DNA of 64,000 nt. It comes from Chloroflexi bacterium CFX4 (GTDB taxonomy: Bacteria; Chloroflexota; Anaerolineae; Aggregatilineales; UBA2796). The notes beneath the pieces were generated by a model that searched no databases, was not told the DNA's origin, and was given only the letters and a program-made list of their open reading frames with translations. Below are positions 1 through 64,000 of the stretch, in pieces. Numbering within the stretch: position 1 is the first letter of the stretch; each line of letters opens with the position of its first letter. Both the position numbers and the translations under genes were made by a program. Location: NCBI GenBank assembly GCA_021404685.1, contig QWHC01000009.1, positions 62,001 to 126,000 on the forward strand. Direction: 5' to 3'.

Positions 1-1053
1 ACTGCTGACCACGAATAACACGATCAGCCCTTGCAGCACAACAACCATTGCGGCGCTGACGCCCACCGATTGCAGCTTGGTGCCGCTGACCAACAAGCCG
101 CCAAAAATCAGTGAGGCGGGAATGGCGCCAATTGGGTGCAGCGACCCAAAGAGCGCCACCACAATCCCGGAGAAGCCGTAGCCCGTCGAAAAATCTTGAA
201 TGGTGCGGTGTGTGACGCCAAGCACCTCCACGCCGCCTGCCAAGCCTGCCAAACCACCACTGAGCGCCATCGCCAAAAACATCATGCGGCGAACAGGCAC
301 ACCAGCATAACGGGCTGCATCCGGGTTAGCGCCCACTGCCCGAATCCGATAGCCCAGCACCGTTCCCCACAAAAAGATGAAGCCGACCACTGCCAATGCC
401 AGTGCCAACAATGCGCCCGTGTGGAAAAACGTGCGCGGCATCAGCAGTGGCAGCCAGCCCTCCCGCGGAATTTGGGCAGTTTGGATGATGTTGGCGCTGG
501 TGGCGCTGGCGCTCACATCGCGCATTGGTCCGGTCAGCAGCAGGATCAGGATTTGGATGGCGATCTGATTCATCATGATGGTGCTGAGGATTTCATTAAC
601 GCCGAAATATGCTTTCAAGGCGCCGGGAATAGCACCATAGAGTATTCCGGCGGCAAAGCCCGCCAGCAAGCCGCCCGTAATCAGCGCCCAAGAGGGCAGG
701 CTGGGAAAGCCAAGCGTGAAGGCAGTTGTTGCCAAGCCACCGATGATCACCTGACCTTCCACACCGATGTTTAGCACATTGGCGCGGAAGGCGATGCACA
801 CGCCAATTGCCACTAAAAGCAGTGGCGTTGCCTTCCCAATGGTCTGTGTTTGGCTGTAGGTGTTGCCAAGCGCGCCGTCAATCAGCTTTTCATAAACACG
901 CAGCGGATCAGCACCAACGAGGATCAGGAAAACAGCACCCACGCTGAGCGCGCCAAGCACTGCCACAATCGGCACGGCAACAGCGGTCAGCAGGTCTTGC
1001 CCGGCGGCAAGATCAGTTAGGCGAAAGCGTCGCGGTGGGGCAGTCGTCGTCAT
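1..1053 (-). CDS. ABC transporter permease, simple sugar/nucleoside type (3' end cut by window)
   Basis: An open frame runs from the ATG at 1053 to the window edge without a stop (351 codons). The product is strongly hydrophobic and resembles the inner-membrane permeases of BmpA-type nucleoside or simple-sugar ABC importers (YufP/COG4603). Supporting segments are ANVLNIGVEGQ near residue 90, a family hallmark, and GYGFSGIVVALFGSLHPIGA near residue 300. A Shine-Dalgarno AGAGG sits about 5 nt before the ATG. The ATPase, second permease and binding protein expected with it are not upstream here, so they probably lie beyond the left edge. Nucleoside substrate is possible but not provable from this fragment. 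Confidence 0.85.
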   Translation of the reverse strand, partial: MTTTAPPRRFRLTDLAAGQDLLTAVAVPIVAVLGALSVGAVFLILVGADPLRVYEKLIDGALGNTYSQTQTIGKATPLLLVAIGVCIAFRANVLNIGVEGQVIIGGLATTAFTLGFPSLPSWALITGGLLAGFAAGILYGAIPGALKAYFGVNEILSTIMMNQIAIQILILLLTGPMRDVSASATSANIIQTAQIPREGWLPLLMPRTFFHTGALLALALAVVGFIFLWGTVLGYRIRAVGANPDAARYAGVPVRRMMFLAMALSGGLAGLAGGVEVLGVTHRTIQDFSTGYGFSGIVVALFGSLHPIGAIPASLIFGGLLVSGTKLQSVGVSAAMVVVLQGLIVLFVVSS

Positions 1054-1225
1054 GCACGCCTCTTTCTTCGCAAACGAATAGTAGCCCGCCTAGAGCATTT
1101 TCGGCACGGGCAAACTGGCTGAATCTATGCAAGCGTGTGTTGTGCAGTTCGCCCGATGCCCGATGAGGGTCATCTAAGTGCCAAGCATACCGCCTTTGGT
1201 CAGAATTGGAAATAGGTTGTGCAGC

Positions 1226-1267
1226 CACCCCTTTCCCTGCGGGTGGGGAAAGGGATCGGAGGGCGTG
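1226..1267. repeat. REP-like intergenic hairpin, copy 1
   Basis: A perfect 9-bp inverted repeat, CCCTTTCCC at 1229-1237 and GGGAAAGGG at 1246-1254, is followed by ATCGGAGGG. The same core and flank recur in other intergenic regions of the window (near 14373, 20425, 38083, 44435, 48713 and 51382). It lies between the Rid gene and the ABC permease. Confidence 0.7.
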
Positions 1268-1319
1268 AAGCCCTGATGTAGGTGTTTAGGATGAGATCAT
1301 TTGGTGCGTAGAAGTGCGC

Positions 1320-1718
1320 CTAGCCGCTGGTTTCGCTGAGGTACGCCTCTGCCTCAATCTCCACCAGATAATCATCACCGATCAGCGCCGCCACCACCAC
1401 TAAGGTGTTGGTTGGGCGAATTTCCCCGAAAACTTCGGCGTGGGCGCGGGCGACTGCCTGCCAATCGGCGTGATTGGTGAGGTAAATGCGGGTGCGGACG
1501 ACATCCCGCAAGCTACTGCCACCCTGCTGCAAAGCGCGCTCGATCTTTTGGAAGATGTAGCGCGCTTGCCCGTAGGCATCGCCCACTGCGATGGGCTGCG
1601 TATTTTCATCGCTGGCGGTGGTGCCACTGACCCACAGGTGGCGTCCGATCCGCACCGCACGGGCGTAGCCCGCCAAGGCTTCCCAGCGGCTGCCAGAAGA
1701 AATAGTTTGACGATTCAT
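1320..1718 (-). CDS. Rid (YjgF/YER057c/UK114) family protein lacking the catalytic Arg
   Basis: A 132-residue protein with the chorismate-mutase-like Rid fold, recognisable from VSGTTASDENTQP near residue 30, the helix QARYIFQKIERALQQGG, and VVRTRIYLTNHADW. In archetypal RidA an Arg (E. coli Arg105) near the C-terminus binds the imine substrate's carboxylate. At that place this protein has RPTNTLVVV, so Asn replaces Arg. That fits Rid subfamilies without the classical 2-aminoacrylate/imine deaminase activity, so its substrate is unknown. Its ATG overlaps the stop of the upstream small membrane protein (ATGA), suggesting an operon gyrA - membrane protein - rid. A true RidA lies at 7655. Confidence 0.85.
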   Translation of the reverse strand: MNRQTISSGSRWEALAGYARAVRIGRHLWVSGTTASDENTQPIAVGDAYGQARYIFQKIERALQQGGSSLRDVVRTRIYLTNHADWQAVARAHAEVFGEIRPTNTLVVVAALIGDDYLVEIEAEAYLSETSG

Positions 1719-2035
1719 GGTGTTGTGTTTCCTTGTGTTGGGTGTGGTGTGCTGATGTTTTCGGCAGCGCTGTTGCCAAAGCGCGGCGTTTGGGTTGGGC
1801 GCGGCGGGCGCGTTGGCAAGGTTTGGTTAGGCGTGCCGCCTTGCCTTGCGCGCCACGTCTGGGTGATGGGGCGGGCGGTGTTCAAGGGATTGAACACATC
1901 AGCATCTGTGCTGAGCGAGAAAAACAGACAGGCGAACAACAGCACAATCAGCACCACCAAGCCGACGACGCGCTCTTGGGATGTGCCTGCGCGTGGTGGC
2001 GCTGGTGGTGGATTGAAATCGCTTGGTGCGTACAC
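1715..2035 (-). CDS. Small single-pass membrane protein, unknown function
   Basis: A 106-residue protein with a short Pro-rich cytoplasmic N-terminus, one clear membrane segment (VVGLVVLIVLLFACLFFSL, about residues 23-41) and a Thr/Pro/Arg-rich tail. Such low-complexity tails are common in secreted or membrane proteins of Chloroflexota. No family is recognised. It begins six bases after the gyrA stop and its own stop overlaps the start of the rid gene by 4 nt, which supports it being a real, co-translated gene rather than a chance frame. Confidence 0.6.
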   Translation of the reverse strand: MYAPSDFNPPPAPPRAGTSQERVVGLVVLIVLLFACLFFSLSTDADVFNPLNTARPITQTWRARQGGTPNQTLPTRPPRPTQTPRFGNSAAENISTPHPTQGNTTP

Positions 2036-2041
2036 GCGCCC

Positions 2042-4723
2042 TTACTCGCCTTCTGGCTCAGCATCCGCATCGAGATCAGCCTCCGAGTCGGCATCTGCCT
2101 CATCGTCGTTCAGATCATCTTCAAAATCGTCCTCAATGCCTTCCAGATCATCAAGATCGGCAGCATCGCCATTCAGCGAAAGCGCTATCTCAGAGTCTGC
2201 TTGTGGCAAGCTAACGTCGGCTACTGTCTCGGCTGCGCCGTTACCATTCACCGCCACCTTGTCTGCCCGTGCCTCAGGATCAGACGGCGAGGCTTTCACA
2301 ATGGCAACGCTCACCACTGTGTCGCCGCTGCTCAGGCGCACAACGCGCACGCCTTGCGCGCCACGTCCCGATAGGCGGATAGACTCGGCACGGGTGCGGA
2401 GCGCCATCCCATCGCGGGTGATGAGCGTGATCTCATCATTCGGGCGCAGCATGTGGGCAGAGACGATCACGCCGAACTTGCTGATCGCCTTCGTACTGAT
2501 CGTCCGCACGCCCATGCCCGAACGCCGCTTCAACGGATATTCAGAGATCGAAACGCGCTTGCTATAGCCACGCGCCGTCACGATCAGCAGTTCGGTTACC
2601 TCATTGTTGATGACATCCAAGCCCGCCAGATAGTCATCTTCTTGCAGGCGTATGGCGCGTACACCAGCGGCGATACGCCCTAATGGACGCACATCATTCT
2701 CATCAAAGTTCAGCGCTCGCCCATGCGCCGTGACGAGGATCAGGCGATCTGAGCCTGAGGTGCGGCGCACCCACTGAAGGCGATCATCTTCTTCTAGGGA
2801 CATGGCAATCAAGCCGTTGGCGCGCACTGTGGCAAACTCGGAAGTCTTAACGCGCTTGATCTTGCCATTCCGCGTACACAGCACAAAGAAGCCGCTCTCG
2901 AAATTCTCCACACAGGTAACCGCCGTCACGCGCTCATCCTCGCCAAGCGCCAGCAGGTTCGTCAGCAGCATTCCCTTGCCCGCCCGATCTGTTTCGGGCA
3001 GTTGGAAGGTGCGCTGCGCGTAGACCTTGCCGTGATTGGTGAAAAAGAGCAGGTGTGCCAGTGAATTGGCGCTGATCAGATGCTCGACGTTATCTTCCTC
3101 ACGGGTGGTCATACCGGTGACGCCGCGCCCGCCGCGCCCTTGTGAGCGGTAGAGCGCCGAGGGCGAACGCTTGACATAGCCGCGCTGCGTGATGGCGATC
3201 AGCACTTCTTCATCACGGATCAGGTCTGCCTCGTCAAAGTCGGCGCTAGCGGTCATATCAAGGCGCGTGCGGCGAACATCGCCAAATTCTTCGGCAACCT
3301 CGTTCAGGTCCGTTTTGATGAGCGCCAGCACCTTGGCCGGATGCGCCAACAAGTCTTCAAGGTAGGTGATCCGTGCGCGCACTTGATCGTGTTCTTCAAC
3401 GATCTTTTGGTGTTCAAGGGCAGCCAAGCGGCGCAGTTGCAGTTCTAGAATGGCGCGTGCCTGTGCCTCGCTGAACTCGAACAAGATGATGAGTGCCTCC
3501 CGTGCAGACTCCGTATCCTGCGCCTCTCGAATGGTCTTGATGATGTCATCAATGGCGTTCAGCGCCTTGAGGTAGCCTTCCAAAATGTGAGCGCGGGCGC
3601 GCATTTTGTCTAGCTCAAATTCGGAACGGCGCGTGATGACCTCACGGCGATGCTCTACGTAGATTTGCAGCGCACGCTTCAGGCTGATCGTGCGTGGCTC
3701 GCCTTCTACGAGGGCAAGAATTTGCACGCCAAAGGTGCTTTGAAGCTGTGTGTATTTGTAGAGTTGGTTCAGCGCTTTACGCGGCTGCGCGCTGCGCTTC
3801 AGTTCGATGACGATCCGCATTCCGTGCCGATCCGACTCATCGCGCAGATCGCTGATCACATCCAGGCGACCTTCTTTTGCCAACTGTGCCAGGCGCTCGA
3901 TGATAGCCGTCTTGCTGATCTGGTAGGGAATCTCGGTAACGATGACTGCTTGCCTGCCGCCTTTCAGTTCCTCGATCTCGCAGGTAGCGCGCACTGTGAG
4001 CTTGCCGCGCCCGGTCGCGTAGACTTCACGGAGCGCCTCGCCGCCGATGATCGTGGCGCCGGTTGGAAAATCAGGCGCTGTAACGAATTGCATCAGGTCA
4101 TCCACGCTCACGTTATCCAGATCGTCGTAATGATCGATCAGGTAGGCGACGGCGGCGGCAACTTCGCGCAGGTTGTGCGGTGGAATGTTGGTTGCCATAC
4201 CGACCGCAATGCCGCTAGAGCCATTCACCAAGAGGTTGGGCAAGCGCGCCGGCAGCACGCTTGGCTCTTGCAGGCTGCCGTCAAAGTTATCCGTCCAGTC
4301 CACGGTGTTCATATTCAGGTCAAGGAGCATTTCCTCAGCAATGCGCGCAAGGCGTGCTTCGGTGTAGCGCATCGCAGCCGGACTATCACCATCAATGCTG
4401 CCGAAGTTGCCCTGACCATCTACCAACGGATAGCGCATGGAGAAATCTTGGGCAAGGCGCGCCATTGCCTCGTAGATAGCGCTATCACCATGCGGGTGAT
4501 ATTTGCCAAGCACTTCGCCCACGATACGGGCGCTCTTTTTATAGGCGGAGTTTGGGCGCAAGCCCATATCGTGCATCACATAGAGGATGCGGCGGTGAAC
4601 GGGCTTCAGTCCGTCGCGGGCATCGGGCAGGGCGCGTGCCACGATCACGCTCATGGCGTAATCAAGGTAGCTATCCCGCATCTGCTCATCAATGGCAACG
4701 GGGCGAATCGTACCAATATCCAT
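2042..4723 (-). CDS. gyrA: DNA gyrase subunit A
   Basis: The breakage-reunion subunit of type II topoisomerase, which introduces negative supercoils with GyrB. The N-terminal domain shows the quinolone-determining region ([15 protein letters not shown], with the usual Ser) and the active-site Tyr in [10 protein letters not shown]. The C-terminal beta-pinwheel contains GRGGRG, a variant of the GyrA box that separates GyrA from ParC. The tail is very acidic (Asp/Glu runs over the last 60 residues). I choose the ATG at 4723 (MDIGTIRP), where homologues begin; an in-frame ATG pair lies nine codons upstream at 4750. About 893 residues, a usual length. gyrB is not in the window. Confidence 0.96.
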
Positions 4724-4788
4724 AGTCGCTAATTTCCCAGTGTACATCACTCACAGCGGCATTTTTAAGCGTCCACGCTGCACCCTTT

Positions 4789-4817
4789 ATTATACCGCAT
4801 TTTTGCAGGCTTTGCGA
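4789..4817 (-). promoter_or_regulatory. Candidate gyrA promoter
   Basis: A perfect TATAAT -10 box (4794-4789 on the minus strand) lies 66 nt before the gyrA start. The hexamer 17 bp upstream (TCGCAA, 4817-4812) is only a weak -35. Confidence 0.45.
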
Positions 4818-4884
4818 GAGGCTGAATCGCTAGGATTCATCACACCAAAACGGGAATTTTCAGGCAGGGGCGAAAGGCGCTCTT

Positions 4885-5667
4885 TTACAAGTAGTTGTTG
4901 AGCGGTATGTAAGCCAGTTGGTAGCCATCTGCCACATAGCCTAGTCGTTGGTAAAGCGGCATTCCCATCACAGAGGAGGCTAAGGCGGTGCCGCTGTAGC
5001 CTTCGGCGCGGGCGCGCTCATGGAGCGCTTCCATCATGGCAGCGGCGATGCCCTGCCGCCGCGCAAAAGGCAGCGTTGTCACGTTATAAACGCCTGCCAC
5101 GCCGCCACTCAGCACCACACTGCCTGCACCAGCCGGCTGATCGCCAAGCCAGGCCACCACATGCCGACCTTCGGGCAGCCGCAGCAGCACCTCTAGGAAC
5201 TGCTCGGCGGAGTCGCCCACCATATCAAAGCCTTCCAGCACCAAGCGCGCATAGAGCGCCTGATCGTCGGGCGTTTCCACGAACTGCACGCGGATGGTTG
5301 GATTAATGGGCGGCATGGTCAGCGCCGCTTCACACAGCATGAGTGGATCGCACAGCAATTCGGTGAAGCGCGCCGCCGATAAAAGCCCTGATTGCGGCGG
5401 CGTTGGGCTGGGCGCGCAGAACTGAATGGAGTAGGGCAGCCGCAGGGCAGCAAAAGGCGCTGCATAAGCGCGAATGAGCGCCGCATCGAGCGCGGCGGCA
5501 CTTTCCAGCACAGCACCGTTAAAGACTGCCAAATGCCAGCCTGTACGCACCATCAGTGCCTGTTCCTTGCGCCAGGTATAGGCGTTTGGCAAGTGGTTGG
5601 CAATCTGCGCCAACAAGCCAATCCAGTTGCGGTGGAAGGCCATGGTCGGTGTTTGGACAGCGGTCAT
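4885..5667 (-). CDS. GNAT family N-acetyltransferase
   Basis: A 260-residue protein whose C-terminal half is a GNAT domain. The acetyl-CoA pyrophosphate loop is recognisable in FARRQGIAAAMMEAL (about residue 204) after the strand VAGVYNVTTLP, followed by MGMPLYQRLGY, the usual terminal strand-helix. The N-terminal half (residues 1-120) is not recognised and may be a degenerate second GNAT fold. Substrate unknown. The ATG overlaps the stop of the upstream HExxH protein (ATGA), so the two are co-translated. Confidence 0.8.
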   Translation of the reverse strand: MTAVQTPTMAFHRNWIGLLAQIANHLPNAYTWRKEQALMVRTGWHLAVFNGAVLESAAALDAALIRAYAAPFAALRLPYSIQFCAPSPTPPQSGLLSAARFTELLCDPLMLCEAALTMPPINPTIRVQFVETPDDQALYARLVLEGFDMVGDSAEQFLEVLLRLPEGRHVVAWLGDQPAGAGSVVLSGGVAGVYNVTTLPFARRQGIAAAMMEALHERARAEGYSGTALASSVMGMPLYQRLGYVADGYQLAYIPLNNYL

Positions 5668-6449
5668 AAGCCCAGATTCGCGGCGGCACGGCGCTCCAAA
5701 GCAGGCGAGAGGCGTTTATAAAGCGTGCTATCACTTGGCAGGCGCAGAAAAACATCCCGCACGAACACAAAGCGCGTTGGCGAAGTCTCCCACAAATAGG
5801 TAGGCGGCTTGCTCAGGTCAAGCGGCCACAAGTAAGCGCGTTCCTCGCGCACGGAATGCACATAATAGCGCACCATCTCGGCAAGGTCTTCGCCGGGCGC
5901 CGTGCTGACATCCCGTGAGTCAACGGGCAAAGTTTCCCAATCACCACTTTGGAGCGGCTTGCCCTGTTGGCGCGGATGCGTCCATACGTCGCCCTCTTTG
6001 CGCCAATCCAGTCCGTTCTTGAAGCACCAATTATTCTCATAGAGCCAACCGCGGTACTCGTTGCTGGCGTGGGTGCCTTCGTGAATGAAAATGCGATACA
6101 GCACCGAGAGATCGTCGTGCGGCTCGCCAATTCGCAACCATTGGTTGCCATAGTGTCCGCCGCCGGGATTGCGATCAATCCAAAAGTGGATTGGTTTTTC
6201 GCGGAAAGGCGCTGACCATGTTTCACCGAGCAGATCAAGCGTTTGGCGCAGCGTGAGTAGTTCTGCAACGCTGAGCGGACGTGCATTGCCTTTCGGGTCG
6301 CTCTCGATCAGCTTGATGCCATAGGTGCTGTGCAGGTGATCAACCAACGCGCCGCGCTCAGCAGGGCGCACGGAGTCGCCAACGGGCGGTGGGCGCTGCC
6401 AGAGATTGAAGCCGAATAGGTTGATCAACCAACGCAGAAAATTGCTCAT
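5664..6449 (-). CDS. Putative zincin-type metallopeptidase-like protein
   Basis: A 261-residue protein of no family I can name. It contains HEGTH at residues 123-127 inside the hydrophobic context YRIFIHEGTHASN, which matches the HExxH zinc-binding helix of zincins. A downstream GEDLAEMVRYYV (residues 187-198) could give the glutamate third ligand, as in other zincins with an E-D-x-A-E helix. No signal peptide is evident; the first 20 residues are only moderately hydrophobic. It could be an inactive fold, but helix plus downstream acid makes a peptidase plausible. First gene of a two-gene unit with the GNAT at 4885, and divergent from the NUDIX pair. Confidence 0.6.
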   Translation of the reverse strand: MSNFLRWLINLFGFNLWQRPPPVGDSVRPAERGALVDHLHSTYGIKLIESDPKGNARPLSVAELLTLRQTLDLLGETWSAPFREKPIHFWIDRNPGGGHYGNQWLRIGEPHDDLSVLYRIFIHEGTHASNEYRGWLYENNWCFKNGLDWRKEGDVWTHPRQQGKPLQSGDWETLPVDSRDVSTAPGEDLAEMVRYYVHSVREERAYLWPLDLSKPPTYLWETSPTRFVFVRDVFLRLPSDSTLYKRLSPALERRAAANLGL

Positions 6450-6651
6450 ACCACACAGTTAAGCATACTTTGCGCTGAATGCCAAGTGGTTGGGTGTTGG
6501 TGAACTTCAAAAGACTACCCTGCCTGCGGGACGCTTCACACAGCTCTGGCAGCACAGACGCTTGATCCACCTCACACCACAAGCCCCCCATATTGACGGT
6601 CTGCCACTTTGGGCGCATAATGATGGCGGCAGCCAACAGACAGGAATCCGT

Positions 6652-7152
6652 ATGCCCATCCCTGAATACATTCGCCAAATCCGCACCAAAATTGGTCATG
6701 ATCTGCTCTACATGCCCGGCGTGATTGCCGTCATCAACAACGCACACGGTCAGACGCTGCTCCAGCGCCGCAGCGATAACGGTTTATGGAGTTTGGTCGG
6801 CGGCATTCCCGATCCCGGTGAAGAACCTGCCAACGCCCTTGCCCGCGAGGTGCTGGAAGAGACGGGCATGATCGTCCGCCCGACGCGCCTTGTCGGCATT
6901 TATTCTGAGGCAGATGGCGCAGTGCATTATCCCAATGGCGATGTGATGATGTTTCTGAGCGTCATCTTTGAATGTGAGCCAATCCGCGGCGAACCACGTG
7001 TGACGGACGACGAATCGCTAGAGGTGCGCTATTTCGCCCCCGACCAACTGCCAGAGATGGATGCGCGCCACAAGCGCTACCTGTTGCAAGCACTCCAAAA
7101 CACGCCCCAAACCCACTTTGTCTTTACCTTCACAGCAGACGAGGAAGCCTAA
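6652..7152 (+). CDS. NUDIX hydrolase (first of tandem pair)
   Basis: A 166-residue NUDIX pyrophosphohydrolase. The NUDIX box is present at about residues 51-73: GGIPDPGEEP then REVLEETG, with the metal-binding E-x2-E-E. The ATG at 6652 is preferred to the longer open frame because AGGAA lies 7 nt upstream and the paralogue immediately downstream starts with nearly the same residues (MPIPEYIRQIR versus MPISEYIRQLR). Substrate (nucleotide, ADP-ribose, dinucleotide) cannot be decided. Its stop overlaps the start of the next gene (TAATG). Confidence 0.9.
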   Translation: MPIPEYIRQIRTKIGHDLLYMPGVIAVINNAHGQTLLQRRSDNGLWSLVGGIPDPGEEPANALAREVLEETGMIVRPTRLVGIYSEADGAVHYPNGDVMMFLSVIFECEPIRGEPRVTDDESLEVRYFAPDQLPEMDARHKRYLLQALQNTPQTHFVFTFTADEEA

Positions 7153-7658
7153 TGCCGATTTCAGAATACATCCGCCAACTGCGGGAAAAAGTAGGTCACG
7201 CGCCGATTATGGTGGTGGGCGTGGCGGGTATTGTCATCAACGCAGCGGGTGAGGTGCTTTTGCAGCGCCGCAGCGATAACGGTCAGTGGGCGCTGCCGGG
7301 CGGTGCCGTTGATCCGGGCGAGGAGCCAGCCGAGGCAATCGTCCGTGAGGTGTGGGAAGAAACGGCTGTGTTAGTGCAGCCTGAGCGCGTTGTGGCTGTG
7401 CATGGCGGTCATGATTTCTTCATGCGCTATCCAAATGGCGATGAGACCTATATCATCAGCATCAGCTTTGCCTGCCGCCCGATCAGTGGTGAGCCGCGTG
7501 TGAACGATGATGAATCGCTGGAAGTGCGCTACTTCGCGCCCGATCACTTCCCGCCGATGATGGAGCGCTCACGCCTACGCATACAGCTTGCCCTGCAAAA
7601 TGAGCCGCGCTGCCAGTTTCGCTATACGCCTAAACCACTAGGAGGTACCCATTTATGA
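7152..7658 (+). CDS. NUDIX hydrolase (second of tandem pair)
   Basis: A 168-residue paralogue of the gene just upstream, sharing the N-terminal start, LLQRRSDNG, the NUDIX box (GGAVDPGEEP then REVWEETA) and the strand DDESLEVRYFAPD. The box keeps its catalytic glutamates but ends in ETA rather than the usual ETG. The pair clearly arose by tandem duplication with later divergence in the substrate loops. Coupled to the preceding gene by a TAATG overlap and to ridA by an ATGA overlap, so the three are one translational unit. Together they look like a metabolite-repair set, an inference from context. Confidence 0.9.
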   Translation: MPISEYIRQLREKVGHAPIMVVGVAGIVINAAGEVLLQRRSDNGQWALPGGAVDPGEEPAEAIVREVWEETAVLVQPERVVAVHGGHDFFMRYPNGDETYIISISFACRPISGEPRVNDDESLEVRYFAPDHFPPMMERSRLRIQLALQNEPRCQFRYTPKPLGGTHL

Positions 7659-8038
7659 GCCGTCAGGTTGTTCACACGGAAAGCGCACCACGCGCCATCG
7701 GACCGTACTCGCAAGCAATCATTGCCAACGGATTTGTGTTCTGCTCTGGGCAGATCGCGCTCAACCCTGCCACAGGTGAGCTAATCGAGGGCGATATTGC
7801 CGCCCAAACTGAGCAGGCGATTAAAAATTTGCGCGCCGTGCTGGAAGCAGCAGGCAGTTCGCTGGCGCACGTCGTCAAGACGACAGTCTTTCTGAACAGC
7901 ATGGCAGATTTTGCGGCGATGAATGCCGTTTATGGGCAGTTTTTTAGCGAGAATCCGCCAGCGCGCAGCACTGTGGGCAACCTTGAACTGCCACGCGGCG
8001 CACGCTTCGAGATTGAGGCAATCGCGCTGTTAGCGTAA
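7655..8038 (+). CDS. ridA: RidA, enamine/imine deaminase
   Basis: A 127-residue canonical RidA, which hydrolyses reactive 2-aminoacrylate and related imines formed by PLP enzymes. It has the family start (TESAPRAIGPYSQAI), FCSGQIALNP, and the substrate-binding Arg in NPPARSTVGNLELPRGARFE, the residue missing in the homologue at 1320. A strong Shine-Dalgarno AGGAGG is 9 nt before the ATG, inside the end of the upstream NUDIX gene, so it may be translated more than its operon partners. Confidence 0.95.
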   Translation: MSRQVVHTESAPRAIGPYSQAIIANGFVFCSGQIALNPATGELIEGDIAAQTEQAIKNLRAVLEAAGSSLAHVVKTTVFLNSMADFAAMNAVYGQFFSENPPARSTVGNLELPRGARFEIEAIALLA

Positions 8039-8061
8039 GCTGTGCATAGGGCAAACGCTGC

Positions 8062-8090
8062 TTGCAACGCGCACTCGGACAGTGTAAAGT
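8062..8090 (+). promoter_or_regulatory. Candidate promoter for the 8128-13992 operon
   Basis: TTGCAA (8062-8067), a 17-bp spacer, then TAAAGT (8085-8090), 37 nt before the ATG at 8128 in an 89-nt gap. A similar TTGCAG/TAAAGT pair precedes the binding-protein gene at 60709. Confidence 0.4.
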
Positions 8091-8127
8091 TAGCGGAATA
8101 GTCAGATGAAGTGTTGGTAAGTGACAG

Positions 8128-9627
8128 ATGGCGCGTGCAAAACGTTCAACCAGTACGCATAAACGCCCGATTCCTTCAGTTGGGTCGTATAGTTATGGCA
8201 TACCGACGCGCTATAGCAATCCGCAGCTGCGCCCGCGGCGGCAAATGTCGGTGACGTGGGTCTGGGGCTGTGGTTTCCTAACCAGCCTTGCCTGCATTGG
8301 CGGCTGCTTGCTCGGCATGGTGATCGCCTCGATTGGCTTCCGCGCCCTGCCCGAAGATTTGCAGGCGGCGGCGGTGCGCCGTGTGCCGATCCTCATCGCG
8401 CTGATGGAACCAACCGCCACGGCGGATACGCGCCTTGAAGTCGTGCCAACCATTGACCCAACCCGCGCCGCAGAGGCAGCCGCCGCCTTCGGCTTAGAGC
8501 CGCCCGCCGACGCCACACAACCCTTCGCGCTGCGTGAAGGTGGTTTTCCCACGTCCACGCCTTTTGTAGGCAGTGCAGTGCAGGCAACCGCAACCAACAC
8601 ACCGCGCCCAACCGCTACCAGCGAGCCGCTGCCGATCCGCTACTATCTGCCTAGCCCGATCCGCCGTGAGGCGCAGACGTGGAATAACTGCGGTCCGGCG
8701 AACCTTGTGCAAGGGATGCGCGTGTTAGGCGTCGAGACGCAGCAGCGCGAAGTTGCCGCCTGGCTGAAGCCCAACAGCAACGACGCCAATGTCAGCCCTT
8801 GGCAAATGGCAGCCTACACCAACACCTTTACGCCGCTGCGCGCCCTGGTGCGCGTGAACGGCACGCTCGACCTGATGAAACGCCTCATCTACAACGGTTT
8901 TGGCGTGGTGATTGAGACGGGCTTATACGATGAGCGCAACCAGTGGCTTGGGCATTACGTAACCTTAGTGGGTTGGGATGATGTTGGCGATCCCGGACAG
9001 GGCGGCTACCTATACGGCTTGGATACGCTTGAAAATAATGGGCGTGATGGCAAGGGCGTCCATGAATACTACGGCAGCCTTGATACGCGTTGGAAGCACT
9101 TCAACCGTGTTTACTTGGTCATCTACCGTGCTGATCAGGAAGGGCGCCTGCGCGATCTGCTCGGCGAAGCGATGAATGAGCGCGTTAACGCCGAACAAGC
9201 GCTGTTCCGTGCGCTGCAAGAAACCAAACTTAACCCTAATGATCAATTTGCGTGGTTTAATGTAGGCAGCAGCTATGTGCTGCTGGGTGCCTATGAGCAA
9301 GCGGCGCTCGCCTACGATTTGGCGCGTGCGCGTGGCGGAGGCTGGCCCTGGCGCATGTTGTGGTATCAGTTCGGACCGTTCAAGGCATATCATATGATGG
9401 GTGACTACCAAACCGTGATCGATCTGGCGAACAGCGTCATTCAGCGCAGCCAGCACATTGAGGAAACCTACTACTACCGCGCTTTGGCATACGCCGCCCT
9501 TGGCAAAATGAACCTTGCCCTTGTGGATATGCAGCATGTGGTGCGCTATAACGGCAATTTGCAAGCCGCCCAAGATGCCCTTGCCCGCCTGCAAGCTGGC
9601 GAACTGCCCAAAGCGGAGACACTCTAG
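8128..9627 (+). CDS. Membrane-anchored C39-like cysteine peptidase domain with C-terminal TPR
   Basis: A 499-residue protein in three parts. A Lys/Arg-rich cytoplasmic start is followed by one membrane segment (about residues 44-70) and a Thr/Pro linker (residues 95-170). Next comes a C39-like papain-fold domain with the candidate triad Cys188 (QTWNNCGP), His276 (LGHYVTLVGWDD) and Asp300. The last 150 residues look like tetratricopeptide repeats. C39 peptidases cleave double-glycine leaders or act on cell-wall and surface proteins; here no exporter is adjacent, so the substrate is unknown. It heads an operon with a GNAT, a GT39 glycosyltransferase and a beta-propeller protein. Confidence 0.75.
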   Translation: MARAKRSTSTHKRPIPSVGSYSYGIPTRYSNPQLRPRRQMSVTWVWGCGFLTSLACIGGCLLGMVIASIGFRALPEDLQAAAVRRVPILIALMEPTATADTRLEVVPTIDPTRAAEAAAAFGLEPPADATQPFALREGGFPTSTPFVGSAVQATATNTPRPTATSEPLPIRYYLPSPIRREAQTWNNCGPANLVQGMRVLGVETQQREVAAWLKPNSNDANVSPWQMAAYTNTFTPLRALVRVNGTLDLMKRLIYNGFGVVIETGLYDERNQWLGHYVTLVGWDDVGDPGQGGYLYGLDTLENNGRDGKGVHEYYGSLDTRWKHFNRVYLVIYRADQEGRLRDLLGEAMNERVNAEQALFRALQETKLNPNDQFAWFNVGSSYVLLGAYEQAALAYDLARARGGGWPWRMLWYQFGPFKAYHMMGDYQTVIDLANSVIQRSQHIEETYYYRALAYAALGKMNLALVDMQHVVRYNGNLQAAQDALARLQAGELPKAETL

Positions 9628-9631
9628 ACGT

Positions 9632-10612
9632 ATGGCGCTCCAATATCGCCCTTACAACGGCGCGGCTGATGCCGAGAAGATCAGCGAATTGCTCACCGAA
9701 ATAGACCGCCTCGATCCGCAAGGCATTCGGCGCGCACGTCCCGCGCAAGAACTGCGCGCATGGCTGGAAAGCCCTGAGATGCTGCCCGAAAACGTGATCG
9801 TTTGGGAAGACGCCCGCGGGATGGTGCGCGGCTATGCCCTGATCGAATGCTCGCGGCATGGTAGCTCCCAAGAAACGCTGCTGGGCGATCTGCGCTTTGC
9901 CAGCCATCCCGCCAACCGCACTGATGATCTAGATGGGCGCACCATCGCATGGGCAGAGGCGCGCTTGTTGGCGCTTGGCGAAAGTGCGGCGCGTGTTGAA
10001 CTGCAATCCACCACCTCTAACCAGAATGGCAAGCGCATTTTCACCCTGACCTGGCACGGCTTTCAGGTGGTGCGCCACTTCGTGAACATGCAGCGCCCGC
10101 TGAGCGCGCCTTCTGAGCCGCCACGGCTGCCCGAAGGCTTCACGCTGCGCCTTCAAGATGCCGAAAAAGAGGCAGAGGCGTGGGTAGATGTCTATAACAA
10201 TTCTTTCGTTGATCACTGGCAGTTCACGCCTGTAACGCTTGAGAACTACCACTATTTCCGCGCCACCGATCCGCGCTTTCGCCCTGAGCATAACTGGGTG
10301 ATCGTCGCCCCTGACGGCACGTTTGCTGCTTTATGTTGGTGCTTGTTCGACCGCCAGCGCGTGGCGACAGCAGAAGTGCGCGAGGCACTGCTGCACCAGA
10401 TCGGCACGCGGCGCGGCTTTCGCGGCATGGGCTTGGCGAGTGCGCTCATTCAGCATGTCATCAATGCCTTGCGCGCCGATCCACTTGATCTGCATACCGT
10501 GCGTCTGTGGGTGGATATTGAAAATCCGACGGGCGCCAAGCGGCTTTATGAGAAGCATGGCTTTGTGGATGAGCATACTTTGGTCTTTTACCAAAAGACG
10601 CTAAAAGCATGA
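9632..10612 (+). CDS. Double-GNAT acetyltransferase
   Basis: A 326-residue protein with two consecutive GNAT folds. The second carries a clear acetyl-CoA loop (RGFRGMGLASALI, about residues 259-271) followed by VRLWVDIENPTGAKRLYEKHGF, typical of RimI-like and mycothiol-synthase-like enzymes. The first half (YALIECSRHGS; ARVELQST) is degenerate. I use the ATG at 9632, five bases after the upstream stop; the open frame extends further only inside the upstream gene. Its stop overlaps the next gene's ATG (ATGA). Substrate not determinable. Confidence 0.85.
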   Translation: MALQYRPYNGAADAEKISELLTEIDRLDPQGIRRARPAQELRAWLESPEMLPENVIVWEDARGMVRGYALIECSRHGSSQETLLGDLRFASHPANRTDDLDGRTIAWAEARLLALGESAARVELQSTTSNQNGKRIFTLTWHGFQVVRHFVNMQRPLSAPSEPPRLPEGFTLRLQDAEKEAEAWVDVYNNSFVDHWQFTPVTLENYHYFRATDPRFRPEHNWVIVAPDGTFAALCWCLFDRQRVATAEVREALLHQIGTRRGFRGMGLASALIQHVINALRADPLDLHTVRLWVDIENPTGAKRLYEKHGFVDEHTLVFYQKTLKA

Positions 10613-12576
10613 ACACACCGTCTGCATCGCGTCCGCGCCACATCGCGGTAGCCCTTGCCGCGCTGCTGATTGTGGCGCTCGGGCTCATCCTCAACTTTCC
10701 GCACGATAGCTTCTGGTATGACGAGGCACTGACGACTTACGTCGCCACCGACTCTTGGGAGACGCTTTGGCGGTGGTGCGTCGAGGTGGATATTCAAGTG
10801 CCGTTCCATTATGTGGTGCTGCGCCTGTGGGCGGGCGTGGCCGGCAAGAGCGAGTTTGCTTTGCGGTTGCTCTCCGCCTTTGCTATTTTGCTGACGGCGG
10901 CGGCGGCGATCAACATTGGGCAGCGGCTTGGGCGGCGCTTAGGCGTGCAGGGCGGCGGCTTGGGCCTGGTCTGCGGCGTGCTGATCACACTCTCGCTTGG
11001 CACGCTATGGGTTGCCTATGAGGTGCGCGCCTACGCCTTCGCACTGATGCTTTTCACGTGGGCAACGGCGTTTTTGCTGGCTGCCTTAGCGCGTCCGCGG
11101 TGGTGGTGCATTCTCGGCTACGCCGCGCTGATGGCAGCAGCGCTCTATACACACTATACGGCACTGGCAGGCTTTGTGGCGCATGGCATCCTTGCGCTGG
11201 GTGCGGCATTGGTGGCACTGCGCCGCTTCGATTGGCGCGCCGCCCTGAGTCCATTTGCACCATTGCTGCTGGCTGCGCTTGCCTTTGCGCCGTGGTTGCC
11301 GATCATGCTGGCACGTGGCAGCGCTGATCGCAGCTTCTACAGTGGGCAGATTGCACCTGATCTCTCGCTGCGCGTGTTAGCAGGCTTCCGCGTGCTAGGC
11401 AGGCAAGATGATCCTGAGATCGCCCTGACACTGATCGGCATTTACGCCGTGCTGTTGATAGTCGGTGTGTTGAGCGGCTTGCTGCTACCGACACTGCGCC
11501 GTGCTGTTGGAATTGGCTTGGCGCTCAGCCTGCCACCAATAGCGATCACGGTGCTGCTGCTGCTGATCAATCCGAAGCTGACAGGGCGCTACTTCTGGAC
11601 GGCGTGGCTCGGTCTGGATATTTTGGCGGCGATTACTTTGGTCGTGGCGGCAAGCGCGCTCAGCCGCCGCGAGACGGTGCGCGCTACGTTGGCGATGCTG
11701 GCTGCCCTTGCCCTAGTCTGGCTGCCTAACACGACCAATGCACGCGGCGGTGCGCCAGAGAGCGACTTCCGCGGCGCTTTTGCCCACCTCTGCGCCGAAG
11801 GCACGCCCGAAGACGTGATCCTGCTGCGCGACGGCACGCTCTTTGTCGCCAATGAATACTATGGTAAGCTGCTGCCCTGCCAAACGCCACGCACTGTGCT
11901 TGGGATGCCCGATGCGCTGGTGCCAGACGTGACGCGCTACCTTGACTTAGGCACGCTTCAGGCGAAGATGCTCGAATTGGCGGCGCGGCGTCCACCGAAT
12001 GTGTGGGTGATTAGTTGGCAGGCGGATATTATGGACCCGCAGGCGCTCACATTTGCCCTGCTGGACGCGACAGCCATCCACAGTGAGGTCAACCGCATGT
12101 TTGGTGATGTGCGCCTTGACCGCTTCACCAACCTCGATTTTGCCCTGCTTGAAAAGTTAGCAGTTGAAGGCGCCACCACACAAGCGGACTGGTTCAACAT
12201 CACGCCAACGCCCGATGGCGCAACGCTGCTGGCAACACGGCTTTTTGCACCGCAGCCCGCCCATGTTGGCGATACGATTGTGGTGCAGGCATGGTGGCGG
12301 CGCGGTGCGCGCCTGCTACCGACGCTGCGTGCCAGCGCACGGCTGACCACGCTGGACGGCGGTTGGCTCTACGCACAGGTCGATCAGCCGCCGGCGGGCT
12401 GGAAATTCTGGGATGACCGCTGGACGGATGGTGTGCCAGCCTTCGGGCGCTACGAATTGGTCATTGGCGAGGATGTGCCAGCCGGCAAACATGCCGTGCG
12501 CTATGTGCTGTATACGACGGATGGCGCATGGCAGCCGATCACGATCACGTTGGGCGAAGTTGAGGTCGTTCGTTAA
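10609..12576 (+). CDS. GT39/PMT-type membrane glycosyltransferase
   Basis: A 655-residue polytopic membrane protein: about ten hydrophobic segments in the first 370 residues and a soluble C-terminal domain. The first extracytoplasmic loop carries SFWYDEALTTY (residues 34-44), the acidic motif of polyprenyl-phosphate-sugar-dependent mannosyl/arabinosyl transferases of the ArnT/PMT superfamily. Such enzymes transfer a sugar from a lipid carrier to a protein or glycan outside the cell. The C-terminal part (about 380-655) is probably a beta-rich extracytoplasmic module. It overlaps the preceding GNAT by ATGA. Confidence 0.8.
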   Translation: MNTPSASRPRHIAVALAALLIVALGLILNFPHDSFWYDEALTTYVATDSWETLWRWCVEVDIQVPFHYVVLRLWAGVAGKSEFALRLLSAFAILLTAAAAINIGQRLGRRLGVQGGGLGLVCGVLITLSLGTLWVAYEVRAYAFALMLFTWATAFLLAALARPRWWCILGYAALMAAALYTHYTALAGFVAHGILALGAALVALRRFDWRAALSPFAPLLLAALAFAPWLPIMLARGSADRSFYSGQIAPDLSLRVLAGFRVLGRQDDPEIALTLIGIYAVLLIVGVLSGLLLPTLRRAVGIGLALSLPPIAITVLLLLINPKLTGRYFWTAWLGLDILAAITLVVAASALSRRETVRATLAMLAALALVWLPNTTNARGGAPESDFRGAFAHLCAEGTPEDVILLRDGTLFVANEYYGKLLPCQTPRTVLGMPDALVPDVTRYLDLGTLQAKMLELAARRPPNVWVISWQADIMDPQALTFALLDATAIHSEVNRMFGDVRLDRFTNLDFALLEKLAVEGATTQADWFNITPTPDGATLLATRLFAPQPAHVGDTIVVQAWWRRGARLLPTLRASARLTTLDGGWLYAQVDQPPAGWKFWDDRWTDGVPAFGRYELVIGEDVPAGKHAVRYVLYTTDGAWQPITITLGEVEVVR

Positions 12577-12579
12577 ACC

Positions 12580-13992
12580 GTGCGCCGCCTTGCTGCACTC
12601 GATAGCTTAGATCGCTTGGATCGCGGCGTGCTGTTGACGGTCGTCGTCCTGATCGCCTTACTGCTTGGCGTGCTGTGGCGCGGCGATCAGGCAGGCGTGC
12701 TGATCATCGCCTTTGCGCCACAAGAAGCGCGTACCACGTCCGTCATACGGCTGACCTTCAGCGAAATGATGGACACAGCGAGCGTTGAGTCGCGCTTAAG
12801 CCTCACGCCGCCTGTTGAAAGGCGACTGTCGTGGAGCGGCACGACGCTCACCGTTACGCCGCTGCGCGCCTGGCTGCCCGAACTGTCTTATACGGTGCGG
12901 CTGGAGGCAGGCGCACGCAGCCAAAGCGGACGGCTGCTTTTGGCAGCCTTTGAAGAGTCCTTCACACCGCGTCCGCCACGTGTGGTTTACCTCTCGCCGG
13001 CTGCCAGCACCGATCTCGCGCAGCCGACCAACCTGTGGCTGGTTGATCCTGATCAGCCGCTTATCAGCAGCCAACTGACGCGCAGCGCGCTCGGCGTGGA
13101 GTTCTTTCAACCTAGCCCAGAAGGTGACTGGATCGCTTATTCGCAGCCAAGCGAAGGCGGCACCGCCGATTTATATGTGCTTGAGGTGGCGAGCGGCGAA
13201 AGGCGCCGCCTGACGAACTGCGCGGCTGTGCTGGCGCGCTGCACTGCCCCTGAATGGAGCCCTGATGGCACGCGCCTGATCTATGAGCGCACCGAACTTG
13301 ATCCTGCCTTTGAATGGTACGACCGCGATGTGCCGCGCGCCTGGCTGCTCAGCCTACGCGATCTCTCCACAGCGCCGCTGTTGAACGATACCAGCCGTTT
13401 GGGTGGCGTGCCGAAATGGTCACCGGATGGGACGCAAATTGCCGCCTATGATCGGAATATTGGCGCGATTGCCATCTACGATCTGACGAGCGGTGCGCGC
13501 AAGCTGATTGAGACGCTTGATGACGTGGGCGACTACGCCTTTCATCCACAAGATGGGCGCTTTGTGTATGCCCAGTTGATCCAGATCGTCGGGCGTTTTT
13601 CAAGCGCCTTAGAGATGGTGGACTTGAACGATCCGAGCAGTGGACTGCGGCGCATCAGCGGTGAGGGCAGCGTTGTTGAGGATCGGCAGCCGCGCTGGAC
13701 GCCGGATGGGGCGCGCCTGATCTTCACGCGGCGCGTTTTGGATGGCAGCGGCATCCCAAGCGCGCAGCTTTACGCCCTTGATCCTGAGACGGAGCGCGTT
13801 ACGCCGTTGTTGCTGGACGCGGACTATTTCCACGGCGCGATCAGCCTCGATCCGACGGGACGCTACCTGCTGATGCAGCGCGTGCCGATCAATGCGGCGC
13901 AGCCCGTGCCAAGCATTTGGGTGCTGGAAATTGAGACGGGCAGGCTCTGGCAAATTGCGGAAAACGGCTTTTTGCCGCGCTGGCTGCCCTAG
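12580..13992 (+). CDS. Ig-like plus WD40-type beta-propeller surface protein
   Basis: A 470-residue protein starting with GTG three bases after the upstream stop. One N-terminal membrane anchor (VLLTVVVLIALLLGVLW, about residues 17-33) is followed by a bacterial Ig-like domain. The latter (FAPQEARTTSVIRLTFSEMM to about residue 130) is of the Big_5/SbsA type. The rest shows repeated PD40/TolB-like propeller blades: CTAPEWSPDGTRLIYER, GGVPKWSPDGTQIAAYD and DRQPRWTPDGARLIFTR. Such propellers bind partners or carbohydrates rather than catalyse. Last gene of the 8128-13992 operon. Confidence 0.8.
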   Translation: MRRLAALDSLDRLDRGVLLTVVVLIALLLGVLWRGDQAGVLIIAFAPQEARTTSVIRLTFSEMMDTASVESRLSLTPPVERRLSWSGTTLTVTPLRAWLPELSYTVRLEAGARSQSGRLLLAAFEESFTPRPPRVVYLSPAASTDLAQPTNLWLVDPDQPLISSQLTRSALGVEFFQPSPEGDWIAYSQPSEGGTADLYVLEVASGERRRLTNCAAVLARCTAPEWSPDGTRLIYERTELDPAFEWYDRDVPRAWLLSLRDLSTAPLLNDTSRLGGVPKWSPDGTQIAAYDRNIGAIAIYDLTSGARKLIETLDDVGDYAFHPQDGRFVYAQLIQIVGRFSSALEMVDLNDPSSGLRRISGEGSVVEDRQPRWTPDGARLIFTRRVLDGSGIPSAQLYALDPETERVTPLLLDADYFHGAISLDPTGRYLLMQRVPINAAQPVPSIWVLEIETGRLWQIAENGFLPRWLP

Positions 13993-14001
13993 GCAGGCTG
14001 C

Positions 14002-14023
14002 TTGTCACATTCAATTGTGACAA
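14002..14023 (+). terminator. Palindromic hairpin after the 8128-13992 operon
   Basis: Perfect 8-bp stem TTGTCACA/TGTGACAA with a 6-nt loop, starting ten bases after the last stop. No T-tract follows, so it may be a transcript-end stabiliser or a protein-binding palindrome rather than a strong terminator. Confidence 0.4.
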
Positions 14024-14372
14024 ATGGCACATAGAAAACCTGATCTCTTTCACTAGGGCAGCTTCGCGGATCGGCGTATGCTATAGGCAGGATTGAGACA
14101 AAAGCAGACCGACAGACAACCGTTCATCTCACCACTTGACTCATGACCGTCAACCCAGCGGCATAGTCAGGCAATCCCCCAACCCAAGCCGTCCGCGCTG
14201 CTGTTCCCCGCAGGGCGCGGAAAAAAAGAACACATACTTAGACGGAACAGCGGGCGAGAAGTCCGCTGTTCTGCCGTTTAGGGCTTAGAGCGCAGCACAC
14301 CCTGTACGGGCGCGCCAAGGCGCGTCCCTAAACCAATCAGTGTTTGGGCAGTCCTTTCCGCACCCTCCGCCT

Positions 14373-14399
14373 CCCTTTCCCTGCGGGCGGGCAAAGGGT
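14373..14399. repeat. REP-like intergenic hairpin, copy 2
   Basis: CCCTTTCCC, GC-rich loop, then GGGCAAAGGG (one mismatch in the stem), preceded by CACCCTCCG. Same family as copy 1 at 1226, in opposite flank orientation. Confidence 0.65.
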
Positions 14400-14410
14400 T
14401 AGGGTTTCGT

Positions 14411-15325
14411 TTAGGTACTGCTCAGCCGCCTGAACACATCGCGGAAAATCGGATCGCGGTGCAGGTAGTAGGCATAGCGAATCAGGTGCCGACCCGTGTC
14501 CACGCTCCAGGTGATGTTATCGGTCAGGATCGGGCTGTGAACAAGGTGCGTCGGCACCCAGTCAGGGTTGATCAAATACGCGATGGTGGCAACATCCCAA
14601 ATCACCTTTGACCACGCGTAGGGATTGCTTTCATAATCCTTGACGATGCCTACCAGATAATCACACAAGGCATTTTTGCCGCTCAGGTAGTGTTCCAACT
14701 CAATCACGGTGGTTTGCAGATGTGTTGTGACGCCGCCACACGGGATCAGCACCAGCGGCACGCCTGAATCAAAGACCACTTGCGCGGCAGCAACATCTTG
14801 TTGCAGGTTAAATTCGCGGGCGTGCGCCCAATGTAGGGCATGTCCGCCGAGCCAGACCACTACAATTTTTTCGATGATGCGCGGCTCTAAGAGGATGGCA
14901 GTGGCGATATTGGTGATGGCAGCGATGGCAACCACATAGAGCGGATCATCTTCAGGGCTGCTCAGCGCACGCTGGATTAAATCTTGAACGGCGGCGGTTG
15001 CCACAGGGCGCGCCGCCTCCAGATAGTGCGTGGCACCTTTTAGCACCGTCTCGGACTCGGCACGTCCCATTTTTTCCAGCAGGCGCAGAATTTCCTCATA
15101 GCTCTGCTCCATGCCATCGGCAGGTGAGGCAGAACGGTTATTATGGAAGGGCGCGGCATAGATCGCTTCAACCTTCAGGCGTTCGGGCGCGTGCAGCGCG
15201 TAGGCAAGCGCAAACTGATCATCCACTTCATTATAAGTGTCGGTATCCAACACCATGCGGAGGCGCCCTGACGGCAGGTTCAGGCGCGCCAGCCGCAGTG
15301 TTTCGGGAAGGCTTGGAAACAGCAT
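14411..15325 (-). CDS. Inosine/uridine-preferring nucleoside hydrolase family protein
   Basis: A 304-residue member of the nucleoside hydrolase family, which cleaves the N-glycosidic bond of ribonucleosides. The N-terminal calcium-binding motif is DTDTYNEVDDQFALAYA. Further family signatures are FNLQQDVAAAQVVFDSGVPLVLIPC and the late aspartate in KVIWDVATIAYLI. I choose the ATG at 15325 (MLFPSLPE): AAGG lies 8 nt before it, whereas upstream ATGs at 15331 and 15355 lack a well-spaced site. With the possible nucleoside transporter at the left edge it may serve nucleoside salvage, but the genes are not linked. Confidence 0.9.
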   Translation of the reverse strand: MLFPSLPETLRLARLNLPSGRLRMVLDTDTYNEVDDQFALAYALHAPERLKVEAIYAAPFHNNRSASPADGMEQSYEEILRLLEKMGRAESETVLKGATHYLEAARPVATAAVQDLIQRALSSPEDDPLYVVAIAAITNIATAILLEPRIIEKIVVVWLGGHALHWAHAREFNLQQDVAAAQVVFDSGVPLVLIPCGGVTTHLQTTVIELEHYLSGKNALCDYLVGIVKDYESNPYAWSKVIWDVATIAYLINPDWVPTHLVHSPILTDNITWSVDTGRHLIRYAYYLHRDPIFRDVFRRLSST

Positions 15326-15388
15326 GTGCATATCCTTTTGGGTGGTTGCCAGCACATAAATTTGCGGAGATTATGGCACGTTTGGGCG

Positions 15389-15415
15389 CAAAATGGGTCG
15401 GATTCTCCGACCCAT
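15389..15415 (-). terminator. Intrinsic terminator of the DUF3160 gene
   Basis: Perfect 10-bp stem ATGGGTCGGA/TCCGACCCAT with a 3-nt loop (15393-15415), followed on the minus strand by TTTT. It lies 43 nt past the DUF3160 stop. Confidence 0.65.
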
Positions 15416-15457
15416 CCTGAGGAAGCGTAGGTGCGCCTGCCACGCGCTTAAGGTGCC

Positions 15458-18049
15458 TTACGGCTGAACGGGTGTCCAATCGGGAATTTCGCCTTTGGTG
15501 ACGATATTCACAGCATCCCAGCCGCCATACTGATTGCGCTCCAGCGTGTAGGTGGTATCCACTGTGTAGAGCCGTTGTGCCAGCAGCGGTCCGTCAACAT
15601 ACTCACTGTCGGGATCGGCTTGGTGCAGGTAGCCGCGCCACGTTTCGCGCACGGCGATGATTACTCGATTCTCGGATTCAAAATCCACACTGCGGATGTT
15701 GGTCTCGACGATTTGCCGCCCTTCGTAGTGACCGTTTTCCACAAGTGCCGTCAGTTCGCGGATGAACCATTGCTCAGCGCCGTTGGGTGCGGCAAGTTCT
15801 TTCAGTTGCGCAAGTGAATACTCTGGCTCATACCAAAGCGTGTAGGTGATATCGCTCTGCACACGCTTGATGATCTGTGCAAATTCGCCCTCAATGGTCT
15901 CTGGGGAGAGGAAGCTGCGCGTCCAAGCGGGCAGCGGCGGCTTGCGTTCGGGATCGGAAGAGTCGAGGATAGACCACCATTCCTCGTTGGTCAGGCGTTC
16001 GTTGATCGGCTGCGTGAACTGATAGACGCTGAAGACGGCGCCACGTGCCAGCCACAGCTTGCCTTCAATCGGCACTACGGCGTAGATGTTGAACACATCG
16101 CCCGTGCCAAGCTGCAAGACCAGCCCGTTGGCAGGATCGGTGGCAATATCACTGATGAGCGCCGCACGCGGTTCAGTGGCTAGCATCGCGCTGGGCGGTG
16201 CATCGGGATCGGTCAGATCGGTAGATGCCTCGTAGAGTTTTTCCAGCAAGCCGCCATAAAAGCGCAGTTCATTCTGTTCGGCGGCGCTCAGTGGCTCATT
16301 GCGGAGCTGCTTCTCGGCATAGCGCTGGAAGCGGCGCGCCAGATCGGAGAGGGTCTTGAGCGCGTTGCCTTCCTTCGGCGTGATCAGGTAGCGCAGCGCC
16401 AAGCCTTCACGGGTCATCTCGGCAAGGGCAGCCAAGCGCGCCCAGAAAAGCGGCACTGGCTCAACATAGTTGGGCGGTACCACAGGATCAGGTGGCGGCA
16501 TTTTGCCACCGCCGCCGCCCATCTCTGGGTAGACTTGTTCGGCGTAGAGTAGCGTATCGTGCTTCAACTCAGCGTAGCTGCCCAACGCGGCGTAAAGGCT
16601 GCGGTCAAGATATGCTTCGTTCCGCATGAAAGCGGGATAGCCTTCAGCGTAGGGCTGCCCAAGCGTATTGATGGTATACAACCAGCCATGCGCCAGCGTC
16701 TCTGTCCACTCCGCCTCGCTGATTGCCGCCACTTCGCCGCGCACTTTCTCCATCTGGGAGAGGTAGTTTTCATAGTCCGTCTCGCCTTCCGCTCTGAGAA
16801 TTTCTAAGGCGCGTTCGCTGCCCATCGCGGCAAAGACATCAAGCGCGTTCGGCAGTTGGCGCGCCTTCTCACGGTTGCCAACATTTTCATAGACCAACTG
16901 GCGGAAGACGTAGGCGTCCCACACGAAGCGCTGTCCCATGAAGCGCATTCCCTTCGTCTCCGCCTCCTCATCCATCTCGTCGGTGATGACGGTGTTCAGG
17001 ATGCGCGGTGAGGGCAGCGCGGCGGCAGCTTCTTGGAAGGGCTGAATGCCCGTCTCGACGATGTGCAGGATATTGCTGAAAGCATTGGAGCTGGTCGGCG
17101 CGTAGACACGCTGAATGACATCAAGGTATTGCGGGATGGTCAGATCATCTGAGCGTCCAACAAAAAAGACAGTCGGCGCGTACAGGTCTTCCCACGCCTG
17201 CAAGCCGCTGCGCCCATCAGAAAGCTGCGCGCTTTGGAGCGCCATCGCCAAGAGTACGGCGGCTTTGGTCTCGGTTGCCTTGTCAAGGCGGAAGGTCATG
17301 CGCCCAAGCCACATCATGGCGCGGAAGTACTGTTCAAGTGCCTCGCTGCGCGTGTAGTGACCACGTGGCTTGTATTGTGTCCAGTCCTCGCCAATTGGCA
17401 AATCTGGGAAGATGGCGCTCGGTGCAATCGCTTCAGCCGCCAACGCTGCGTTGAAATCCGCCTGCACCTGCTCAAAAATGTCACCCTCGCCAAGCAGTAG
17501 TGTGCCATGGGCAAGGTTCGCCGCAAGTCCGATGTGCGCTTTTGCCATACGGTAGGCGCTTATCCACTCGGCATCAACATCTGGGTAGAGATCGCTCTCG
17601 CGGAAGATGAACTCAAGCTGATCCAGTTGTTGATAAGTGACCATGCTCAGCTCTTGCAGCAGTGGCAAAAATTGCTCTGCCTCTGCCGTCCGCAAGATTT
17701 TGCTGAACATGAGGTGGTAGCTGTGCAACAGTGAGTCGGTGGTGATGAACAGTGGTTGATAGGCGTAGCGCGCCTTCTCATAAATGGTGAAGAACTCTTT
17801 TTCGTCGCTTGGGCTAACCACAAAGAGGTTGCGAGCAAGATAAGCGCGCTGATCGGCGGTCAGCACATCACTCAGCACGATGTTGCCCAGATCGGGATCG
17901 GCGCTGTAGGCAGGCACATTCGCACCTGTCTGCACCTCACCAATGCGGAACGTGCCAAAGCGCGTGCCGCCGTCCTGTGCGTAGATGGGTGCTGCTGCTA
18001 ATAACAACGCCATCAAGGCGAGTAAAAAAAGGTGTGGTTTACGTCTCAT
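15458..18049 (-). CDS. Secreted DUF3160 family protein
   Basis: An 863-residue exported protein. A signal peptide (MRRKPHLFLLALMALLLAAAP, then IYAQ) with a probable cleavage after AQ precedes a mature chain matching DUF3160 proteins: LFITTDSLLHSYHLMF, a long alpha-helical body, and a C-terminal segment mentioning PEMGGGGGK and TLLYAEQVYPEM. The family's biochemical role is unknown; members are large secreted proteins common in Chloroflexota and some archaea. The AGGAG ribosome site is 8 nt before the ATG but lies inside a 15-bp hairpin (18052-18103), suggesting translational control. It follows a propeller protein gene by 93 nt and probably shares its transcript. Confidence 0.85.
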   Translation of the reverse strand: MRRKPHLFLLALMALLLAAAPIYAQDGGTRFGTFRIGEVQTGANVPAYSADPDLGNIVLSDVLTADQRAYLARNLFVVSPSDEKEFFTIYEKARYAYQPLFITTDSLLHSYHLMFSKILRTAEAEQFLPLLQELSMVTYQQLDQLEFIFRESDLYPDVDAEWISAYRMAKAHIGLAANLAHGTLLLGEGDIFEQVQADFNAALAAEAIAPSAIFPDLPIGEDWTQYKPRGHYTRSEALEQYFRAMMWLGRMTFRLDKATETKAAVLLAMALQSAQLSDGRSGLQAWEDLYAPTVFFVGRSDDLTIPQYLDVIQRVYAPTSSNAFSNILHIVETGIQPFQEAAAALPSPRILNTVITDEMDEEAETKGMRFMGQRFVWDAYVFRQLVYENVGNREKARQLPNALDVFAAMGSERALEILRAEGETDYENYLSQMEKVRGEVAAISEAEWTETLAHGWLYTINTLGQPYAEGYPAFMRNEAYLDRSLYAALGSYAELKHDTLLYAEQVYPEMGGGGGKMPPPDPVVPPNYVEPVPLFWARLAALAEMTREGLALRYLITPKEGNALKTLSDLARRFQRYAEKQLRNEPLSAAEQNELRFYGGLLEKLYEASTDLTDPDAPPSAMLATEPRAALISDIATDPANGLVLQLGTGDVFNIYAVVPIEGKLWLARGAVFSVYQFTQPINERLTNEEWWSILDSSDPERKPPLPAWTRSFLSPETIEGEFAQIIKRVQSDITYTLWYEPEYSLAQLKELAAPNGAEQWFIRELTALVENGHYEGRQIVETNIRSVDFESENRVIIAVRETWRGYLHQADPDSEYVDGPLLAQRLYTVDTTYTLERNQYGGWDAVNIVTKGEIPDWTPVQP

Positions 18050-18051
18050 CG

Positions 18052-18103
18052 GTGCGACTCCTGTTTCGCATGACGAACAGCATCATTAAAACAGGAGTCG
18101 CAC
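18052..18103 (-). promoter_or_regulatory. Hairpin sequestering the Shine-Dalgarno of the DUF3160 gene
   Basis: A perfect 15-bp inverted repeat: GTGCGACTCCTGTTT on the minus strand at 18103-18089 pairs with AAACAGGAGTCGCAC at 18066-18052. The 22-nt loop itself has ATGA/TCAT complementarity. The right arm contains AGGAG, the only good ribosome-binding site for the ATG at 18049, two nucleotides beyond the stem. Opening the stem would be needed for translation. Confidence 0.7.
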
Positions 18104-18142
18104 TCAGGATCAAGCAACGCTCAAGGGTTGATCAACCGCCGT

Positions 18143-19339
18143 TTACGGTACGCACGCGCCAAAATTCACGGCAATTTGCCCACTGAGCAGCGCCGTGGGC
18201 TGGCTCAGGTTCACCAGTGTGGCGCTGTAGAGTGTGTAATCGTTGCTGCCGAGTATGTTGCTGACGTAGAAGGCGTTATCGCCACACACTGCGAACGAGA
18301 AAATGCTCCAATTCGGATCGGGCGCAAGCTGACCGCCGCCGCTGTTCTGACGCCCGATCAGATCGTAGCGGAATAGGCGTACGTTCACTGGCACAGCAAT
18401 GCCAATGCTTGGGTCTTCCACATAGCGCGCCGTGATGTAGTAGATCGCGCTGCCGTCGGTTGCATAGACCATCCCTAAGATCGCCTCATCGGTTGGCGCC
18501 GTCAGCAGGATGCTGTTTTGTCCGCTGCCAACTTCCAACAAGCCAATGCCTGCGAAGGGATCGCCAAAGCCAACATAATTGGTGACGACGCGGGTCGGTT
18601 CGCTGAACAGGTAGGCGATCCGCGATCCGTCGTCCGAGACGTAGTAGGAAGTCTGTGGGCGCAAGGTGTTGCGCGGCATCAATGGGCGCAGATCGGGCAG
18701 GGTGAATTTCTCGGCACTGCCAAAGACGTAGGGGTTCAGGTCAAGTTCAAACGGCACAGTTTCGGCACTGTGCGGACCGTAGCCGACCACATAGACGCGG
18801 GTGCGGTCGGCACTCCACCCAATGACGGCAGGCGTGCCGATCAGGTCGCTGCGGTCAAAGACCAATTGCCCAGCAAAGGTCAGGCGTTGGTTGCCTGCCA
18901 GTTCGATGATGACCAGTTCCCAGCGCAGTTGCTCAAAGCTGGTCAGCGTATAGCTGAGGTAGGCAGAGTCGGCGCTGAAGATCGGACCGAGAATGCCAAA
19001 GGTCGGCTCTGAGTTGATCTCAAAGCTGTTGCCGCCCACCGCGCCGTAGGTCAGCCGTGCGCTGCCGGTCGTATCTGCGCCATAGACGGACGCCATCCAG
19101 CGCCCATCGGGCGAAAAGCGCACATAGCTGTTGCCTTCCACTTCCACGCGCACCAACGGGTTGGGCGTGGCAGGCGCAAAGACGGCAGCATAGGACGTTG
19201 GCAGAGAAGCAGGCTCAGTATAACTATAGACCTGCACCGAGACATTGGGGCGCGGCTGCCCTTGTGCCGCAGCCGGCACAACGAGGCAAACACATAGGAT
19301 AAGCACACTCAGCATAGCGGCACGGCGAAGGGAAAGCAC
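18143..19339 (-). CDS. Secreted propeller-like protein, unknown function
   Basis: A 398-residue exported protein. I choose the GTG at 19339 because AAGGAG precedes it by 8 nt and it gives a normal signal peptide (VLSLRRAAMLSVLILCVCLV, then VPAAAQ). The mature chain is beta-rich and has TolB/PD40-like repeats: YVRFSPDGRWMASVYG, IGWSADRTRVYVVGY, YYVSDDGSRIAYLFS and MVYATDGSAIYYIT. This suggests a beta-propeller for binding rather than catalysis. It precedes the DUF3160 gene on the same strand. Confidence 0.7.
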   Translation of the reverse strand: MLSLRRAAMLSVLILCVCLVVPAAAQGQPRPNVSVQVYSYTEPASLPTSYAAVFAPATPNPLVRVEVEGNSYVRFSPDGRWMASVYGADTTGSARLTYGAVGGNSFEINSEPTFGILGPIFSADSAYLSYTLTSFEQLRWELVIIELAGNQRLTFAGQLVFDRSDLIGTPAVIGWSADRTRVYVVGYGPHSAETVPFELDLNPYVFGSAEKFTLPDLRPLMPRNTLRPQTSYYVSDDGSRIAYLFSEPTRVVTNYVGFGDPFAGIGLLEVGSGQNSILLTAPTDEAILGMVYATDGSAIYYITARYVEDPSIGIAVPVNVRLFRYDLIGRQNSGGGQLAPDPNWSIFSFAVCGDNAFYVSNILGSNDYTLYSATLVNLSQPTALLSGQIAVNFGACVP

Positions 19340-19470
19340 GGGCAACACTCCTTGTGGGTGAACGCATTTGCCGCCAATGATAGACATTCTGAGGCAAGTT
19401 GTCTAGCAGGCTGTTGGGCTAGGGTGCGGCGCTTATGAAAGCTAACAATTTTTGCCAGTCAAGTGTGCCG

Positions 19471-20343
19471 TCAGGTTGGCAGAACGGCTTCGCGGATGCG
19501 CTGCTGGGCGATTTGGATATAGCTTGCCTCTTTCTCGATACCGATCCAGCGCCGCCCTAGTTGTTTGGCTGCCACCGCCGTTGTGCCAGAGCCAATAAAC
19601 GGATCAAGCACCACATCGCCCTCTTGGGTGAACAGCTTGATGAACCATAACGGCAGCGCCACATGGAAAGCGGCGCTGTGATTGCGGTTGCCTGTCTCCG
19701 TTGCCATATGCAGCACATTGGTTGGGTAGACCATTTCGCGCCCAACCCAGTTAGAAACATTTTTACCAAAGCCGCTTTTGGCGCGGGATTCATCGCGTCG
19801 GCGATCCGTTTCGCTCAGGTTGCGAAGGCGCCCTTCTGCCCAATCGCCAACAGGCACCATCACGGCTTCCTGATACATGGCAAATTTGCGCTGCCTGGTG
19901 AAATGGATACAGCGCTCCCAAGCGTCACGGAAGCGGTTTGACCATTTGCCGGGATAGGCATTCTTTTTATGCCAGTTGTATTCTTCCGTCCACAGCCAGC
20001 CTTGCTGCCACATGGCAAGGATTAACTCAATCACATAGGTGTGGCGCTCACCGTTAACGACGCGCTCTTTAATGTTGAGAATAAACGATCCTGTAGGCTT
20101 TAGCACGCGCTGTAACTGTGCGGCAATCGGCAAAAACCACGCCACACAATCATCAGGCGCAATGCCGCCATAGCTGTTTTTGCGTTGGTCAGCGTAGGGT
20201 GGTGAAGTGACGATTAAATCCACGCAGGCATCGGGCAAGGTTGGCAAAAGGGCTTCACAGTTGCCGTGATACAACCGATTGAAGGCTGAGTCAGTCTCTG
20301 GCGGCTCAGTGGTTCGCGGTGGCATTAGCAGCAGTTGTTCCAT
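19471..20343 (-). CDS. Orphan DNA (cytosine-N4 or adenine-N6) methyltransferase, beta class
   Basis: A 290-residue amino-methyltransferase. The catalytic motif IV is TSPPY (residues 46-50) and the AdoMet-binding motif I is DPFIGSGTT (about residues 250-258). The order IV before I, with a target-recognition region between, defines the beta class. SPPY is more usual in N4-cytosine enzymes, but adenine methylation cannot be excluded. AGGGAG lies 9 nt before the ATG. No restriction endonuclease, specificity or Vsr-like gene lies on either side, so it looks solitary; it may act in gene regulation or be a relict of a restriction system. Recognition sequence unknown. Confidence 0.88.
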   Translation of the reverse strand: MEQLLLMPPRTTEPPETDSAFNRLYHGNCEALLPTLPDACVDLIVTSPPYADQRKNSYGGIAPDDCVAWFLPIAAQLQRVLKPTGSFILNIKERVVNGERHTYVIELILAMWQQGWLWTEEYNWHKKNAYPGKWSNRFRDAWERCIHFTRQRKFAMYQEAVMVPVGDWAEGRLRNLSETDRRRDESRAKSGFGKNVSNWVGREMVYPTNVLHMATETGNRNHSAAFHVALPLWFIKLFTQEGDVVLDPFIGSGTTAVAAKQLGRRWIGIEKEASYIQIAQQRIREAVLPT

Positions 20344-20423
20344 GGCGCATCACTCCCTAATAACGGCAACCCATGATCAACTATAGCAGTTCTAGGGTGT
20401 GGCGGCGCAGCCAACCCTAATAG

Positions 20424-20466
20424 CCCGCTTTCCCCGCCAGCAGGGAAAGGGCATCGGAGGGTGCGG
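20424..20466. repeat. REP-like intergenic hairpin, copy 3
   Basis: CTTTCCC at 20428-20434 and GGGAAAGGG at 20443-20451 form the stem, followed by CATCGGAGGGTG, the same right flank as copies 1 and 5. It lies in the 150-nt gap between the methyltransferase and the SLC13 gene. Confidence 0.7.
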
Positions 20467-20493
20467 TGATGAATAGGCGGGCTGCCTTCAGCC

Positions 20494-22347
20494 TCAGAGC
20501 GGAAAGAGCAGCGGCAGCAAAGTCAGCGTGATCACCATGCTAATCAGGATCAGCGGGACGCCAATGCGCGCATAGTCGCTGAACTTGTAGTTACCCGGCG
20601 ACATGACCAATGTATTGACCGGTGAGGCAATCGGCGTGCCGAACGCCATTGAGGCGGCAATGGCAACTGCCATCACAAACGCTTGCGGCGCAACGCCCAG
20701 ATCGCGTGCGGCAACAATCGCAATCGGCACGATCAACACCGTCGTCACCGTGTTGGAAAGCACCTGTGTGAAGATTGCCGTGATGACGAACAGCCCGGCA
20801 ATCACGGCGTAGACGCCCATGCCGCCCAGCGCCGTGCGTAGGCTAGTCGCAATTGTATCCACCAAGCCAACCTTGACCAATGCCGTGCTGAGCGGCAGCA
20901 TACCGGCGATCAAGATCAGCGTCTTCCAGTCAATCGCCTCATACGCCTCATCCATCGAGATGCAGCCCGTCAGCACAACGGCAATGGCTGCCGAAAGGCT
21001 GGCAAGCGTCAGCAGATCGGGATTAATCATGATGGTCACGATCATGATCGCCAGCACAATCAGCACGATTGGCGCACGGCTTGCCCGTTGAAAGGCGCCA
21101 AATTCGGCTGCCTCTGGCTCGCCCATCACGATGTAATCGCGGCGCTGCTGCTGCTTCAGCTCAAAAATATCCTTCCATTGCCCTTGCACCAGCAGCATAT
21201 CCCCAAAGCGCAGCGGCGTATTTTTCAGGTCAAGCGCACCTTCGCTGCCCGGGCGCCGAATATCCAGCACGGTCAGGCGGTGCGTGCGCCCAAAGTTGAG
21301 ATCGGTCAGCGTTTTATCAAGCGCCGCCGAACGCGGACGCAACATCACCTCTGCAATGCCGACCTCATTCGTGATCACATCCTGTTCAACCACTGGTTCA
21401 TTTGCCATGATTGCTAAGCGCCAATAGGCAGCTGCCTGGGTCACGGCATCTACGTTGCCCTGCACGATCAGGATGTCCTCAGCCTGAATGTGCGTATTTG
21501 GGCGCAGCGGCTCAGCGCGTCTGCCAACTGCCACTGCGCCGCTGCGTTTGCCGTTGGCGTGGATAATGCTCAGCACGCTTAGCTCAAACTGTTCGCGCAG
21601 GTTGCTCTCTGGCAGCGTCTTGCCGATCAAGGGTGATTGCGCGTCCACACGCAAACGGTAAAGGCTTTCCGGCAGGCGGTAGAGGTTAAAGAGTTCGGTC
21701 GGTGTGGTAACAGGCTGCACTTTCTGCACAGGTTGGCGGTCTGGCAGCAGGCGCTTGCCCAAAGTTGCCACAAACAGCACGCTGGCAAGCAGGATGGCAA
21801 GGCTGATTGGCGTGAAGCTGAAAAAGCTGAAGGTCTCATAGCCACCCAAGCGCAGCTTTTCGGCTGCCAATAGGTTCGGCGGCGTGCCGATTAAGGTGCT
21901 GGCGCCGCCCAGCAGCGCGCTCACGCTCAGCGGAATGAGCAACCGCGAAGGCGCCATGCGCGTTTTGGCAGCCAGGCTCATGATGGAAGGCAATAAGAGT
22001 GCCACCACGCCCGTTGAACTGATGAAGGCGGACATGATCGCCACGGCAACCATCAGCACGACGAGCAGGCGCGTGTAATTGGTGCCTGCCACCCTCAAAA
22101 TGCGATTGGCGATTACATCTGCCAAGCCCGTCTGAAAGACGGCGCCACCCACGATGAACAGGGCGCCAATGCTGATCACCGTCTTGTTAGAGAAGCCTGC
22201 CAGTGCCTCGCCTTCTGTGATGATGCCCGCCGCCAACAGTGTGATTAACACCAATAGCGCGATGACATCGACACCGAGCCGATCCCAGATGAACAAGCCA
22301 ATGGCTATGATTAAAACAGCGAGCGTGACGAGCGTTTGCAGTTCCAT
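20494..22347 (-). CDS. SLC13 (DASS) family permease with two RCK-C domains
   Basis: A 617-residue inner-membrane transporter of the divalent-anion:Na+ symporter type. Two hydrophobic halves flank a cytoplasmic insert of about 200 residues (roughly 205-405) that contains two TrkA-C/RCK-C-like regions (LIGKTLPESNLREQFELSVL and ALDKTLTDLNFGRTHRLTVLD). The first half has ISSTGVVALLLPSIM and STLIGTPPNLL, matching the substrate/Na+ signature of this family. This architecture is known for sulfate, phosphate or organic-acid transporters; the substrate cannot be told. The cvpA-murG-ftsW genes lie upstream on the same strand with short gaps. Confidence 0.88.
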   Translation of the reverse strand: MELQTLVTLAVLIIAIGLFIWDRLGVDVIALLVLITLLAAGIITEGEALAGFSNKTVISIGALFIVGGAVFQTGLADVIANRILRVAGTNYTRLLVVLMVAVAIMSAFISSTGVVALLLPSIMSLAAKTRMAPSRLLIPLSVSALLGGASTLIGTPPNLLAAEKLRLGGYETFSFFSFTPISLAILLASVLFVATLGKRLLPDRQPVQKVQPVTTPTELFNLYRLPESLYRLRVDAQSPLIGKTLPESNLREQFELSVLSIIHANGKRSGAVAVGRRAEPLRPNTHIQAEDILIVQGNVDAVTQAAAYWRLAIMANEPVVEQDVITNEVGIAEVMLRPRSAALDKTLTDLNFGRTHRLTVLDIRRPGSEGALDLKNTPLRFGDMLLVQGQWKDIFELKQQQRRDYIVMGEPEAAEFGAFQRASRAPIVLIVLAIMIVTIMINPDLLTLASLSAAIAVVLTGCISMDEAYEAIDWKTLILIAGMLPLSTALVKVGLVDTIATSLRTALGGMGVYAVIAGLFVITAIFTQVLSNTVTTVLIVPIAIVAARDLGVAPQAFVMAVAIAASMAFGTPIASPVNTLVMSPGNYKFSDYARIGVPLILISMVITLTLLPLLFPL

Positions 22348-22379
22348 ACTGCCACACTTTCGGTTGAAAGCCTAGAAGG

Positions 22380-22913
22380 TTAAATGACTGCGATTAGCAC
22401 AAACAAGAACAAGACCACCACCAAGATAGTGAGTAAGTTGCCCTGCACAAGAAAGATCAGCGGCAGCGATTGCACCATTGCGGCGCTTGCCGAATCGGGT
22501 GAAGGCGCAAAGATGAACGGCGCGAAGGGATAGCCCGTCCGATCTAGGTAATACCAGATGGTGCCGAAGATCAGATAGCCGTTCACACCACCCAGCACAA
22601 AGCCAAGCAAACGTTCCTGCAAGCCCTGACGCCGATCTACTGCTGCCTGCTGCCGACGCGAGATCAGATTGGTTGGCGTTTGGTAGGCAAAAAAGGTGAT
22701 GACCACCAAAATGCCCGTGTACAGGAAGAAGATTTGTTCAGGTGTCGCGCCGCGTGTCAGCGGCTGAATCAGAACGGCATCAAACTGCCATGTGGCAAAC
22801 AACGCCAAGATGATGCCCGCCACCGAGATCAGCTCTCGCGTCCAGCCGCGCATCGCGCCCACAATCGCAAAGAGGACGATCAATGTCCACAGGATGGTTG
22901 CGAGTTGAACCAT
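22380..22913 (-). CDS. CvpA family membrane protein
   Basis: A 177-residue protein with about four membrane segments. The N-terminal pattern GAMRGWTRELISVAGIILALFA, with the family's Gly-x-x-x-Gly/Arg spacing, and a second-half Gly motif (LLGFVLGGVNGYLIFG) match CvpA, a small integral membrane family first linked to colicin V production. It more generally affects envelope integrity. The central 80-residue loop is longer than in some members. It sits between murG (24 nt upstream) and the SLC13 gene, consistent with an envelope operon. Confidence 0.75.
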   Translation of the reverse strand: MVQLATILWTLIVLFAIVGAMRGWTRELISVAGIILALFATWQFDAVLIQPLTRGATPEQIFFLYTGILVVITFFAYQTPTNLISRRQQAAVDRRQGLQERLLGFVLGGVNGYLIFGTIWYYLDRTGYPFAPFIFAPSPDSASAAMVQSLPLIFLVQGNLLTILVVVLFLFVLIAVI

Positions 22914-22937
22914 GTCTCACGCCTCTCTGAAATGCTC

Positions 22938-24080
22938 TCATTCATACTGATCAGAGTAACCACGATGGGCAATTTTTGCCACTTCTAACACACGCGCCGC
23001 AATGATACCTGCTGCGTTTGGCACAGCCGCCGCCCGTGCTGCTGCTCGCATGGCTGCCAAACGCGCCGCGTCGCCAAGCAAAGCGCGCAAGGTTGGCAGC
23101 AGCGCGTTGCTAAGGCGCTCATCGTCAAGGCGCAGTGCCGCGCCACGCGCTGCCAGCCAGTCGGCGTTCACCTTCTGGTAGCGCCAAGCGTGCGGATATG
23201 GCACTAACACAGCAGGCAAGCCAAAATGCGGCAGTTCACCTAACACGCTGGCGCCGGCACGGCAGACCGCCAGATCGGCAGCCGCGAAGGCGAAGCCCAT
23301 GTCGTCGTGCAGGTATGGAAAGGCGTGGTAGGATGCTTGCTGCGCCTCGCTGAGCGCGGCACGGCGCGCCTGCACGCTCTCCCAATCTGCCTTGCCGCTG
23401 ATGTGTAGCACCTGAACGCCTTCCGCCAGCAAATCGGGCAGAATGGCGGCAAGGGCAGTGTTCAGGCTGCGTGCGCCCAAGCTGCCGCCAAAGACCAAGA
23501 GCGTTTGCCGCGTTGGATCAAGCCCGAAGTGTGCCACCGCCCGCGCCCGATCCGCGCTGAGCAGCACCCGCCGCAGCGGATAGCCCACCGCCTCCACAGG
23601 GACGCCGCGCCGAAAATAGCTTGCTGATTCAGGCACGGGCGCAAGCACCAAGCGTGCAAAGCGGCTGATCACCTTCACACCAAGCGCAGGCTCAATATCC
23701 GGCACATAGGCGATGATCGGCACACCGCGCAGCCAACAGCCAAGCGCTGCCGGAAAAGTTGCCCAGCCGCCCGTTAAAAAGAGCGCACGCGGACGGTATT
23801 TTGCTGCCAACCGCCAGGCTTGCCACGTCCCGATCAGGATTTTGGCAAGGCTGCCGATCTGCCGCAGTCGTCCAACGCCATGCAGCGCGCCGCTCTGCAC
23901 AGCGTGGTAGCCCGCCCAACCTTCCCGCGGCACCAATGTATTCTCAATGCCCGCCGCGCTGCCAATGAAGTGCAAGTGCGCGCTCGGCGCCGCTTCACGA
24001 AGCGCCTCGACCACGCTGAGCGCAGGATAAATGCCGCCGCCCGTGCCGCCGCCTGAGATGAAGAGCGTGTTACTGTTCAA
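22938..24080 (-). CDS. murG: MurG, lipid II-forming GlcNAc transferase
   Basis: A 380-residue GT28 enzyme that adds GlcNAc from UDP-GlcNAc to lipid I at the inner membrane face. It has the N-terminal glycine loop, ENTLVPREG, LFLTGGWATFPAAL, PVPESASYF, and the donor-site region CRAGASVLGELPHFGLPAVL with Gln and Asn in RYQKVNADWL. The first loop reads GGGTGGGIYPAL where most MurG proteins have GGTGGH; the usual His is Gly here. It overlaps the ftsW 3' end by 11 nt, the classic division/cell-wall pairing. Confidence 0.9.
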   Translation of the reverse strand: MNSNTLFISGGGTGGGIYPALSVVEALREAAPSAHLHFIGSAAGIENTLVPREGWAGYHAVQSGALHGVGRLRQIGSLAKILIGTWQAWRLAAKYRPRALFLTGGWATFPAALGCWLRGVPIIAYVPDIEPALGVKVISRFARLVLAPVPESASYFRRGVPVEAVGYPLRRVLLSADRARAVAHFGLDPTRQTLLVFGGSLGARSLNTALAAILPDLLAEGVQVLHISGKADWESVQARRAALSEAQQASYHAFPYLHDDMGFAFAAADLAVCRAGASVLGELPHFGLPAVLVPYPHAWRYQKVNADWLAARGAALRLDDERLSNALLPTLRALLGDAARLAAMRAAARAAAVPNAAGIIAARVLEVAKIAHRGYSDQYE

Positions 24081-25359
24081 AGCGCTGCCGCACCCGTGTG
24101 ATTGAGCCGCGCATTCCCGGCAGCGAGAGCGTCTCGTTCACTTTGCGCGTCGGCACAGACCGCCGTGCCGTCACCCGTGAGACGCTCAGCAACACACCGA
24201 CCGCCGCCAAGCCGCTGACCAACGACGACCCACCAAAGCTGATGAACGGCAACGGCACCCCGGTGAAGGGAATAACCGACGCCATCACCGCGATGTTGAA
24301 CATTGCCTCTGCCACAATCGAGATGGTAATGCCCGCCGCCAAGAGCGCACCGAAGGTATCCGGCGCGTTGCGCGCAATGCGGAAGCCGCGCATCATCAAC
24401 AGCACGAACAAGCCGATCACAAAGGCGCAGCCGATCAAGCCGAGTTCCTCACCCAAGATCGCAAAAATAGCGTCTGTGTGCGGCGCAGAAAGATTCTCGA
24501 ACTTCTGGCGGCTCTCGCCCAAGCCAACACCCGTTAAGCCGCCGTTCAAAAAGCCGATGATGGCGTTCTGCGCCTGATCGCTTGCCAGCAACGGATCGCG
24601 CAGTAGGTCTAGGAAGTTCTCCACACGCGCACGCGCATAGTCAAACTGGCTGACCGCGATCAAGCCCATGATGATGAATGCGCCAAAGGTGATGGCAAGC
24701 TGCACCCAATCCGCGCCAGCGAGGAAGAACATAATAGTCGCCGTCAGCAGGATGAGCGCTGCCGTCGAAAGGTCAGGCTCCAGGATGATCAAACCAGCTA
24801 CCGCGCCAACCAACAGCGCAAAAGGCAGCAAGCCATAAGTGAGGTGCCGAATCTTGCTTTGCTTGGCAGCCAGCCACGCCGCCATATAGATCACAACGGT
24901 GAGCGCTGCCAACTCTGCCGGCTGCACCGCGCCGCTGAAGAAGGCGCGCCGTGCGCCAAAGACTGTCTCGCCAAAGATCAGCACCGCCACCAACAGCCCT
25001 AAGGTCACCGCCATGATCGGGATTGCTAAGCGCCGCCACCAGCGGTAATCAATCAGGCTGAGGACGAACATTACAGCAAAGCCGAACAGCGCATTGCGGA
25101 ACTGCTGCAAGAAGATTGCGGATTGCGGCTCTGACCAGAAAAAGGTGGTACTCCAAACCATCATCAAGCCGATTGCCACCAGAATGCCGACAGTCAGCAC
25201 GAGGTAGAGGTCAATCGTCACCATGAAGCGGCGGCGGCGTTCGGCGGCACGTTGTTCAAGCAGTAAGGCGTCTTCTTCGGTCAGCTCATCAAAAGGCTGC
25301 GGTATGGCATCTAGGGTCGTCACAGGGTAGGCACTCCACAGGCATACACTCGCGCCCAT
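24070..25359 (-). CDS. ftsW: FtsW/RodA/SpoVE (SEDS) peptidoglycan polymerase
   Basis: A 429-residue SEDS glycosyltransferase with about ten membrane segments after an acidic cytoplasmic N-terminus. Hallmarks are IILEPDLSTAALIL, containing the catalytic Asp, the loop NGGLTGVGLGESRQKFENL followed by PHTDAIFAILGEELGLIG, and TGVPLPFISFGGSSL near the C-terminus. Pairing with murG favours FtsW over RodA. The ATG at 25359 has no good ribosome site; a GTG at 25323 with GGAG ten nt upstream may be the true start, giving 417 residues. It polymerises lipid II at the division site. Confidence 0.9.
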   Translation of the reverse strand: MGASVCLWSAYPVTTLDAIPQPFDELTEEDALLLEQRAAERRRRFMVTIDLYLVLTVGILVAIGLMMVWSTTFFWSEPQSAIFLQQFRNALFGFAVMFVLSLIDYRWWRRLAIPIMAVTLGLLVAVLIFGETVFGARRAFFSGAVQPAELAALTVVIYMAAWLAAKQSKIRHLTYGLLPFALLVGAVAGLIILEPDLSTAALILLTATIMFFLAGADWVQLAITFGAFIIMGLIAVSQFDYARARVENFLDLLRDPLLASDQAQNAIIGFLNGGLTGVGLGESRQKFENLSAPHTDAIFAILGEELGLIGCAFVIGLFVLLMMRGFRIARNAPDTFGALLAAGITISIVAEAMFNIAVMASVIPFTGVPLPFISFGGSSLVSGLAAVGVLLSVSRVTARRSVPTRKVNETLSLPGMRGSITRVRQRFEQ

Positions 25360-25469
25360 TGTAGCACGCTTGCCCTTTTTCGGGTGTGGTGAATTATGTG
25401 CGTAATGAACTTCAGACGGCGCTATCCCTGAAGGTGCTTCTCTCCAATCGTCACACCGCTGAAAAGCCG

Positions 25470-25498
25470 TTGGGCTAGGGCAAACCTTATGCTACAAT
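25470..25498 (+). promoter_or_regulatory. Candidate promoter for the 25537-28854 operon
   Basis: TTGGGC (25470-25475), a 17-bp spacer and TACAAT (25493-25498), 38 nt before the GTG start at 25537. It lies in the divergent gap with ftsW. Confidence 0.45.
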
Positions 25499-25536
25499 GG
25501 CAGCCGTAAGCGATAACATGTATAAGGTATGCCGCC

Positions 25537-26028
25537 GTGAGACGCTTATTCCGCAGAACGCCACCTGATCCTGAAGCCCTGCGCCTTGCGCGTGGCGTGA
25601 ACGCCCATCGGCGCACCATGCGTTGGCGCGTAGCGCTGCCGCTGATCGCGGTTGGCGCGTTGAGTGTGATTGTGCCGAGCCTGCTCATTTTTGCCCTAAG
25701 CGCAGGGCGCTTTAGTGCGGTTGCCGCCTTCATGTCGCTTTTCATCACCATACCATCCGTCATTTTGTGTATGCTGCCCTATGCCATGCTCATTGTGTTC
25801 GCCTTTGGTGCGCGGCGTGCCTATAAAGGCACACGCGGCGCGCTAGGGCATGTCCATCGGCTGGCACGGCGCGCCAATCTTGGTATGGATAAGCTCTCAG
25901 TGCTGGCGGTGAAGCCTGTCATCGCCCTGAACGTCCGTTATGCTGCCCTTGAGCGTTTGATCGCAACACCTTTCCGCGCTATGCGTATAACAGAATCAGA
26001 GGAAGATGAGACCGCTGACCATGACTGA
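25537..26028 (+). CDS. Two-pass membrane protein, unknown function
   Basis: A 163-residue protein from a GTG start with AAGGT about 8 nt upstream. A basic N-terminus (MRRLFRRTPPDPEALRLARG) precedes two hydrophobic segments (about residues 32-56 and 63-90), then a basic amphipathic region and an acidic C-terminus (ESEEDETADHD). No known family. It opens a five-gene run; its stop lies inside the start of the next gene, which is consistent with translational coupling. Confidence 0.65.
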   Translation: MRRLFRRTPPDPEALRLARGVNAHRRTMRWRVALPLIAVGALSVIVPSLLIFALSAGRFSAVAAFMSLFITIPSVILCMLPYAMLIVFAFGARRAYKGTRGALGHVHRLARRANLGMDKLSVLAVKPVIALNVRYAALERLIATPFRAMRITESEEDETADHD

Positions 26029-26281
26029 TAAACCAACTTTGCCCACCGAATCCACGCCGCGCAGCAATTGGAAAACGCCCGCCTATATGCTTGGCGGCTT
26101 GCTTGGCGCGTTGCTAGGCTTTCTTTCGGCGCACTTTTATGCGCGCAGCGCTGAAGAAAACAACGCAGGGCAGCCACCCAGACCGATTAGCACGGCGGAT
26201 GTCTTTCGGCTGAGCCTTGCGGCGATTGCTTTACTGCGCCAAATTGCCGATCTGGGCGTGAACCGCGGTGGCAAACGCTAG
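26006..26281 (+). CDS. Small membrane protein, unknown function
   Basis: A protein of 91 residues (86 if it begins at the second ATG, 26021). One glycine-rich membrane helix (YMLGGLLGALLGFLSAHFYA) with small-residue packing motifs is followed by a cytoplasmic tail containing a short amphipathic helix (DVFRLSLAAIALLRQIADLG). It overlaps the preceding gene by up to 23 nt and ends two bases before the TetR gene. No family recognised; conserved spacing in the operon argues that it is real. Confidence 0.6.
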   Translation: MRPLTMTDKPTLPTESTPRSNWKTPAYMLGGLLGALLGFLSAHFYARSAEENNAGQPPRPISTADVFRLSLAAIALLRQIADLGVNRGGKR

Positions 26282-26283
26282 GC

Positions 26284-26892
26284 ATGTTCAAACGTTCGCC
26301 CGATCCACGCGATCCGATCCTTAGCGCTGCGCGTGCCGTTTTCACCCAAAACGGCTATGCCGAAACGTCCCTTGAGCAGGTGGCGCGCCACGCCAAGCTA
26401 GACCTAGCCGCTGTGCAGCGCCAATATAGCGATAAAGAAAAGCTGCTGGCTGCCATGCTGCGCGCCTATTCACCACAGGCAGATTTTGAGGCAGCACTGG
26501 ATGCCGTACAAGGCAGCTCGGCTGCCGACATCCTGCGCGATATGATGCGCCGCTTGGTGGAAGTCGCGCAGCGCCACAACGACTTTTTCGAGTTGGCAGT
26601 CATTGATGCGCAAAGCAACAACGGCACTTTTCTGAGCAACCTGAGCGCTGCCATCTTCCCAAAGGCAACCGAGATTCTGGGCAAGATGAAGGCGAATGAT
26701 GAATTGCGTCCCGTCTCGGATGCGGTGATCGGGCGCACGCTGATCGCCATGTGGATCGGCTACATCGTCTCGGAGCGCGCCCTGCCACAGGTAGCGCGCC
26801 TTGCCATGCGCTTTATGCCGGAACGCATTTGGTTGGATGGCATGGTAGACTTGATGCTCTACGGCTTGCTAGAGGACAATGCGCGCACCTGA
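26284..26892 (+). CDS. TetR family transcriptional regulator
   Basis: A 202-residue regulator. The N-terminal helix-turn-helix is plain: ILSAARAVFTQNGYAETSLEQ, then VARHAKLDLAAVQRQYSDKEK, roughly residues 12-55. The C-terminal helices form the ligand-binding and dimer domain typical of TetR proteins; the ligand cannot be inferred. Its last 14 nt overlap the glycoside hydrolase-like gene, so it may autoregulate this operon. A second TetR regulator occurs at 39355. Confidence 0.9.
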   Translation: MFKRSPDPRDPILSAARAVFTQNGYAETSLEQVARHAKLDLAAVQRQYSDKEKLLAAMLRAYSPQADFEAALDAVQGSSAADILRDMMRRLVEVAQRHNDFFELAVIDAQSNNGTFLSNLSAAIFPKATEILGKMKANDELRPVSDAVIGRTLIAMWIGYIVSERALPQVARLAMRFMPERIWLDGMVDLMLYGLLEDNART

Positions 26893-28042
26893 GTCCGCCG
26901 CCTACCGCGCTGGACGTGCGGCGCGCTGGCTGTGGGATCGGCGCGGCGTGTGGCTGCGCGGCGCGCTTGTGGCACTGATCTTGCTCAACCTTGCGCCTGC
27001 TCGCGCTCGCCTGTTGCCAGAGCCGCCCCAGGTCGTCCAGACTGAGCATCCCATTTTGTGTATGCACACGCGCCTTGTGGATGAGGTGGAAGACCTCAAG
27101 GTGTGGCGCACGCTGCGGATGGTGCGCGAGATGGGCGCGCCTGCCATCGTTGAACTGTTCCCGTGGGCATACATTCAGCCGCGAGAGGGTGTCTACGACT
27201 GGCATCATCCTGATCGGATCATCCGCATGGCACGCCAGCAGGGTTTGACGGTCATCGCCCGCTTGGGCATTGTGCCTGCTTGGGCGCGCCCTGACCCGCG
27301 CCTGCAACAGACCTCACTCAACTACCTGCCACGTTCGCGCTACGCCGATTACGCTGCCTTCGTGGCTGCCTTCGCCGCACGCTACCGCGATTCGGTGACG
27401 CACATCATCCCTTGGAACGAGCCGAACCTCTATTTTGAGTGGGGCTTCCGCCAAGTCTTGCCTGAGGAATACGTTGAATTCCTCAGGCTGATTTACGCGG
27501 CGGCGCACGCTGCCAACCCTGCTGTCCAGATTCTGGGTGCGGCGTTAGCGCCGACCCTAGAGCCTGAGTCCAGCGCCAACGGTATGGACGACCTGATCTA
27601 TCTGCGGCGCATGTATGCTGCCGGCGCCGCTGCCTACTTCGACGGGCTGGCAGTCCACACCTACGGCTTCACCTTACCGCCCGACGATCCGCCCGCGCCC
27701 GACCGCCTGAATTTCCGCCGCTACGAACTGCTCCACGCCATCATGCGCGAATTTGGCGACGGCGAAAAGCCCGTCTACATCACCGAGAGCAGTTGGAACG
27801 ATCATCCGCGTTGGGTGAATGCCGTGCGCCCCAGCCAACGGATCGAATATACGCTGGCTGCCCTGCAATACGCCGAGTCCGCGTGGCAGACCGTCCGCCA
27901 CCTGTGCTTTTGGTTCTTCCGCGCACCAACGCTCTACCGCAACTATATGGATGGCTACGCCTTCGTGACCGTTGAGTTTCGCCCACGCCCGATCTATGAG
28001 GAAGTGCAGCGTTGGGCGCGCCGCTGGGATGCTGCGCCGTGA
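26879..28042 (+). CDS. Membrane-anchored clan GH-A glycoside hydrolase-like protein
   Basis: A 387-residue protein with an N-terminal anchor or uncleaved signal (GVWLRGALVALILLNLAPA, residues 23-41) and a TIM-barrel domain. The acid/base candidate is Glu181 in IIPWNEPNLYF, at the end of strand 4, and the nucleophile candidate is Glu303 in VYITESSW, at strand 7. These are the paired glutamates of clan GH-A. LFPWAYIQPREGVYDW near residue 93 is typical of GH5/39/42-like barrels. Substrate unknown; a role on extracellular polysaccharide is likely. It is coupled to the TetR gene upstream and the binding protein downstream (GTGA). Confidence 0.8.
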   Translation: MRAPESAAYRAGRAARWLWDRRGVWLRGALVALILLNLAPARARLLPEPPQVVQTEHPILCMHTRLVDEVEDLKVWRTLRMVREMGAPAIVELFPWAYIQPREGVYDWHHPDRIIRMARQQGLTVIARLGIVPAWARPDPRLQQTSLNYLPRSRYADYAAFVAAFAARYRDSVTHIIPWNEPNLYFEWGFRQVLPEEYVEFLRLIYAAAHAANPAVQILGAALAPTLEPESSANGMDDLIYLRRMYAAGAAAYFDGLAVHTYGFTLPPDDPPAPDRLNFRRYELLHAIMREFGDGEKPVYITESSWNDHPRWVNAVRPSQRIEYTLAALQYAESAWQTVRHLCFWFFRAPTLYRNYMDGYAFVTVEFRPRPIYEEVQRWARRWDAAP

Positions 28043-28854
28043 AGCGTTATCTGACGCGCAACGCCGCCCTTTTCCACACGCTGCGCCGCCTGCTGGCAAC
28101 GCTCTGCTGCGCCTTTCTGTTCGTGCAAGGCGTTCGCTATGGGCGCTATCACTTTCGCCCTGATGTAAGCTGGCAGCGCGTGCAGTCGAGCGGCGTGCTG
28201 ATCGTCGGCATGGATACCAGTTACCGTCCCTTTGCCGTCATGCAGGGTGAGGACATCAGCGGCTTGGATGTGGACATCGCCCTTGAAGTGGCGCGCCGAC
28301 TCGGCGTGCGGATGCAGGTTGCGCCGATGGGCGTAGATGGTCTCTACGACGCACTGCACACAGGCATTGTGGACGCGCTGATCTCAGCCCTGCCGCTCGA
28401 TCCGTTCCGCCTAGATGCCTTCCTCTATACGCGCCCGTACCTTGACGGCGGCTATTTCCTCGTCTCGCGGGATGGGCGCTACCAGACCATGCCCGATCTG
28501 GATGGCAAGCGCTTGGCGGTCGAGTATGGCAGCGTGGGTGATGAGCAAGCGCGCCGCTGGCTGCGCCGTTTGGGCAGCCTGAGCGTTCAGCATCACACCG
28601 AGCCGAGCGCGGCATTGGCAGCCGTCTTTGAGGGCGCCGCAGATGCTGCCTTGGTGGACTACCTGACGGCGCGGCTGTGGCTGCGCGAACACAGCGCGTC
28701 CGATCTGATCATTGCGGCGCAGCCAATCTACTCGGAAGGCTATCGGGCAGTGCTGCGCGTCCGCGATTTGGCGCTGGCGGGCAAGATCAACGCGGCGTTG
28801 GAGGCAATGGCAGCCGATGGCACACTGGCGGCAATCCTTGCCAAGTGGCTGTAG
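28039..28854 (+). CDS. Anchored family-3 solute-binding protein
   Basis: A 271-residue protein from the GTG overlapping the previous stop (GTGA). An N-terminal hydrophobic segment (LLATLCCAFLFVQGV) is followed by an amino-acid-type periplasmic binding domain: VLIVGMDTSYRPFAVMQGED, then SGLDVDIALEVARRLGVR, GIVDALISALPLDP, and DLDGKRLAVEYGSVGDEQA. Usually such domains feed an ABC importer, but no permease or ATPase is adjacent. Here it may instead be a stand-alone sensor or serve a transporter elsewhere. Last gene of the operon. Confidence 0.85.
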   Translation: MKRYLTRNAALFHTLRRLLATLCCAFLFVQGVRYGRYHFRPDVSWQRVQSSGVLIVGMDTSYRPFAVMQGEDISGLDVDIALEVARRLGVRMQVAPMGVDGLYDALHTGIVDALISALPLDPFRLDAFLYTRPYLDGGYFLVSRDGRYQTMPDLDGKRLAVEYGSVGDEQARRWLRRLGSLSVQHHTEPSAALAAVFEGAADAALVDYLTARLWLREHSASDLIIAAQPIYSEGYRAVLRVRDLALAGKINAALEAMAADGTLAAILAKWL

Positions 28855-28886
28855 GGAGCCGTGGTGGCGGGAGTCTGTATTCTTTA

Positions 28887-28937
28887 GTAGGGACTTTGTC
28901 AGAATATGCCTAGGTATATCTGCTGGTGCGTCCCTAC
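28887..28937. terminator. Bidirectional hairpin between convergent genes
   Basis: GTAGGGAC (28887-28894) and GTCCCTAC (28930-28937) form a perfect 8-bp inverted repeat. It encloses the near-palindrome ATATGCCTAGGTATAT. It lies between the convergent binding-protein and phosphoesterase genes and can serve both, though it lacks a T-tract. Confidence 0.45.
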
Positions 28938-28968
28938 ACACTTGCTTGTCAGGCTGCAAACACGAGCG

Positions 28969-29760
28969 CTAAGGGCGCGCTAGCGCATATTGGCGGACGG
29001 TGACCTGTTCGGCTGCCACGGTGACGAGCGCGAACGCAGGCGGCTCCTCAGGCGCTGGCTTGGGAAGGCGCTGTTCGGGATACGAGGCAAACTGGATGAC
29101 CGTGCTTGGCGCGCTGCTGTAGAGAATGCCATCGCGCACCACCTGATAGGCGCGGTGAACATGCCCAAAGAACACGCCACGTAGGCGCTCTTGCGCCGGT
29201 GCCAGCGCGGCGCGGAATGCCTCACCGCAATCGAGCAGCATGGTGCGGAAGCCAAAGCCTTCCCAGCCTTCGGCAATCCACGGCGTATCCAGGGTCACGG
29301 GTGGATGATGCAGGACAATCACCAACGGCGCGCCTTCTGCCGTGCAGAGCGCCCGCAGGTTGGCAAGCTGTGTTTCGGTCAGGGTGCCGCTTGGCACAAA
29401 GCCATTGTTGGAATCCAGCACCGCAACTTGCACGCCGTCCGCTTCAAAGGTGTAATCGTAGCGGCTGGCGGGCGATTCAATGCCGAGCAAGGCATTTTGC
29501 AGCAGCACGGCGTTGTCGTGATTGCCGACGGCATAGCGCACGGGAAAACGCAGCCGCTCCAGCAGGCGGCGCGCCAGATGATATTCTTCGGCAGAGCCGT
29601 ATTCGACCACGTCGCCACTGTGCAGGACGAAGTCTACCTCAAAGGGCAGCGCATTAATCGCATTGACGACCATTTCAAGGTGTTGATGGCTGTTAAAGCC
29701 GTTGTAGGCATAGTCTGTTGTTTTGCCGAGATGCGTATCGCTGATTTGAATGAAGCGCAT
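28969..29760 (-). CDS. Calcineurin-like metallophosphoesterase
   Basis: A 263-residue phosphoesterase with all five metal-ligand motifs: ISDTHLG (residues 6-12), HSGDVVEYG, VGNHDN, VLHHPP and FFGHVHRAY. The layout resembles CpdA-type cyclic-nucleotide phosphodiesterases, but that substrate is only a family inference. It starts exactly at the motif-bearing first strand (MRFIQISDTHLG), so the start is secure. It lies 62 nt downstream of mutY on the same strand. Confidence 0.92.
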   Translation of the reverse strand: MRFIQISDTHLGKTTDYAYNGFNSHQHLEMVVNAINALPFEVDFVLHSGDVVEYGSAEEYHLARRLLERLRFPVRYAVGNHDNAVLLQNALLGIESPASRYDYTFEADGVQVAVLDSNNGFVPSGTLTETQLANLRALCTAEGAPLVIVLHHPPVTLDTPWIAEGWEGFGFRTMLLDCGEAFRAALAPAQERLRGVFFGHVHRAYQVVRDGILYSSAPSTVIQFASYPEQRLPKPAPEEPPAFALVTVAAEQVTVRQYALARP

Positions 29761-29822
29761 AGGTACATCCTTTCCGCTTATTTATACCGAATAATGTCCG
29801 TCTGCGGTAAAGGGCTGTGCGC

Positions 29823-30923
29823 TCAAAATAGACGCTGCTGCCCTGCACGCAAAAAGGCGATCACATGCCGATCTGCGCGGGCAATCGGGAAGCGATCCAG
29901 ATTGGGCAGCAGCACCCATTCACAGGCGGCATAACCAAGCGGGCGCGGCGTGAGCTGATCGGTGTGGCAAGCGTAGGCGTACAGCGTAATCTTGAAGTGC
30001 GTGAAGGCGTGCCGCACTTTGGTCAGCAGTGCGCCAACCGTCACGTTGAGCGCCAGTTTTTCGCGCAAGCCGCGCACCAGTGCCGCCTCTGTGCCTTCGG
30101 AGTCTCGCGCCTGCCCTTGCGGAAATTCCCACAAGCCGCCCAGCAAACCGTGCGGTGAGCGCTGTGCGATGAGCAGCGCCCCTTCGGTATTGTAGAGGAT
30201 TGCTGCGCCTACGTCGTGGTGTGGCGCGGCGGTTTTGGCAGTTTTGATCGGGCGTGCCGCTTGTGTGCCATTGGCAAAAGCACGGCAGAATTCCCGTACA
30301 GGACATTGGGCGCAGTGCGGCGTGCGCGGCGTACAAACTTCACGCCCTAAATCCATGACGGCTTGCGTGAAGGCGGCGGCGGATCCGCGGGGTGCAGCCT
30401 GCGCCAGTTGCTCAGCAAGCTGCCAAAGATGGCGCTGTGCGGCGGGCGACTCAATCGGTTCGGCATAGTCATAGAGGCGCGTCAGGACGCGGATCGCGTT
30501 GCCGTCTAGGGCGGCGGCAGGTTGCCCAAAGGCAATGCTGGCAATGGCGCCAGCGGTGTAGCGCCCAATGCCGGGCAGTTTTTGAAGCGCCTCGACTGTG
30601 TGCGGCAGCTTGCCCTGATGCTCCGCCAGGATGTGCTGTGCGGCGCGCTGCAAATTGCGCGCACGGCTGTAGTAGCCCAAACCTTCCCACAGTTTCAGCA
30701 CGCGCTCCAGAGGTGCTTCCGCCAATGCCTGCACAGTTGGAAAGGCAGCCAGAAAGCGCTCGTAGTAGGGCAGCACAGTGGCGATCTGTGTCTGCTGCAA
30801 CATAATCTCTGAGAGCCAGACGTGATAAGGGTCGCGGCTGGCGCGCCACGGTAGATCGGGCGCGTGTTCGGCATACCACGCCAACAGTGTCGTGAAAAAC
30901 GCTGCGTGCTGCTCCATGTGCAT
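29823..30923 (-). CDS. mutY: A/G-specific adenine glycosylase MutY
   Basis: A 366-residue DNA-repair glycosylase that removes adenine mispaired with 8-oxoguanine. The HhH-GPD domain has the catalytic Glu in SEIMLQQTQ (Glu39), the hairpin LPGIGRYTAGAIASIAFG and the catalytic Asp in AALDGN. The iron-sulfur loop is complete: CTPRTPHCAQCPVREFC gives C-x6-C-x2-C-x5-C. The C-terminal third is the NUDIX-like domain that recognises 8-oxoguanine (ILYNTEGALLIAQRS; GLLGGLWEFPQG). Normal length and apparently intact. Confidence 0.96.
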   Translation of the reverse strand: MHMEQHAAFFTTLLAWYAEHAPDLPWRASRDPYHVWLSEIMLQQTQIATVLPYYERFLAAFPTVQALAEAPLERVLKLWEGLGYYSRARNLQRAAQHILAEHQGKLPHTVEALQKLPGIGRYTAGAIASIAFGQPAAALDGNAIRVLTRLYDYAEPIESPAAQRHLWQLAEQLAQAAPRGSAAAFTQAVMDLGREVCTPRTPHCAQCPVREFCRAFANGTQAARPIKTAKTAAPHHDVGAAILYNTEGALLIAQRSPHGLLGGLWEFPQGQARDSEGTEAALVRGLREKLALNVTVGALLTKVRHAFTHFKITLYAYACHTDQLTPRPLGYAACEWVLLPNLDRFPIARADRHVIAFLRAGQQRLF

Positions 30924-30959
30924 AATCGCACCTCGCCTCTCCGCCTTATTTTGGAAGTC

Positions 30960-31003
30960 GTGAAGATCAAGGATGTGCTGCTCAAAGTGTGCAAAGCACC
31001 TCT
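30960..31003. repeat. Dispersed 44-bp repeat, copy A
   Basis: Begins GTGAAGATCAAGGAT and shares about two thirds of its bases with 33659-33702. Read in frame both copies give VKIKD followed by a similar pattern ending in CK, so they may be relics of one small coding sequence. The rest of this 236-bp gap holds nothing else I recognise. Confidence 0.5.
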
Positions 31004-31159
31004 ACCCCACCCAGCATCTACACGCCTATACCTCAAAAGCAATACCTTTCGCGGTTTGGCACGCTTTAGCTTGCTTGGCGCGCCCACAGGAAATTCCGCC
31101 TCGCCCTGCCGCTCACTCACTCGGCACGGTATGCATGACGGTCAAAGAGGTGCCTGCCG

Positions 31160-33568
31160 TTAATCGCCTTGTGTCCGTGCGCGGGCAATGTAGAGCAGTT
31201 CTTCCATAAAGGTGTTGAAGCCGAGCGCATACTTATCAAGGTAATCTTGCGCCATAAGCTGCGCTAAATCGGCGCGCCCAATGCTGATTAGCGCGCCGAC
31301 GTGCGGGCGAAAGTCGCGCAGCGAGATGTGCAGCACACCCGCTGCGTCGGTCAGGATGCCCCATGCCAGCGTTTTCTTCTCGTTATCATCTTTAGCGGTG
31401 TTAAAGCGCCGCAGCGATGAGGTGGCTGCCACCTGCCCAACGTTGCTGAACACCTCTTGCCCTTTGATGGTGTCGTTGAGCATGTCAAAATGGCTTGGCA
31501 GGCTATCCAACAGGCGCTGCACCGAAGGCGGCAAGCCACCCAACAAGCGGATCGTGCTGGTGCTAAGGCTCTCACCTTTCATGGTCACGTCTTTATAGGC
31601 AAGCATTGCCTCGCCAAATTTTTGAAGCGAACCGAGATACTCAAGGCGCAGGGCTTGTGCATCTGCGCCAAGTTGCGCCATGTTCATGCCTTCAATGCGC
31701 TGCTCCAACATGCGGAAGGCGTAGCGGGTGCGTTGGTGCTGCTCATACAGGTTGGTGAACGGATTGCGAAAGGTGGTTGGGAAAATCCGTTCGTGCGGGC
31801 TAAGGCTGGTGGCGTCAATCGGGATGAGCAGGGCAGGATTTGCCTGACGGGCAGTATCCAACGCCTTAGAGACGAGCTGTGCAGCGGCTTGAATGTCTTT
31901 TTCGCGTTGCGCGCTCAGCTCAGCAAGGGCATGAATGATGGACTCGGCGGGCTTGTAGAGCGGGCTGTAGATCGAACGGTAGAGCAGCAAGAGATCGTTG
32001 ACAGTCAGGCGCAGCTTATCCGAACGCTTGAGCAAGCTACGCCGCACATCCTGCACCAGTTCAACACGCACATGGTTTGTTTCGGCGCTCACTTCAGGCG
32101 CACGCTGCACTTTTTTCAGGCGGGCAGCGCTCAGCGTGTTAGGCGTCTCTAGCGTCAGCGCTGTAAAGGGCGTAACGGAGGCCGGCGCTTGGTTCAGCTT
32201 ACCGCCACGCTGGGCGTGACGGGCTGCCAGCAGCCGCACAAAACGGGTTGCCTGCCCTGTCAGGATTTCGGCGATTGCCATGCCGTTGGCAGCATCAAAG
32301 AAGATGTGCGAGAGGTCGAAGACGCTGCTCTCTGCGGTGCGGAAAATGGTCAGGGCGTGGTCGCCAATGCCGCGCTGTCCACTCCGAATATCGCTCAACC
32401 GATCCTCAGCACGTGCCGCATCCCAGTTGATCAAAATCGGCGCACGGCGCAGTTGGTCAAGCGCTTGCGCGGTAGCGGCGGGCAGCAAACGGCGCAGGGC
32501 GGGCTGTTCACGGCGGCGGGCAGTCCGCAGCGCACGGTCAAGCGTGGCAATCGGTTGCGTCGGCTTGAGGGCAAGCAACTCAGCCGCGATGTAACGGGCG
32601 TGTTCGGCTGCAAAATTGAGCGGGATCAGATAATAGCGCTTGCGAAGGATGACGCCAATTTGCAACTGATCAGGCGGAATGGGCGTGCGTGTATCGTTGT
32701 ATTCGCTGGGCGTTAGGGCGGCACGAATATCCATTTGCTGAAGGTAGGCTTGCAGGGCTGCCTCACGTTCAGCGGCAGCCGTGCGATCCTGCCATTTCTG
32801 CTCATAGGCGCGGCGGCGGTCGCGGCGCACACCCTCTAATGCTTGATTGCAGAAGCGTTCGAACATCTGGCGGCGGTGGGCGATGAAGGTATCTTCAAGG
32901 GTATCCGTCGGCGCGGTGTATGGGCGCGTCTTCAGCCAGCGTTCGGTCAGGCGCGGATCGCCAACTGCATCGCCAATCGCACGCAGCCGCACGCGCTCAA
33001 GCCATTCGCACGCCAACAAATCAGGATAGTGCTTTAGCAGCCATGCTGATGCCATGATCCACGCCGCCAACTCGTCGGCAGCCTCAAGGCGTGCGCTCTC
33101 GCGTCCCAGTGCCTGCTGAAAGCCTGTCGTTTCGCAAGCGTGCCAGCCGGTATCTTCGCGTAAGCCAAACTCGACGTAAAACTGCCAGGTGCCTTCGGGA
33201 AAAGATTTAACAGGGTCTTTGCCGCTCAGCCGCAGCAGCATGTGATAGGCGGCAAGGATAGCAGCCGGTCCGCCGAACAGGGCGCTGTATTTCACCTTAT
33301 CAATGAAGGTCTGCATACCCTGCATCAACAGCGAAAGGTTGCGGCGGCTCTCTTGGACAGGCACGACGCGCTCACGCAGATTTGCCAAGCCAATGCTGAT
33401 CATGGTCGGCACGTTGCCGGCTGGCACAATGCGCGCAATCTCATCGGCAAGGGAAGATAGCTCTGGCAGGGAGAGGTGCGTAAGCTGATCCGTGGTATCG
33501 AGATATTTTCGCAGGCTAAGTGCGGTAAGTTGCTGCGCTTCGTCGTATTCTTGGGTTGCTTGGGTCAT
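31160..33568 (-). CDS. Large conserved-looking protein of unknown function with an HxxxD motif
   Basis: An 802-residue, mostly helical soluble protein with no signal peptide and no family I can name. One region (residues 413-435, FDLSHIFFDAANGMAIAEIL) carries His421-x3-Asp425 in the pattern seen at the active site of CAT-like, BAHD and condensation-type acyltransferases, though nothing else confirms that fold. Residues 225-290 are highly charged and could be coiled coil. It stands alone between mutY and a divergent acyltransferase and is flanked by the two copies of a 44-bp repeat. It is clearly coding: the long frame keeps normal codon use. Confidence 0.65.
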   Translation of the reverse strand: MTQATQEYDEAQQLTALSLRKYLDTTDQLTHLSLPELSSLADEIARIVPAGNVPTMISIGLANLRERVVPVQESRRNLSLLMQGMQTFIDKVKYSALFGGPAAILAAYHMLLRLSGKDPVKSFPEGTWQFYVEFGLREDTGWHACETTGFQQALGRESARLEAADELAAWIMASAWLLKHYPDLLACEWLERVRLRAIGDAVGDPRLTERWLKTRPYTAPTDTLEDTFIAHRRQMFERFCNQALEGVRRDRRRAYEQKWQDRTAAAEREAALQAYLQQMDIRAALTPSEYNDTRTPIPPDQLQIGVILRKRYYLIPLNFAAEHARYIAAELLALKPTQPIATLDRALRTARRREQPALRRLLPAATAQALDQLRRAPILINWDAARAEDRLSDIRSGQRGIGDHALTIFRTAESSVFDLSHIFFDAANGMAIAEILTGQATRFVRLLAARHAQRGGKLNQAPASVTPFTALTLETPNTLSAARLKKVQRAPEVSAETNHVRVELVQDVRRSLLKRSDKLRLTVNDLLLLYRSIYSPLYKPAESIIHALAELSAQREKDIQAAAQLVSKALDTARQANPALLIPIDATSLSPHERIFPTTFRNPFTNLYEQHQRTRYAFRMLEQRIEGMNMAQLGADAQALRLEYLGSLQKFGEAMLAYKDVTMKGESLSTSTIRLLGGLPPSVQRLLDSLPSHFDMLNDTIKGQEVFSNVGQVAATSSLRRFNTAKDDNEKKTLAWGILTDAAGVLHISLRDFRPHVGALISIGRADLAQLMAQDYLDKYALGFNTFMEELLYIARARTQGD

Positions 33569-33658
33569 AACATCTCAGTGCAAGGTAGCCAACGCATGTG
33601 CCTACCATTATACGCGAAATAGTGGGCAGGGCGCGTTACGAATCTAAGGATGGGCATG

Positions 33659-33702
33659 GTGAAGATCAAGGATATAGACTACCAGCTGTGTAAAGAACGC
33701 CT
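33659..33702. repeat. Dispersed 44-bp repeat, copy B
   Basis: Identical to copy A over GTGAAGATCAAGGAT and similar over the next 29 bases. Here it sits inside a 22-codon open frame with ATG and stop (33656-33724, beginning MVKIKDIDYQLCKERL). It lies in the 246-bp divergent gap between the 802-residue gene and the acyltransferase gene. Confidence 0.5.
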
Positions 33703-33814
33703 TAGGGCAGCCGCGCATCGTTAGCAGCGTATCGGAAAAGTAATAAAAGTGGGCAAAAGCGCGCTCTAATAGGTAGGATCATCACGTATACCATCAACTC
33801 AGGGAGAATGCCCT

Positions 33815-34846
33815 TTGCCACTCACCTTTGATCGGCTAACCACTTTAGAACAACTCGCCGCCATCCGCGCCGAATGGAACACGCTTTTGGCGCACAACAG
33901 CATTAATGAGGTTTTCCTGACTTGGGAATGGCAGGATGCCTGGTGGCGCGCCTATCAGCACGGCGAACTCCATGTGCTGATTGCCCGTGATGACAATGGT
34001 GCGCTGTGTGGCATTGCACCGTGGTTTATAGATTTGAGCGATCCAACCGAGCGCGTGCTGCGCCCCATCGGCTGCGTGGACGTGACCGACTATCTGGACA
34101 TCATCGCGCCACATGCTCAGCGCGCCGCCTTCTGTAGCGGCATCGCTGAACAGTTAAAGGCGAGCCGCGACGCCTTTTCACGCATTAACCTGTGTAATGT
34201 GCATGGGCAATCACCCACCTTAGTAGATTTGCCCGCCGCCCTCGAAACAGTCGGCTTCCAAGTTACGCTGCGCCCACAAGAAGTCTGCCCGGTCATCCCC
34301 TTGCCCGAAACCTTTGAAGGTTATCTGGAAAGCCTTGATAAGAAACACCGCCACGAAGCGCGCCGCAAGCTGCGCCGCGCCGAAAACGGCGAGGATAACG
34401 TCGCATGGCATATCGTTGGCAGTGCGGATGACCTTGAAACAGCGCTGGAGACTTTCCTGGCGCTGATGGCTGCCAGCCATCCCAGCAAGGCAGCTTTTCT
34501 GGAAAATGAGCAGCATCGCACTTTCTTCAAGCTGGTGATGCCGCGCATGGCGGATTGTGGCTGGCTGCAACTCGCCTTCCTGACGGCAAACGGCACGCCC
34601 ATCGCCAGCTACCTGAACTTTGACTACGATAACCGCGTTTTGGTCTATAACTCTGGGTTGCAGCCCGAAGGCTACGCGCACCTGAGCGGCGGCATTGTGC
34701 TGCTGCTGCACCTGATCAAGCACGCCATTCAGGAAGGACGGCGCGAGTTCGACTTTTTGCGCGGCAACGAAGACTACAAATACCGCATGGGCGGTCAGGA
34801 TCGCCCTGTGATTGAGATACAGGCGCGCTTGGCTGCTCATCAGTGA
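33815..34846 (+). CDS. BioF2/CelD-like GNAT acyltransferase
   Basis: A 343-residue protein of the PF13480 type (GNAT-like acyltransferases first seen with cellulose and capsule genes). Supporting segments are FLTWEWQDAWWRAY near residue 34, ESLDKKHRHEARRKLRRAEN, and the C-terminal SGLQPEGYAHLSGGIVLLLHLI with FDFLRGNEDYKYRMG. The start is TTG at 33815, supported by AGGGAG 8 nt upstream; the ATG at 33808 is out of frame. It overlaps nothing but is followed directly by a GT4 glycosyltransferase, so a role in decorating a glycan is plausible. Confidence 0.82.
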   Translation: MPLTFDRLTTLEQLAAIRAEWNTLLAHNSINEVFLTWEWQDAWWRAYQHGELHVLIARDDNGALCGIAPWFIDLSDPTERVLRPIGCVDVTDYLDIIAPHAQRAAFCSGIAEQLKASRDAFSRINLCNVHGQSPTLVDLPAALETVGFQVTLRPQEVCPVIPLPETFEGYLESLDKKHRHEARRKLRRAENGEDNVAWHIVGSADDLETALETFLALMAASHPSKAAFLENEQHRTFFKLVMPRMADCGWLQLAFLTANGTPIASYLNFDYDNRVLVYNSGLQPEGYAHLSGGIVLLLHLIKHAIQEGRREFDFLRGNEDYKYRMGGQDRPVIEIQARLAAHQ

Positions 34847-34854
34847 GGGACGCT

Positions 34855-36135
34855 ATGCTGAATATCACACGCATCGCCATCCTGAGCGTGCATACTTGCC
34901 CACTGGCAACGCTCGGTGGCAAAAAAACAGGCGGCATGAACGTCTACATCCGTGAGCTGAGCCGTGAGCTGGGCAAGCGCGGCATCAAGGTAGACGTTTT
35001 CACGCGCAGCCAAAATCCGTGCGTGCCGCACATCAACGAGATGTTGGGCGAAAACGCACGGGTGATTCACTTGCCGGCTGGCGGCGAAGTGCCGCTTGAT
35101 CCTGATCAGGTCTATCCACACCTGCCCGAATTCACCGCCAACGTGCTGCGCTTTGCCGAAGAAAACGGCTTGCGTTACGACCTAATCTACAGCCACTATT
35201 GGCTGAGCGGCGTGGTGGCGCATACGCTGCGCGCCTTGTGGCGGGTGCCTGTCGCGCAGATGTTTCACACACTCGGCGTGATGAAAGACCGCATCGCGCA
35301 CGCCGCCGGTCAGAGTAGCATCCGCCCGGCTGATCTGCGCTCCTTCAACGAGGCAGATATTATGTCGTGGGCAGATCGCTTGATCGCCGCCACGCCCGCC
35401 GAACGCGCCCAGATGTTGTGGCTCTATCGTGCGCCGCGCGCGCGGATCGCCGTGGTGCCGCCCGGCGTGAACCTAGCGCAGTTCCGCCCCATTCCAAGCG
35501 CCGTGGCAAAGGCGGCGCTGGGCGTGCCGCCCGAACAAAAAATGCTGCTCTTTGTTGGGCGCATTGAGCCGCTCAAAGGCGTAGATACGATCTTACAGGC
35601 GCTTGCCGACCTGAAAGGGCAGCAGCCGCATCTCTTGCGGACGCTCACCCTGAGCATCATCGGCGGCGACCCTGACGCCGAACAAGGCGAAAACGCCGAA
35701 ATGGATCGCCTGAAGGCATTGCGCGCACGGCTTGGGCTAGAGGATGTCGTGATGTTTTTGGGCGCGAAGGATCAGGCGGCACTGAACTACTACTATGCTG
35801 CCTCTGAAGCGCTCATCATGCCTTCCGACTACGAGTCGTTCGGTATGGTGGCGCTAGAGGCGATGGCGTGTGGCACGCCGGTCATCGCCTCTGAGGTAGG
35901 CGGCTTGGCGTTCTTGGTGCGCGATGGCGTGAATGGCTACCATGTGCCAGTGCGCGAGCCGCAAGCGCTTGCCGAGAAAATCCAGCTGCTGCTCTGCCAG
36001 CCTGATCGGCGCGCCGTGCTTGGCGCCAACGCCGCACGGGACGCGGCGGAGTACGCTTGGGCGCATATTGCGGATCGGCTGCTGAACGAATTCAGCCAAC
36101 TTGCGCTGCCGATCCGCCAAACGGTCATCTCCTAG
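34855..36135 (+). CDS. Family 4 glycosyltransferase (GT-B, MshA/sucrose-phosphate-synthase-like)
   Basis: A 426-residue retaining glycosyltransferase. The N-terminal HTCPLATLGGKKTGGMNVYI is the nucleotide-sugar loop typical of MshA- and sucrose-phosphate-synthase-like enzymes. The C-terminal donor site has FVGRIEPLKGVDTILQAL and the E-x7-E motif region LIMPSDYESFGMVALEAMAC. The ATG at 34855 is chosen because GAGGGA lies about 4 nt upstream; a GTG at 34843 overlaps the previous stop and is an alternative. Acceptor unknown. Its stop shares the four bases CTAG with the stop of the convergent GH13 gene. Confidence 0.9.
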   Translation: MLNITRIAILSVHTCPLATLGGKKTGGMNVYIRELSRELGKRGIKVDVFTRSQNPCVPHINEMLGENARVIHLPAGGEVPLDPDQVYPHLPEFTANVLRFAEENGLRYDLIYSHYWLSGVVAHTLRALWRVPVAQMFHTLGVMKDRIAHAAGQSSIRPADLRSFNEADIMSWADRLIAATPAERAQMLWLYRAPRARIAVVPPGVNLAQFRPIPSAVAKAALGVPPEQKMLLFVGRIEPLKGVDTILQALADLKGQQPHLLRTLTLSIIGGDPDAEQGENAEMDRLKALRARLGLEDVVMFLGAKDQAALNYYYAASEALIMPSDYESFGMVALEAMACGTPVIASEVGGLAFLVRDGVNGYHVPVREPQALAEKIQLLLCQPDRRAVLGANAARDAAEYAWAHIADRLLNEFSQLALPIRQTVIS

Positions 36136-38003
36136 CGTGCCTCCTCTAGGATGAGCGCCGCCCCTGCGCTAAGGCTGCTCAGCGTGAGCGCGCCACCTTG
36201 CACGCTGTAAGTGCCGCCGTTCAACAGGTCGGTGAACTGTGCGCCGTCTGCGATGCCGCCCTGCCAAATGGGGACGCTAACCGTCTCGCGTGCGGCACGG
36301 CTGCCGATCACGATCAAGCGCTGCGCCGCGCTCTGCCGCTGATAAGCGATCAGGTCGGAGTCGGCGTAGAGGTGCTGCAAGCCGCCGTCACACAGCGCAG
36401 AAGCCTGCCGCCGCAGCGCGATCAGGCGCTTGTAGTGTGCCAACAGATCATGATCCCATCCCGCTGCATCCCAAATCATGCAGCGCCGATTATCGGGGTC
36501 ATTCTCGCCAGCCAAGCCGATCTCGTTGCCGTAGTAGACGCTTGGCACGCCGAGATAGGTGAACATCAGCACTGCGCCAAGTTTGGCAAGCGCCTTGTCG
36601 CCCTGCACAATGCTCAAAAAGCGGCGTGTATCGTGGCTATCCAGTTGGTTGTACTGCTGGCGAGCGATGACAAACGGCACCGCAGCGCGGAAAGTTGCCC
36701 ATTGTGCAGCAAGCGTCTCTGCGCTGATCGGCACGCTGCTGGTCAGCGGATAGTGTCCCGCGCCATGATCGTAAGCGCCCAGCCAGCGCCACAGCGGCAT
36801 AGTGAAGCCCTGATAGTTCATCACGGCGTCCAGCTCATCACCCTGCAAATGCGGCGTGCCATCAAAGAAGTTCTCGCCCATCAGATAGCGATCATGCCCA
36901 TCGCCCTTGACGGCTGACCTGATCTCGCGCCCGATCTCATGCCCAAGCTGCTGTGCGCCCTGCCTGCCCTGCATATTCGCCACGTCCAGCCGCCAGCCGT
37001 CAACGCGGTAAGGCGGCTGCAACCAACGCCGCAGCACCGAGTCCGCCGCCCGATACATCACTTCGCGCAGGCGCATGCTGCGGTAGTTCAGCTTGGGCAG
37101 GCTTGGCACGCCCAGCCACATTTCATAGTGTTCGGGATGGTTGTAGAAGGTGAAATATTCGGCAGTGGGCGCGTTGGCATCGGCTTGCGCCTCTGTGAAC
37201 CAGCGGTTGAACCAGCCGCAGTGATTAAGCGTCACGTCTAGGATCATTCGCATGTTCACAGCATCAAGGGCAGCGCGCAAATTGGCAAGCGCCACATTAC
37301 CACCCAGATACGGATCAATGTTGTGGAAATCGGTCACGTCGTAGCGGTGATTGCTGCGCGCCGCAAAGATCGGGTTGAGGTAAAGCGCGCTGACGCCAAG
37401 CGCCGTCAGGTAGTCCAACTTCTGTGCAATGCCGACTAGATCGCCGCCGAAAAAGTCAAGGTTGCCTGACTCTTTCCACGTCATGACAGGTTCGCCCCAG
37501 ATGCGCTGCTGCACCGTGAAACTGCCGACTGACCAAGCGCCGGGCGGCACGTCATTCGAGGGATCGCCGTTGTAGAAGCGGTCAGGGAAGATTTGGTAGA
37601 AGACAGCATCGCGCAGCCACGAGGGCGCGGCGAAATTCGCCAGCAGTTTGAAGTCAAAATGATCAAGCGGCTCGCTGCGCTGAATGCCGTGTTGGTTATA
37701 GTGCCATATGCCTTCATCGGTCAGCAGGCGAAAGCGGTAGCCATTCACGGGCATGGTGATGAGCAGCTCTGCCACAAAGTAGCGGCAAGTGGCATCGCGG
37801 TATGCCTCTTGCATCAGGCTGAAATACTGTTCGCCATCGGGCGCACTACGTAAGGCAACGCCTGTCACGGGCGATTCAATCGGCAGGCGCAGCGTAATCT
37901 GGACGCGCTCGCCATAATTGGGCAGCGGGTTGGAGACGTACAGCGCCGAACCATCATGATGCACGGCAGCACGCCAATCAAGAGATGCGTAGGTCATGGT
38001 CAA
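36132..38003 (-). CDS. GH13 alpha-glucanase (maltogenic amylase/neopullulanase-like)
   Basis: A 623-residue intracellular alpha-glucan hydrolase. An N-terminal beta domain of CBM34 type (about residues 1-125) precedes the TIM barrel. Conserved blocks are VFYQIFPDRFYNGD, ALYLNPIFAARSNHRYD, DVTLNHCG, the nucleophile Asp in YRVDGWRLDVANM, the acid/base Glu in LMGENFFDG and the transition-state Asp in QLDSHDTRRF. Domain order fits neopullulanase, cyclomaltodextrinase and maltogenic amylase, which act on maltodextrins. No signal peptide, so it probably acts in the cytoplasm, perhaps in glycogen or maltodextrin turnover with glgC nearby. Confidence 0.92.
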   Translation of the reverse strand: MTMTYASLDWRAAVHHDGSALYVSNPLPNYGERVQITLRLPIESPVTGVALRSAPDGEQYFSLMQEAYRDATCRYFVAELLITMPVNGYRFRLLTDEGIWHYNQHGIQRSEPLDHFDFKLLANFAAPSWLRDAVFYQIFPDRFYNGDPSNDVPPGAWSVGSFTVQQRIWGEPVMTWKESGNLDFFGGDLVGIAQKLDYLTALGVSALYLNPIFAARSNHRYDVTDFHNIDPYLGGNVALANLRAALDAVNMRMILDVTLNHCGWFNRWFTEAQADANAPTAEYFTFYNHPEHYEMWLGVPSLPKLNYRSMRLREVMYRAADSVLRRWLQPPYRVDGWRLDVANMQGRQGAQQLGHEIGREIRSAVKGDGHDRYLMGENFFDGTPHLQGDELDAVMNYQGFTMPLWRWLGAYDHGAGHYPLTSSVPISAETLAAQWATFRAAVPFVIARQQYNQLDSHDTRRFLSIVQGDKALAKLGAVLMFTYLGVPSVYYGNEIGLAGENDPDNRRCMIWDAAGWDHDLLAHYKRLIALRRQASALCDGGLQHLYADSDLIAYQRQSAAQRLIVIGSRAARETVSVPIWQGGIADGAQFTDLLNGGTYSVQGGALTLSSLSAGAALILEEAR

Positions 38004-38070
38004 TCCTAAATGTGCAAAGACGAACGCCTTTTGTAGCGCAAAGTGCGCGCTTGGGCAAGCTGAGGGCAGC

Positions 38071-38120
38071 CTCTATCCTTAATCCTTTCCCCGCCAGCGA
38101 GGCAGGATTTAGGGTGGGGA
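38071..38120. repeat. REP-like intergenic hairpin, copy 4 (degenerate)
   Basis: Core AATCCTTTCCCCGCCAGCGA followed by GGCAGGATTTAGGGTGGGG. The stem is poorly conserved compared with other copies, but the left arm and the GCCAGC loop match copy 3. It lies in the 220-bp divergent gap between the GH13 and ribF genes. Confidence 0.5.
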
Positions 38121-38223
38121 AACGTGGCGGGACTGAGCGGGTGAGCCTAATCACACGCAAGATGACAAATATCGAGCGAGACGGTATGCTTAGAGCGTTC
38201 TCGTAACCGTATGGGAAAACACC

Positions 38224-39159
38224 TTGTCTCAACACGCCTATCAGCTTTCTGCTGTGCAGTTGGCGCAGCCTTCGCTTGTGACCATTGGCATTTTCGATGG
38301 TGTGCATCGTGGACATCAGCACCTCATCAAGCAGTTGGTGCGCGCTGCACACGAAAACGGACAGCTTGCCGCCGTCGTTACTTTCTTCCCACATCCCGAC
38401 GTGCTACTGCGTGGCATCACAGGGCGCTATTACCTGACCACACCTGAACAGCGCGCCGACCTGCTGGCGGAACTCGGCGTAGATGTGATCGTGACGCATC
38501 CGTTTGACGAAGCAACGCGCCAGATGCGCGCCGCCGATTTTGTGGACGCGCTGTTGGCACATTTGCGGATGGCAAGCCTGTGGCTGACCCGTGATTTTGC
38601 GCTGGGTTATCAGCGCGAAGGTGATTTTGCCTTCCTGAGCGCGCAAGGACAAGCCAAAAACTTTGCAGTGCAGGCAGTTGATCTGCTGATGGATGCCGAG
38701 AATGCCGTCATTCGCTCAGCGACCATCCGTGTGGCGTTGGCAGAAGGCGCGGTCGAGGTTGCCGCGCAGTTGTTGGCGCGCCCTTACCGCGTGGCGGGCG
38801 AGGTTGTGCATGGCGATCATCGTGGGCGCGCCATCGGCTTTCCAACGGCGAATGTAGCGGCTTGGGAAGGGCAGCTTTTACCTGCTAACGGCGTGTATGC
38901 CTGCTACGCGCAGCTTGGCGAAGAGCGCTTCGCCGCCGTGGTGAACCTTGGCTTGCGCCCGACCTTTGAGGGCAGCCAAACGCGCTTAGAAGCATACCTG
39001 CTCGACTTTGATCGGGATATTTATGGGCAGAGGCTGGCGCTGGACTTTGTGGCGCGTTTGCGCGGTGAGCAGAAGTTTGAGAGCATTCAGGCGCTCATCG
39101 CACAGATCAGTGCGGATGCGGCACGCGGACGCGAGATTTTATCAGCGCACCGCACCTAA
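38224..39159 (+). CDS. ribF: Bifunctional riboflavin kinase/FAD synthetase
   Basis: A 311-residue RibF that makes FMN from riboflavin and FAD from FMN. The N-terminal FMN adenylyltransferase domain has the nucleotide-binding loop GIFDGVHRGHQHLI (GxFDGxHxGH) and TFFPHPDVLL. The C-terminal riboflavin kinase domain has RPYRVAGEVVHGDHRGRAIG and FPTANV, then PANGVYACYA and NLGLRPTFEG. The start is a TTG at 38224 with only a weak ribosome site; no better in-frame start is nearby. Usual length. Confidence 0.95.
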   Translation: MSQHAYQLSAVQLAQPSLVTIGIFDGVHRGHQHLIKQLVRAAHENGQLAAVVTFFPHPDVLLRGITGRYYLTTPEQRADLLAELGVDVIVTHPFDEATRQMRAADFVDALLAHLRMASLWLTRDFALGYQREGDFAFLSAQGQAKNFAVQAVDLLMDAENAVIRSATIRVALAEGAVEVAAQLLARPYRVAGEVVHGDHRGRAIGFPTANVAAWEGQLLPANGVYACYAQLGEERFAAVVNLGLRPTFEGSQTRLEAYLLDFDRDIYGQRLALDFVARLRGEQKFESIQALIAQISADAARGREILSAHRT

Positions 39160-39354
39160 GCAAAGGCACTAAGCAGCAGTGGGCGATCTGTGCCTTGCCC
39201 ATCTGTCTTTCCTCAACACTCAGCTGCCCAACTTGGCGTTATCCGCCATTATCACGTCCTATCTTTAGGCAAATTGACTCGCTATGCGGCGCGCTCTATA
39301 ATCCAACCAAATAGAGATTTGATTAGCCCACCATGCTGAGGAAAGGTATCGCCC

Positions 39355-39990
39355 GTGCCGCGCAAACCCGCCGACCAAACCGTTCACCGCACCGATATTT
39401 TGCAGGCAGCCGCCACAGTTTTCCGCGAGCGCGGTTATGCAGGTGCCACCATGGCAGATATTGCGCGCCGCGTGCGCCTGACGGCGGGCAGCCTCTACCA
39501 CCACTTTCCCGCCGGCAAGCAAGACTTGCTGCTGGCGGTGCTGAATGTGGGCATGGATAACGTTCTTGCTCAGCTTGAAAGCATCCTTGCTCAGAACTTG
39601 CCGCCTGATGAAACACTGCGCCAAATGATCACGGCACACGCGCTGGCAGTCACGCAAAATGTCTCGGTCGGCGCGGCAATGGTCTTTGAGATACGCACAC
39701 TGATCAGCCTCGCACCCGATGATCCGAGTGCCGCCGAACGGGATGCCTTTCTTGCGCGGCGTGCCACCTTTGAGCGCCACTTTCGCACCGTGATTGAGCG
39801 CGGCATTCAGAGGGGCGTCTTTCGGCAGGTGGAGGCGGGCATTTTTACCAAAGCACTGCTGGGCGCGCAAAACTGGATCAGCGTTTGGTATCGGGAAGAT
39901 GGCAAGCTGAACGGCGCTCAAATCGCCGCGCACATGGCAGAGACGTTTCTTGCTGCGTTGGGCTGCCCCAAAAATGAAGGCTCAACCTGA
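39355..39990 (+). CDS. TetR family regulator, likely controlling the MFS gene
   Basis: A 211-residue regulator starting at GTG (39355) with AAAGG 8 nt upstream. The helix-turn-helix is textbook: ILQAAATVFRERGYAGATMA then DIARRVRLTAGSLYHHFPAGK. The C-terminal ligand-binding domain includes VFEIRTLISLAP and a late Trp-rich helix, as in AcrR-like proteins that sense lipophilic molecules. It lies 103 nt upstream of an MFS exporter on the same strand, the usual arrangement for a drug-responsive repressor and its pump. Confidence 0.92.
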   Translation: MPRKPADQTVHRTDILQAAATVFRERGYAGATMADIARRVRLTAGSLYHHFPAGKQDLLLAVLNVGMDNVLAQLESILAQNLPPDETLRQMITAHALAVTQNVSVGAAMVFEIRTLISLAPDDPSAAERDAFLARRATFERHFRTVIERGIQRGVFRQVEAGIFTKALLGAQNWISVWYREDGKLNGAQIAAHMAETFLAALGCPKNEGST

Positions 39991-40011
39991 TATTTAATAA
40001 AATCAAGGTTT

Positions 40012-40054
40012 GCTTCAAAAATATTGAAACTTCTCCGCAAAAATATCGTATACT
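40012..40054 (+). promoter_or_regulatory. Candidate MFS promoter with overlapping palindromic operator
   Basis: TTGAAA (40024-40029) and TATACT (40049-40054) are 19 bp apart in an AT-rich gap. The imperfect palindrome GCTTCAA-AAATA-TTGAAAC (40012-40030) covers the -35, and CAAAAATAT is repeated directly at 40016 and 40039. The position suits binding by the adjacent TetR regulator. Confidence 0.4.
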
Positions 40055-40093
40055 ATCCACAGGTTGGATAAACTTTTTACGGGGAGGCTTCAA

Positions 40094-41428
40094 GTGACCA
40101 TTGAAACCGCTTTACAGAATGGCACAGGTTGGCAGCGGCGATTCTTCACCATCTGGATGGGGCAGGCGCTTTCGCTGCTGGGCAGTAACCTTGTGCAGTT
40201 TGCCCTGGTGTGGTGGCTGACGGCAACCACAGGCTCTGCGACTGTCTTAGCAACAGCGACATTGGCTGCCACGCTGCCGCAAGTGCTGCTTAGCCCGATG
40301 GTGGGCGCTTTGGTGGATCGTTGGAATCGGCGGCTCGTGATGATGATCGCCGATAGCATGGTGGCGCTTTGTACGCTGGTCTTGGCAGCCTTGTTCGCCA
40401 CCGAGACGGTGCAGATTTGGCACATTTACGCGCTGCTGATGCTGCGTTCGCTGGGCGGCACCTTTCATGCGCCTGCTATGCAAGCCTCCACAACATTGAT
40501 GGTGCCAGAAAAGCACTATGCACGGGTCGCAGGCATTAATCAGGCATTGCACGGCTCAATGAACATTCTCGGTCCGGCGTTGGGTGCGCTGCTGCTGCGT
40601 GTGTTGCCGATGTTCGGCATCCTGCTGATTGACGTAATCACCGCTTTGATGGCTGTGCTGCCGCTGTTTTTCTTTAACGTGCCGCAGCCGCAGCGCCACA
40701 CCGACTCAAATGGTGTGGCGATCAAGCGTTCCTTTTGGGCAGACTTCCGCGAAGGCTTGCGCTATGTGCAGGCGTGGCGTGGCTTACTGATCATGATCGG
40801 CATGGCAATGCTGCTCAACTTCTTGCTGACGCCTGCCTCTGCCCTTTCGCCATTATTGGTAGCCCAACATTTTCAGGCGGGTGCGGAAGGCTTGGCAGCC
40901 ATGAACGCTGCGCTAGGTGTTGGCATTATCTTGGGCGGCTTGCTGCTTGGGGTGTGGGGCGGTTTCCGCCGCAAAATGCACACCATCCTGCTGGGTATTA
41001 GCGGTGTGGGTGTGGGCATTCTGTTGGTGGGCGTTGCGCCAAGCGATGGTTTAGGTATGGCAGTTGCGGGTATGTTCATCGTTGGTGGAATGATCGCTCT
41101 GGCGAACGCCCCGATCCATGCCCTGATGCAGGCAACCGTCGAGCCTGCGATGCAAGGGCGCGTTTTCGGGCTGATGGGCAGCTTATCCTCTGGCATTACG
41201 CCGCTCAGCCTGCTGATTGCGGGACCCGTGGCCGATTGGATCGGTGTGCAGGCGTGGTTCATCGTAGCGGGCGCGGCCTGCCTGCTGGCAGCGCTTTACG
41301 GCAGTTCTAACCAAGCGCTCATGGGCATTGAGCGCGGCAGCAAGGCAAGCACACCTACATCGGATGCTGTTGCGCTGCCTGAAAGCGCGCCAATCGTTCA
41401 ATCTGTTCAATCCGCCGAATCACCTTAG
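40094..41428 (+). CDS. MFS transporter (drug-efflux type)
   Basis: A 444-residue major facilitator protein with about twelve membrane segments. The start GTG at 40094 has GGGGAGG six nt upstream; an upstream TTG at 40064 extends the frame but lacks a site. FTIWMGQALSLLGSNLVQFA and the loop 2-3 motif ALVDRWNRRLVMMIAD are typical of the DHA3-type macrolide/enterobactin exporters (MefA/EntS-like). The C-terminal tail is Ser/Pro-rich and cytoplasmic. Control by the TetR gene upstream is likely. Substrate unknown. Confidence 0.9.
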   Translation: MTIETALQNGTGWQRRFFTIWMGQALSLLGSNLVQFALVWWLTATTGSATVLATATLAATLPQVLLSPMVGALVDRWNRRLVMMIADSMVALCTLVLAALFATETVQIWHIYALLMLRSLGGTFHAPAMQASTTLMVPEKHYARVAGINQALHGSMNILGPALGALLLRVLPMFGILLIDVITALMAVLPLFFFNVPQPQRHTDSNGVAIKRSFWADFREGLRYVQAWRGLLIMIGMAMLLNFLLTPASALSPLLVAQHFQAGAEGLAAMNAALGVGIILGGLLLGVWGGFRRKMHTILLGISGVGVGILLVGVAPSDGLGMAVAGMFIVGGMIALANAPIHALMQATVEPAMQGRVFGLMGSLSSGITPLSLLIAGPVADWIGVQAWFIVAGAACLLAALYGSSNQALMGIERGSKASTPTSDAVALPESAPIVQSVQSAESP

Positions 41429-41451
41429 GCGCATGTTGAGGCGTTCTCGGC

Positions 41452-41457
41452 TATAAT
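41452..41457 (+). promoter_or_regulatory. Candidate -10 box for glgC
   Basis: A perfect TATAAT lies 40 nt before the glgC start, in the short gap after the MFS gene. No clear -35 hexamer is seen 16-18 bp upstream. Confidence 0.4.
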
Positions 41458-41496
41458 CGGCACAAGTGCAAAATAGTTGCCTTATTGGAGTACGCT

Positions 41497-42771
41497 ATGA
41501 GAACTCGTGCCGTAATCCTCGCAGGCGGTGAAGGGACGCGCCTCAGCGTCCTTACCGCCAAGCGTGCCAAACCTGCCGTGCCGTTTGCCGGCAAATACCG
41601 CATCATAGATTTTACATTGAGCAACTGCGTAAACTCGAATATTTTTGATGTGCTGATCCTGACACAATACCGTCCACACAGCCTGATGGATCACATTGGG
41701 CGCGGGCAGCCGTGGGATTTAGACCGCAGCTTCACCGGCGGCGTGCATATGCTCCAGCCCTACAAAGGGCGCAAAGATACTGACTGGTACGTTGGCACTG
41801 CTGACGCCGTCTACCAAAACCTGAATTTCGTGCGCCGCCGCCAGCCAGAGAACATCCTGATCCTATCCGGTGATCACATCTATCAGATGGATTACTACAC
41901 ACTCTTGACCTTCCACACCAACAAGAGTGCCGATGCCACCATTTGCACCATCCGCGTGCCGATGGATGAAGCAAACCGCTATGGCATTCTGGAGACTGAC
42001 GCGCAGTACCGCGTGAAAGACTTTGTCGAAAAGCCCGCCAACCCACCCAGCAACCTTGCCAGCATGGGCGTCTACGTTTTCCGCACCGAACTGCTAGAAC
42101 GGCTGCTGTTGGAAGATGCGGCGCGCGCTTCTTCCAACCACGATTTCGGCAAGGACATCATCCCGCGCATGGTGGCAGAAGGCTTGAAGGTCTATGCCTA
42201 TCCTTACGATGGTTACTGGGTGGATGTCGGCACGATTGACGCTTTCTGGGAAGCGCACATGGACTTGTTGAACCGTCCGCCATCCCTTAACCTGAACGAC
42301 CGCTCATGGGTTATCCACACGCGCAGTGAGGAACGCCCGCCGGTCATGATCGAGAGCGGCTCCACCATCCGCGATAGCCTGATCACGGATGGCTCAGTGA
42401 TCTGTGAAGGTGCGGTCGTAGAGCGCTCTGTGCTTTCGCCGGGCGTTTACGTCGGACCGAACGCAGTCATCCGCGAGTCGGTCATCCTCACCGACACTTA
42501 CATCGAAGCAGGCGCCGTCGTCGAGCGCTGCGTAATTGATAAACAAGTGGTGGTTGGGCATGATGTGCAGGTGGGCAAAATCACCGAGTCGGGTGATTTG
42601 GGCATCACCGTGATCGGTAAGGGCGCGCATATCCCGGCGGGCTTTATCATTGGGCGGAATGTGGTGATCGGCACGGATTTGGGACCTGACGATTTCGCAG
42701 AATTCCCTGAAAAGAGCGTGCCAAACGGCAAAAAAGTGATGGGCGATTCCAAAAAGCGCGCAGAATACTAG
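41497..42771 (+). CDS. glgC: Glucose-1-phosphate adenylyltransferase
   Basis: A 424-residue ADP-glucose pyrophosphorylase, the committing enzyme of bacterial glycogen synthesis. The N-terminal nucleotidyltransferase domain begins [21 protein letters not shown] and contains [43 protein letters not shown], the glucose-1-phosphate Lys in [10 protein letters not shown] and [15 protein letters not shown]. The C-terminal part is a left-handed beta-helix. The ATG at 41497 has GGAG six nt upstream. Glycogen synthase and branching enzyme are not adjacent, but a GH13 glucanase lies 3.5 kb away. Confidence 0.96.
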
Positions 42772-42775
42772 CGCC

Positions 42776-42811
42776 AAAGCGCGGCAGGCAAGCCACCTAC
42801 CGCGCTTTTTT
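42776..42811 (+). terminator. Intrinsic terminator of glgC
   Basis: Stem AAAGCGCGG/CCGCGCTTT with an inner AGG/CCT extension, followed by TTTTTT, starting five bases after the glgC stop. The opposite strand also ends in AAAs, so it may serve the convergent gene at 42835 as well. Confidence 0.8.
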
Positions 42812-42834
42812 GTGCGGCAGCGCGCCCAAGCTGC

Positions 42835-43344
42835 CTACGCCTTATGGTAGCTCTGTGCGTTGGCACGATGGACAAAGGCGAGCTGCGTACTCTGCACCAT
42901 GCCCTGCCGCGCCTGAAAGAGCGCATAAAGGCGCACATTACTGACGGGCAAAAACTGCGCGATAGAGGCATCCACAAAGTCCTGGATACGCATATCAGGC
43001 GACATATGCCAGCGTCCCATGATGGCGTATTGCTCGGTGTAGAGCATCAACGACTCGGTGCGCGGCGAAAGCACAACGCCCGAAGGCGGCGCACTCTCCA
43101 GCGCCAAGACTTGAATAGCGCGCTTGAGTACTAGAATTTCGGGCTGCATCATCTGTGCCGCTGGGTTGGTCGCGTGAATACCTAGCACCAAAGCATTATT
43201 GATGGTGATGGTTGGTTTCTGATCGTCGTTAATAAAGGTGAGGAACGTGCCAAAGACGGGCATTTTGCCGCGTATTTGGAAGGCAGAGGTCAAAATGGCA
43301 ACGTTCACATCCACTTGATCGGGTCCGCGCATTGCGCCTGTCAT
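42835..43344 (-). CDS. Conserved hypothetical protein with two similar halves
   Basis: A 169-residue soluble protein. The two halves appear related: AILTSAFQIRGKMPVFGTFL followed by a strand-rich stretch (residues 16-80), and LYTEQYAIMGRWHMSPDMRI with DFVDASIAQFLPVSNVRLYAL (about residues 98-140). The pattern of a short beta strand, Gly, then FLP/strand recalls small beta-barrel proteins of the DUF6812 kind, but I hold that loosely. Possibly a scaffold or binding protein; no enzyme motif is seen. Confidence 0.55.
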   Translation of the reverse strand: MTGAMRGPDQVDVNVAILTSAFQIRGKMPVFGTFLTFINDDQKPTITINNALVLGIHATNPAAQMMQPEILVLKRAIQVLALESAPPSGVVLSPRTESLMLYTEQYAIMGRWHMSPDMRIQDFVDASIAQFLPVSNVRLYALFQARQGMVQSTQLAFVHRANAQSYHKA

Positions 43345-43426
43345 AAGTTATGCTCCTAAAAAGCCTACACCGCGCCCAAAGTCCATTCAACTAGGCTGAA
43401 TTATACTCACAATTCAGCAGTGCGTC

Positions 43427-44344
43427 TCAGCGAACCGTGCCAAGTTTGCCACGCGCCAGCATGATTTGGTTAAGCGTTTTATAGACTAGCTTTGCCGCCG
43501 CAAAGGTTGAGGCATGATCGCCGTAGGTTGGCGCCAGCTCGACGCAATCAAAAGCGACGACCTGCGCGCTGCTGCACACGACACCAATTAGAGCAAGGCA
43601 GTCATACCAACCCATGCCGCCCGGTTCAGGCGTGCCTGTTGCGCTAATGACCGACGGATCGAGTCCGTCCACGTCAATGGTCAAGTAGACGCTGCGCCCG
43701 CTGATCTGCTCACGCAGGCGATCAAGATAGCGGCGAGCCGTATCGTGGTGCATCTGCTCTGCCGTGATGAGCGTCACCCGATCAGAGGTTGCGGCAAAGT
43801 CAGCTTCCTCTTGGCAGAGCGAGCGAATGCCTAAGCCGATCACGCCCGACACAGCAGCAGAATCGAGGCAGCGGCGCATGGCGCAAGCGTGCGAGTGCGG
43901 CGTGCCGTCGAACGAATCGCGCAGGTCGGCGTGGGCATCAAGCTGCACCACGATCAGATCGGGCGTGTAGGCGGCAAGCGCATGCACCACAGCAGGCGTG
44001 ATGGCATGTTCACCGCCAAGCGTGATCAGCAGGTGATCACGGGTGTTCAGCACGCTGACCGCTTCTGTGATCTCGGCGGCGGCGGCGGCGGGCGACTCAA
44101 GGGTTGGGTGCAGAAAGGGCAGGGTGTGAACGCCATACAGTGGCGCCGCTTCACAGCCAACCGCGGCGTCGTAGAGTTCCACTTGTGCGGAAGCCTCTAG
44201 GATTGCCGCCGCGCCAAGTTTGGTGCCGCCGCTGTAGCTAGTCGTCATCTCATAGGGAATGGGTAGCAGCCAAGCAGCTGAGTCGGGTGTGCTGTGGGCG
44301 TCTTCCAGCCCTAAAAAGCGCGCTGCGGGACGGTAGTCGGGCAT
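43427..44344 (-). CDS. speB: Agmatinase/ureohydrolase family protein
   Basis: A 305-residue binuclear manganese ureohydrolase. All ligand motifs are present: GGEHAIT (His), VQLDAHADLRDS (Asp, His, Asp) and YLTIDVDGLDPS (Asp, Asp). The spacing and SHACAMRR fit agmatinase, which converts agmatine to putrescine and urea, more than arginase. Related guanidine-hydrolysing members exist, so the symbol is tentative. If agmatinase, it links arginine metabolism, well represented at 51-59 kb, to polyamines; no arginine decarboxylase is in view. Confidence 0.88.
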   Translation of the reverse strand: MPDYRPAARFLGLEDAHSTPDSAAWLLPIPYEMTTSYSGGTKLGAAAILEASAQVELYDAAVGCEAAPLYGVHTLPFLHPTLESPAAAAAEITEAVSVLNTRDHLLITLGGEHAITPAVVHALAAYTPDLIVVQLDAHADLRDSFDGTPHSHACAMRRCLDSAAVSGVIGLGIRSLCQEEADFAATSDRVTLITAEQMHHDTARRYLDRLREQISGRSVYLTIDVDGLDPSVISATGTPEPGGMGWYDCLALIGVVCSSAQVVAFDCVELAPTYGDHASTFAAAKLVYKTLNQIMLARGKLGTVR

Positions 44345-44402
44345 AGGTGATCCTTTCTGTGCTGTGCTTAAGTATAGCGTGTTTGCGGCTTGGGATATGG
44401 TG

Positions 44403-44439
44403 AAAGGTGAGGGATAGCGAACCCCTATGCCTCACCTTT
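44403..44439. terminator. Hairpin in the 44345-44591 gap
   Basis: A perfect 10-bp stem, AAAGGTGAGG at 44403-44412 and CCTCACCTTT at 44430-44439, with ATAG/CTAT pairing in the loop. It lies between the divergent ureohydrolase and GNAT genes and abuts REP-like copy 5. Function unclear. Confidence 0.45.
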
Positions 44440-44475
44440 CTCTGTGGGCAGGGAAAGGGCATCGGAGGGTGTGGG
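44435..44475. repeat. REP-like intergenic hairpin, copy 5
   Basis: CCTTTCTCT and AGGGAAAGG form the stem around GTGGGC, followed by GCATCGGAGGGTGTGG, the same right flank as copies 1 and 3. Confidence 0.7.
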
Positions 44476-44591
44476 AGTCCTGCCCATACAGTGCGCGGTG
44501 TAGGGATGCGCCATCCCCTCGACAGATGCGTGCAAAAACGGTATGCTCAGCCCAAAAATGCGCGGCACCCCTCACCCTTTGGAGCGAATGT

Positions 44592-45566
44592 ATGCTGCCG
44601 AAAGACATTACCATTGATTATTATGATGCTTCCCGCGATGAAAGCGGCGTGCTTGCCGCTTGGCACAGTGCCTTTGGCGATCAATTCCGTATTGACGAAC
44701 GCGCTTTGCGTGCCGTCGCCCACACCGATGGTCCCTATCGCGCCGGTGAGCATTTCGTCGCCCGCCATGCCGATCAAATCGTCGGCTTTGTCTTCACTCA
44801 GCTCGTCAAGCCGCTTGATGAGCCGCTAAGCGGTAGCCTGTGCGCCGTTGGCGTGGCACGTTCACACTGGCGGCAGGGCATTGGGCGTGCCTTAGTTAGC
44901 ACCGCTTGCGAATCGATCCAGCAGGCAGGTGGGCAGCAGGCGCGGCTGGGTGGGCATGTGCCACGCTTTTTCTGTGGCGTGCCAGACTGCCTGCCGGCAG
45001 CGATGGATTTCTTCGTGGCGCAAGGCTTTGCCATCCACAATGAGCAAAACCGCGTCTGGGATTTAACCCATGACCTGACCACTTATCAAACGCCGCCGCA
45101 GCTTGAGGCACGCATCCGTGAGAGTCGGCTGACCATCCGCACGGCAGAGCCTGAAGACTATGCTGACGTGATCGCCTTCCATGCCCGCGAGTTTCGCAAT
45201 TGGCAGCCCGAATATGAGTATTTCATCCGTGTGGGCGATGGGCGTGATATTTTACTGGCACGCGATGAAAGCGGCGCAATCGTCGGCACTTTGATCATGT
45301 TCATGCCGCGTTCGCACCAACTGCGCGGCGATGTGATCTGGTGGGCAGAGCTGGGCGAACCGCTTGGCTCGCTGGCTGCTGTGGGTGTTGGCGAGGCAGG
45401 GCGCGGCAAGGGCATTGGTGCAGCGTTGGTGGCACGCGGCACCGCGTTTTTGAAGGCGCAAGGCGTGCGCGTGGCACACATCGGCTGGACGGGCGTCCCG
45501 GAGTTTTATGAGAAGGCGGGCTATCGCCGCTGGCAGTCTTTCTTGGGCGGCTGGCGCGTTTTATAG
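44592..45566 (+). CDS. Double-GNAT acetyltransferase
   Basis: A 324-residue protein with two complete GNAT domains. Domain 1 has SLCAVGVARSHWRQGIGRAL (about residue 80) and domain 2 has SLAAVGVGEAGRGKGIGAAL (about residue 264); both keep the acetyl-CoA loop R/Q-x-x-G-x-G/A. The ATG at 44592 is preferred to the far longer frame because GGAG lies 7 nt upstream and the upstream part covers repeats. The architecture resembles mycothiol-synthase-like enzymes, but substrate is unknown. It is followed after 26 nt by a DUF5691 gene. Confidence 0.85.
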   Translation: MLPKDITIDYYDASRDESGVLAAWHSAFGDQFRIDERALRAVAHTDGPYRAGEHFVARHADQIVGFVFTQLVKPLDEPLSGSLCAVGVARSHWRQGIGRALVSTACESIQQAGGQQARLGGHVPRFFCGVPDCLPAAMDFFVAQGFAIHNEQNRVWDLTHDLTTYQTPPQLEARIRESRLTIRTAEPEDYADVIAFHAREFRNWQPEYEYFIRVGDGRDILLARDESGAIVGTLIMFMPRSHQLRGDVIWWAELGEPLGSLAAVGVGEAGRGKGIGAALVARGTAFLKAQGVRVAHIGWTGVPEFYEKAGYRRWQSFLGGWRVL

Positions 45567-45592
45567 GGTGAGCGTAGGCTGAAGGCGGCGGC

Positions 45593-46708
45593 ATGGATGC
45601 TGAGTCGGTAGAGCAACTTTGGCAAAAAGCGTTGGCTGCCGCGCTGCTTGGCACAGATCGGCAGCCGTTTGTGCCGCCACAAGCGGAAGGCGCGCTGGGC
45701 GAGCTGTTTGCACACCTCAACAGCGCTGATCCCGAAGGTGCGCTGCTGAGCATGGCGGCTGTGTTAGGCAGCCTACGGCGCGTTGGCGTGATTCCCGTCC
45801 CGTTTGGGCGCGCCTTGCCGCCGCCTTGCCCGCCCGATCCGCTGCCGCCTACTTCCGCACTGGCGGGCGAACTGCTCTCCCGCATCAGCCCACGCGAACC
45901 TAACCTGATCGAGGAATGGCTGCAACTTGCCCTCAAGCACCGCCAGCGCGCCCGTGAGGAAAACATTCCGCACCTACTCACCCTGACCGAGAAACACAAT
46001 CCCGCGCTGGGCGCGTTAGTAGCAGGCGTGCGCGGACGGTGGCTGGCGGCGTTGGTCGGCAAGACGTGGCGCTTTGCCGCCTTCCAGCTTGAGGACGACT
46101 CCGCGTGGCGGACAGGCGCGCAGATCACACGTCGCACCTTCTTTGGCGCCTTGCGTTTCACCAACCCTGAACGGGCGCGCAAAGTGCTGGAAAGCACCTG
46201 GGACCGTGAAGAACCCAATCTGCGCGCCAATTTTGCCGAACAGCTTTCGATCAACCTCTCCGCCGCAGACTTACCCTTCCTAAGCCGTGTGGCAGATACC
46301 GACCGCGTGCTGAGCGTGCGCCAAGCCGCTGAGGCACTGATCGCACACCTGACTAATCCGCCACCATCACCCGATCAGTGCGAAGCAGCTGCCCTGCCGC
46401 TCTTTGCCCTTGAGCAGACGTGGCAATCCAAACACTACGAGCTGATCGAGCGCTGCGACCATCCATGGAGCGCCGAATTTAGCGCGCACTTTGCCGCTTA
46501 TCTGCCGCGCCTGCTCGCAGGGACAGACGCAAGCTCTCCAATGCGCCTTGAGGGGATGCTGATGTGCGTCCATCCAAGCGCCATCGAGTCAGTGAAAGCA
46601 CACCTTGAGGCAGCCCCTAAGAAAGGTAGTGCGCTATCCCAGGGGTTTACCACTTGGCAGACTATGCTGGATTTGCGCGCCAAGCTGCATACCGCATGGA
46701 CAGGCTAA
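45593..46708 (+). CDS. DUF5691 family protein
   Basis: A 371-residue, helix-rich soluble protein. The start LWQKALAAALLGTDRQPF and the overall HEAT-like layout match DUF5691, often found beside SWIM zinc-finger, MoxR-type AAA ATPase and von Willebrand factor A genes. Those partners are absent here; the neighbours are a GNAT and an ABC-F ATPase. At 371 residues it is rather short for the family, so it may be a reduced form. Function unknown. It ends two bases from the convergent ABC-F gene. Confidence 0.65.
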   Translation: MDAESVEQLWQKALAAALLGTDRQPFVPPQAEGALGELFAHLNSADPEGALLSMAAVLGSLRRVGVIPVPFGRALPPPCPPDPLPPTSALAGELLSRISPREPNLIEEWLQLALKHRQRAREENIPHLLTLTEKHNPALGALVAGVRGRWLAALVGKTWRFAAFQLEDDSAWRTGAQITRRTFFGALRFTNPERARKVLESTWDREEPNLRANFAEQLSINLSAADLPFLSRVADTDRVLSVRQAAEALIAHLTNPPPSPDQCEAAALPLFALEQTWQSKHYELIERCDHPWSAEFSAHFAAYLPRLLAGTDASSPMRLEGMLMCVHPSAIESVKAHLEAAPKKGSALSQGFTTWQTMLDLRAKLHTAWTG

Positions 46709-46710
46709 CA

Positions 46711-48366
46711 CTAGGCTTGGCGGAGTTTGCCCGCTGCCAAGTGCCACACTTGCCGCCCAACCTTTTCGATGAAGGCGCGATCATGCGAGACGGCGATGAT
46801 CGTGCCGCGAAAGGCGCACAGTGCCGCCTCAAAGCGCTCGATGCTCTCCAAATCAAGGTGATTGGTCGGCTCATCCAACAGCAGCACGTCCGGCTGCGCT
46901 GCGATTAGGCGTGCGATTTGCAGCTTGCGGCGCTGCCCAAAGCTCAGGCTGCCAACCAACTGCTCAACCTCTGCTGCGCCAAACAAGCCATAGCGATGCA
47001 ACTCTGCCCGCAACACAGACTCCGCGCCAGTGCGCCCTGCTGCGTATGCCTCAAACGCGCTTTGGTGCGGATCAAGCGTTTCAAGTGCCTGATCGAGATA
47101 GCCAACTTGTGCATTGGGCGCCACAAACAGCGTTCCAGAGTCAGGCATTTCAAGGTTCAGCAGCAAGCGGATGAGCGTCGTCTTGCCTACGCCGTTCGCG
47201 CCGCAGATCACTACATGATCACCACCGCGCACCGTGAACGAGACATCCGCCAACACCACCTGTTCACCATATGCTTTATAAACGCCCTCAGCGCGCAGCA
47301 TGGCTTGCGAATGGCGCACCACTCCGCTGAAGGTCGGGTTGATTTGCCATTGGCGCGGCGGCGCGGCGACTGCCTCGCGCTCAAGTGTTTCTAGGCGGCG
47401 TTCAGCGTTACGGATCAGGCGCCGCTCATGAACAGCGGCACGTCCAGCAAAGAAGCCTTTGGCGAACTTATCGTTATCAGAGCGCGGCTTGCCGTTGCCC
47501 GTATTGTGCGTCGTGGTCTTGATCAGGCGCTGCAAGGCGCGCATTTCTTCCTGTTGTGCCTCATAAGCGGCAGCCTGCTGTGCATAGCGGCGCGCTCGCT
47601 CTGCCCGATAAGCGTCATAGTTGCCGTGATAGTGCGTGAGCGTATGGGTGTGCGGCGAAAGCTCTGCGATGCCCGTCACCACGCGGTTTAGGAAGTGCCG
47701 ATCATGCGAGATGAGCAACACTGCGCCGCCATAACTGCATAAGTAGTCTTCCAACCATGCAGTGGCAGCCGCATCAAGGTGATTGGTTGGCTCATCAAGG
47801 ATGAGCAGATCAGGCGCACGCAACAACAGGCTTGCCAGCGCCATGCGCGTTTTCTCGCCACCGCTGAGTGTGCCGAGCAACCGCTCCCGTTTGATGTGCG
47901 CCAGATCGAGTCCATCGGTCACTTGAGCAAGGCGATAATCACTCTCGTAGCCGCCGCGCAAGGTGAACATCTCTTGCAGGTCGCCATAGCGCGCCAACAA
48001 AGTTTCCCGTTGGGCAGGCGCGGCGTTTGGCGCCGCAATTGCTGCTTCTAAGGCGCTCAGTTCGGCGCGCAGCGCGTCCAGATCGCCAAGCGCACGCTCT
48101 AGGAATGCCTGCACGCTCAGCAACGGCTCTGGCGCTGCCTCTTGCGGCAGATAGCCGATCTGTGCGCCGTTCATCAGGCTGTATGTGCCGCCATCTGCCG
48201 CCAATTCGCCCAAGAGGATGCGTGCTAACGTTGTTTTACCGCTGCCATTCTCACCGACCAAGCCGACTCGTTCGCCGCGCCTGAGGGTGAGTGCGACATT
48301 TTCTAGGACGACCTTTGCGCCGTAGCTTTTGCTGATATTTTCGAGTGCTAAAAGTTGGGTAGACAT
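46711..48366 (-). CDS. ABC-F family ATPase, possibly ribosome-protection type
   Basis: A 551-residue soluble protein with two ABC cassettes and no membrane domain. Cassette 1: GLVGENGSGKTTLARILLGE, LSGGEKTRMALASLLL, LLILDEPTNHLD. Cassette 2: ICGANGVGKTTLIRLLL, LSFGQRRKLQIARLI, VLLLDEPTNHLD. The inter-domain linker contains PRSDNDKFAKGFFAGRA, resembling antibiotic-resistance ABC-F proteins of the Vga/TlrC kind more than housekeeping EttA or Uup. The ATG at 48366 has AAAGG 8 nt upstream. A leader with a short uORF and a terminator precedes it (48419-48588), as in drug-inducible members. Confidence 0.9.
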   Translation of the reverse strand: MSTQLLALENISKSYGAKVVLENVALTLRRGERVGLVGENGSGKTTLARILLGELAADGGTYSLMNGAQIGYLPQEAAPEPLLSVQAFLERALGDLDALRAELSALEAAIAAPNAAPAQRETLLARYGDLQEMFTLRGGYESDYRLAQVTDGLDLAHIKRERLLGTLSGGEKTRMALASLLLRAPDLLILDEPTNHLDAAATAWLEDYLCSYGGAVLLISHDRHFLNRVVTGIAELSPHTHTLTHYHGNYDAYRAERARRYAQQAAAYEAQQEEMRALQRLIKTTTHNTGNGKPRSDNDKFAKGFFAGRAAVHERRLIRNAERRLETLEREAVAAPPRQWQINPTFSGVVRHSQAMLRAEGVYKAYGEQVVLADVSFTVRGGDHVVICGANGVGKTTLIRLLLNLEMPDSGTLFVAPNAQVGYLDQALETLDPHQSAFEAYAAGRTGAESVLRAELHRYGLFGAAEVEQLVGSLSFGQRRKLQIARLIAAQPDVLLLDEPTNHLDLESIERFEAALCAFRGTIIAVSHDRAFIEKVGRQVWHLAAGKLRQA

Positions 48367-48418
48367 GCTGACTGCCTTTCGCGCTGACCTGCTGCTGCGT
48401 GGCACAACGGCACGGCAC

Positions 48419-48457
48419 AAAAAAGCCGCCGAAGTGCGAAAGGACACTCCATGCGGC
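48419..48457 (-). terminator. Intrinsic terminator in the ABC-F leader (putative attenuator)
   Basis: On the minus strand a GCCGC/GCGGC stem (48457-48453 with 48429-48425) with inner AGTG/CACT pairing is followed by TTTTTT (48424-48419), 52 nt before the ABC-F ATG. Its loop contains CCTTTCGC (48443-48436), the exact complement of GCGAAAGG (48382-48375), the Shine-Dalgarno region of the ABC-F gene. Confidence 0.65.
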
Positions 48458-48539
48458 GATCAAATACGCGAAAAGGCGCGCTCAGGCGTGTTCGATAGGC
48501 GTGATCTGACCACTCTGCAAGGAGTCCGACAAGGGACAA

Positions 48540-48563
48540 CTAGCGAATGGCGATCCGAGTCAT
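48540..48563 (-). CDS. Seven-codon leader peptide MTRIAIR upstream of the ABC-F gene
   Basis: An ATG at 48563 with AAAGG seven nt upstream (48575-48571) opens a seven-codon frame, MTRIAIR, ending in TAG at 48540. It precedes the leader terminator by about 80 nt. Known inducible erm and msr-type genes use leader peptides of this size where a drug-bound ribosome stalls. The peptide itself does not match a known arrest motif exactly. Confidence 0.5.
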   Translation of the reverse strand: MTRIAIR

Positions 48564-48582
48564 CTAACAGCCTTTACTAAGG

Positions 48583-48610
48583 TAGATACACTCCGCACAG
48601 CATTGAGCAA
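48583..48610 (-). promoter_or_regulatory. Candidate promoter of the ABC-F leader
   Basis: TTGCTC (48610-48605), a 16-bp spacer and TATCTA (48588-48583) on the minus strand. The transcript would begin almost at the Shine-Dalgarno of the seven-codon leader peptide. Both hexamers are imperfect. Confidence 0.3.
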
Positions 48611-48710
48611 CGCTCACGCGGCACGGCACGATTTATGATAGGGCAAAGCGCCGTTTTCGTCAACCATCTTTTTACCGTCGTGGTGAAGTGTGTGGTGATC
48701 GGTTAACCGC

Positions 48711-48750
48711 AGCCCTTTCCCAGCCAGACGGGAAAGGAAATCGGACGACT
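48711..48750. repeat. REP-like intergenic hairpin, copy 6
   Basis: CCCTTTCCC at 48713-48721 and GGGAAAGG at 48730-48737 form the stem, followed by AAATCGGACGAC, a variant of the usual right flank. It lies directly downstream of the DUF402 gene and may help end its transcript. Confidence 0.65.
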
Positions 48751-48761
48751 TTCACCGCGCC

Positions 48762-49241
48762 CTAGCCAATCAGCACGGCAAAAGGCGCATCGCCACGCTC
48801 GATGCGCGCCTTCAAATCTTGCAGGGCAGCACGCGCAGCCGCCTGTGTGGGCGCATCCAGCCCTAAGGCGGCAAATTCATCCTCATCCAGCACAAGCACA
48901 TCACCCAGCGGACTCACCCACACATCCAGCGCTAAGTCGTACCAGGCGATGCCTTCAGCATCTATATCAGCAGGGCGTGTGATGTTGCAATACCAGCCCT
49001 TTAGATGTCCGCCGCTTACATCGTAGAGTTCAAAGACGTTGTACCAACGGTCGGTGTAGAAATATTCAATCAGCCGATCTCCTGTGCGGAAGGTGACGTA
49101 GGGCAGCGGCACATCAGCGCGCTCGAAAAACGCCTCGATCTGCACCCACGTTGCGCCGCGCCCGATGATGCGCCCGCTATAGCGCATTGCCTCGCTGCCA
49201 TCGGGCAGTATTTTCCGCACGGTGATGTATGCCTCGCTCAT
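48762..49241 (-). CDS. DUF402 family protein (nucleoside tri/diphosphate phosphatase-like)
   Basis: A 159-residue protein matching the DUF402 fold of Ntdp and FomD, which hydrolyse nucleoside or CMP-linked phosphates with divalent metal. Signature segments are IEYFYTDRWYNVFELYD, GWYCNITRPADI and the acidic WYDLALDVWVSPLGDVLVLD, which supplies metal ligands (Asp-x-x-x-Asp and Asp-Glu-Asp-Glu). The substrate cannot be told. Its ATG overlaps the stop of the GT39 gene upstream (ATGA). Confidence 0.82.
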   Translation of the reverse strand: MSEAYITVRKILPDGSEAMRYSGRIIGRGATWVQIEAFFERADVPLPYVTFRTGDRLIEYFYTDRWYNVFELYDVSGGHLKGWYCNITRPADIDAEGIAWYDLALDVWVSPLGDVLVLDEDEFAALGLDAPTQAAARAALQDLKARIERGDAPFAVLIG

Positions 49242-50680
49242 GGTGACTCCTGCTCACAAGTGATCTGGTAGAGGACGAGCGGCGTGCGCGCAATCGGATT
49301 CAGGCGCGCACCTGCCGCGTTCAGCACGGCAAGCCAGCGCCACGCCAGCGGCTCAGGCGCGGCAAAATAGCTTGGTGTGGGCAGGTTGCACACATCCCGC
49401 GCCAACCACTCTGCGGAAGGATACCAAACCAGTTGGGCGCGTGGCGAATCACCAAGATAGTAGCGCAGTTCCCAGCTCAGCCAGTGGTCATAGATAAGTG
49501 GTGCGCCCTCTAAGGTACGGATGTGCGCCGCCAACTGATCCACGCCGCGAAATAATTCGCTCTGAATGCCGATACTGTGTTCATTCCGCAGCGTTCGCAG
49601 CGTGAAAGGCAACATCAGCGCAAGCGCGGCAAAAATCGCCAGTCGGCTGCGCCACTGCGCCAGGCTGTAGGCGAGCAGCAGTGCCGTTAGTGGCACCAGC
49701 GGCAGCAGGTAACGGTCGTAGATTGGGAAGGCGAGCAGCCAATAGGCAAAGAGCATCGCCAGCAGGCTGCACGCGCTGATCAAGATAACCGTTGCGGCGC
49801 GTGACGGCTGCTGTAGGCAGCGCCACACAGCATAGATCACGATTAACAGCAGCGGCACAAACCCAACGCTCTCGCCATACAGCGCCGACCAACGCGCAAG
49901 GCGCGGCAGCACCTCATCGGAACGGATCAGGCGCAGCGCACCCGGATTTAGCACGCCGAGCGTCCAGAAATCGGCAGGTGCGGCGCGTGCCGCGCTCCAC
50001 CACGCTAAGGCAGCCGCGCCGATAAGGATGGGCAGGCAAAAGCGCCACAGGCTACCCACTGTCAGCCACCTTGCACCGACCACACCGAGCAGGCAATAGA
50101 CGGGTAAGAATTGGACGGCGCTTTGTTTGGTGGCAAGCGCACAGGCAGCCAAAATCCCTGCGCCAAACGGCTGATCGCGGCTGAGGCACAGCGCACAGAG
50201 CAGGCAGCACGCCGTCAGGAGCGGATCGTGAAAGGCGCTGCCGCTGAAGGCGAGATCGAAGGGCGAGAAGGTCATAATGGCTAGGCAAATCAGCGCGGCA
50301 CGCCGATTCAGCAGGCGGCGCGCTAGGGCATAACAGGCACTCACGCTGATCAGGCTGAGGAAAACCGATGGCAGGCGCGCCGCGAACTCGCTTTCACGGA
50401 GCAGGCTGAAACTGAGCGCAGTCAGGAACATGCCAAGCGGCGGCTTATCCAACGGCGCATCGCGCAGCAGCAGATCGCCATACAACGCCATACGCCGCGC
50501 ATAGGTGGCGTAGAGCGCTTCGTCTGGGTGAAAGCGCACATCGTGGCTCAGGATGAGCAGCCGCAACAGCGCAGCGCTCAGCAGCAGGCAAAACAGGCTT
50601 AATTCGTGAAGCGGTAGCGCAGCAGAGTCCAGGCTGCGATGGGTGCGTCCGTCCACTTGATTTTTTTGCCTTCGTGCCAT
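49238..50680 (-). CDS. GT39/ArnT-type membrane glycosyltransferase
   Basis: A 480-residue polytopic membrane protein with about eleven hydrophobic segments. The first extracytoplasmic loop has [16 protein letters not shown] (about residues 49-64), with the acidic pair of lipid-linked-sugar transferases, followed by [13 protein letters not shown], typical of the ArnT/PMT family. It would use a polyprenyl-phosphate sugar, which the GT2 enzyme encoded just upstream is suited to make. The ATG at 50680 overlaps that gene by 82 nt; a GTG at 50656 would cut this to 58. Confidence 0.85.
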
Positions 50681-51279
50681 TCACGCCCATTATAGCTGAT
50701 CGGCACTTCGTAAATGCGGTAGCCGCGCTTCAGCACCTTTGCCGTGATCTCTGGCTCAAATTCAAAGCGGCGCGAACGCAGCTTCATGCCTTGCACCACC
50801 TCTGCCCGAAAGACTTTGTAGCAGGTCTCCATATCGCTCAGGATGGTGTTGTAGAGGATGTTGGTCAGCAGGGTGAGCAGCTTGTTGGCAACCATGTTCC
50901 AAAAGAACATCGTCTTGCGCGGACCGCCCAAAAAGCGTGAGCCGTAAACGACTTTGGCGCGCCCTTCTTCAATCGGCTTGAGCAGAGCAGGATAATCACG
51001 CGGGTCGTATTCCAAATCGGCATCTTGGATGATGAACACATCGCCCGTTGCTGCCGCAAAACCTGTACGCAGTGCCGCGCCCTTGCCCTGATTGTGATCG
51101 TGGTAGATGACGCGCACCTGTGGATCGTCTAGCTTAGCGAGGATATCGCGGGTGCCGTCCGTGGAGCCGTCATCCACAATGATGATCTCGTAGGCAAGGT
51201 TGACTGCCTTGACAGCGGCTAGAATCTGTTCGATTGTGGTCAGTTCGTTGTAGCAGGGAATGATTACAGAGAGCTTCAA
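50599..51279 (-). CDS. GT2 polyprenyl-phosphate glycosyltransferase (DPM1/GtrB-like)
   Basis: A 226-residue soluble GT-A transferase: [56 protein letters not shown], the metal-binding [15 protein letters not shown], and [19 protein letters not shown]. It resembles dolichyl-phosphate mannose synthases without membrane anchor. The start is probably TTG at 51279 (GGTGG about 10 nt upstream); the open frame continues upstream to 51447, but that part covers a REP-like repeat and is unlikely to be coding. Together with the overlapping GT39 it forms a donor-synthesis and transfer pair. Confidence 0.88.
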
Positions 51280-51381
51280 AAGCCTTTTTCCACCTTTTTG
51301 CGAAATAGCGCGGACAGTATAGCGAATGTTGGTGGGTTTGGCTAGGTGCGTGCGGCGCAGGGAAGCACCCCTATCCCGAAT

Positions 51382-51403
51382 CCTTTCCCTGCCCGTAAGG
51401 AAA
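51382..51403. repeat. REP-like intergenic hairpin, copy 7
   Basis: CCTTTCC and GGAAAG flank CTGCCCGTA, preceded by CACCCCTATCCCGAAT. A weaker copy of the family, between the GT2 gene and the arg leader. The whole gap 51280-51684 holds only this and the arg leader elements described below. Confidence 0.55.
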
Positions 51404-51467
51404 GAAGACTCACCCAGCCTTAGCAGCCTCATCGCCTTCAATCGCACCCTTTATGCATTATGCACAA

Positions 51468-51494
51468 TTGACCCTCACCTGCATGGTGTATAAT
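51468..51494 (+). promoter_or_regulatory. arg operon promoter
   Basis: TTGACC (51468-51473) and a perfect TATAAT (51489-51494), 15 bp apart, which is short but acceptable with strong boxes. Transcription would begin near 51501, about 17 nt before the leader peptide ATG. Confidence 0.6.
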
Positions 51495-51517
51495 GGGTGC
51501 TAAGGATTTAACCCAAC

Positions 51518-51598
51518 ATGATTCGTGTTTGCTTTTCCCCGCGCCGTAGCCGCCGTACCACCAGCCATAAGTCTGGATGGACGCTGCGTGCCGCTTAG
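51518..51598 (+). CDS. Arginine-rich leader peptide of the arg operon
   Basis: A 26-codon frame, ATG 51518 to TAG 51598, with AAGGA 11-12 nt before the ATG. Six of 26 codons are Arg, four of them in the cluster CGC-CGT-AGC-CGC-CGT (51542-51556, Arg-Arg-Ser-Arg-Arg at residues 9-13). It lies between the promoter and a strong terminator just before argC. By analogy with his, trp and leu leaders, scarcity of charged tRNA-Arg would stall a ribosome at this cluster. The peptide itself would have no other function. Too short for gene-calling, but its position and composition make it convincing. Confidence 0.8.
   Translation: MIRVCFSPRRSRRTTSHKSGWTLRAA
51558..51580 (+). promoter_or_regulatory. arg attenuator segments 1 and 2 (protector; antiterminator arm)
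   Basis: Segment 1, CCACCAG (51558-51564), can pair with CTGG-a-TGG (51573-51580, one bulge). Segment 2, GTCTGGATGG (51571-51580), can instead pair with CCCTTCAGAC (51618-51627) in the terminator's left arm: nine of ten positions pair, one as G-U. A ribosome stalled on the Arg codons ending at 51556 would cover segment 1 and free segment 2. Confidence 0.7.
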
Positions 51599-51616
51599 CG
51601 GATAAGCAACGCGCAA

Positions 51617-51651
51617 GCCCTTCAGACTGCCCCGTCTGAAGGGCTTTTTTT
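51617..51651 (+). terminator. arg operon attenuator terminator
   Basis: A perfect 11-bp stem, GCCCTTCAGAC (51617-51627) and GTCTGAAGGGC (51634-51644), with a 6-nt loop and seven T (51645-51651). It is one of the strongest intrinsic terminators in the window and lies between promoter and argC, so it must be bypassed for expression. Confidence 0.9.
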
Positions 51652-51684
51652 ATGCACGGTTCTAGGGATAAAGGGATAAACAGC

Positions 51685-52713
51685 TTGGCACACGCACACC
51701 TTGAAACAACACAGACCAAGCCCGCGCAGGCGCTGCGCGTTGGTGTTTTCGGCGCGACGGGCTATACCGGGCAGCTTTTGATTGACCTGCTGCGCGATCA
51801 TCCGCAAGCGGCACTCCATTTCGCTACTTCTGAGCGCGAGGCAGCGCTTGAAGACGGCATGCCGTTGGTGAAGGCAGAGGCTGCGCCACTAGATGCGGTG
51901 GATGTAGTGTTCTTGTGCTTGCCAAACGGCATTTCCGGCGGTGCGGCGGCAAAGGCAACCGCCGCTGGTGTGCGCGTCATTGACCTGAGCGCCGACCTCC
52001 GCCTTGATTCGGTGGCGCTTTACGAGCAAACCTACAAAATGCCGCACCCTGCGCCGCAGTTGCTGCCTGCGCCCTATGGTTTGCCCGAAATCACGCGCCA
52101 CACCTTGAAAGACGTGCCTTATATCGCCAATCCGGGCTGCCACGTGACGGCGGTGCTGCTGGCACTCTATCCACTGGCAAAGGTTGGCGCGCTGAACAAT
52201 GCGCCTATCGTTGCTGATACCAAGACGGGCATCTCTGGCGCCGGCAAAGAGCCAAAACCGGAGTCCATGTTTAGTGAAGTCTATGGCGACGTGAAGCCTT
52301 ACAACATCGGGCGCAAGCATCGGCACGTGCCAGAAATTGAGCAGGCGCTCCATAAATTACAGCCCGATTGCGGCACGCTGATTTTTGCACCGCATCTTGT
52401 GCCGCTAGAAGTTGGCTTGTTGGCAACGGTCTACGCCACGCTTAAGCCGCAGTGGACACTTGAACGCGCCTACGCCGAATATGAGGCAACCTACAGCGCG
52501 GAGCCATTGGTCAAATTGCATCCGTTAGGCAGGGCAGCGCGCATCCGCGAGGCGGCACACCGCAACGGTGCTGTGGTCGGCGTGAGCGAAGGCAGCGGCA
52601 GCACCCTAATCCTGACGTGCGCCATTGATAACTTGCGGAAGGGTGCCTCAGCGCAAGCGGTGCAGAATTTCAATGTGATGTTTGGCTTGCCCGAAACAGC
52701 GGGCTTGCTATGA
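51685..52713 (+). CDS. argC: N-acetyl-gamma-glutamyl-phosphate reductase
   Basis: A 342-residue NADPH-dependent reductase of arginine synthesis, acting on N-acetylglutamyl phosphate. The nucleotide loop is RVGVFGATGYTGQLLIDLL and the catalytic Cys is in YIANPGCHVTAVLLALYPL. Also typical are DLSADLRLD and SGAGKEPKPESMF. I choose the TTG at 51685 with AGGGA 8 nt upstream; an ATG at 51652 directly abuts the terminator T-tract and has no ribosome site. First structural gene of argC-argB-argD-argG. Confidence 0.94.
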   Translation: MAHAHLETTQTKPAQALRVGVFGATGYTGQLLIDLLRDHPQAALHFATSEREAALEDGMPLVKAEAAPLDAVDVVFLCLPNGISGGAAAKATAAGVRVIDLSADLRLDSVALYEQTYKMPHPAPQLLPAPYGLPEITRHTLKDVPYIANPGCHVTAVLLALYPLAKVGALNNAPIVADTKTGISGAGKEPKPESMFSEVYGDVKPYNIGRKHRHVPEIEQALHKLQPDCGTLIFAPHLVPLEVGLLATVYATLKPQWTLERAYAEYEATYSAEPLVKLHPLGRAARIREAAHRNGAVVGVSEGSGSTLILTCAIDNLRKGASAQAVQNFNVMFGLPETAGLL

Positions 52714-52759
52714 AGTGCCTTAGCGCTGATAAGACTGTTTATCGGAAGTATGGCGATCT

Positions 52760-53506
52760 ATGACAACAACGCTCTATAAAATCGGCGGCGCGCCGCTCGA
52801 AGATGCCGCCTATTTGGCTGCGCTTGCCCAATACTTGAAGGCACTCCACACGCCACCGATCCTTGTGCATGGCGGCGGCAAAGCGATCAGCCGCCTGCAA
52901 ACGGCATTCGGCATTACGCCGCACACAGTGGGCGGGCTGCGCGTTACGGACGAACAGACGATGGCACTGGTGGCGATGGCGCTCATTGGCGCGGCAAACG
53001 TCAACCTAGTGGCAACGTTGGTCAATCACGGTGTGGAGGCGCAAGGCTTTCACGGCGCAGATCGCGGCTTGCTGCGCTCATATCCCATGCAGCATCCAGA
53101 GGGCGATTTAGGGCGTGTGGGCGTCGTGCATACAGTGCGCGCTGAGGTGTTGCAGCAGGCAATTGCGGCGGGCGCGCTGCCCGTCATCGCGCCGATAGCG
53201 CTTGCTGATGACGGCGGCTTGCACAATATCAACGCGGATCAGGCGGCGGGCGCTATCGCGGCGGCGCTGGGCGCTGAAGAAGTCATCTTCTTGACGGATG
53301 TGGCGGGCGTGTTGCAAGAAGGCGCTGTGCTGCCACGGCTAACGCGCTCAGCCGCTGAGGCGCTGATCCGTGAGGGCGTGGCAAGCGGCGGTATGGCGGT
53401 CAAAGTGCGTGCCGCACTGGACGCGCTCTCAGCAGGTGTGCGGGCGGCACGCATCACGGATATTCACGGGTTGGCAAATGGGATCGGGACACAGATCACA
53501 GCATAA
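52760..53506 (+). CDS. argB: Acetylglutamate kinase
   Basis: A 248-residue kinase that phosphorylates N-acetylglutamate. Motifs: YKIGGAPLED at the first strand, PILVHGGGKAISRLQTAFG, the aspartate in GLHNINADQAAGAIAAAL, and ASGGMAVKVRAALDAL. The chain starts directly at the first beta strand, without the N-terminal helix found in arginine-inhibited hexameric enzymes. This resembles the short E. coli form, so feedback inhibition by arginine may be absent. It follows argC by 46 nt. Confidence 0.93.
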   Translation: MTTTLYKIGGAPLEDAAYLAALAQYLKALHTPPILVHGGGKAISRLQTAFGITPHTVGGLRVTDEQTMALVAMALIGAANVNLVATLVNHGVEAQGFHGADRGLLRSYPMQHPEGDLGRVGVVHTVRAEVLQQAIAAGALPVIAPIALADDGGLHNINADQAAGAIAAALGAEEVIFLTDVAGVLQEGAVLPRLTRSAAEALIREGVASGGMAVKVRAALDALSAGVRAARITDIHGLANGIGTQITA

Positions 53507-53518
53507 GAAAGGCAAACT

Positions 53519-54724
53519 ATGGACTTCGCACGGGATTTAACGGCAGCCGAGATCATGGCGCTTGGTGAGGCGCACATCGTCAAGACCTACAAGCGTGCGC
53601 CGATGGTGCTTTCGCACGGGCGCGGCGTGCAAACATGGGATACGGAAGGGCGCGAATACCTCGACTTTGCAGCGGGCATCGCTGTGAACGCGCTTGGTCA
53701 CGCCGATGCAGGCATGGTCGCAGTGCTGGCAGAACAGGCAGCCAAACTGACGCACACTAGCAACTTATACTACAGTCTGCCACAGATTGCGCTTGCCGAA
53801 AAGCTAACAGCGCACAGCTTCGCGGATCGCGTCTTTTTCACCAACAGCGGCACGGAAGCCAATGAGGCGGCGATCAAGTTTGCGCGTAAGTATGCGCGGG
53901 CAGCGCACAACGCAGCCGATAAGACGCAGATCGCCTGCTTTGATCATGCCTTTCACGGGCGCACGATGGGATCGCTCTCCCTGACGCCTAAAGAGGCATA
54001 CCAAGCACCGTTCCGTCCGCTGGTGCCGGATGTGATCGTCCTACCGTTTAACGACAGCGCCGCGCTTGAGCAGATCACAGAGCGCACTTGTGCCGTGTTC
54101 ATCGAGCCGATTCAGGGTGAGGGCGGCATTCACGCGGCAACGCCTGACTTTTTGCGTGCGCTGCGAGCGCGTTGCGATCAGGTGGGCGCGCTGCTGGTCT
54201 TTGATGAGGTGCAGTGCGGCTTGGGGCGCACCGGTGATCTATGGGCGCACACGATAAGCGGCATCACGCCGGATATGATGACGCTTGCCAAGCCACTGGC
54301 AGGCGGCTTGCCGATTGGCGCGCTCTTGGCGACCGAATCAGTTGCCGCAGCGCTCAGCTATGGCGATCACGGCAGCACGTTTGCCGGCAGCCCGCTGATC
54401 ACGGCGGTGGCGAACCATGTCTTTGATCGGATCAGCGCGCCGCATTTCCTTGCCCATGTGAAAGAGGTGGGCAGCTACCTGAAAGAGCGCCTAGAGGAGA
54501 TCAACAGCCCGAAGATCAAAGAGGTGCGCGGACGTGGGCTGATGCTTGGCGTCGAATTCACGGGCGATCTGGCGGGCAGTGTGGTGGAGCAGGGCTACGC
54601 GCACGGCTTGCTGCTGGTCGGTTCTGGCACGAACGTACTGCGCGTCATTCCGCCACTGATTGTCAGTGAGCGCGAATGTGATAGTTTTGCCGACCGCCTG
54701 ACCGCAATCTTGGCGAAGGTGTAA
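53519..54724 (+). CDS. argD: Acetylornithine aminotransferase
   Basis: A 401-residue PLP-dependent class III aminotransferase converting N-acetylglutamate semialdehyde to N-acetylornithine. Evidence: FFTNSGTEANEAAIKFARKY (phosphate-binding loop), HAFHGRTMGSLSLT, LLVFDEVQCGLGRTGDLWA and the Lys in MMTLAKPLAGGLPIGALLAT. AAAGG lies 6 nt before the ATG, 12 nt after argB. No LysW carrier gene is present, so a lysine-pathway role is unlikely. Confidence 0.94.
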   Translation: MDFARDLTAAEIMALGEAHIVKTYKRAPMVLSHGRGVQTWDTEGREYLDFAAGIAVNALGHADAGMVAVLAEQAAKLTHTSNLYYSLPQIALAEKLTAHSFADRVFFTNSGTEANEAAIKFARKYARAAHNAADKTQIACFDHAFHGRTMGSLSLTPKEAYQAPFRPLVPDVIVLPFNDSAALEQITERTCAVFIEPIQGEGGIHAATPDFLRALRARCDQVGALLVFDEVQCGLGRTGDLWAHTISGITPDMMTLAKPLAGGLPIGALLATESVAAALSYGDHGSTFAGSPLITAVANHVFDRISAPHFLAHVKEVGSYLKERLEEINSPKIKEVRGRGLMLGVEFTGDLAGSVVEQGYAHGLLLVGSGTNVLRVIPPLIVSERECDSFADRLTAILAKV

Positions 54725-54794
54725 GCCTAGAGGCTGTTCGAGCGTGCCGCATGTATGCATCTAGCAATCAAATTTCAAAGGAATCATAACGACT

Positions 54795-56069
54795 ATGTCC
54801 CGACAGCATCCGCAGTATAAAAAAGTCATCCTCGCCTACAGTGGCGGTCTGGATACGTCCGTGATCGTCCCATGGCTGCGCGAAACCTATAACGTCGAAG
54901 TGATCTGCTTCACCGCCGATCTCGGTCAGCAGGAAGAACTGGATGGGCTGGACGAGAAGGCGAAGAAAAGCGGCGCCAGCAAGCTGATCATCCGCGATTT
55001 GCGCCGCGAATTCCTCACCGATTTCATCCTGCCGACGCTGCGCGCTGGCGCGATCTATGAGCGCGACTACCTGCTTGGCACGTCGTTCGCACGCCCACTG
55101 ATCGCCAAGCACATGGTGGAAGTGGCAGAACAAGAAGGCGCAGACGCCGTGGCGCACGGCGCGACGGGCAAGGGCAACGATCAGGTGCGCTTTGAGGTCA
55201 GCGTGATGGCGCTCAATCCGAAGTTAGGCATCATTGCGCCATGGCGCGATGACAAGTGGTTCATCCGCAGCCGTGAGGATGCCGTTGAATATGCTGAAGA
55301 ACGTGGCATCCCAATCAGTGCGACGCTCAAATCCATCTACAGCCGTGACCGCAACCTGTTCCACATGAGCCATGAAGGCGGCTTGCTGGAGAATCCTTGG
55401 GCAAAGCCTGAGGAGAGCATGTTCACGCTGACAACCAGCCCACAAACTGCCCCTGATCACACCGAGTCCGTTGAGATCAGCTTTAAGGAAGGCGTGCCAG
55501 TTGCCCTTGACGGTGCGCCAATGGATATTCTCGAGTTGTTCATCGCCCTGAACGACTTGGGCGCAAAGCACGGCATTGGGCGCGTGGATATGGTTGAAAA
55601 TCGGCTGGTTGGCATGAAATCACGCGGCGTTTACGAGACGCCCGGCGGCACAATCCTCTACAAAGCGCATCAGGCGTTGGAGAGCATCTGCCTTGATAAG
55701 GCAACTCTGCATACCAAACTCAGCCTAGCGATCAAATATGCCGAATTGGTCTATAATGGGCAGTGGTATAGCACCCTGCGTGAGGCACTGGACGCCTTTG
55801 TGAGCATCACGCAGCGCACCATGACCGGCGATGTGCGGCTCGAACTTTACAAGGGCAACGTGATCGTCAGCGGACGGCGTTCGCCCTTCAGCCTCTACCG
55901 TGAGGACTACGCTTCATTCGGGCAAATGGATGTCTACGACCAGCAAGATGCGGAAGGCTTCATCAACTTGTTTGGCTTACCCAACAAGATCGAGGCGCTC
56001 ATCGCGCAAGAAGGTGGCGGGCGCAGCCGCTACGCCTCGCCGGATTACAGCCGCTTCAAGCGCGATTAA
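54795..56069 (+). CDS. argG: Argininosuccinate synthase
   Basis: A 424-residue enzyme joining citrulline and aspartate with ATP. The ATP pyrophosphatase loop is [17 protein letters not shown]; further blocks are [37 protein letters not shown], and [22 protein letters not shown]. It follows argD by 70 nt and is probably cotranscribed. argF, argH, argJ and argA are not in the window. A GC hairpin 37 nt after the stop likely ends the transcript. Confidence 0.95.
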
Positions 56070-56105
56070 CGGCACCCCTGCCAACGCAGCAAAATCACAG
56101 CCCGT

Positions 56106-56126
56106 GGGCGGGATGAATCCCGCCCC
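56106..56126. terminator. GC-rich hairpin between argG and dcd
   Basis: GGGCGGGA and TCCCGCCC pair perfectly around a short loop, between convergent argG and dcd. No T-tract follows. The same kind of hairpin occurs at 58886, 60853 and 63114. Confidence 0.55.
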
Positions 56127-56686
56127 TACTCTACACGCGGCAGCGTCACGCCGGTTTGCCCCTGATATTTGCCCTTGCGCTGTGCGTAGTTCACTTCGCA
56201 AACCTCATCGCCTTGCAAGAACAGGACTTGCCCAATGCCTTCATTGGCATAGATAACGGCGGGCAGCGGCGTTGTGTTGGAAATCTCTAATGTGATGAAG
56301 CCTTCCCAAGCTGGCTCTAGCGGCGTGACGTTCAGCACCAAGCCACAGCGCGCATAGGTGCTTTTGCCCATCACAATGGCGAGCGTATCCGACGGCATAC
56401 GGAAGTATTCCACTGTGCGCCCAAGCGCAAACGAATTCGGCGGAATGATGCAGCGCTCACCCTGAAAGACGATCATGGAGCGTTCGTCCATCGCCTTCGG
56501 ATCGACAACGGTGTTGTACGGATTAGGCGTGAAGATGCGAAACTCATCGGCGATGCGAATATCATAGCCATAGCTGGAAAGCCCATAGCTGATGACGCTG
56601 CCGCGCACTTGTTCCGCCACAAAAGGCGTGATCATGGCGTGTTCTTGCGCCATATGGCGTATCCAGCGATCTGCTTTAAGTCCCAT
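56126..56686 (-). CDS. dcd: dCTP deaminase
   Basis: A 186-residue trimeric deaminase (dUTPase fold) making dUTP, or dUMP in bifunctional forms. Characteristic segments are [38 protein letters not shown], and [20 protein letters not shown] with [20 protein letters not shown]. The Glu of the catalytic site is in [11 protein letters not shown]. The ATG at 56686 is where homologues start; the frame extends upstream into xisI. It starts four bases past the XisI stop, so the two are probably coupled. Confidence 0.94.
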
Positions 56687-56690
56687 AAGG

Positions 56691-56996
56691 TTAGGTCTGC
56701 TCCGTTGGAATCGACTCACCTGCATATGCCAAAACAATATTGGTGCGTGGAATGCCCGCCCGCACCAGTGCATCCACAATAGGGCGATCTGTGAGGTCTT
56801 CCTCAACAATTACTTTATCATTTTCGAGACGCACCAAAATAGCAAAGCTGGCAGGGCGCTTATGCACAGGATAATCTACAATTGCCACAGCATAGACGCC
56901 TTGCGCTTCATTTGCTAACGGATAGGCGCGTAAATCAAGCCCACCACCTGCATAACTAAGCACGATTTGCTGCACAACATCGGCTAGTTGATCCAT
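56691..56996 (-). CDS. XisI-family protein without a XisH partner
   Basis: A 101-residue protein resembling XisI, one of the factors controlling fdxN-element excision in heterocyst-forming cyanobacteria. The match rests on [20 protein letters not shown], then [18 protein letters not shown], close to the XisI pattern of a D/N-G-K-I strand followed by L-V-x-A-G-[IV]-P-x-x-x-I-V-L. A very strong Shine-Dalgarno (AGGAGGAGG, seven nt spacing) precedes the ATG. XisI genes usually follow xisH; here argS lies upstream, so this copy is solitary. In non-cyanobacteria the role is unknown. Confidence 0.7.
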
Positions 56997-57075
56997 TGAA
57001 CAACCTCCTCCTGAATAAGATCAATGGTCACAATCTTATAATAGGTGCTTCACAAGCATCTATCGCCGATATGCT

Positions 57076-58791
57076 TCACTCACTCGCAGAAGTTTCGGCG
57101 TCGGCGGGCTGCGGCTCAGGCTTGGCGCGGCGCTCCATCTCGTCAGGCGCAGACATGCCCATCAGTGCCAGCAAACGGGCAAAAACAACCTTCGCCGCTT
57201 TGTAGAAGCGCAAACGTGCGGCTGCCATTGCAGGTGGCAGTTCTTCTTGATCGCTGATCACGCGCACACGGTCATAGACGGGATGAAACATGCCCGCCAG
57301 ATCAAGGGCAAAAATGGCGATTGCCTGCGGCTGCATCTCGGCGACGGCACGGGCGATTACCTCTGGCGTCTCCAACATCTTTTTGAGCAGCGCCAACTCA
57401 TCGCCGCCCAGCAGCGTGAGATCGGCGTTCGCGTCACTGATGCCGCGCTCTGCGGTGCGCCGCAAAATGCCGGCACAGCGCACATGCGCGTTCTGAATGC
57501 GGTAGACAGGATTTTCATCGCCCTGTGAGCGCGCCAAATCAAGATCAAAATTCATGGCAGTGTTCGGACTCTGCGCCAGCATGAAGTAGCGCACGGCATC
57601 GGCGCCTACGTCGTCAATCAGTTCGTCCAGTTCCACGAAATCGCCGCGCCGTGTGGACATCCGCCGCGCTTCGCCGCCTTCGACCAACTCCACCATCTGA
57701 TGAATGATCGTCCGCACACAAGACGGATCGTAGCCGAGCGCCTTCACGCCGAGCAGCACTTGCGGCGCTGTGGCGGCATGATCCGCGCCAAAGACATCCA
57801 CAACTAGATCAAAGCCGCGATCCAGCTTGTTTTTGTGGTACGCCATATCGGGCAGGCGGTAGGTCGGCTCGCCACTGCGCTTGACGATGACACGATCTTT
57901 CTCATCGCCCAACGCGGTAGATTTGAACCACAGCGCGCCTTCTTGCTCATAGGCAAAGCCGCGTTCGCGCAGTGCGGCAATTGTCTCTTCAACTGCGCCT
58001 TCCTCATAGAGGCTCTGCTCTGGAAAGAATTCATCATGCACGATGTTTACGCGGCGCATACTGTTCTTCAGGCGGTAGAAAATGCTCTCTGAGGCAAGCT
58101 GGCGAAAGCGCTCCATGGGCGCATCGCTGAGCGTATCGCTATAGATGGCAGCCAGCACCGCCGCAATCATGCGGATATACTGCCCTTTATAGCCTTTTTC
58201 AGGGAAGCTGTTCGGCAAGCCAAGCATCTCAAGGTAGCGCGCTTGCACGCTGGCAGCCAGGATATTCATCTGCTGACCAGCGTTGTTGTAATAGTATTCA
58301 CGGGTGACGCTATAGCCCATCGCTACCAATAAATTAGCGATGGTATCGCCCAGCACGCCGCCGCGAATGCGATGTACGCTTAGCGGTCCGGTTGGGTTAG
58401 CGCTCACATACTCCACCTGAGCGCGCTTGCCTGCACCATCATCCTGTTGAAAAACACGATCACCAGCGGCGAGGATGTATTCAACCTGGGCGGCAAGCCA
58501 TGCCTGATTGAGGCGAAAGTTGATGAAGCCGGGCGCCGCGATCTCGGCAGCGGCGATGAACGGCGCGGCGGGCAGATGGGCGCGCACAATCTCCGCGATT
58601 TGCATGGGCGGCTTGCTTGCCAGCTTCTGCACTTGCAGGGCAACCGCAGAGGCATAATCGCCATGCTCAGGGCGCTTGGGCGGGTCAATCTTCAGCTCAG
58701 GGATAGGGAAGGTGGGCAAACTGCCATCGGCTTGGGCATTGGCAAGTGCCTGACGCACAACGGCGGCAAATTCAACAGGTAAGGGCTTCAC
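57076..58791 (-). CDS. argS: Arginyl-tRNA synthetase
   Basis: A 571-residue class I synthetase starting at GTG. The N-terminal tRNA-binding domain, Rossmann core (YVSANPTGPLSVHRIRGGVL, then GDTIANLL), FGADHAATAPQVLLGVKALG, the KMSK-equivalent RRMSTRRGDFVELDELI, and DALRP-type C-terminal helices are present. The first signature reads SVHR where most ArgRS have H-x-G-H (see findings). The rest is well preserved, so it is probably functional. Its location beside the arg operon is notable because charged tRNA-Arg is the predicted signal of the arg attenuator. Confidence 0.93.
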   Translation of the reverse strand: MKPLPVEFAAVVRQALANAQADGSLPTFPIPELKIDPPKRPEHGDYASAVALQVQKLASKPPMQIAEIVRAHLPAAPFIAAAEIAAPGFINFRLNQAWLAAQVEYILAAGDRVFQQDDGAGKRAQVEYVSANPTGPLSVHRIRGGVLGDTIANLLVAMGYSVTREYYYNNAGQQMNILAASVQARYLEMLGLPNSFPEKGYKGQYIRMIAAVLAAIYSDTLSDAPMERFRQLASESIFYRLKNSMRRVNIVHDEFFPEQSLYEEGAVEETIAALRERGFAYEQEGALWFKSTALGDEKDRVIVKRSGEPTYRLPDMAYHKNKLDRGFDLVVDVFGADHAATAPQVLLGVKALGYDPSCVRTIIHQMVELVEGGEARRMSTRRGDFVELDELIDDVGADAVRYFMLAQSPNTAMNFDLDLARSQGDENPVYRIQNAHVRCAGILRRTAERGISDANADLTLLGGDELALLKKMLETPEVIARAVAEMQPQAIAIFALDLAGMFHPVYDRVRVISDQEELPPAMAAARLRFYKAAKVVFARLLALMGMSAPDEMERRAKPEPQPADAETSASE

Positions 58792-58832
58792 AGGTTGCTT
58801 GATCTCCGAAAGATGCTGCGAACTTATGGCTG

Positions 58833-58861
58833 ATTGTAGCGCATTCTGAGGGCGGCGTGAA
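58833..58861 (-). promoter_or_regulatory. Candidate argS promoter
   Basis: TTCACG (58861-58856), a 17-bp spacer and TACAAT (58838-58833) on the minus strand, 42 nt before the GTG start. No T-box leader is visible; the gap is too short. Confidence 0.45.
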
Positions 58862-58885
58862 GGCTGTTTGGGTGGTGTTGCTTGT

Positions 58886-58912
58886 CGTGGACGGGATTAT
58901 CTCCCGCCCACG
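58886..58912 (-). terminator. GC-rich hairpin after the oligopeptide-binding gene
   Basis: CGTGGACGGGA and TCCCGCCCACG form an 11-bp stem with one mismatch, 16 nt past the stop of the binding-protein gene at 58928. Related to hairpins at 56106, 60853 and 63114. Confidence 0.5.
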
Positions 58913-58927
58913 AGGTAACCATGCCCT

Positions 58928-60709
58928 TTAGTTGCCGCGTGCGGCAAGCTGAGCAGCTTGGTCAATGCGGCGTGATTCCCAGTGCGGACCGCCAAACAGC
59001 CCGTCCGTCTCAAAGAAGGCGGTATACCACGGCTTGACGGCGAAAATGTCAATGTCAAGGAACAATGGCATGATCGGGAACTCGCCCTCATAGCCAAAGA
59101 GCAGTTCTTCCACCTCACGGTAGAGCTGGCGGCGCACCTCCGGATCGCTTTCACGGGCTGCTTTTGCGATTCTGCCGTCAATTTCCTCGCTGCACGGGCG
59201 CGAGTCAATCTCGCAACTCAGCACATCATGCAGCCAATTGTGCGAGTCGGGATAGTCGGGCAGCCAGTTGATCAGGTAGAGGTGTGGGCGCTCGTTGGCG
59301 GGCGTGCTTAGGCTGATCGTCTTCAACAGCACAGTGAATTCTGCCTGTTCCAGCACCAAGGTTTCGCGTGGGCAACCCAACACGGTATTCACCACATTCT
59401 GCATATATTCGCCCCACTGCGTGCGGCGCGGCGTGCTGAGCAGGGTGATGGTTGGGAAGCCTTCACAGTTGGGATAGCCTGCCTTGGCCAACTCTGCGCG
59501 TGCAAAGTCAGGATCGAAGCCGGGCGAATCAGGCTGCCCAATGCCAACCTCATTGATCGGGACTGCGCCGAAAATGCCCGGCGGCACAAAGTGCGCCATT
59601 GGCACGCCGCTGCCGTTGAGCATCTCGGTGACGAAAGTCTGGCGGTCGAGCATGGCGCTGAAGGCGCGGCGCACATGCACATTATCAAAGGGCGGTTTGT
59701 CGTAGTAGAAGCCGAAGTAGAAGACCGCCAGATCGCTGATTTGGCGCAGCTCGGTGCGGCGCGCCTCGTCTTGGCGGATAGCGGCTAATTCAGCCTCTGG
59801 CACGTCGGAAATATCAATCTGATTGGATTGATAGAGCGACCAGATGGTGCCGCCGTCGTTGACGACCAACGTGCTGATGCGCTCAAGGTTGCCGCCGTAG
59901 GTGTCGTGGACTTCCACATACAGCGGATTCTTGACGAACACACGGCTGACGGGCTTATCCCACTCTTGCAGCAGGAAGGCGCCGTTGGTGACGATGTTGC
60001 CCGGCTCCGTCCACTGATCGCCGAATTCTTCAATAGTCTCGCGTGGCGTGGCGCGGAAAATCCACATGCTGCTGGCGGGCAGGAAGAAGCCAAGCGAGGC
60101 TTGCAAGGTGACCTCAAGCTGTGTGTCGCTCAGGGCGCGCACGCCGATCTGCTCGAAATCTTCGGTGCTGATCTGGTCAGCCTCTTTGTTAAAGACCTCG
60201 GCGCAGCCTTTGATGATGGAAGCAGCGATGTTGCTGTAATAGCTGCCAAGCCGCGGATCGCAGCCGCGCCGAATGCCATACACGAAATCTTGGGCGATCA
60301 CCTTTCGCACTTCTACGGTCTCGCCCGTGGTGGGATTGTAGCGCACCCATGGCACGTCAGCGCGCAGAGTGAACGTCCATACGTCGCCTGCGTCGTTCGA
60401 TTCCCAACTGGTGGCAAGTTCAGGGCGAATGGTGTTCGTCTGCGGGTCAAAATCGGTCAGCCCTAAAAAGAGGTTTTCAATAATCTGAATAGAAGCGGTA
60501 TCTTGGGCAACTTGTGGGTCAAGGGTGGCAATCAAGCCAGTGGAAGCGGTGTAGAGGGTGATAGGTTCGGGGCTTTGCAGCAGCGGGCTGGTCAAGATGA
60601 GGCGGCTCGCGCCTTGTTGTGCCGCACTGACCGCGTTCAGCGGTGCAAGGGCAAGCATCACCAACACAGCCAACAGGCACAAACGTGCGGTAGGCATCCT
60701 TAAACGCAT
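58928..60709 (-). CDS. Oligopeptide-type ABC transporter substrate-binding protein
   Basis: A 593-residue family-5 binding protein (OppA/DppA-like). It has a signal peptide (ARLCLLAVLVMLALAPLNAV, cleavage near SAA), then TLDPQVAQDTASIQIIENLF, GLTDFDPQ, PELATSWESNDAGDVWTFTL, RRAFSAMLDRQTFV and FAVKPWY near the C-terminus. Such proteins capture peptides or other solutes outside the membrane for an ABC importer; no permease genes are adjacent. No lipobox Cys is seen. It is closely similar to the partial gene at 63163 but the C-termini differ in detail (SRPCSEEIDG versus MRPCDDVIDA). Confidence 0.92.
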   Translation of the reverse strand: MRLRMPTARLCLLAVLVMLALAPLNAVSAAQQGASRLILTSPLLQSPEPITLYTASTGLIATLDPQVAQDTASIQIIENLFLGLTDFDPQTNTIRPELATSWESNDAGDVWTFTLRADVPWVRYNPTTGETVEVRKVIAQDFVYGIRRGCDPRLGSYYSNIAASIIKGCAEVFNKEADQISTEDFEQIGVRALSDTQLEVTLQASLGFFLPASSMWIFRATPRETIEEFGDQWTEPGNIVTNGAFLLQEWDKPVSRVFVKNPLYVEVHDTYGGNLERISTLVVNDGGTIWSLYQSNQIDISDVPEAELAAIRQDEARRTELRQISDLAVFYFGFYYDKPPFDNVHVRRAFSAMLDRQTFVTEMLNGSGVPMAHFVPPGIFGAVPINEVGIGQPDSPGFDPDFARAELAKAGYPNCEGFPTITLLSTPRRTQWGEYMQNVVNTVLGCPRETLVLEQAEFTVLLKTISLSTPANERPHLYLINWLPDYPDSHNWLHDVLSCEIDSRPCSEEIDGRIAKAARESDPEVRRQLYREVEELLFGYEGEFPIMPLFLDIDIFAVKPWYTAFFETDGLFGGPHWESRRIDQAAQLAARGN

Positions 60710-60750
60710 AACATCATCCTTTTCTGAAAAAAGAGGTGCTGATCAAAAGC

Positions 60751-60780
60751 ACTTTACTACATAGGTAATTTATGCTGCAA
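60751..60780 (-). promoter_or_regulatory. Candidate promoter of the binding-protein gene
   Basis: TTGCAG (60780-60775), an 18-bp spacer and TAAAGT (60756-60751), 42 nt before the ATG at 60709. The box pair is enclosed by a 7-bp inverted repeat, GCTGATC (60738-60744) and GATCAGC (60783-60789), which may be a regulator site. Confidence 0.4.
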
Positions 60781-60845
60781 TAGATCAGCTTTTGGTAAGT
60801 TGACCAAAGTGGTAGCCTTTTAGTTTGCAAAAGTAGACCAGTGAG

Positions 60846-60882
60846 GAATCAACACGGGCGGAATTGCTCCCGCCCGTGCCTT
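60846..60882 (-). terminator. Terminator-like hairpin after the RelE-helicase gene (37-bp repeat, copy A)
   Basis: CACGGGCGG (60853-60861) and CCGCCCGTG (60870-60878) form a perfect 9-bp stem, three bases past the helicase stop. The 37-bp unit is identical to 63107-63143. Confidence 0.65.
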
Positions 60883-60885
60883 GCG

Positions 60886-62973
60886 CTAACTGCTGATGAA
60901 AGGCTCAGTAAGCACCATGCCTTCAATTTCTTGCAAGAAGCGCGAGGGGTTTTGTTGCGAAGTGACCAGAAAAAGCCCTTCCGAGGCGCGTGTCATAGCG
61001 ACATAGAGCAGTGTGCGTTGGCTCTCAAAATGCAGTGTATGTTCTTCGGCGGGTATGTTGTAGGGTTTGCGTGGTAGCTCACCTTCATGCAGACCCACGA
61101 TAAAAACAACTGGAAACTCTAGCCCTTTAGCGGAATGAATGGTTAGAATCTTAACCTGTTCTTCGAGGATATTGAAGTCATTATCGCTGTAAATGGCACA
61201 GCGCAAGCCCACGCGATCAAGTGCGGTTTTGTATGCCTCACAGTGTTCTTTCTTGGGAGCAAGAATAGCAAAATCGGAGAGGCGGAAGTGCTGCCCTTCG
61301 ATGAGTTCGAGGATTCTTTCGCGCACGGCACGCTGTTCTCGGTCCGTAGTATCGCATTCGATCAAGATGGGACGCGGACCCTGTCGATCAATTGACTCAG
61401 GAGCAACAAAATCCTCAGAGGCTTTGAGTTCCACATTGAAAGTGTTGAGTTTGGCAGCCGCCTCCGCGATTTGGCGCGTGTTGCGGAAGTTTTTGCGTAA
61501 GCTGCTAGCATGGCTGCCGCGCATTGCCAGACCGATATCTTTCCATGTGAAGCTGCGCGAATAGATTTTTTGGGCAACATCACCCACGAAAAAGAGGCTG
61601 CGTTCACCCTTGTTTTTCCCGACCAGTTCTAGGATGGCGCGCAACTTGATCGGTGATAAATCTTGCACCTCATCAACAACGACATGCGCGTAAGGCGTTG
61701 TTAGTGGTTGGCGTTGCAACTCGGCATAGGCTTCCATCGCCAAATCTTCCCAGTCAACATGAGGTTTGCTTGCCTTCCGATAGGCTTGATAAACTTGCCA
61801 TACAATGTGGCGTTCAGCCTCGCGCAGGGCTTTACCGCGCCCTGCCCGTGAGATTTTCAAATAGTCGGCTTCGTGGGTAATGCCTTGTGCTTTGATGACT
61901 GTTAGAATCTCGTCTCGAAAGAATGACTCGCGCTCACGTTCAGGTATGGTAGTCAGCAGCTTAGCTGCTGCGGGCAATTGTTGGATTTCTGCGAGCGCAG
62001 CGCGCAAAGCTGTCCTGCGCGAATCATCGCTAGAGAAGGCGAAGCGTTTGCCGCGCCGCGCCAAAAAGTTTGAAAGCCAGGCATCAATGTGTGTTACTTC
62101 AAGGTTTTCAGGCAGCGGACCGATCAGTTCCTCGATCAAAGTGCGCGCAGCATTGGCAAGCGTTTTCGTATAGGTGAGGAACAAGACGGGCTTACCCGTC
62201 TCAGCCTGTTGAATAGCGCGATAGATAGCGATGGTCGTCTTGCCAGAGCCAGCACAGCCGCGCAGCAAAATTGTGCGATCCCTCGGATTCAAAAATCTTT
62301 CTTGTTCAGGGGTCAGGTTTAGCATTAAGCGCTTGATGCTGCCTTCAATGTAGCCATGCAATTTATCCAGCGTGGTGCGATACAGCAAACGCCCTTGCTC
62401 AAAAACGAGGTCGGCTAAATCAGCGTTGGTTGCTAATTCAAACAAGCGATCTTGCACATAATATGGTAAAGGTAATTGTTCTAAGTCCTCAATATGCTCG
62501 GCTTTTTGCACGGCTGGGACAAGTGCGGCAGGCACACCTAAGATTCGCAGATGTGTTGGCAGTAAATCGCCGTAGGGGTTACCACTGCCTTGCGGCGGCT
62601 GTTCGGTATGGTGCAGTGGGCGTTGGGCGGGTTCAACGGGTTGCGAAGGGGGTGGTCTGTGCAAAGGCTTGTAAAGCTGCATTGGCTCATTTTGTGCGGG
62701 TGCATAAAAGTTGTCAATGATCGCGTGTTTGCCTACGGCATGGAGTTCCAGCGTATCCTGCACCTGCCGATAGATCAACCGATCTCCATCATTGATGTAG
62801 CATTCCCAGAAGCCTTGCGCTTTCCATGCATTTAGACGGTGCGCCTTGAGCGATGGATGACTAGGGTTTTCGGCGAGTAGGGCGATCTTTTGGTCTGCCT
62901 GTCTCTTCTGTTGGTTGGTAAGTTTGCCAAGCATTTTCAGGAATTTATCACTGACAAGGATGTTTGATGGCAT
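60886..62973 (-). CDS. RelE/ParE-like domain fused to a UvrD/Rep-type helicase
   Basis: A 695-residue fusion. Residues 1-90 resemble RelE/ParE toxins: SDKFLKMLGKLTNQQKRQAD, LLAENPSHPSLKAHRLN, then GFWECYINDGDRLIYR and LHAVGKHAIIDNFY. After a Pro-rich linker (about 105-130) comes a superfamily I helicase: Q motif LTPEQERFL, Walker A RGCAGSGKTTIAIYRA, Walker B VVVDEVQDLS, VGDVAQKIY, VKILTIHSAKGLEFPVVFIV and LLYVAMTRASEGLFL. The ATG at 62973 has AAAGG 9-10 nt upstream. No antitoxin gene is adjacent. It sits between two near-paralogous binding-protein genes. Likely a nucleic-acid-processing enzyme; target unknown. Confidence 0.85.
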   Translation of the reverse strand: MPSNILVSDKFLKMLGKLTNQQKRQADQKIALLAENPSHPSLKAHRLNAWKAQGFWECYINDGDRLIYRQVQDTLELHAVGKHAIIDNFYAPAQNEPMQLYKPLHRPPPSQPVEPAQRPLHHTEQPPQGSGNPYGDLLPTHLRILGVPAALVPAVQKAEHIEDLEQLPLPYYVQDRLFELATNADLADLVFEQGRLLYRTTLDKLHGYIEGSIKRLMLNLTPEQERFLNPRDRTILLRGCAGSGKTTIAIYRAIQQAETGKPVLFLTYTKTLANAARTLIEELIGPLPENLEVTHIDAWLSNFLARRGKRFAFSSDDSRRTALRAALAEIQQLPAAAKLLTTIPERERESFFRDEILTVIKAQGITHEADYLKISRAGRGKALREAERHIVWQVYQAYRKASKPHVDWEDLAMEAYAELQRQPLTTPYAHVVVDEVQDLSPIKLRAILELVGKNKGERSLFFVGDVAQKIYSRSFTWKDIGLAMRGSHASSLRKNFRNTRQIAEAAAKLNTFNVELKASEDFVAPESIDRQGPRPILIECDTTDREQRAVRERILELIEGQHFRLSDFAILAPKKEHCEAYKTALDRVGLRCAIYSDNDFNILEEQVKILTIHSAKGLEFPVVFIVGLHEGELPRKPYNIPAEEHTLHFESQRTLLYVAMTRASEGLFLVTSQQNPSRFLQEIEGMVLTEPFISS

Positions 62974-63106
62974 GGGCGTTGAACCTTTCTTCAAAGAACC
63001 CATTAGTAGCTTTGCGTTAAGCTTATTGAACACTGAAAATGGCAAGAATTGGGATAGGCTGTCTAACAATTGCGTATTGACGCGTAGGGTGTTGAGGGAA
63101 GTGCAA

Positions 63107-63143
63107 GAATCAACACGGGCGGAATTGCTCCCGCCCGTGCCTT
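63107..63143 (-). terminator. Terminator-like hairpin after the second binding-protein gene (37-bp repeat, copy B)
   Basis: The same 37 bp as 60846-60882, with stem CACGGGCGG (63114-63122) and CCGCCCGTG (63131-63139), 20 nt past the stop of the binding-protein gene at 63163 and upstream of the helicase gene. Confidence 0.65.
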
Positions 63144-63162
63144 CTTTAGCAGTTGTGCTGCC

Positions 63163-64000
63163 TTAGTTGCCGCGTGCGGCAAGCTGGGCAGCTTGGTCAA
63201 TGCGGCGCGATTCCCAGTGTGGACCGCCGAACAGACCGTCGGTGTCGAAGAAGCCACTGTACCACGGCTTGACCATGAAGATGTTAATGCGGAGGAACAG
63301 CGGTGCAATCGGGAAGTTGCCTTCGTAGCCGAAGAACAGTTCTTCCAATTCGCGGTAGAGCGCTTCACGGGTTGCCGGATCAGTCTCGCGGGCAGCCTGA
63401 TCGATCTTGGCATCAATCACGTCGTCGCAGGGGCGCATGAAGCTGTTTTCAGCCTTGCAGCTCAGCACGTCGTGCATCCAGTTGTGACCATCGGGATAGT
63501 CCGGGCCCCAGCCGAGCGTAAACATATTCGGGCGCTGTGCGGTTGGCACATCCGAACGGATGGAGCGCAGCAGCACGGTGAATTCGTTCTCTTCGATGAT
63601 GATCTTCTCACGCGGGCAGCCAAGGTGCGTGTTGGCGGCGTTCTGCAAATACTCGCCCCAGTCGCTGGCACCCTGATAGGCGAGCAGCGTCACTTCGGGG
63701 AAGCCTTCACAGTTCGGGAAGCCGGCGCGTTCCATCTCTTGGCGGGCAAATTCAGGGTCAAAGCCGGGTGTATCGGGCTGACCAATGCCCACTTCGTTGA
63801 TCGGCACGGCACCACGGATGCCGGGCGGCATGAAGTGCGCCATTGGCACACCACGCCCTTGCTGAATTTCGGTCACGAAGGTCTGGCGGTCGAGTATAGC
63901 GCTGAACGCACGGCGCACATGCACGTTATCAAACGGTGGCTTGTCGTACATGAAGCCGAAGTAGAACACGGCGAGATCGCTGTTCTGGCGGAGTTCTTGG
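63163..64000 (-). CDS. Oligopeptide-type substrate-binding protein (5' end beyond window)
   Basis: The C-terminal 279 residues of a family-5 binding protein; the frame is open at the right edge, so the internal GTG at 63969 is not the true start. It closely parallels the gene at 58928: FDNVHVRRAFSAILDRQTFV, PGIRGAVPINEVGIGQPDTP and the identical end LFGGPHWESRRIDQAAQLAA. Differences cluster in loops near the ligand site, so the two may bind different solutes. It is one of a tandem pair interrupted by the RelE-helicase gene. Confidence 0.92.
   Translation of the reverse strand, partial: QELRQNSDLAVFYFGFMYDKPPFDNVHVRRAFSAILDRQTFVTEIQQGRGVPMAHFMPPGIRGAVPINEVGIGQPDTPGFDPEFARQEMERAGFPNCEGFPEVTLLAYQGASDWGEYLQNAANTHLGCPREKIIIEENEFTVLLRSIRSDVPTAQRPNMFTLGWGPDYPDGHNWMHDVLSCKAENSFMRPCDDVIDAKIDQAARETDPATREALYRELEELFFGYEGNFPIAPLFLRINIFMVKPWYSGFFDTDGLFGGPHWESRRIDQAAQLAARGN

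What the first reader, a model, noticed from the sequence alone, without database searches (positions are those of the whole stretch)
51468..51685. Arginine operon preceded by a complete ribosome-mediated attenuator
Between a TTGACC/TATAAT promoter and argC lies a 26-codon ORF with four Arg codons in five (51542-51556), followed by mutually exclusive RNA pairings. Segment 1 (51558-51564) pairs with segment 2 (51571-51580); segment 2 pairs with segment 3 (51618-51627, nine of ten positions); segment 3 pairs with segment 4 in a perfect 11-bp terminator plus T7 (51617-51651). A ribosome stalled at the Arg cluster would cover segment 1 and free segment 2. One at the stop codon would reach about 51611, leaving the terminator free to form. 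Known bacterial examples are for his, trp, leu, ilv, thr and phe; bacterial arg operons are usually controlled by ArgR. I know of no characterised arginine version, so it may be new, but I cannot check the literature.
Basis: partly seen in the sequence, partly recalled or inferred. Interest (0 to 1): 0.95.

Follow-up and report, generated by a model that had tools for sequence, protein, structure and literature searches.

The report
Arginine-sensing attenuator before argC operon
In this uncultured Chloroflexota bacterium and most of the relatives examined, the arginine-synthesis operon is preceded by a short arginine-rich reading frame and mutually exclusive RNA hairpins that are predicted to let a ribosome short of arginine switch the operon on, likely in place of the usual repressor ArgR, which our searches did not find in its order or class.

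Summary
A 26-codon ORF (MIRVCFSPRRSRRTTSHKSGWTLRAA) and a 13-pair terminator precede argC-argB-argD-argG. Of 123 argC upstream regions from the order, 114 have a terminator, and 101 of these an ORF with at least 4 Arg in 6 codons just before it (dinucleotide shuffles: mean 3.3, maximum 8); no other amino acid exceeds 6 of 114. Antiterminator and terminator coevolve: each leader pairs better with its own terminator arm than with swapped arms (-19.7 vs -16.0 kcal/mol, sd 0.27). Eleven regions lacked it; in three the leader lies one gene further upstream, eight remain without. Weaker versions occur across the class and in two families outside it. ArgR was found in 0 of 151 order-level and 0 of 298 class-level genomes but in 52 of 251 across the phylum, not in any genome where I saw the attenuator. 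In the same lineage trpE carries T-boxes (8 of 8) and argC none (0 of 20). I found no paper on an arginine biosynthetic attenuator (open-access library; one likely survey not held). Mechanism: classical ribosome-mediated transcription attenuation with a new amino-acid specificity. Expression and arginine response are untested.

The parts
51468..51494 (+). Predicted promoter: -35 TTGACC (51468-51473), 15-nt spacer, -10 TATAAT (51489-51494)
   Evidence: Sequence; same boxes readable in four congeners. Across the order, 89 of 112 leaders have a 9-of-12 or better promoter match (spacers 15-18) within 90 nt upstream, shuffles mean 9.8. Start site not mapped.
51502..51506 (+). Shine-Dalgarno-like AAGGA before the leader ORF
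   Evidence: Sequence; GAGGA-type sites before the leader ATG in the four congeners
51518..51598 (+). Leader ORF, 26 codons, MIRVCFSPRRSRRTTSHKSGWTLRAA
   Evidence: counterparts with at least 4 Arg in 6 codons in 101 of 114, and at least 3 in 112 of 114, terminator-bearing argC upstream regions of the order
51542..51556 (+). Regulatory Arg codons CGC CGT AGC CGC CGT
   Evidence: Arg codons of 112 leaders: CGT 42.8%, CGC 39.8%, AGG 9.6%, CGG 2.7% (n 656); argC genes of the same loci CGT 12.4%, CGC 50.9%, CGG 22.4% (n 927)
51558..51564 (+). Segment 1 (pairs with segment 2)
   Evidence: Folds; 1:2 permutation over 112 leaders, own -11.65 vs -9.28 kcal/mol, sd 0.24
51570..51582 (+). Segment 2 (antiterminator 5' strand; pairs with 1 or 3)
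   Evidence: Constrained fold; covariation; permutation
51585..51615 (+). Internal hairpin inside the antiterminator loop, spanning the leader stop codon; would be blocked by a ribosome at the stop
   Evidence: Folds
51618..51627 (+). Segment 3 (terminator 5' arm, alternative partner of segment 2)
51615..51651 (+). Intrinsic terminator: 3:4 stem 51615-51646 and T tract 51645-51651
   Evidence: 13 pairs, 7 GC; -22.7 kcal/mol; 3:4 covariation
51685..52713 (+). argC, N-acetyl-gamma-glutamyl-phosphate reductase (TTG start inferred)
   Evidence: NCBIfam TIGR01850, 310.9 bits, cut-off 233.6
52760..53506 (+). argB, acetylglutamate kinase
   Evidence: TIGR00761, 212.8 bits, cut-off 151.3
53519..54724 (+). 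argD, acetylornithine transaminase
   Evidence: TIGR00707, 469.5 bits, cut-off 410.05
54795..56069 (+). argG, argininosuccinate synthase
   Evidence: NF001770, 601 bits, cut-off 334

Best explanation
The 51468-51685 region encodes an Arg-rich leader ORF, mutually exclusive RNA helices and an intrinsic terminator in front of argCBDG, and it is predicted to work as a ribosome-mediated transcription attenuator that senses charged tRNA-Arg. Inferred steps: (1) with enough arginine the ribosome would read through the Arg codons to the stop at 51596, cover about 51580-51610 and keep segment 2 from segment 3, so the 3:4 terminator forms and transcription stops near 51651; (2) with little charged tRNA-Arg the ribosome would stall on codons 9-13, leaving segment 2 free to pair with segment 3 as soon as it is transcribed, so RNA polymerase passes into argC; (3) with no translation the 5' leader folds on itself, including 1:2, and the terminator forms by default. 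Shown here by sequence and computation: the ORF, codon cluster, helices, their conservation and coevolution, and that ArgR was not found in the order or class. It likely serves as the arginine-responsive control of the operon in a lineage without ArgR.
For: Codons: 101 of 114 terminator-bearing regions (of 123 examined) have at least 4 Arg in 6 codons ending within 75 nt of the stem; shuffles mean 3.3, maximum 8; next amino acid Pro, 6 of 114. 2:3 helix: duplex p of 0.05 or less in 77 of 112 leaders, 5.6 expected; own terminator arm -19.71 vs permuted mean -16.03, sd 0.27, minimum -16.96 in 2000 permutations; own-arm residual negative in 102 of 112; on 19 aligned leaders of families f1 and f8, 90.0% of 2:3 cells pair (at most 56% when slid), 22 cells with two-sided change against 11.5 shuffled. 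3:4: 93.2%, 8 of 10 pairs with two-sided change. 1:2 permutation -11.65 vs -9.28, sd 0.24. Geometry: segment 2 starts a median 13 nt after the last clustered Arg codon; stop to stem median 30 nt. Three-state folding agrees. Covariance model: one match in the own genome at E 0.05 or less, at argC (E 5e-8), and three apparent exceptions (G124, G142, G147) carry the leader one gene upstream of argC. ArgR PF02863: 0 of 151 and 0 of 298, controls ring in 8 of 14. Specificity: argJ 0 of 11 and argF 0 of 10 have an Arg leader with terminator. T-box alternative: 8 of 8 trpE loci match the Rfam T-box, 0 of 20 argC loci do.
Against: No expression data. At equilibrium the full-length RNA prefers the terminator in every state tested, so antitermination must be kinetic, as recalled for trp. 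35 of 112 leaders have no individually significant 2:3 duplex, and 1:2 is individually significant in only 38 of 112. The own arm is the best family match for 5 of 7 families only (f4 leaders pair better with the f7 arm, f5 equally with f1 arms), and relatedness reduces the effective sample to a few family-level changes. In one search the number of pairs with two-sided change (4) and of further pair types (12) does not exceed shuffles (4.3 and 11.8). 8 of 123 order members lack a visible leader (G143, G126 whose contig ends early, G051, G118, G096, G137, G075, G148). Class-wide the Arg clusters are weaker: at least 4 in 6 in 14 of 54, at least 3 in 37 of 54 (best over all terminators), against about 19% by chance for at least 3 in the order set (shuffles).
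Confidence: 0.87

Rival explanations
1. The leader peptide is an arrest peptide: a poly-basic nascent chain or free arginine stalls the ribosome in the exit tunnel, as in the fungal arginine attenuator peptide (recalled), so the signal is not tRNA charging.
For: Arg-rich nascent chains can slow ribosomes (general knowledge). Arginine-linked leader peptides exist (PMC6386406 passages; PMC13009471 passages).
Against: Outside the Arg run the peptide changes from family to family (for example ...RRRSRRPQTTEVMPGFLCWS...RRPRRRPVLPMEGPA...RRERRSRPTQMRFETRFCVG), whereas arrest peptides need defined residues (general knowledge). Synonymous choice is skewed to CGT/CGC away from CGG, which an arrest peptide would not require, although RNA pairing could contribute. 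Arrest by excess arginine on the cluster would antiterminate, the wrong sign for a biosynthetic operon (inference).
Confidence: 0.06
2. A trans-acting RNA-binding protein, riboswitch ligand or uncharged tRNA (T-box type) sets the 2:3 versus 3:4 choice, and the ORF is incidental.
For: Terminator and antiterminator are real and could be read by other factors; T-boxes are used in this very lineage, on trpE (8 of 8).
Against: The same Rfam search that finds the trpE T-boxes finds none on 20 of 20 argC loci or in the window; at relaxed threshold only one wrong-strand match, E 0.052. The most conserved part is a run of in-frame Arg codons at a short distance from segment 2.
Confidence: 0.03
3. The leader reports translation in general (any starvation or ribosome slowing) rather than arginine.
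For: In the fold model any stall before segment 2 would favour the antiterminator.
Against: Only Arg codons cluster in these ORFs (101 of 114, against at most 6 of 114 for any other amino acid); argJ and argF have no such leader and ilvB and trpE no comparable amino-acid-rich ORF.
Confidence: 0.03
4. The hairpin only ends upstream transcription or insulates argC, and the operon starts from a promoter after 51651.
For: Terminators between operons are common; start sites are unmapped.
Against: The gene upstream (50599-51447) lies on the other strand, so nothing there needs terminating; a sigma-70-like promoter precedes the leader ORF in 89 of 112; terminator and argC are often only about 30 nt apart, too short for another promoter.
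Confidence: 0.01

Closest known systems
Classical leader-peptide attenuators of trp, his, leu, thr, ilv and phe operons (his also in some Firmicutes, PMC9413887 passages)
   Same: Leader ORF rich in the codon of the pathway's product, protector / antiterminator / intrinsic terminator, operon for that amino acid
   Different: Codon is arginine; lineage is Chloroflexota; no Rfam leader model matches. PMC1262725 (passage) found no arginine element in Actinobacteria and names T-boxes for arginine elsewhere.
speF orf34 leader of Salmonella (PMC6386406; passages read)
   Same: A leader ORF with two consecutive Arg codons; ribosome pausing under low arginine changes the downstream RNA fold
   Different: Controls ornithine decarboxylase, not arginine synthesis; works through Rho-dependent termination, translation and RNase G decay; the authors found no intrinsic terminator
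rbfL leader peptide of Staphylococcus aureus (PMC13009471; passages read)
   Same: Short uORF that senses arginine limitation through Arg codons
   Different: Eight residues with two Arg codons; blocks the downstream ribosome-binding site (translation, not transcription); lowers a biofilm regulator when arginine is short, the opposite sign
ArgR/AhrC repression of arg operons
   Same: End-product control of the same genes (general knowledge)
   Different: DNA-binding protein; its C-terminal domain was not found in 151 order-level or 298 class-level genomes
T-box leaders (here on trpE of 8 of 8 genomes of this order)
   Same: Transcription antitermination that reads tRNA charging
   Different: Reads uncharged tRNA directly, without a translated leader; no T-box match on 20 argC loci
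uORFC-8-2 cysS attenuator of Rhodobacterales (PMC8632094 passages)
   Same: Comparative-genomics candidate of ribosome-mediated attenuation with tandem cognate codons
   Different: Cysteine codons before a tRNA synthetase gene

Membership tests
Ribosome-mediated transcription attenuator (leader-peptide type) | Short ORF with clustered codons for the operon's product | tested here: met
   RRSRR at codons 9-13; at least 4 Arg in 6 in 101 of 114 regions
Ribosome-mediated transcription attenuator (leader-peptide type) | Intrinsic terminator between leader ORF and first structural gene | tested here: met
   114 of 123
Ribosome-mediated transcription attenuator (leader-peptide type) | Antiterminator (2:3) that excludes the terminator and is conserved | tested here: met
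   (computational)
Ribosome-mediated transcription attenuator (leader-peptide type) | Protector (1:2) helix downstream of the regulatory codons | tested here: met
   Permutation; locally significant in only 38 of 112, and not strictly needed in the fold model
Ribosome-mediated transcription attenuator (leader-peptide type) | Downstream genes make the same amino acid | tested here: met
   argC, argB, argD, argG
Ribosome-mediated transcription attenuator (leader-peptide type) | Leader is translated and read-through depends on charged tRNA-Arg | not testable with these tools
   No expression data
T-box riboswitch | Match to the Rfam T-box model | tested here: not met
   0 of 20 argC loci and none in the window; positive control 8 of 8 trpE loci
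speF orf34 leader | Located before an ornithine decarboxylase gene, no intrinsic terminator | tested here: not met
   argC downstream and an intrinsic terminator present
ArgR regulon | ArgR present in the genome | tested here: not met
   PF02863 in 0 of 151 and 0 of 298 genomes, controls ring in 8 of 14; only the C-terminal domain was searched

The most novel reading that the evidence does not exclude
A previously undescribed class of attenuator, the arginine biosynthetic leader, is the main arginine control of an entire bacterial class (Anaerolineae) and of two families outside it, and stands in for ArgR: the two were not seen together in any genome examined for both. Its strong CGU/CGC codon skew tunes it to one isoacceptor, tRNA-Arg(ICG).
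Probability: 0.6. Interest if true: 0.8.

Novelty: new variant of a known kind. Interest (0 to 1): 0.74.

Why it matters
Leader-peptide attenuation is a textbook mechanism, but arginine, where ArgR or T-boxes do the job elsewhere, is not on the list of its biosynthetic operons as far as I could find. Here it is widespread and apparently stands in for a repressor across a large, mostly uncultured class, in genomes that use a T-box for tryptophan. It gives a simple, testable regulatory prediction for organisms with almost no genetics, shows how transcription attenuation can take over from a repressor, and its skewed synonymous Arg codons offer a natural test of selective tRNA charging theory (Elf and Ehrenberg, PMC1183508, passages read).

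Tried and rejected
T-box or other known RNA: no Rfam match in the window, none but a tRNA on 20 argC loci, one wrong-strand match with E 0.052 at relaxed threshold. Other arg genes: argJ (11 genomes) and argF (10, plus one paralogue; G004 with only 221 nt upstream) show no Arg leader with terminator; carAB and argH were not examined. Other amino acids: trpE is under a T-box; ilvB has a terminator in 5 of 8 but no ORF with 4 or more of Ile/Leu/Val in 6 codons beside it, and no Rfam match. Error found on re-checking: loci from the genome search are in contig orientation, so the argJ/argF/ilvB/trpE parts and the look at L323 and L325 read minus-strand loci the wrong way; redid them and only it is used here (the argC analyses oriented each locus by tblastn). 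Weak covariance-model hits away from argC: L325, L327 and L328 look like chance; L323 (G007, E 7.8e-5) precedes a cysK-like gene, not argC; L326, L329, L330 and L331 were not inspected. That search scored 150 of 310-2756 candidates per genome, so it is not exhaustive. The alignment of all families (A1) puts f2 one column out of register with f1 and f8, so covariation was counted on f1+f8 only (A2, 19 of 112 sequences). Rows dropped: of 136 genomes with an argC match, 13 were left out (11 whose best match was only paralogue-like, best E 4e-26 to 3e-44 or so, and partial G100 and G039), leaving 123; 112 of these entered the pairing tests. For L165 the scripts took a wrong-frame GTG ORF; it was kept in all counts. 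Literature: ten searches (one search listed 20 of 32 papers and 25 of 61) showed no arginine biosynthetic attenuator; Lopatovskaya et al. 2010, a survey of attenuation in bacteria seen only as a citation, is not held and could contain one.

Full report
WHAT IS THERE. The window is a stretch of a 4.35-Mb genome (G000). Between a divergent glycosyltransferase-like gene (50599-51447, minus strand) and argC-argB-argD-argG lie a TTGACC/15 nt/TATAAT promoter, a 26-codon ORF, and a terminator of 13 pairs with T7. The coordinates in the finding are correct; the promoter spacer is 15 nt and argC probably starts at TTG 51685.

IS IT MORE THAN CHANCE. In one search, 136 of 151 genomes of the order have an ArgC match; I examined the upstream regions of 123 (13 dropped, see Tried and rejected). 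114 of 123 have an intrinsic terminator within 420 nt. Of these, 101 have an ORF with at least 4 Arg in 6 codons that stops within 75 nt of the stem, and 112 have at least 3. In 100 dinucleotide-preserving shuffles the counts are 3.3 (maximum 8) and 22.1 (maximum 35). The same test for every other amino acid gives at most 6 of 114 (Pro). Between families the peptides share little apart from the Arg run.

THE ALTERNATIVE PAIRINGS. Segment 2 differs between families and segment 3 changes with it: f1 GTCTGG/CCAGAC, f2 GAGGTC/GACCTC, f4 GGTCCGG/CCGGACC, f8 GAGGTTCG/CGAACCTC. Permuting terminator arms among 112 leaders raises the mean duplex energy from -19.71 to -16.03 kcal/mol (sd 0.27; best of 2000 permutations -16.96); after removing row and column effects 102 of 112 leaders prefer their own arm, and the own arm is the best family match in 5 of 7 families. 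On a structure-blind alignment of the 19 f1 and f8 leaders, the 8-bp 2:3 helix pairs in 90.0% of cells (at most 56% when slid), with C-G to U-A and U-A to C-G double changes at columns 41/115 and 42/114, and the 3:4 helix changes in step at 115/136 and 114/137, so three strands covary. The number of pairs with a two-sided change does not exceed shuffles for 2:3 (4 vs 4.3), though cells (22 vs 11.5) and the covariation score (0.464 vs 0.322) do. The 1:2 helix is supported by a permutation test (-11.65 vs -9.28, sd 0.24) but is individually significant in only 38 of 112.

GEOMETRY AND THREE STATES. Segment 2 begins a median 13 nt (quartiles 10-16) after the last clustered Arg codon, about where a ribosome stalled there would end (footprint size from general knowledge). 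Constrained folding of the own leader: with the ribosome on codon 9, 12 or 13 and RNA made up to 51630, the best fold is the 2:3 antiterminator (-28.3); with the ribosome at the stop, or with none, segment 3 is unpaired and the terminator forms. Once segment 4 is made the terminator is the equilibrium fold in every state tested, so antitermination would be kinetic. Stalling at codon 9 leaves segment 1 exposed and still favours 2:3, so the 1:2 helix would matter mainly in the untranslated leader.

HOW FAR IT REACHES. Class: in 54 further argC regions from other orders, 49 have a terminator and 37 an ORF with at least 3 Arg in 6 (14 at least 4), many with CCAGAC-type arms. Phylum: of 40 argC regions outside the class, 11 have any terminator, 6 an ORF with at least 3 and 4 with at least 4 Arg in 6; the four are from families f82 and f108, for example MLTNLFSPALRLRRPRTNEVRWACAVCAA, whose argC follows directly (L324). 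Exceptions within the order: 11 of 123 lacked the leader; a covariance model finds it one gene upstream of argC in G124, G142 and G147, leaving 8 without a visible leader. In the own genome the model has a single match at E 0.05 or less, at argC (150 of 1025 candidates scored).

WHAT ELSE COULD CONTROL THE OPERON. The ArgR C-terminal domain (PF02863) is found in 0 of 151 order genomes and 0 of 298 class genomes, with 8 of 14 control genomes positive. In the phylum sample it is in 52 of 251 genomes, all outside the class and none in f82 or f108; among the 40 phylum loci, 4 have the attenuator only, 6 ArgR only, 30 neither and none both. In several ArgR genomes the argR match lies a few kb from argC on the same contig (G460, G508, G610). 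T-boxes are in use here: 8 of 8 trpE loci from eight genomes of this order match the Rfam T-box, but none of 20 argC loci does. argJ (0 of 11) and argF (0 of 10) have no Arg leader with terminator, and ilvB (8 loci) has no branched-chain-rich ORF before its terminators. So tRNA charging for tryptophan and for arginine appears to be read by two different devices in the same cells.

CODON CHOICE. Leader Arg codons are CGT 42.8%, CGC 39.8%, AGG 9.6%, CGG 2.7% (656 codons); argC genes of the same loci, as far as fetched, CGT 12.4%, CGC 50.9%, CGG 22.4% (927). In family f5 argC uses CGG for 64% of 22 Arg codons and the leaders for none of 19. CGT and CGC are read by tRNA-Arg(ICG) (general knowledge), so the skew fits isoacceptor-specific sensing as modelled by Elf and Ehrenberg (passages); RNA-structure constraints could also contribute.

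WHAT IS KNOWN. Ten full-text searches of the open-access library showed no arginine biosynthetic attenuator (two of the listings were cut). PMC1262725 (passage) reports none in Actinobacteria and names T-boxes for arginine elsewhere. Arginine-sensing leader peptides are known for speF (passages) and rbfL (passages), with other mechanisms and targets. A survey by Lopatovskaya et al. 2010 could not be read. I therefore call it a new variant of a known kind: the mechanism is classical, while the amino acid, the lineage and the apparent replacement of ArgR are new as far as I could search.

Noticed in passing
leaders of 112 loci, e.g. window 51542-51556: Arg codons in the leaders are mostly CGT/CGC (83%) and avoid CGG, even in families whose argC genes use CGG often.
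   Followed up: partly
L264-L271, upstream of trpE (G000:C30 included): trpE of all 8 genomes looked at is preceded by an Rfam T-box, so this order uses T-boxes for tryptophan and a leader peptide for arginine.
   Followed up: yes
L258, L259, L260, L262, upstream of ilvB: Four own-genus genomes share a conserved terminator-like hairpin about 50-60 nt before ilvB with no amino-acid-rich ORF and no Rfam match; function unknown.
   Followed up: partly
L323 (G007:C629:2372-2479, minus strand): The arginine model hits a leader-like region with a terminator before a DUF4395-like and a cysK-like gene (named by eye); an overlapping frame there reads Cys codons (YACMACMC), possibly another attenuator.
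   Followed up: no
L315, L313, L314 (G124, G142, G147): A gene of 1-1.5 kb sits between the leader and argC; in G124 it looks by eye like an LLM-class oxidoreductase (no family search was run).
   Followed up: partly
G460, G508, G610 (other classes of the phylum): In clades with ArgR, the argR match lies a few kb from argC on the same contig.
   Followed up: partly
phylum sample, e.g. families f72 and f67: 30 of 40 argC loci outside the class show neither the attenuator nor ArgR in the genome; their arginine control is unknown.
   Followed up: no
L243 (G000:C1) versus L236, L237, L241, L242: argJ lies within about 3-4 kb of argC on the same contig in G055, G018, G017 and G013 (f2, f8, f4) but on another contig in the own genome, with no leader of its own.
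   Followed up: partly
second matches, about 40% identity, e.g. G088:C7, G006:C1:172196-173200: Many genomes carry a second, more distant ArgC-like protein, possibly for another pathway.
   Followed up: no
L135, L148, L150 (genus g36): Three relatives lack leader and terminator but show a similar long region before argC, perhaps a different control element.
   Followed up: no
window 56126-56809, minus strand: A dCTP deaminase gene follows argG convergently.
   Followed up: no
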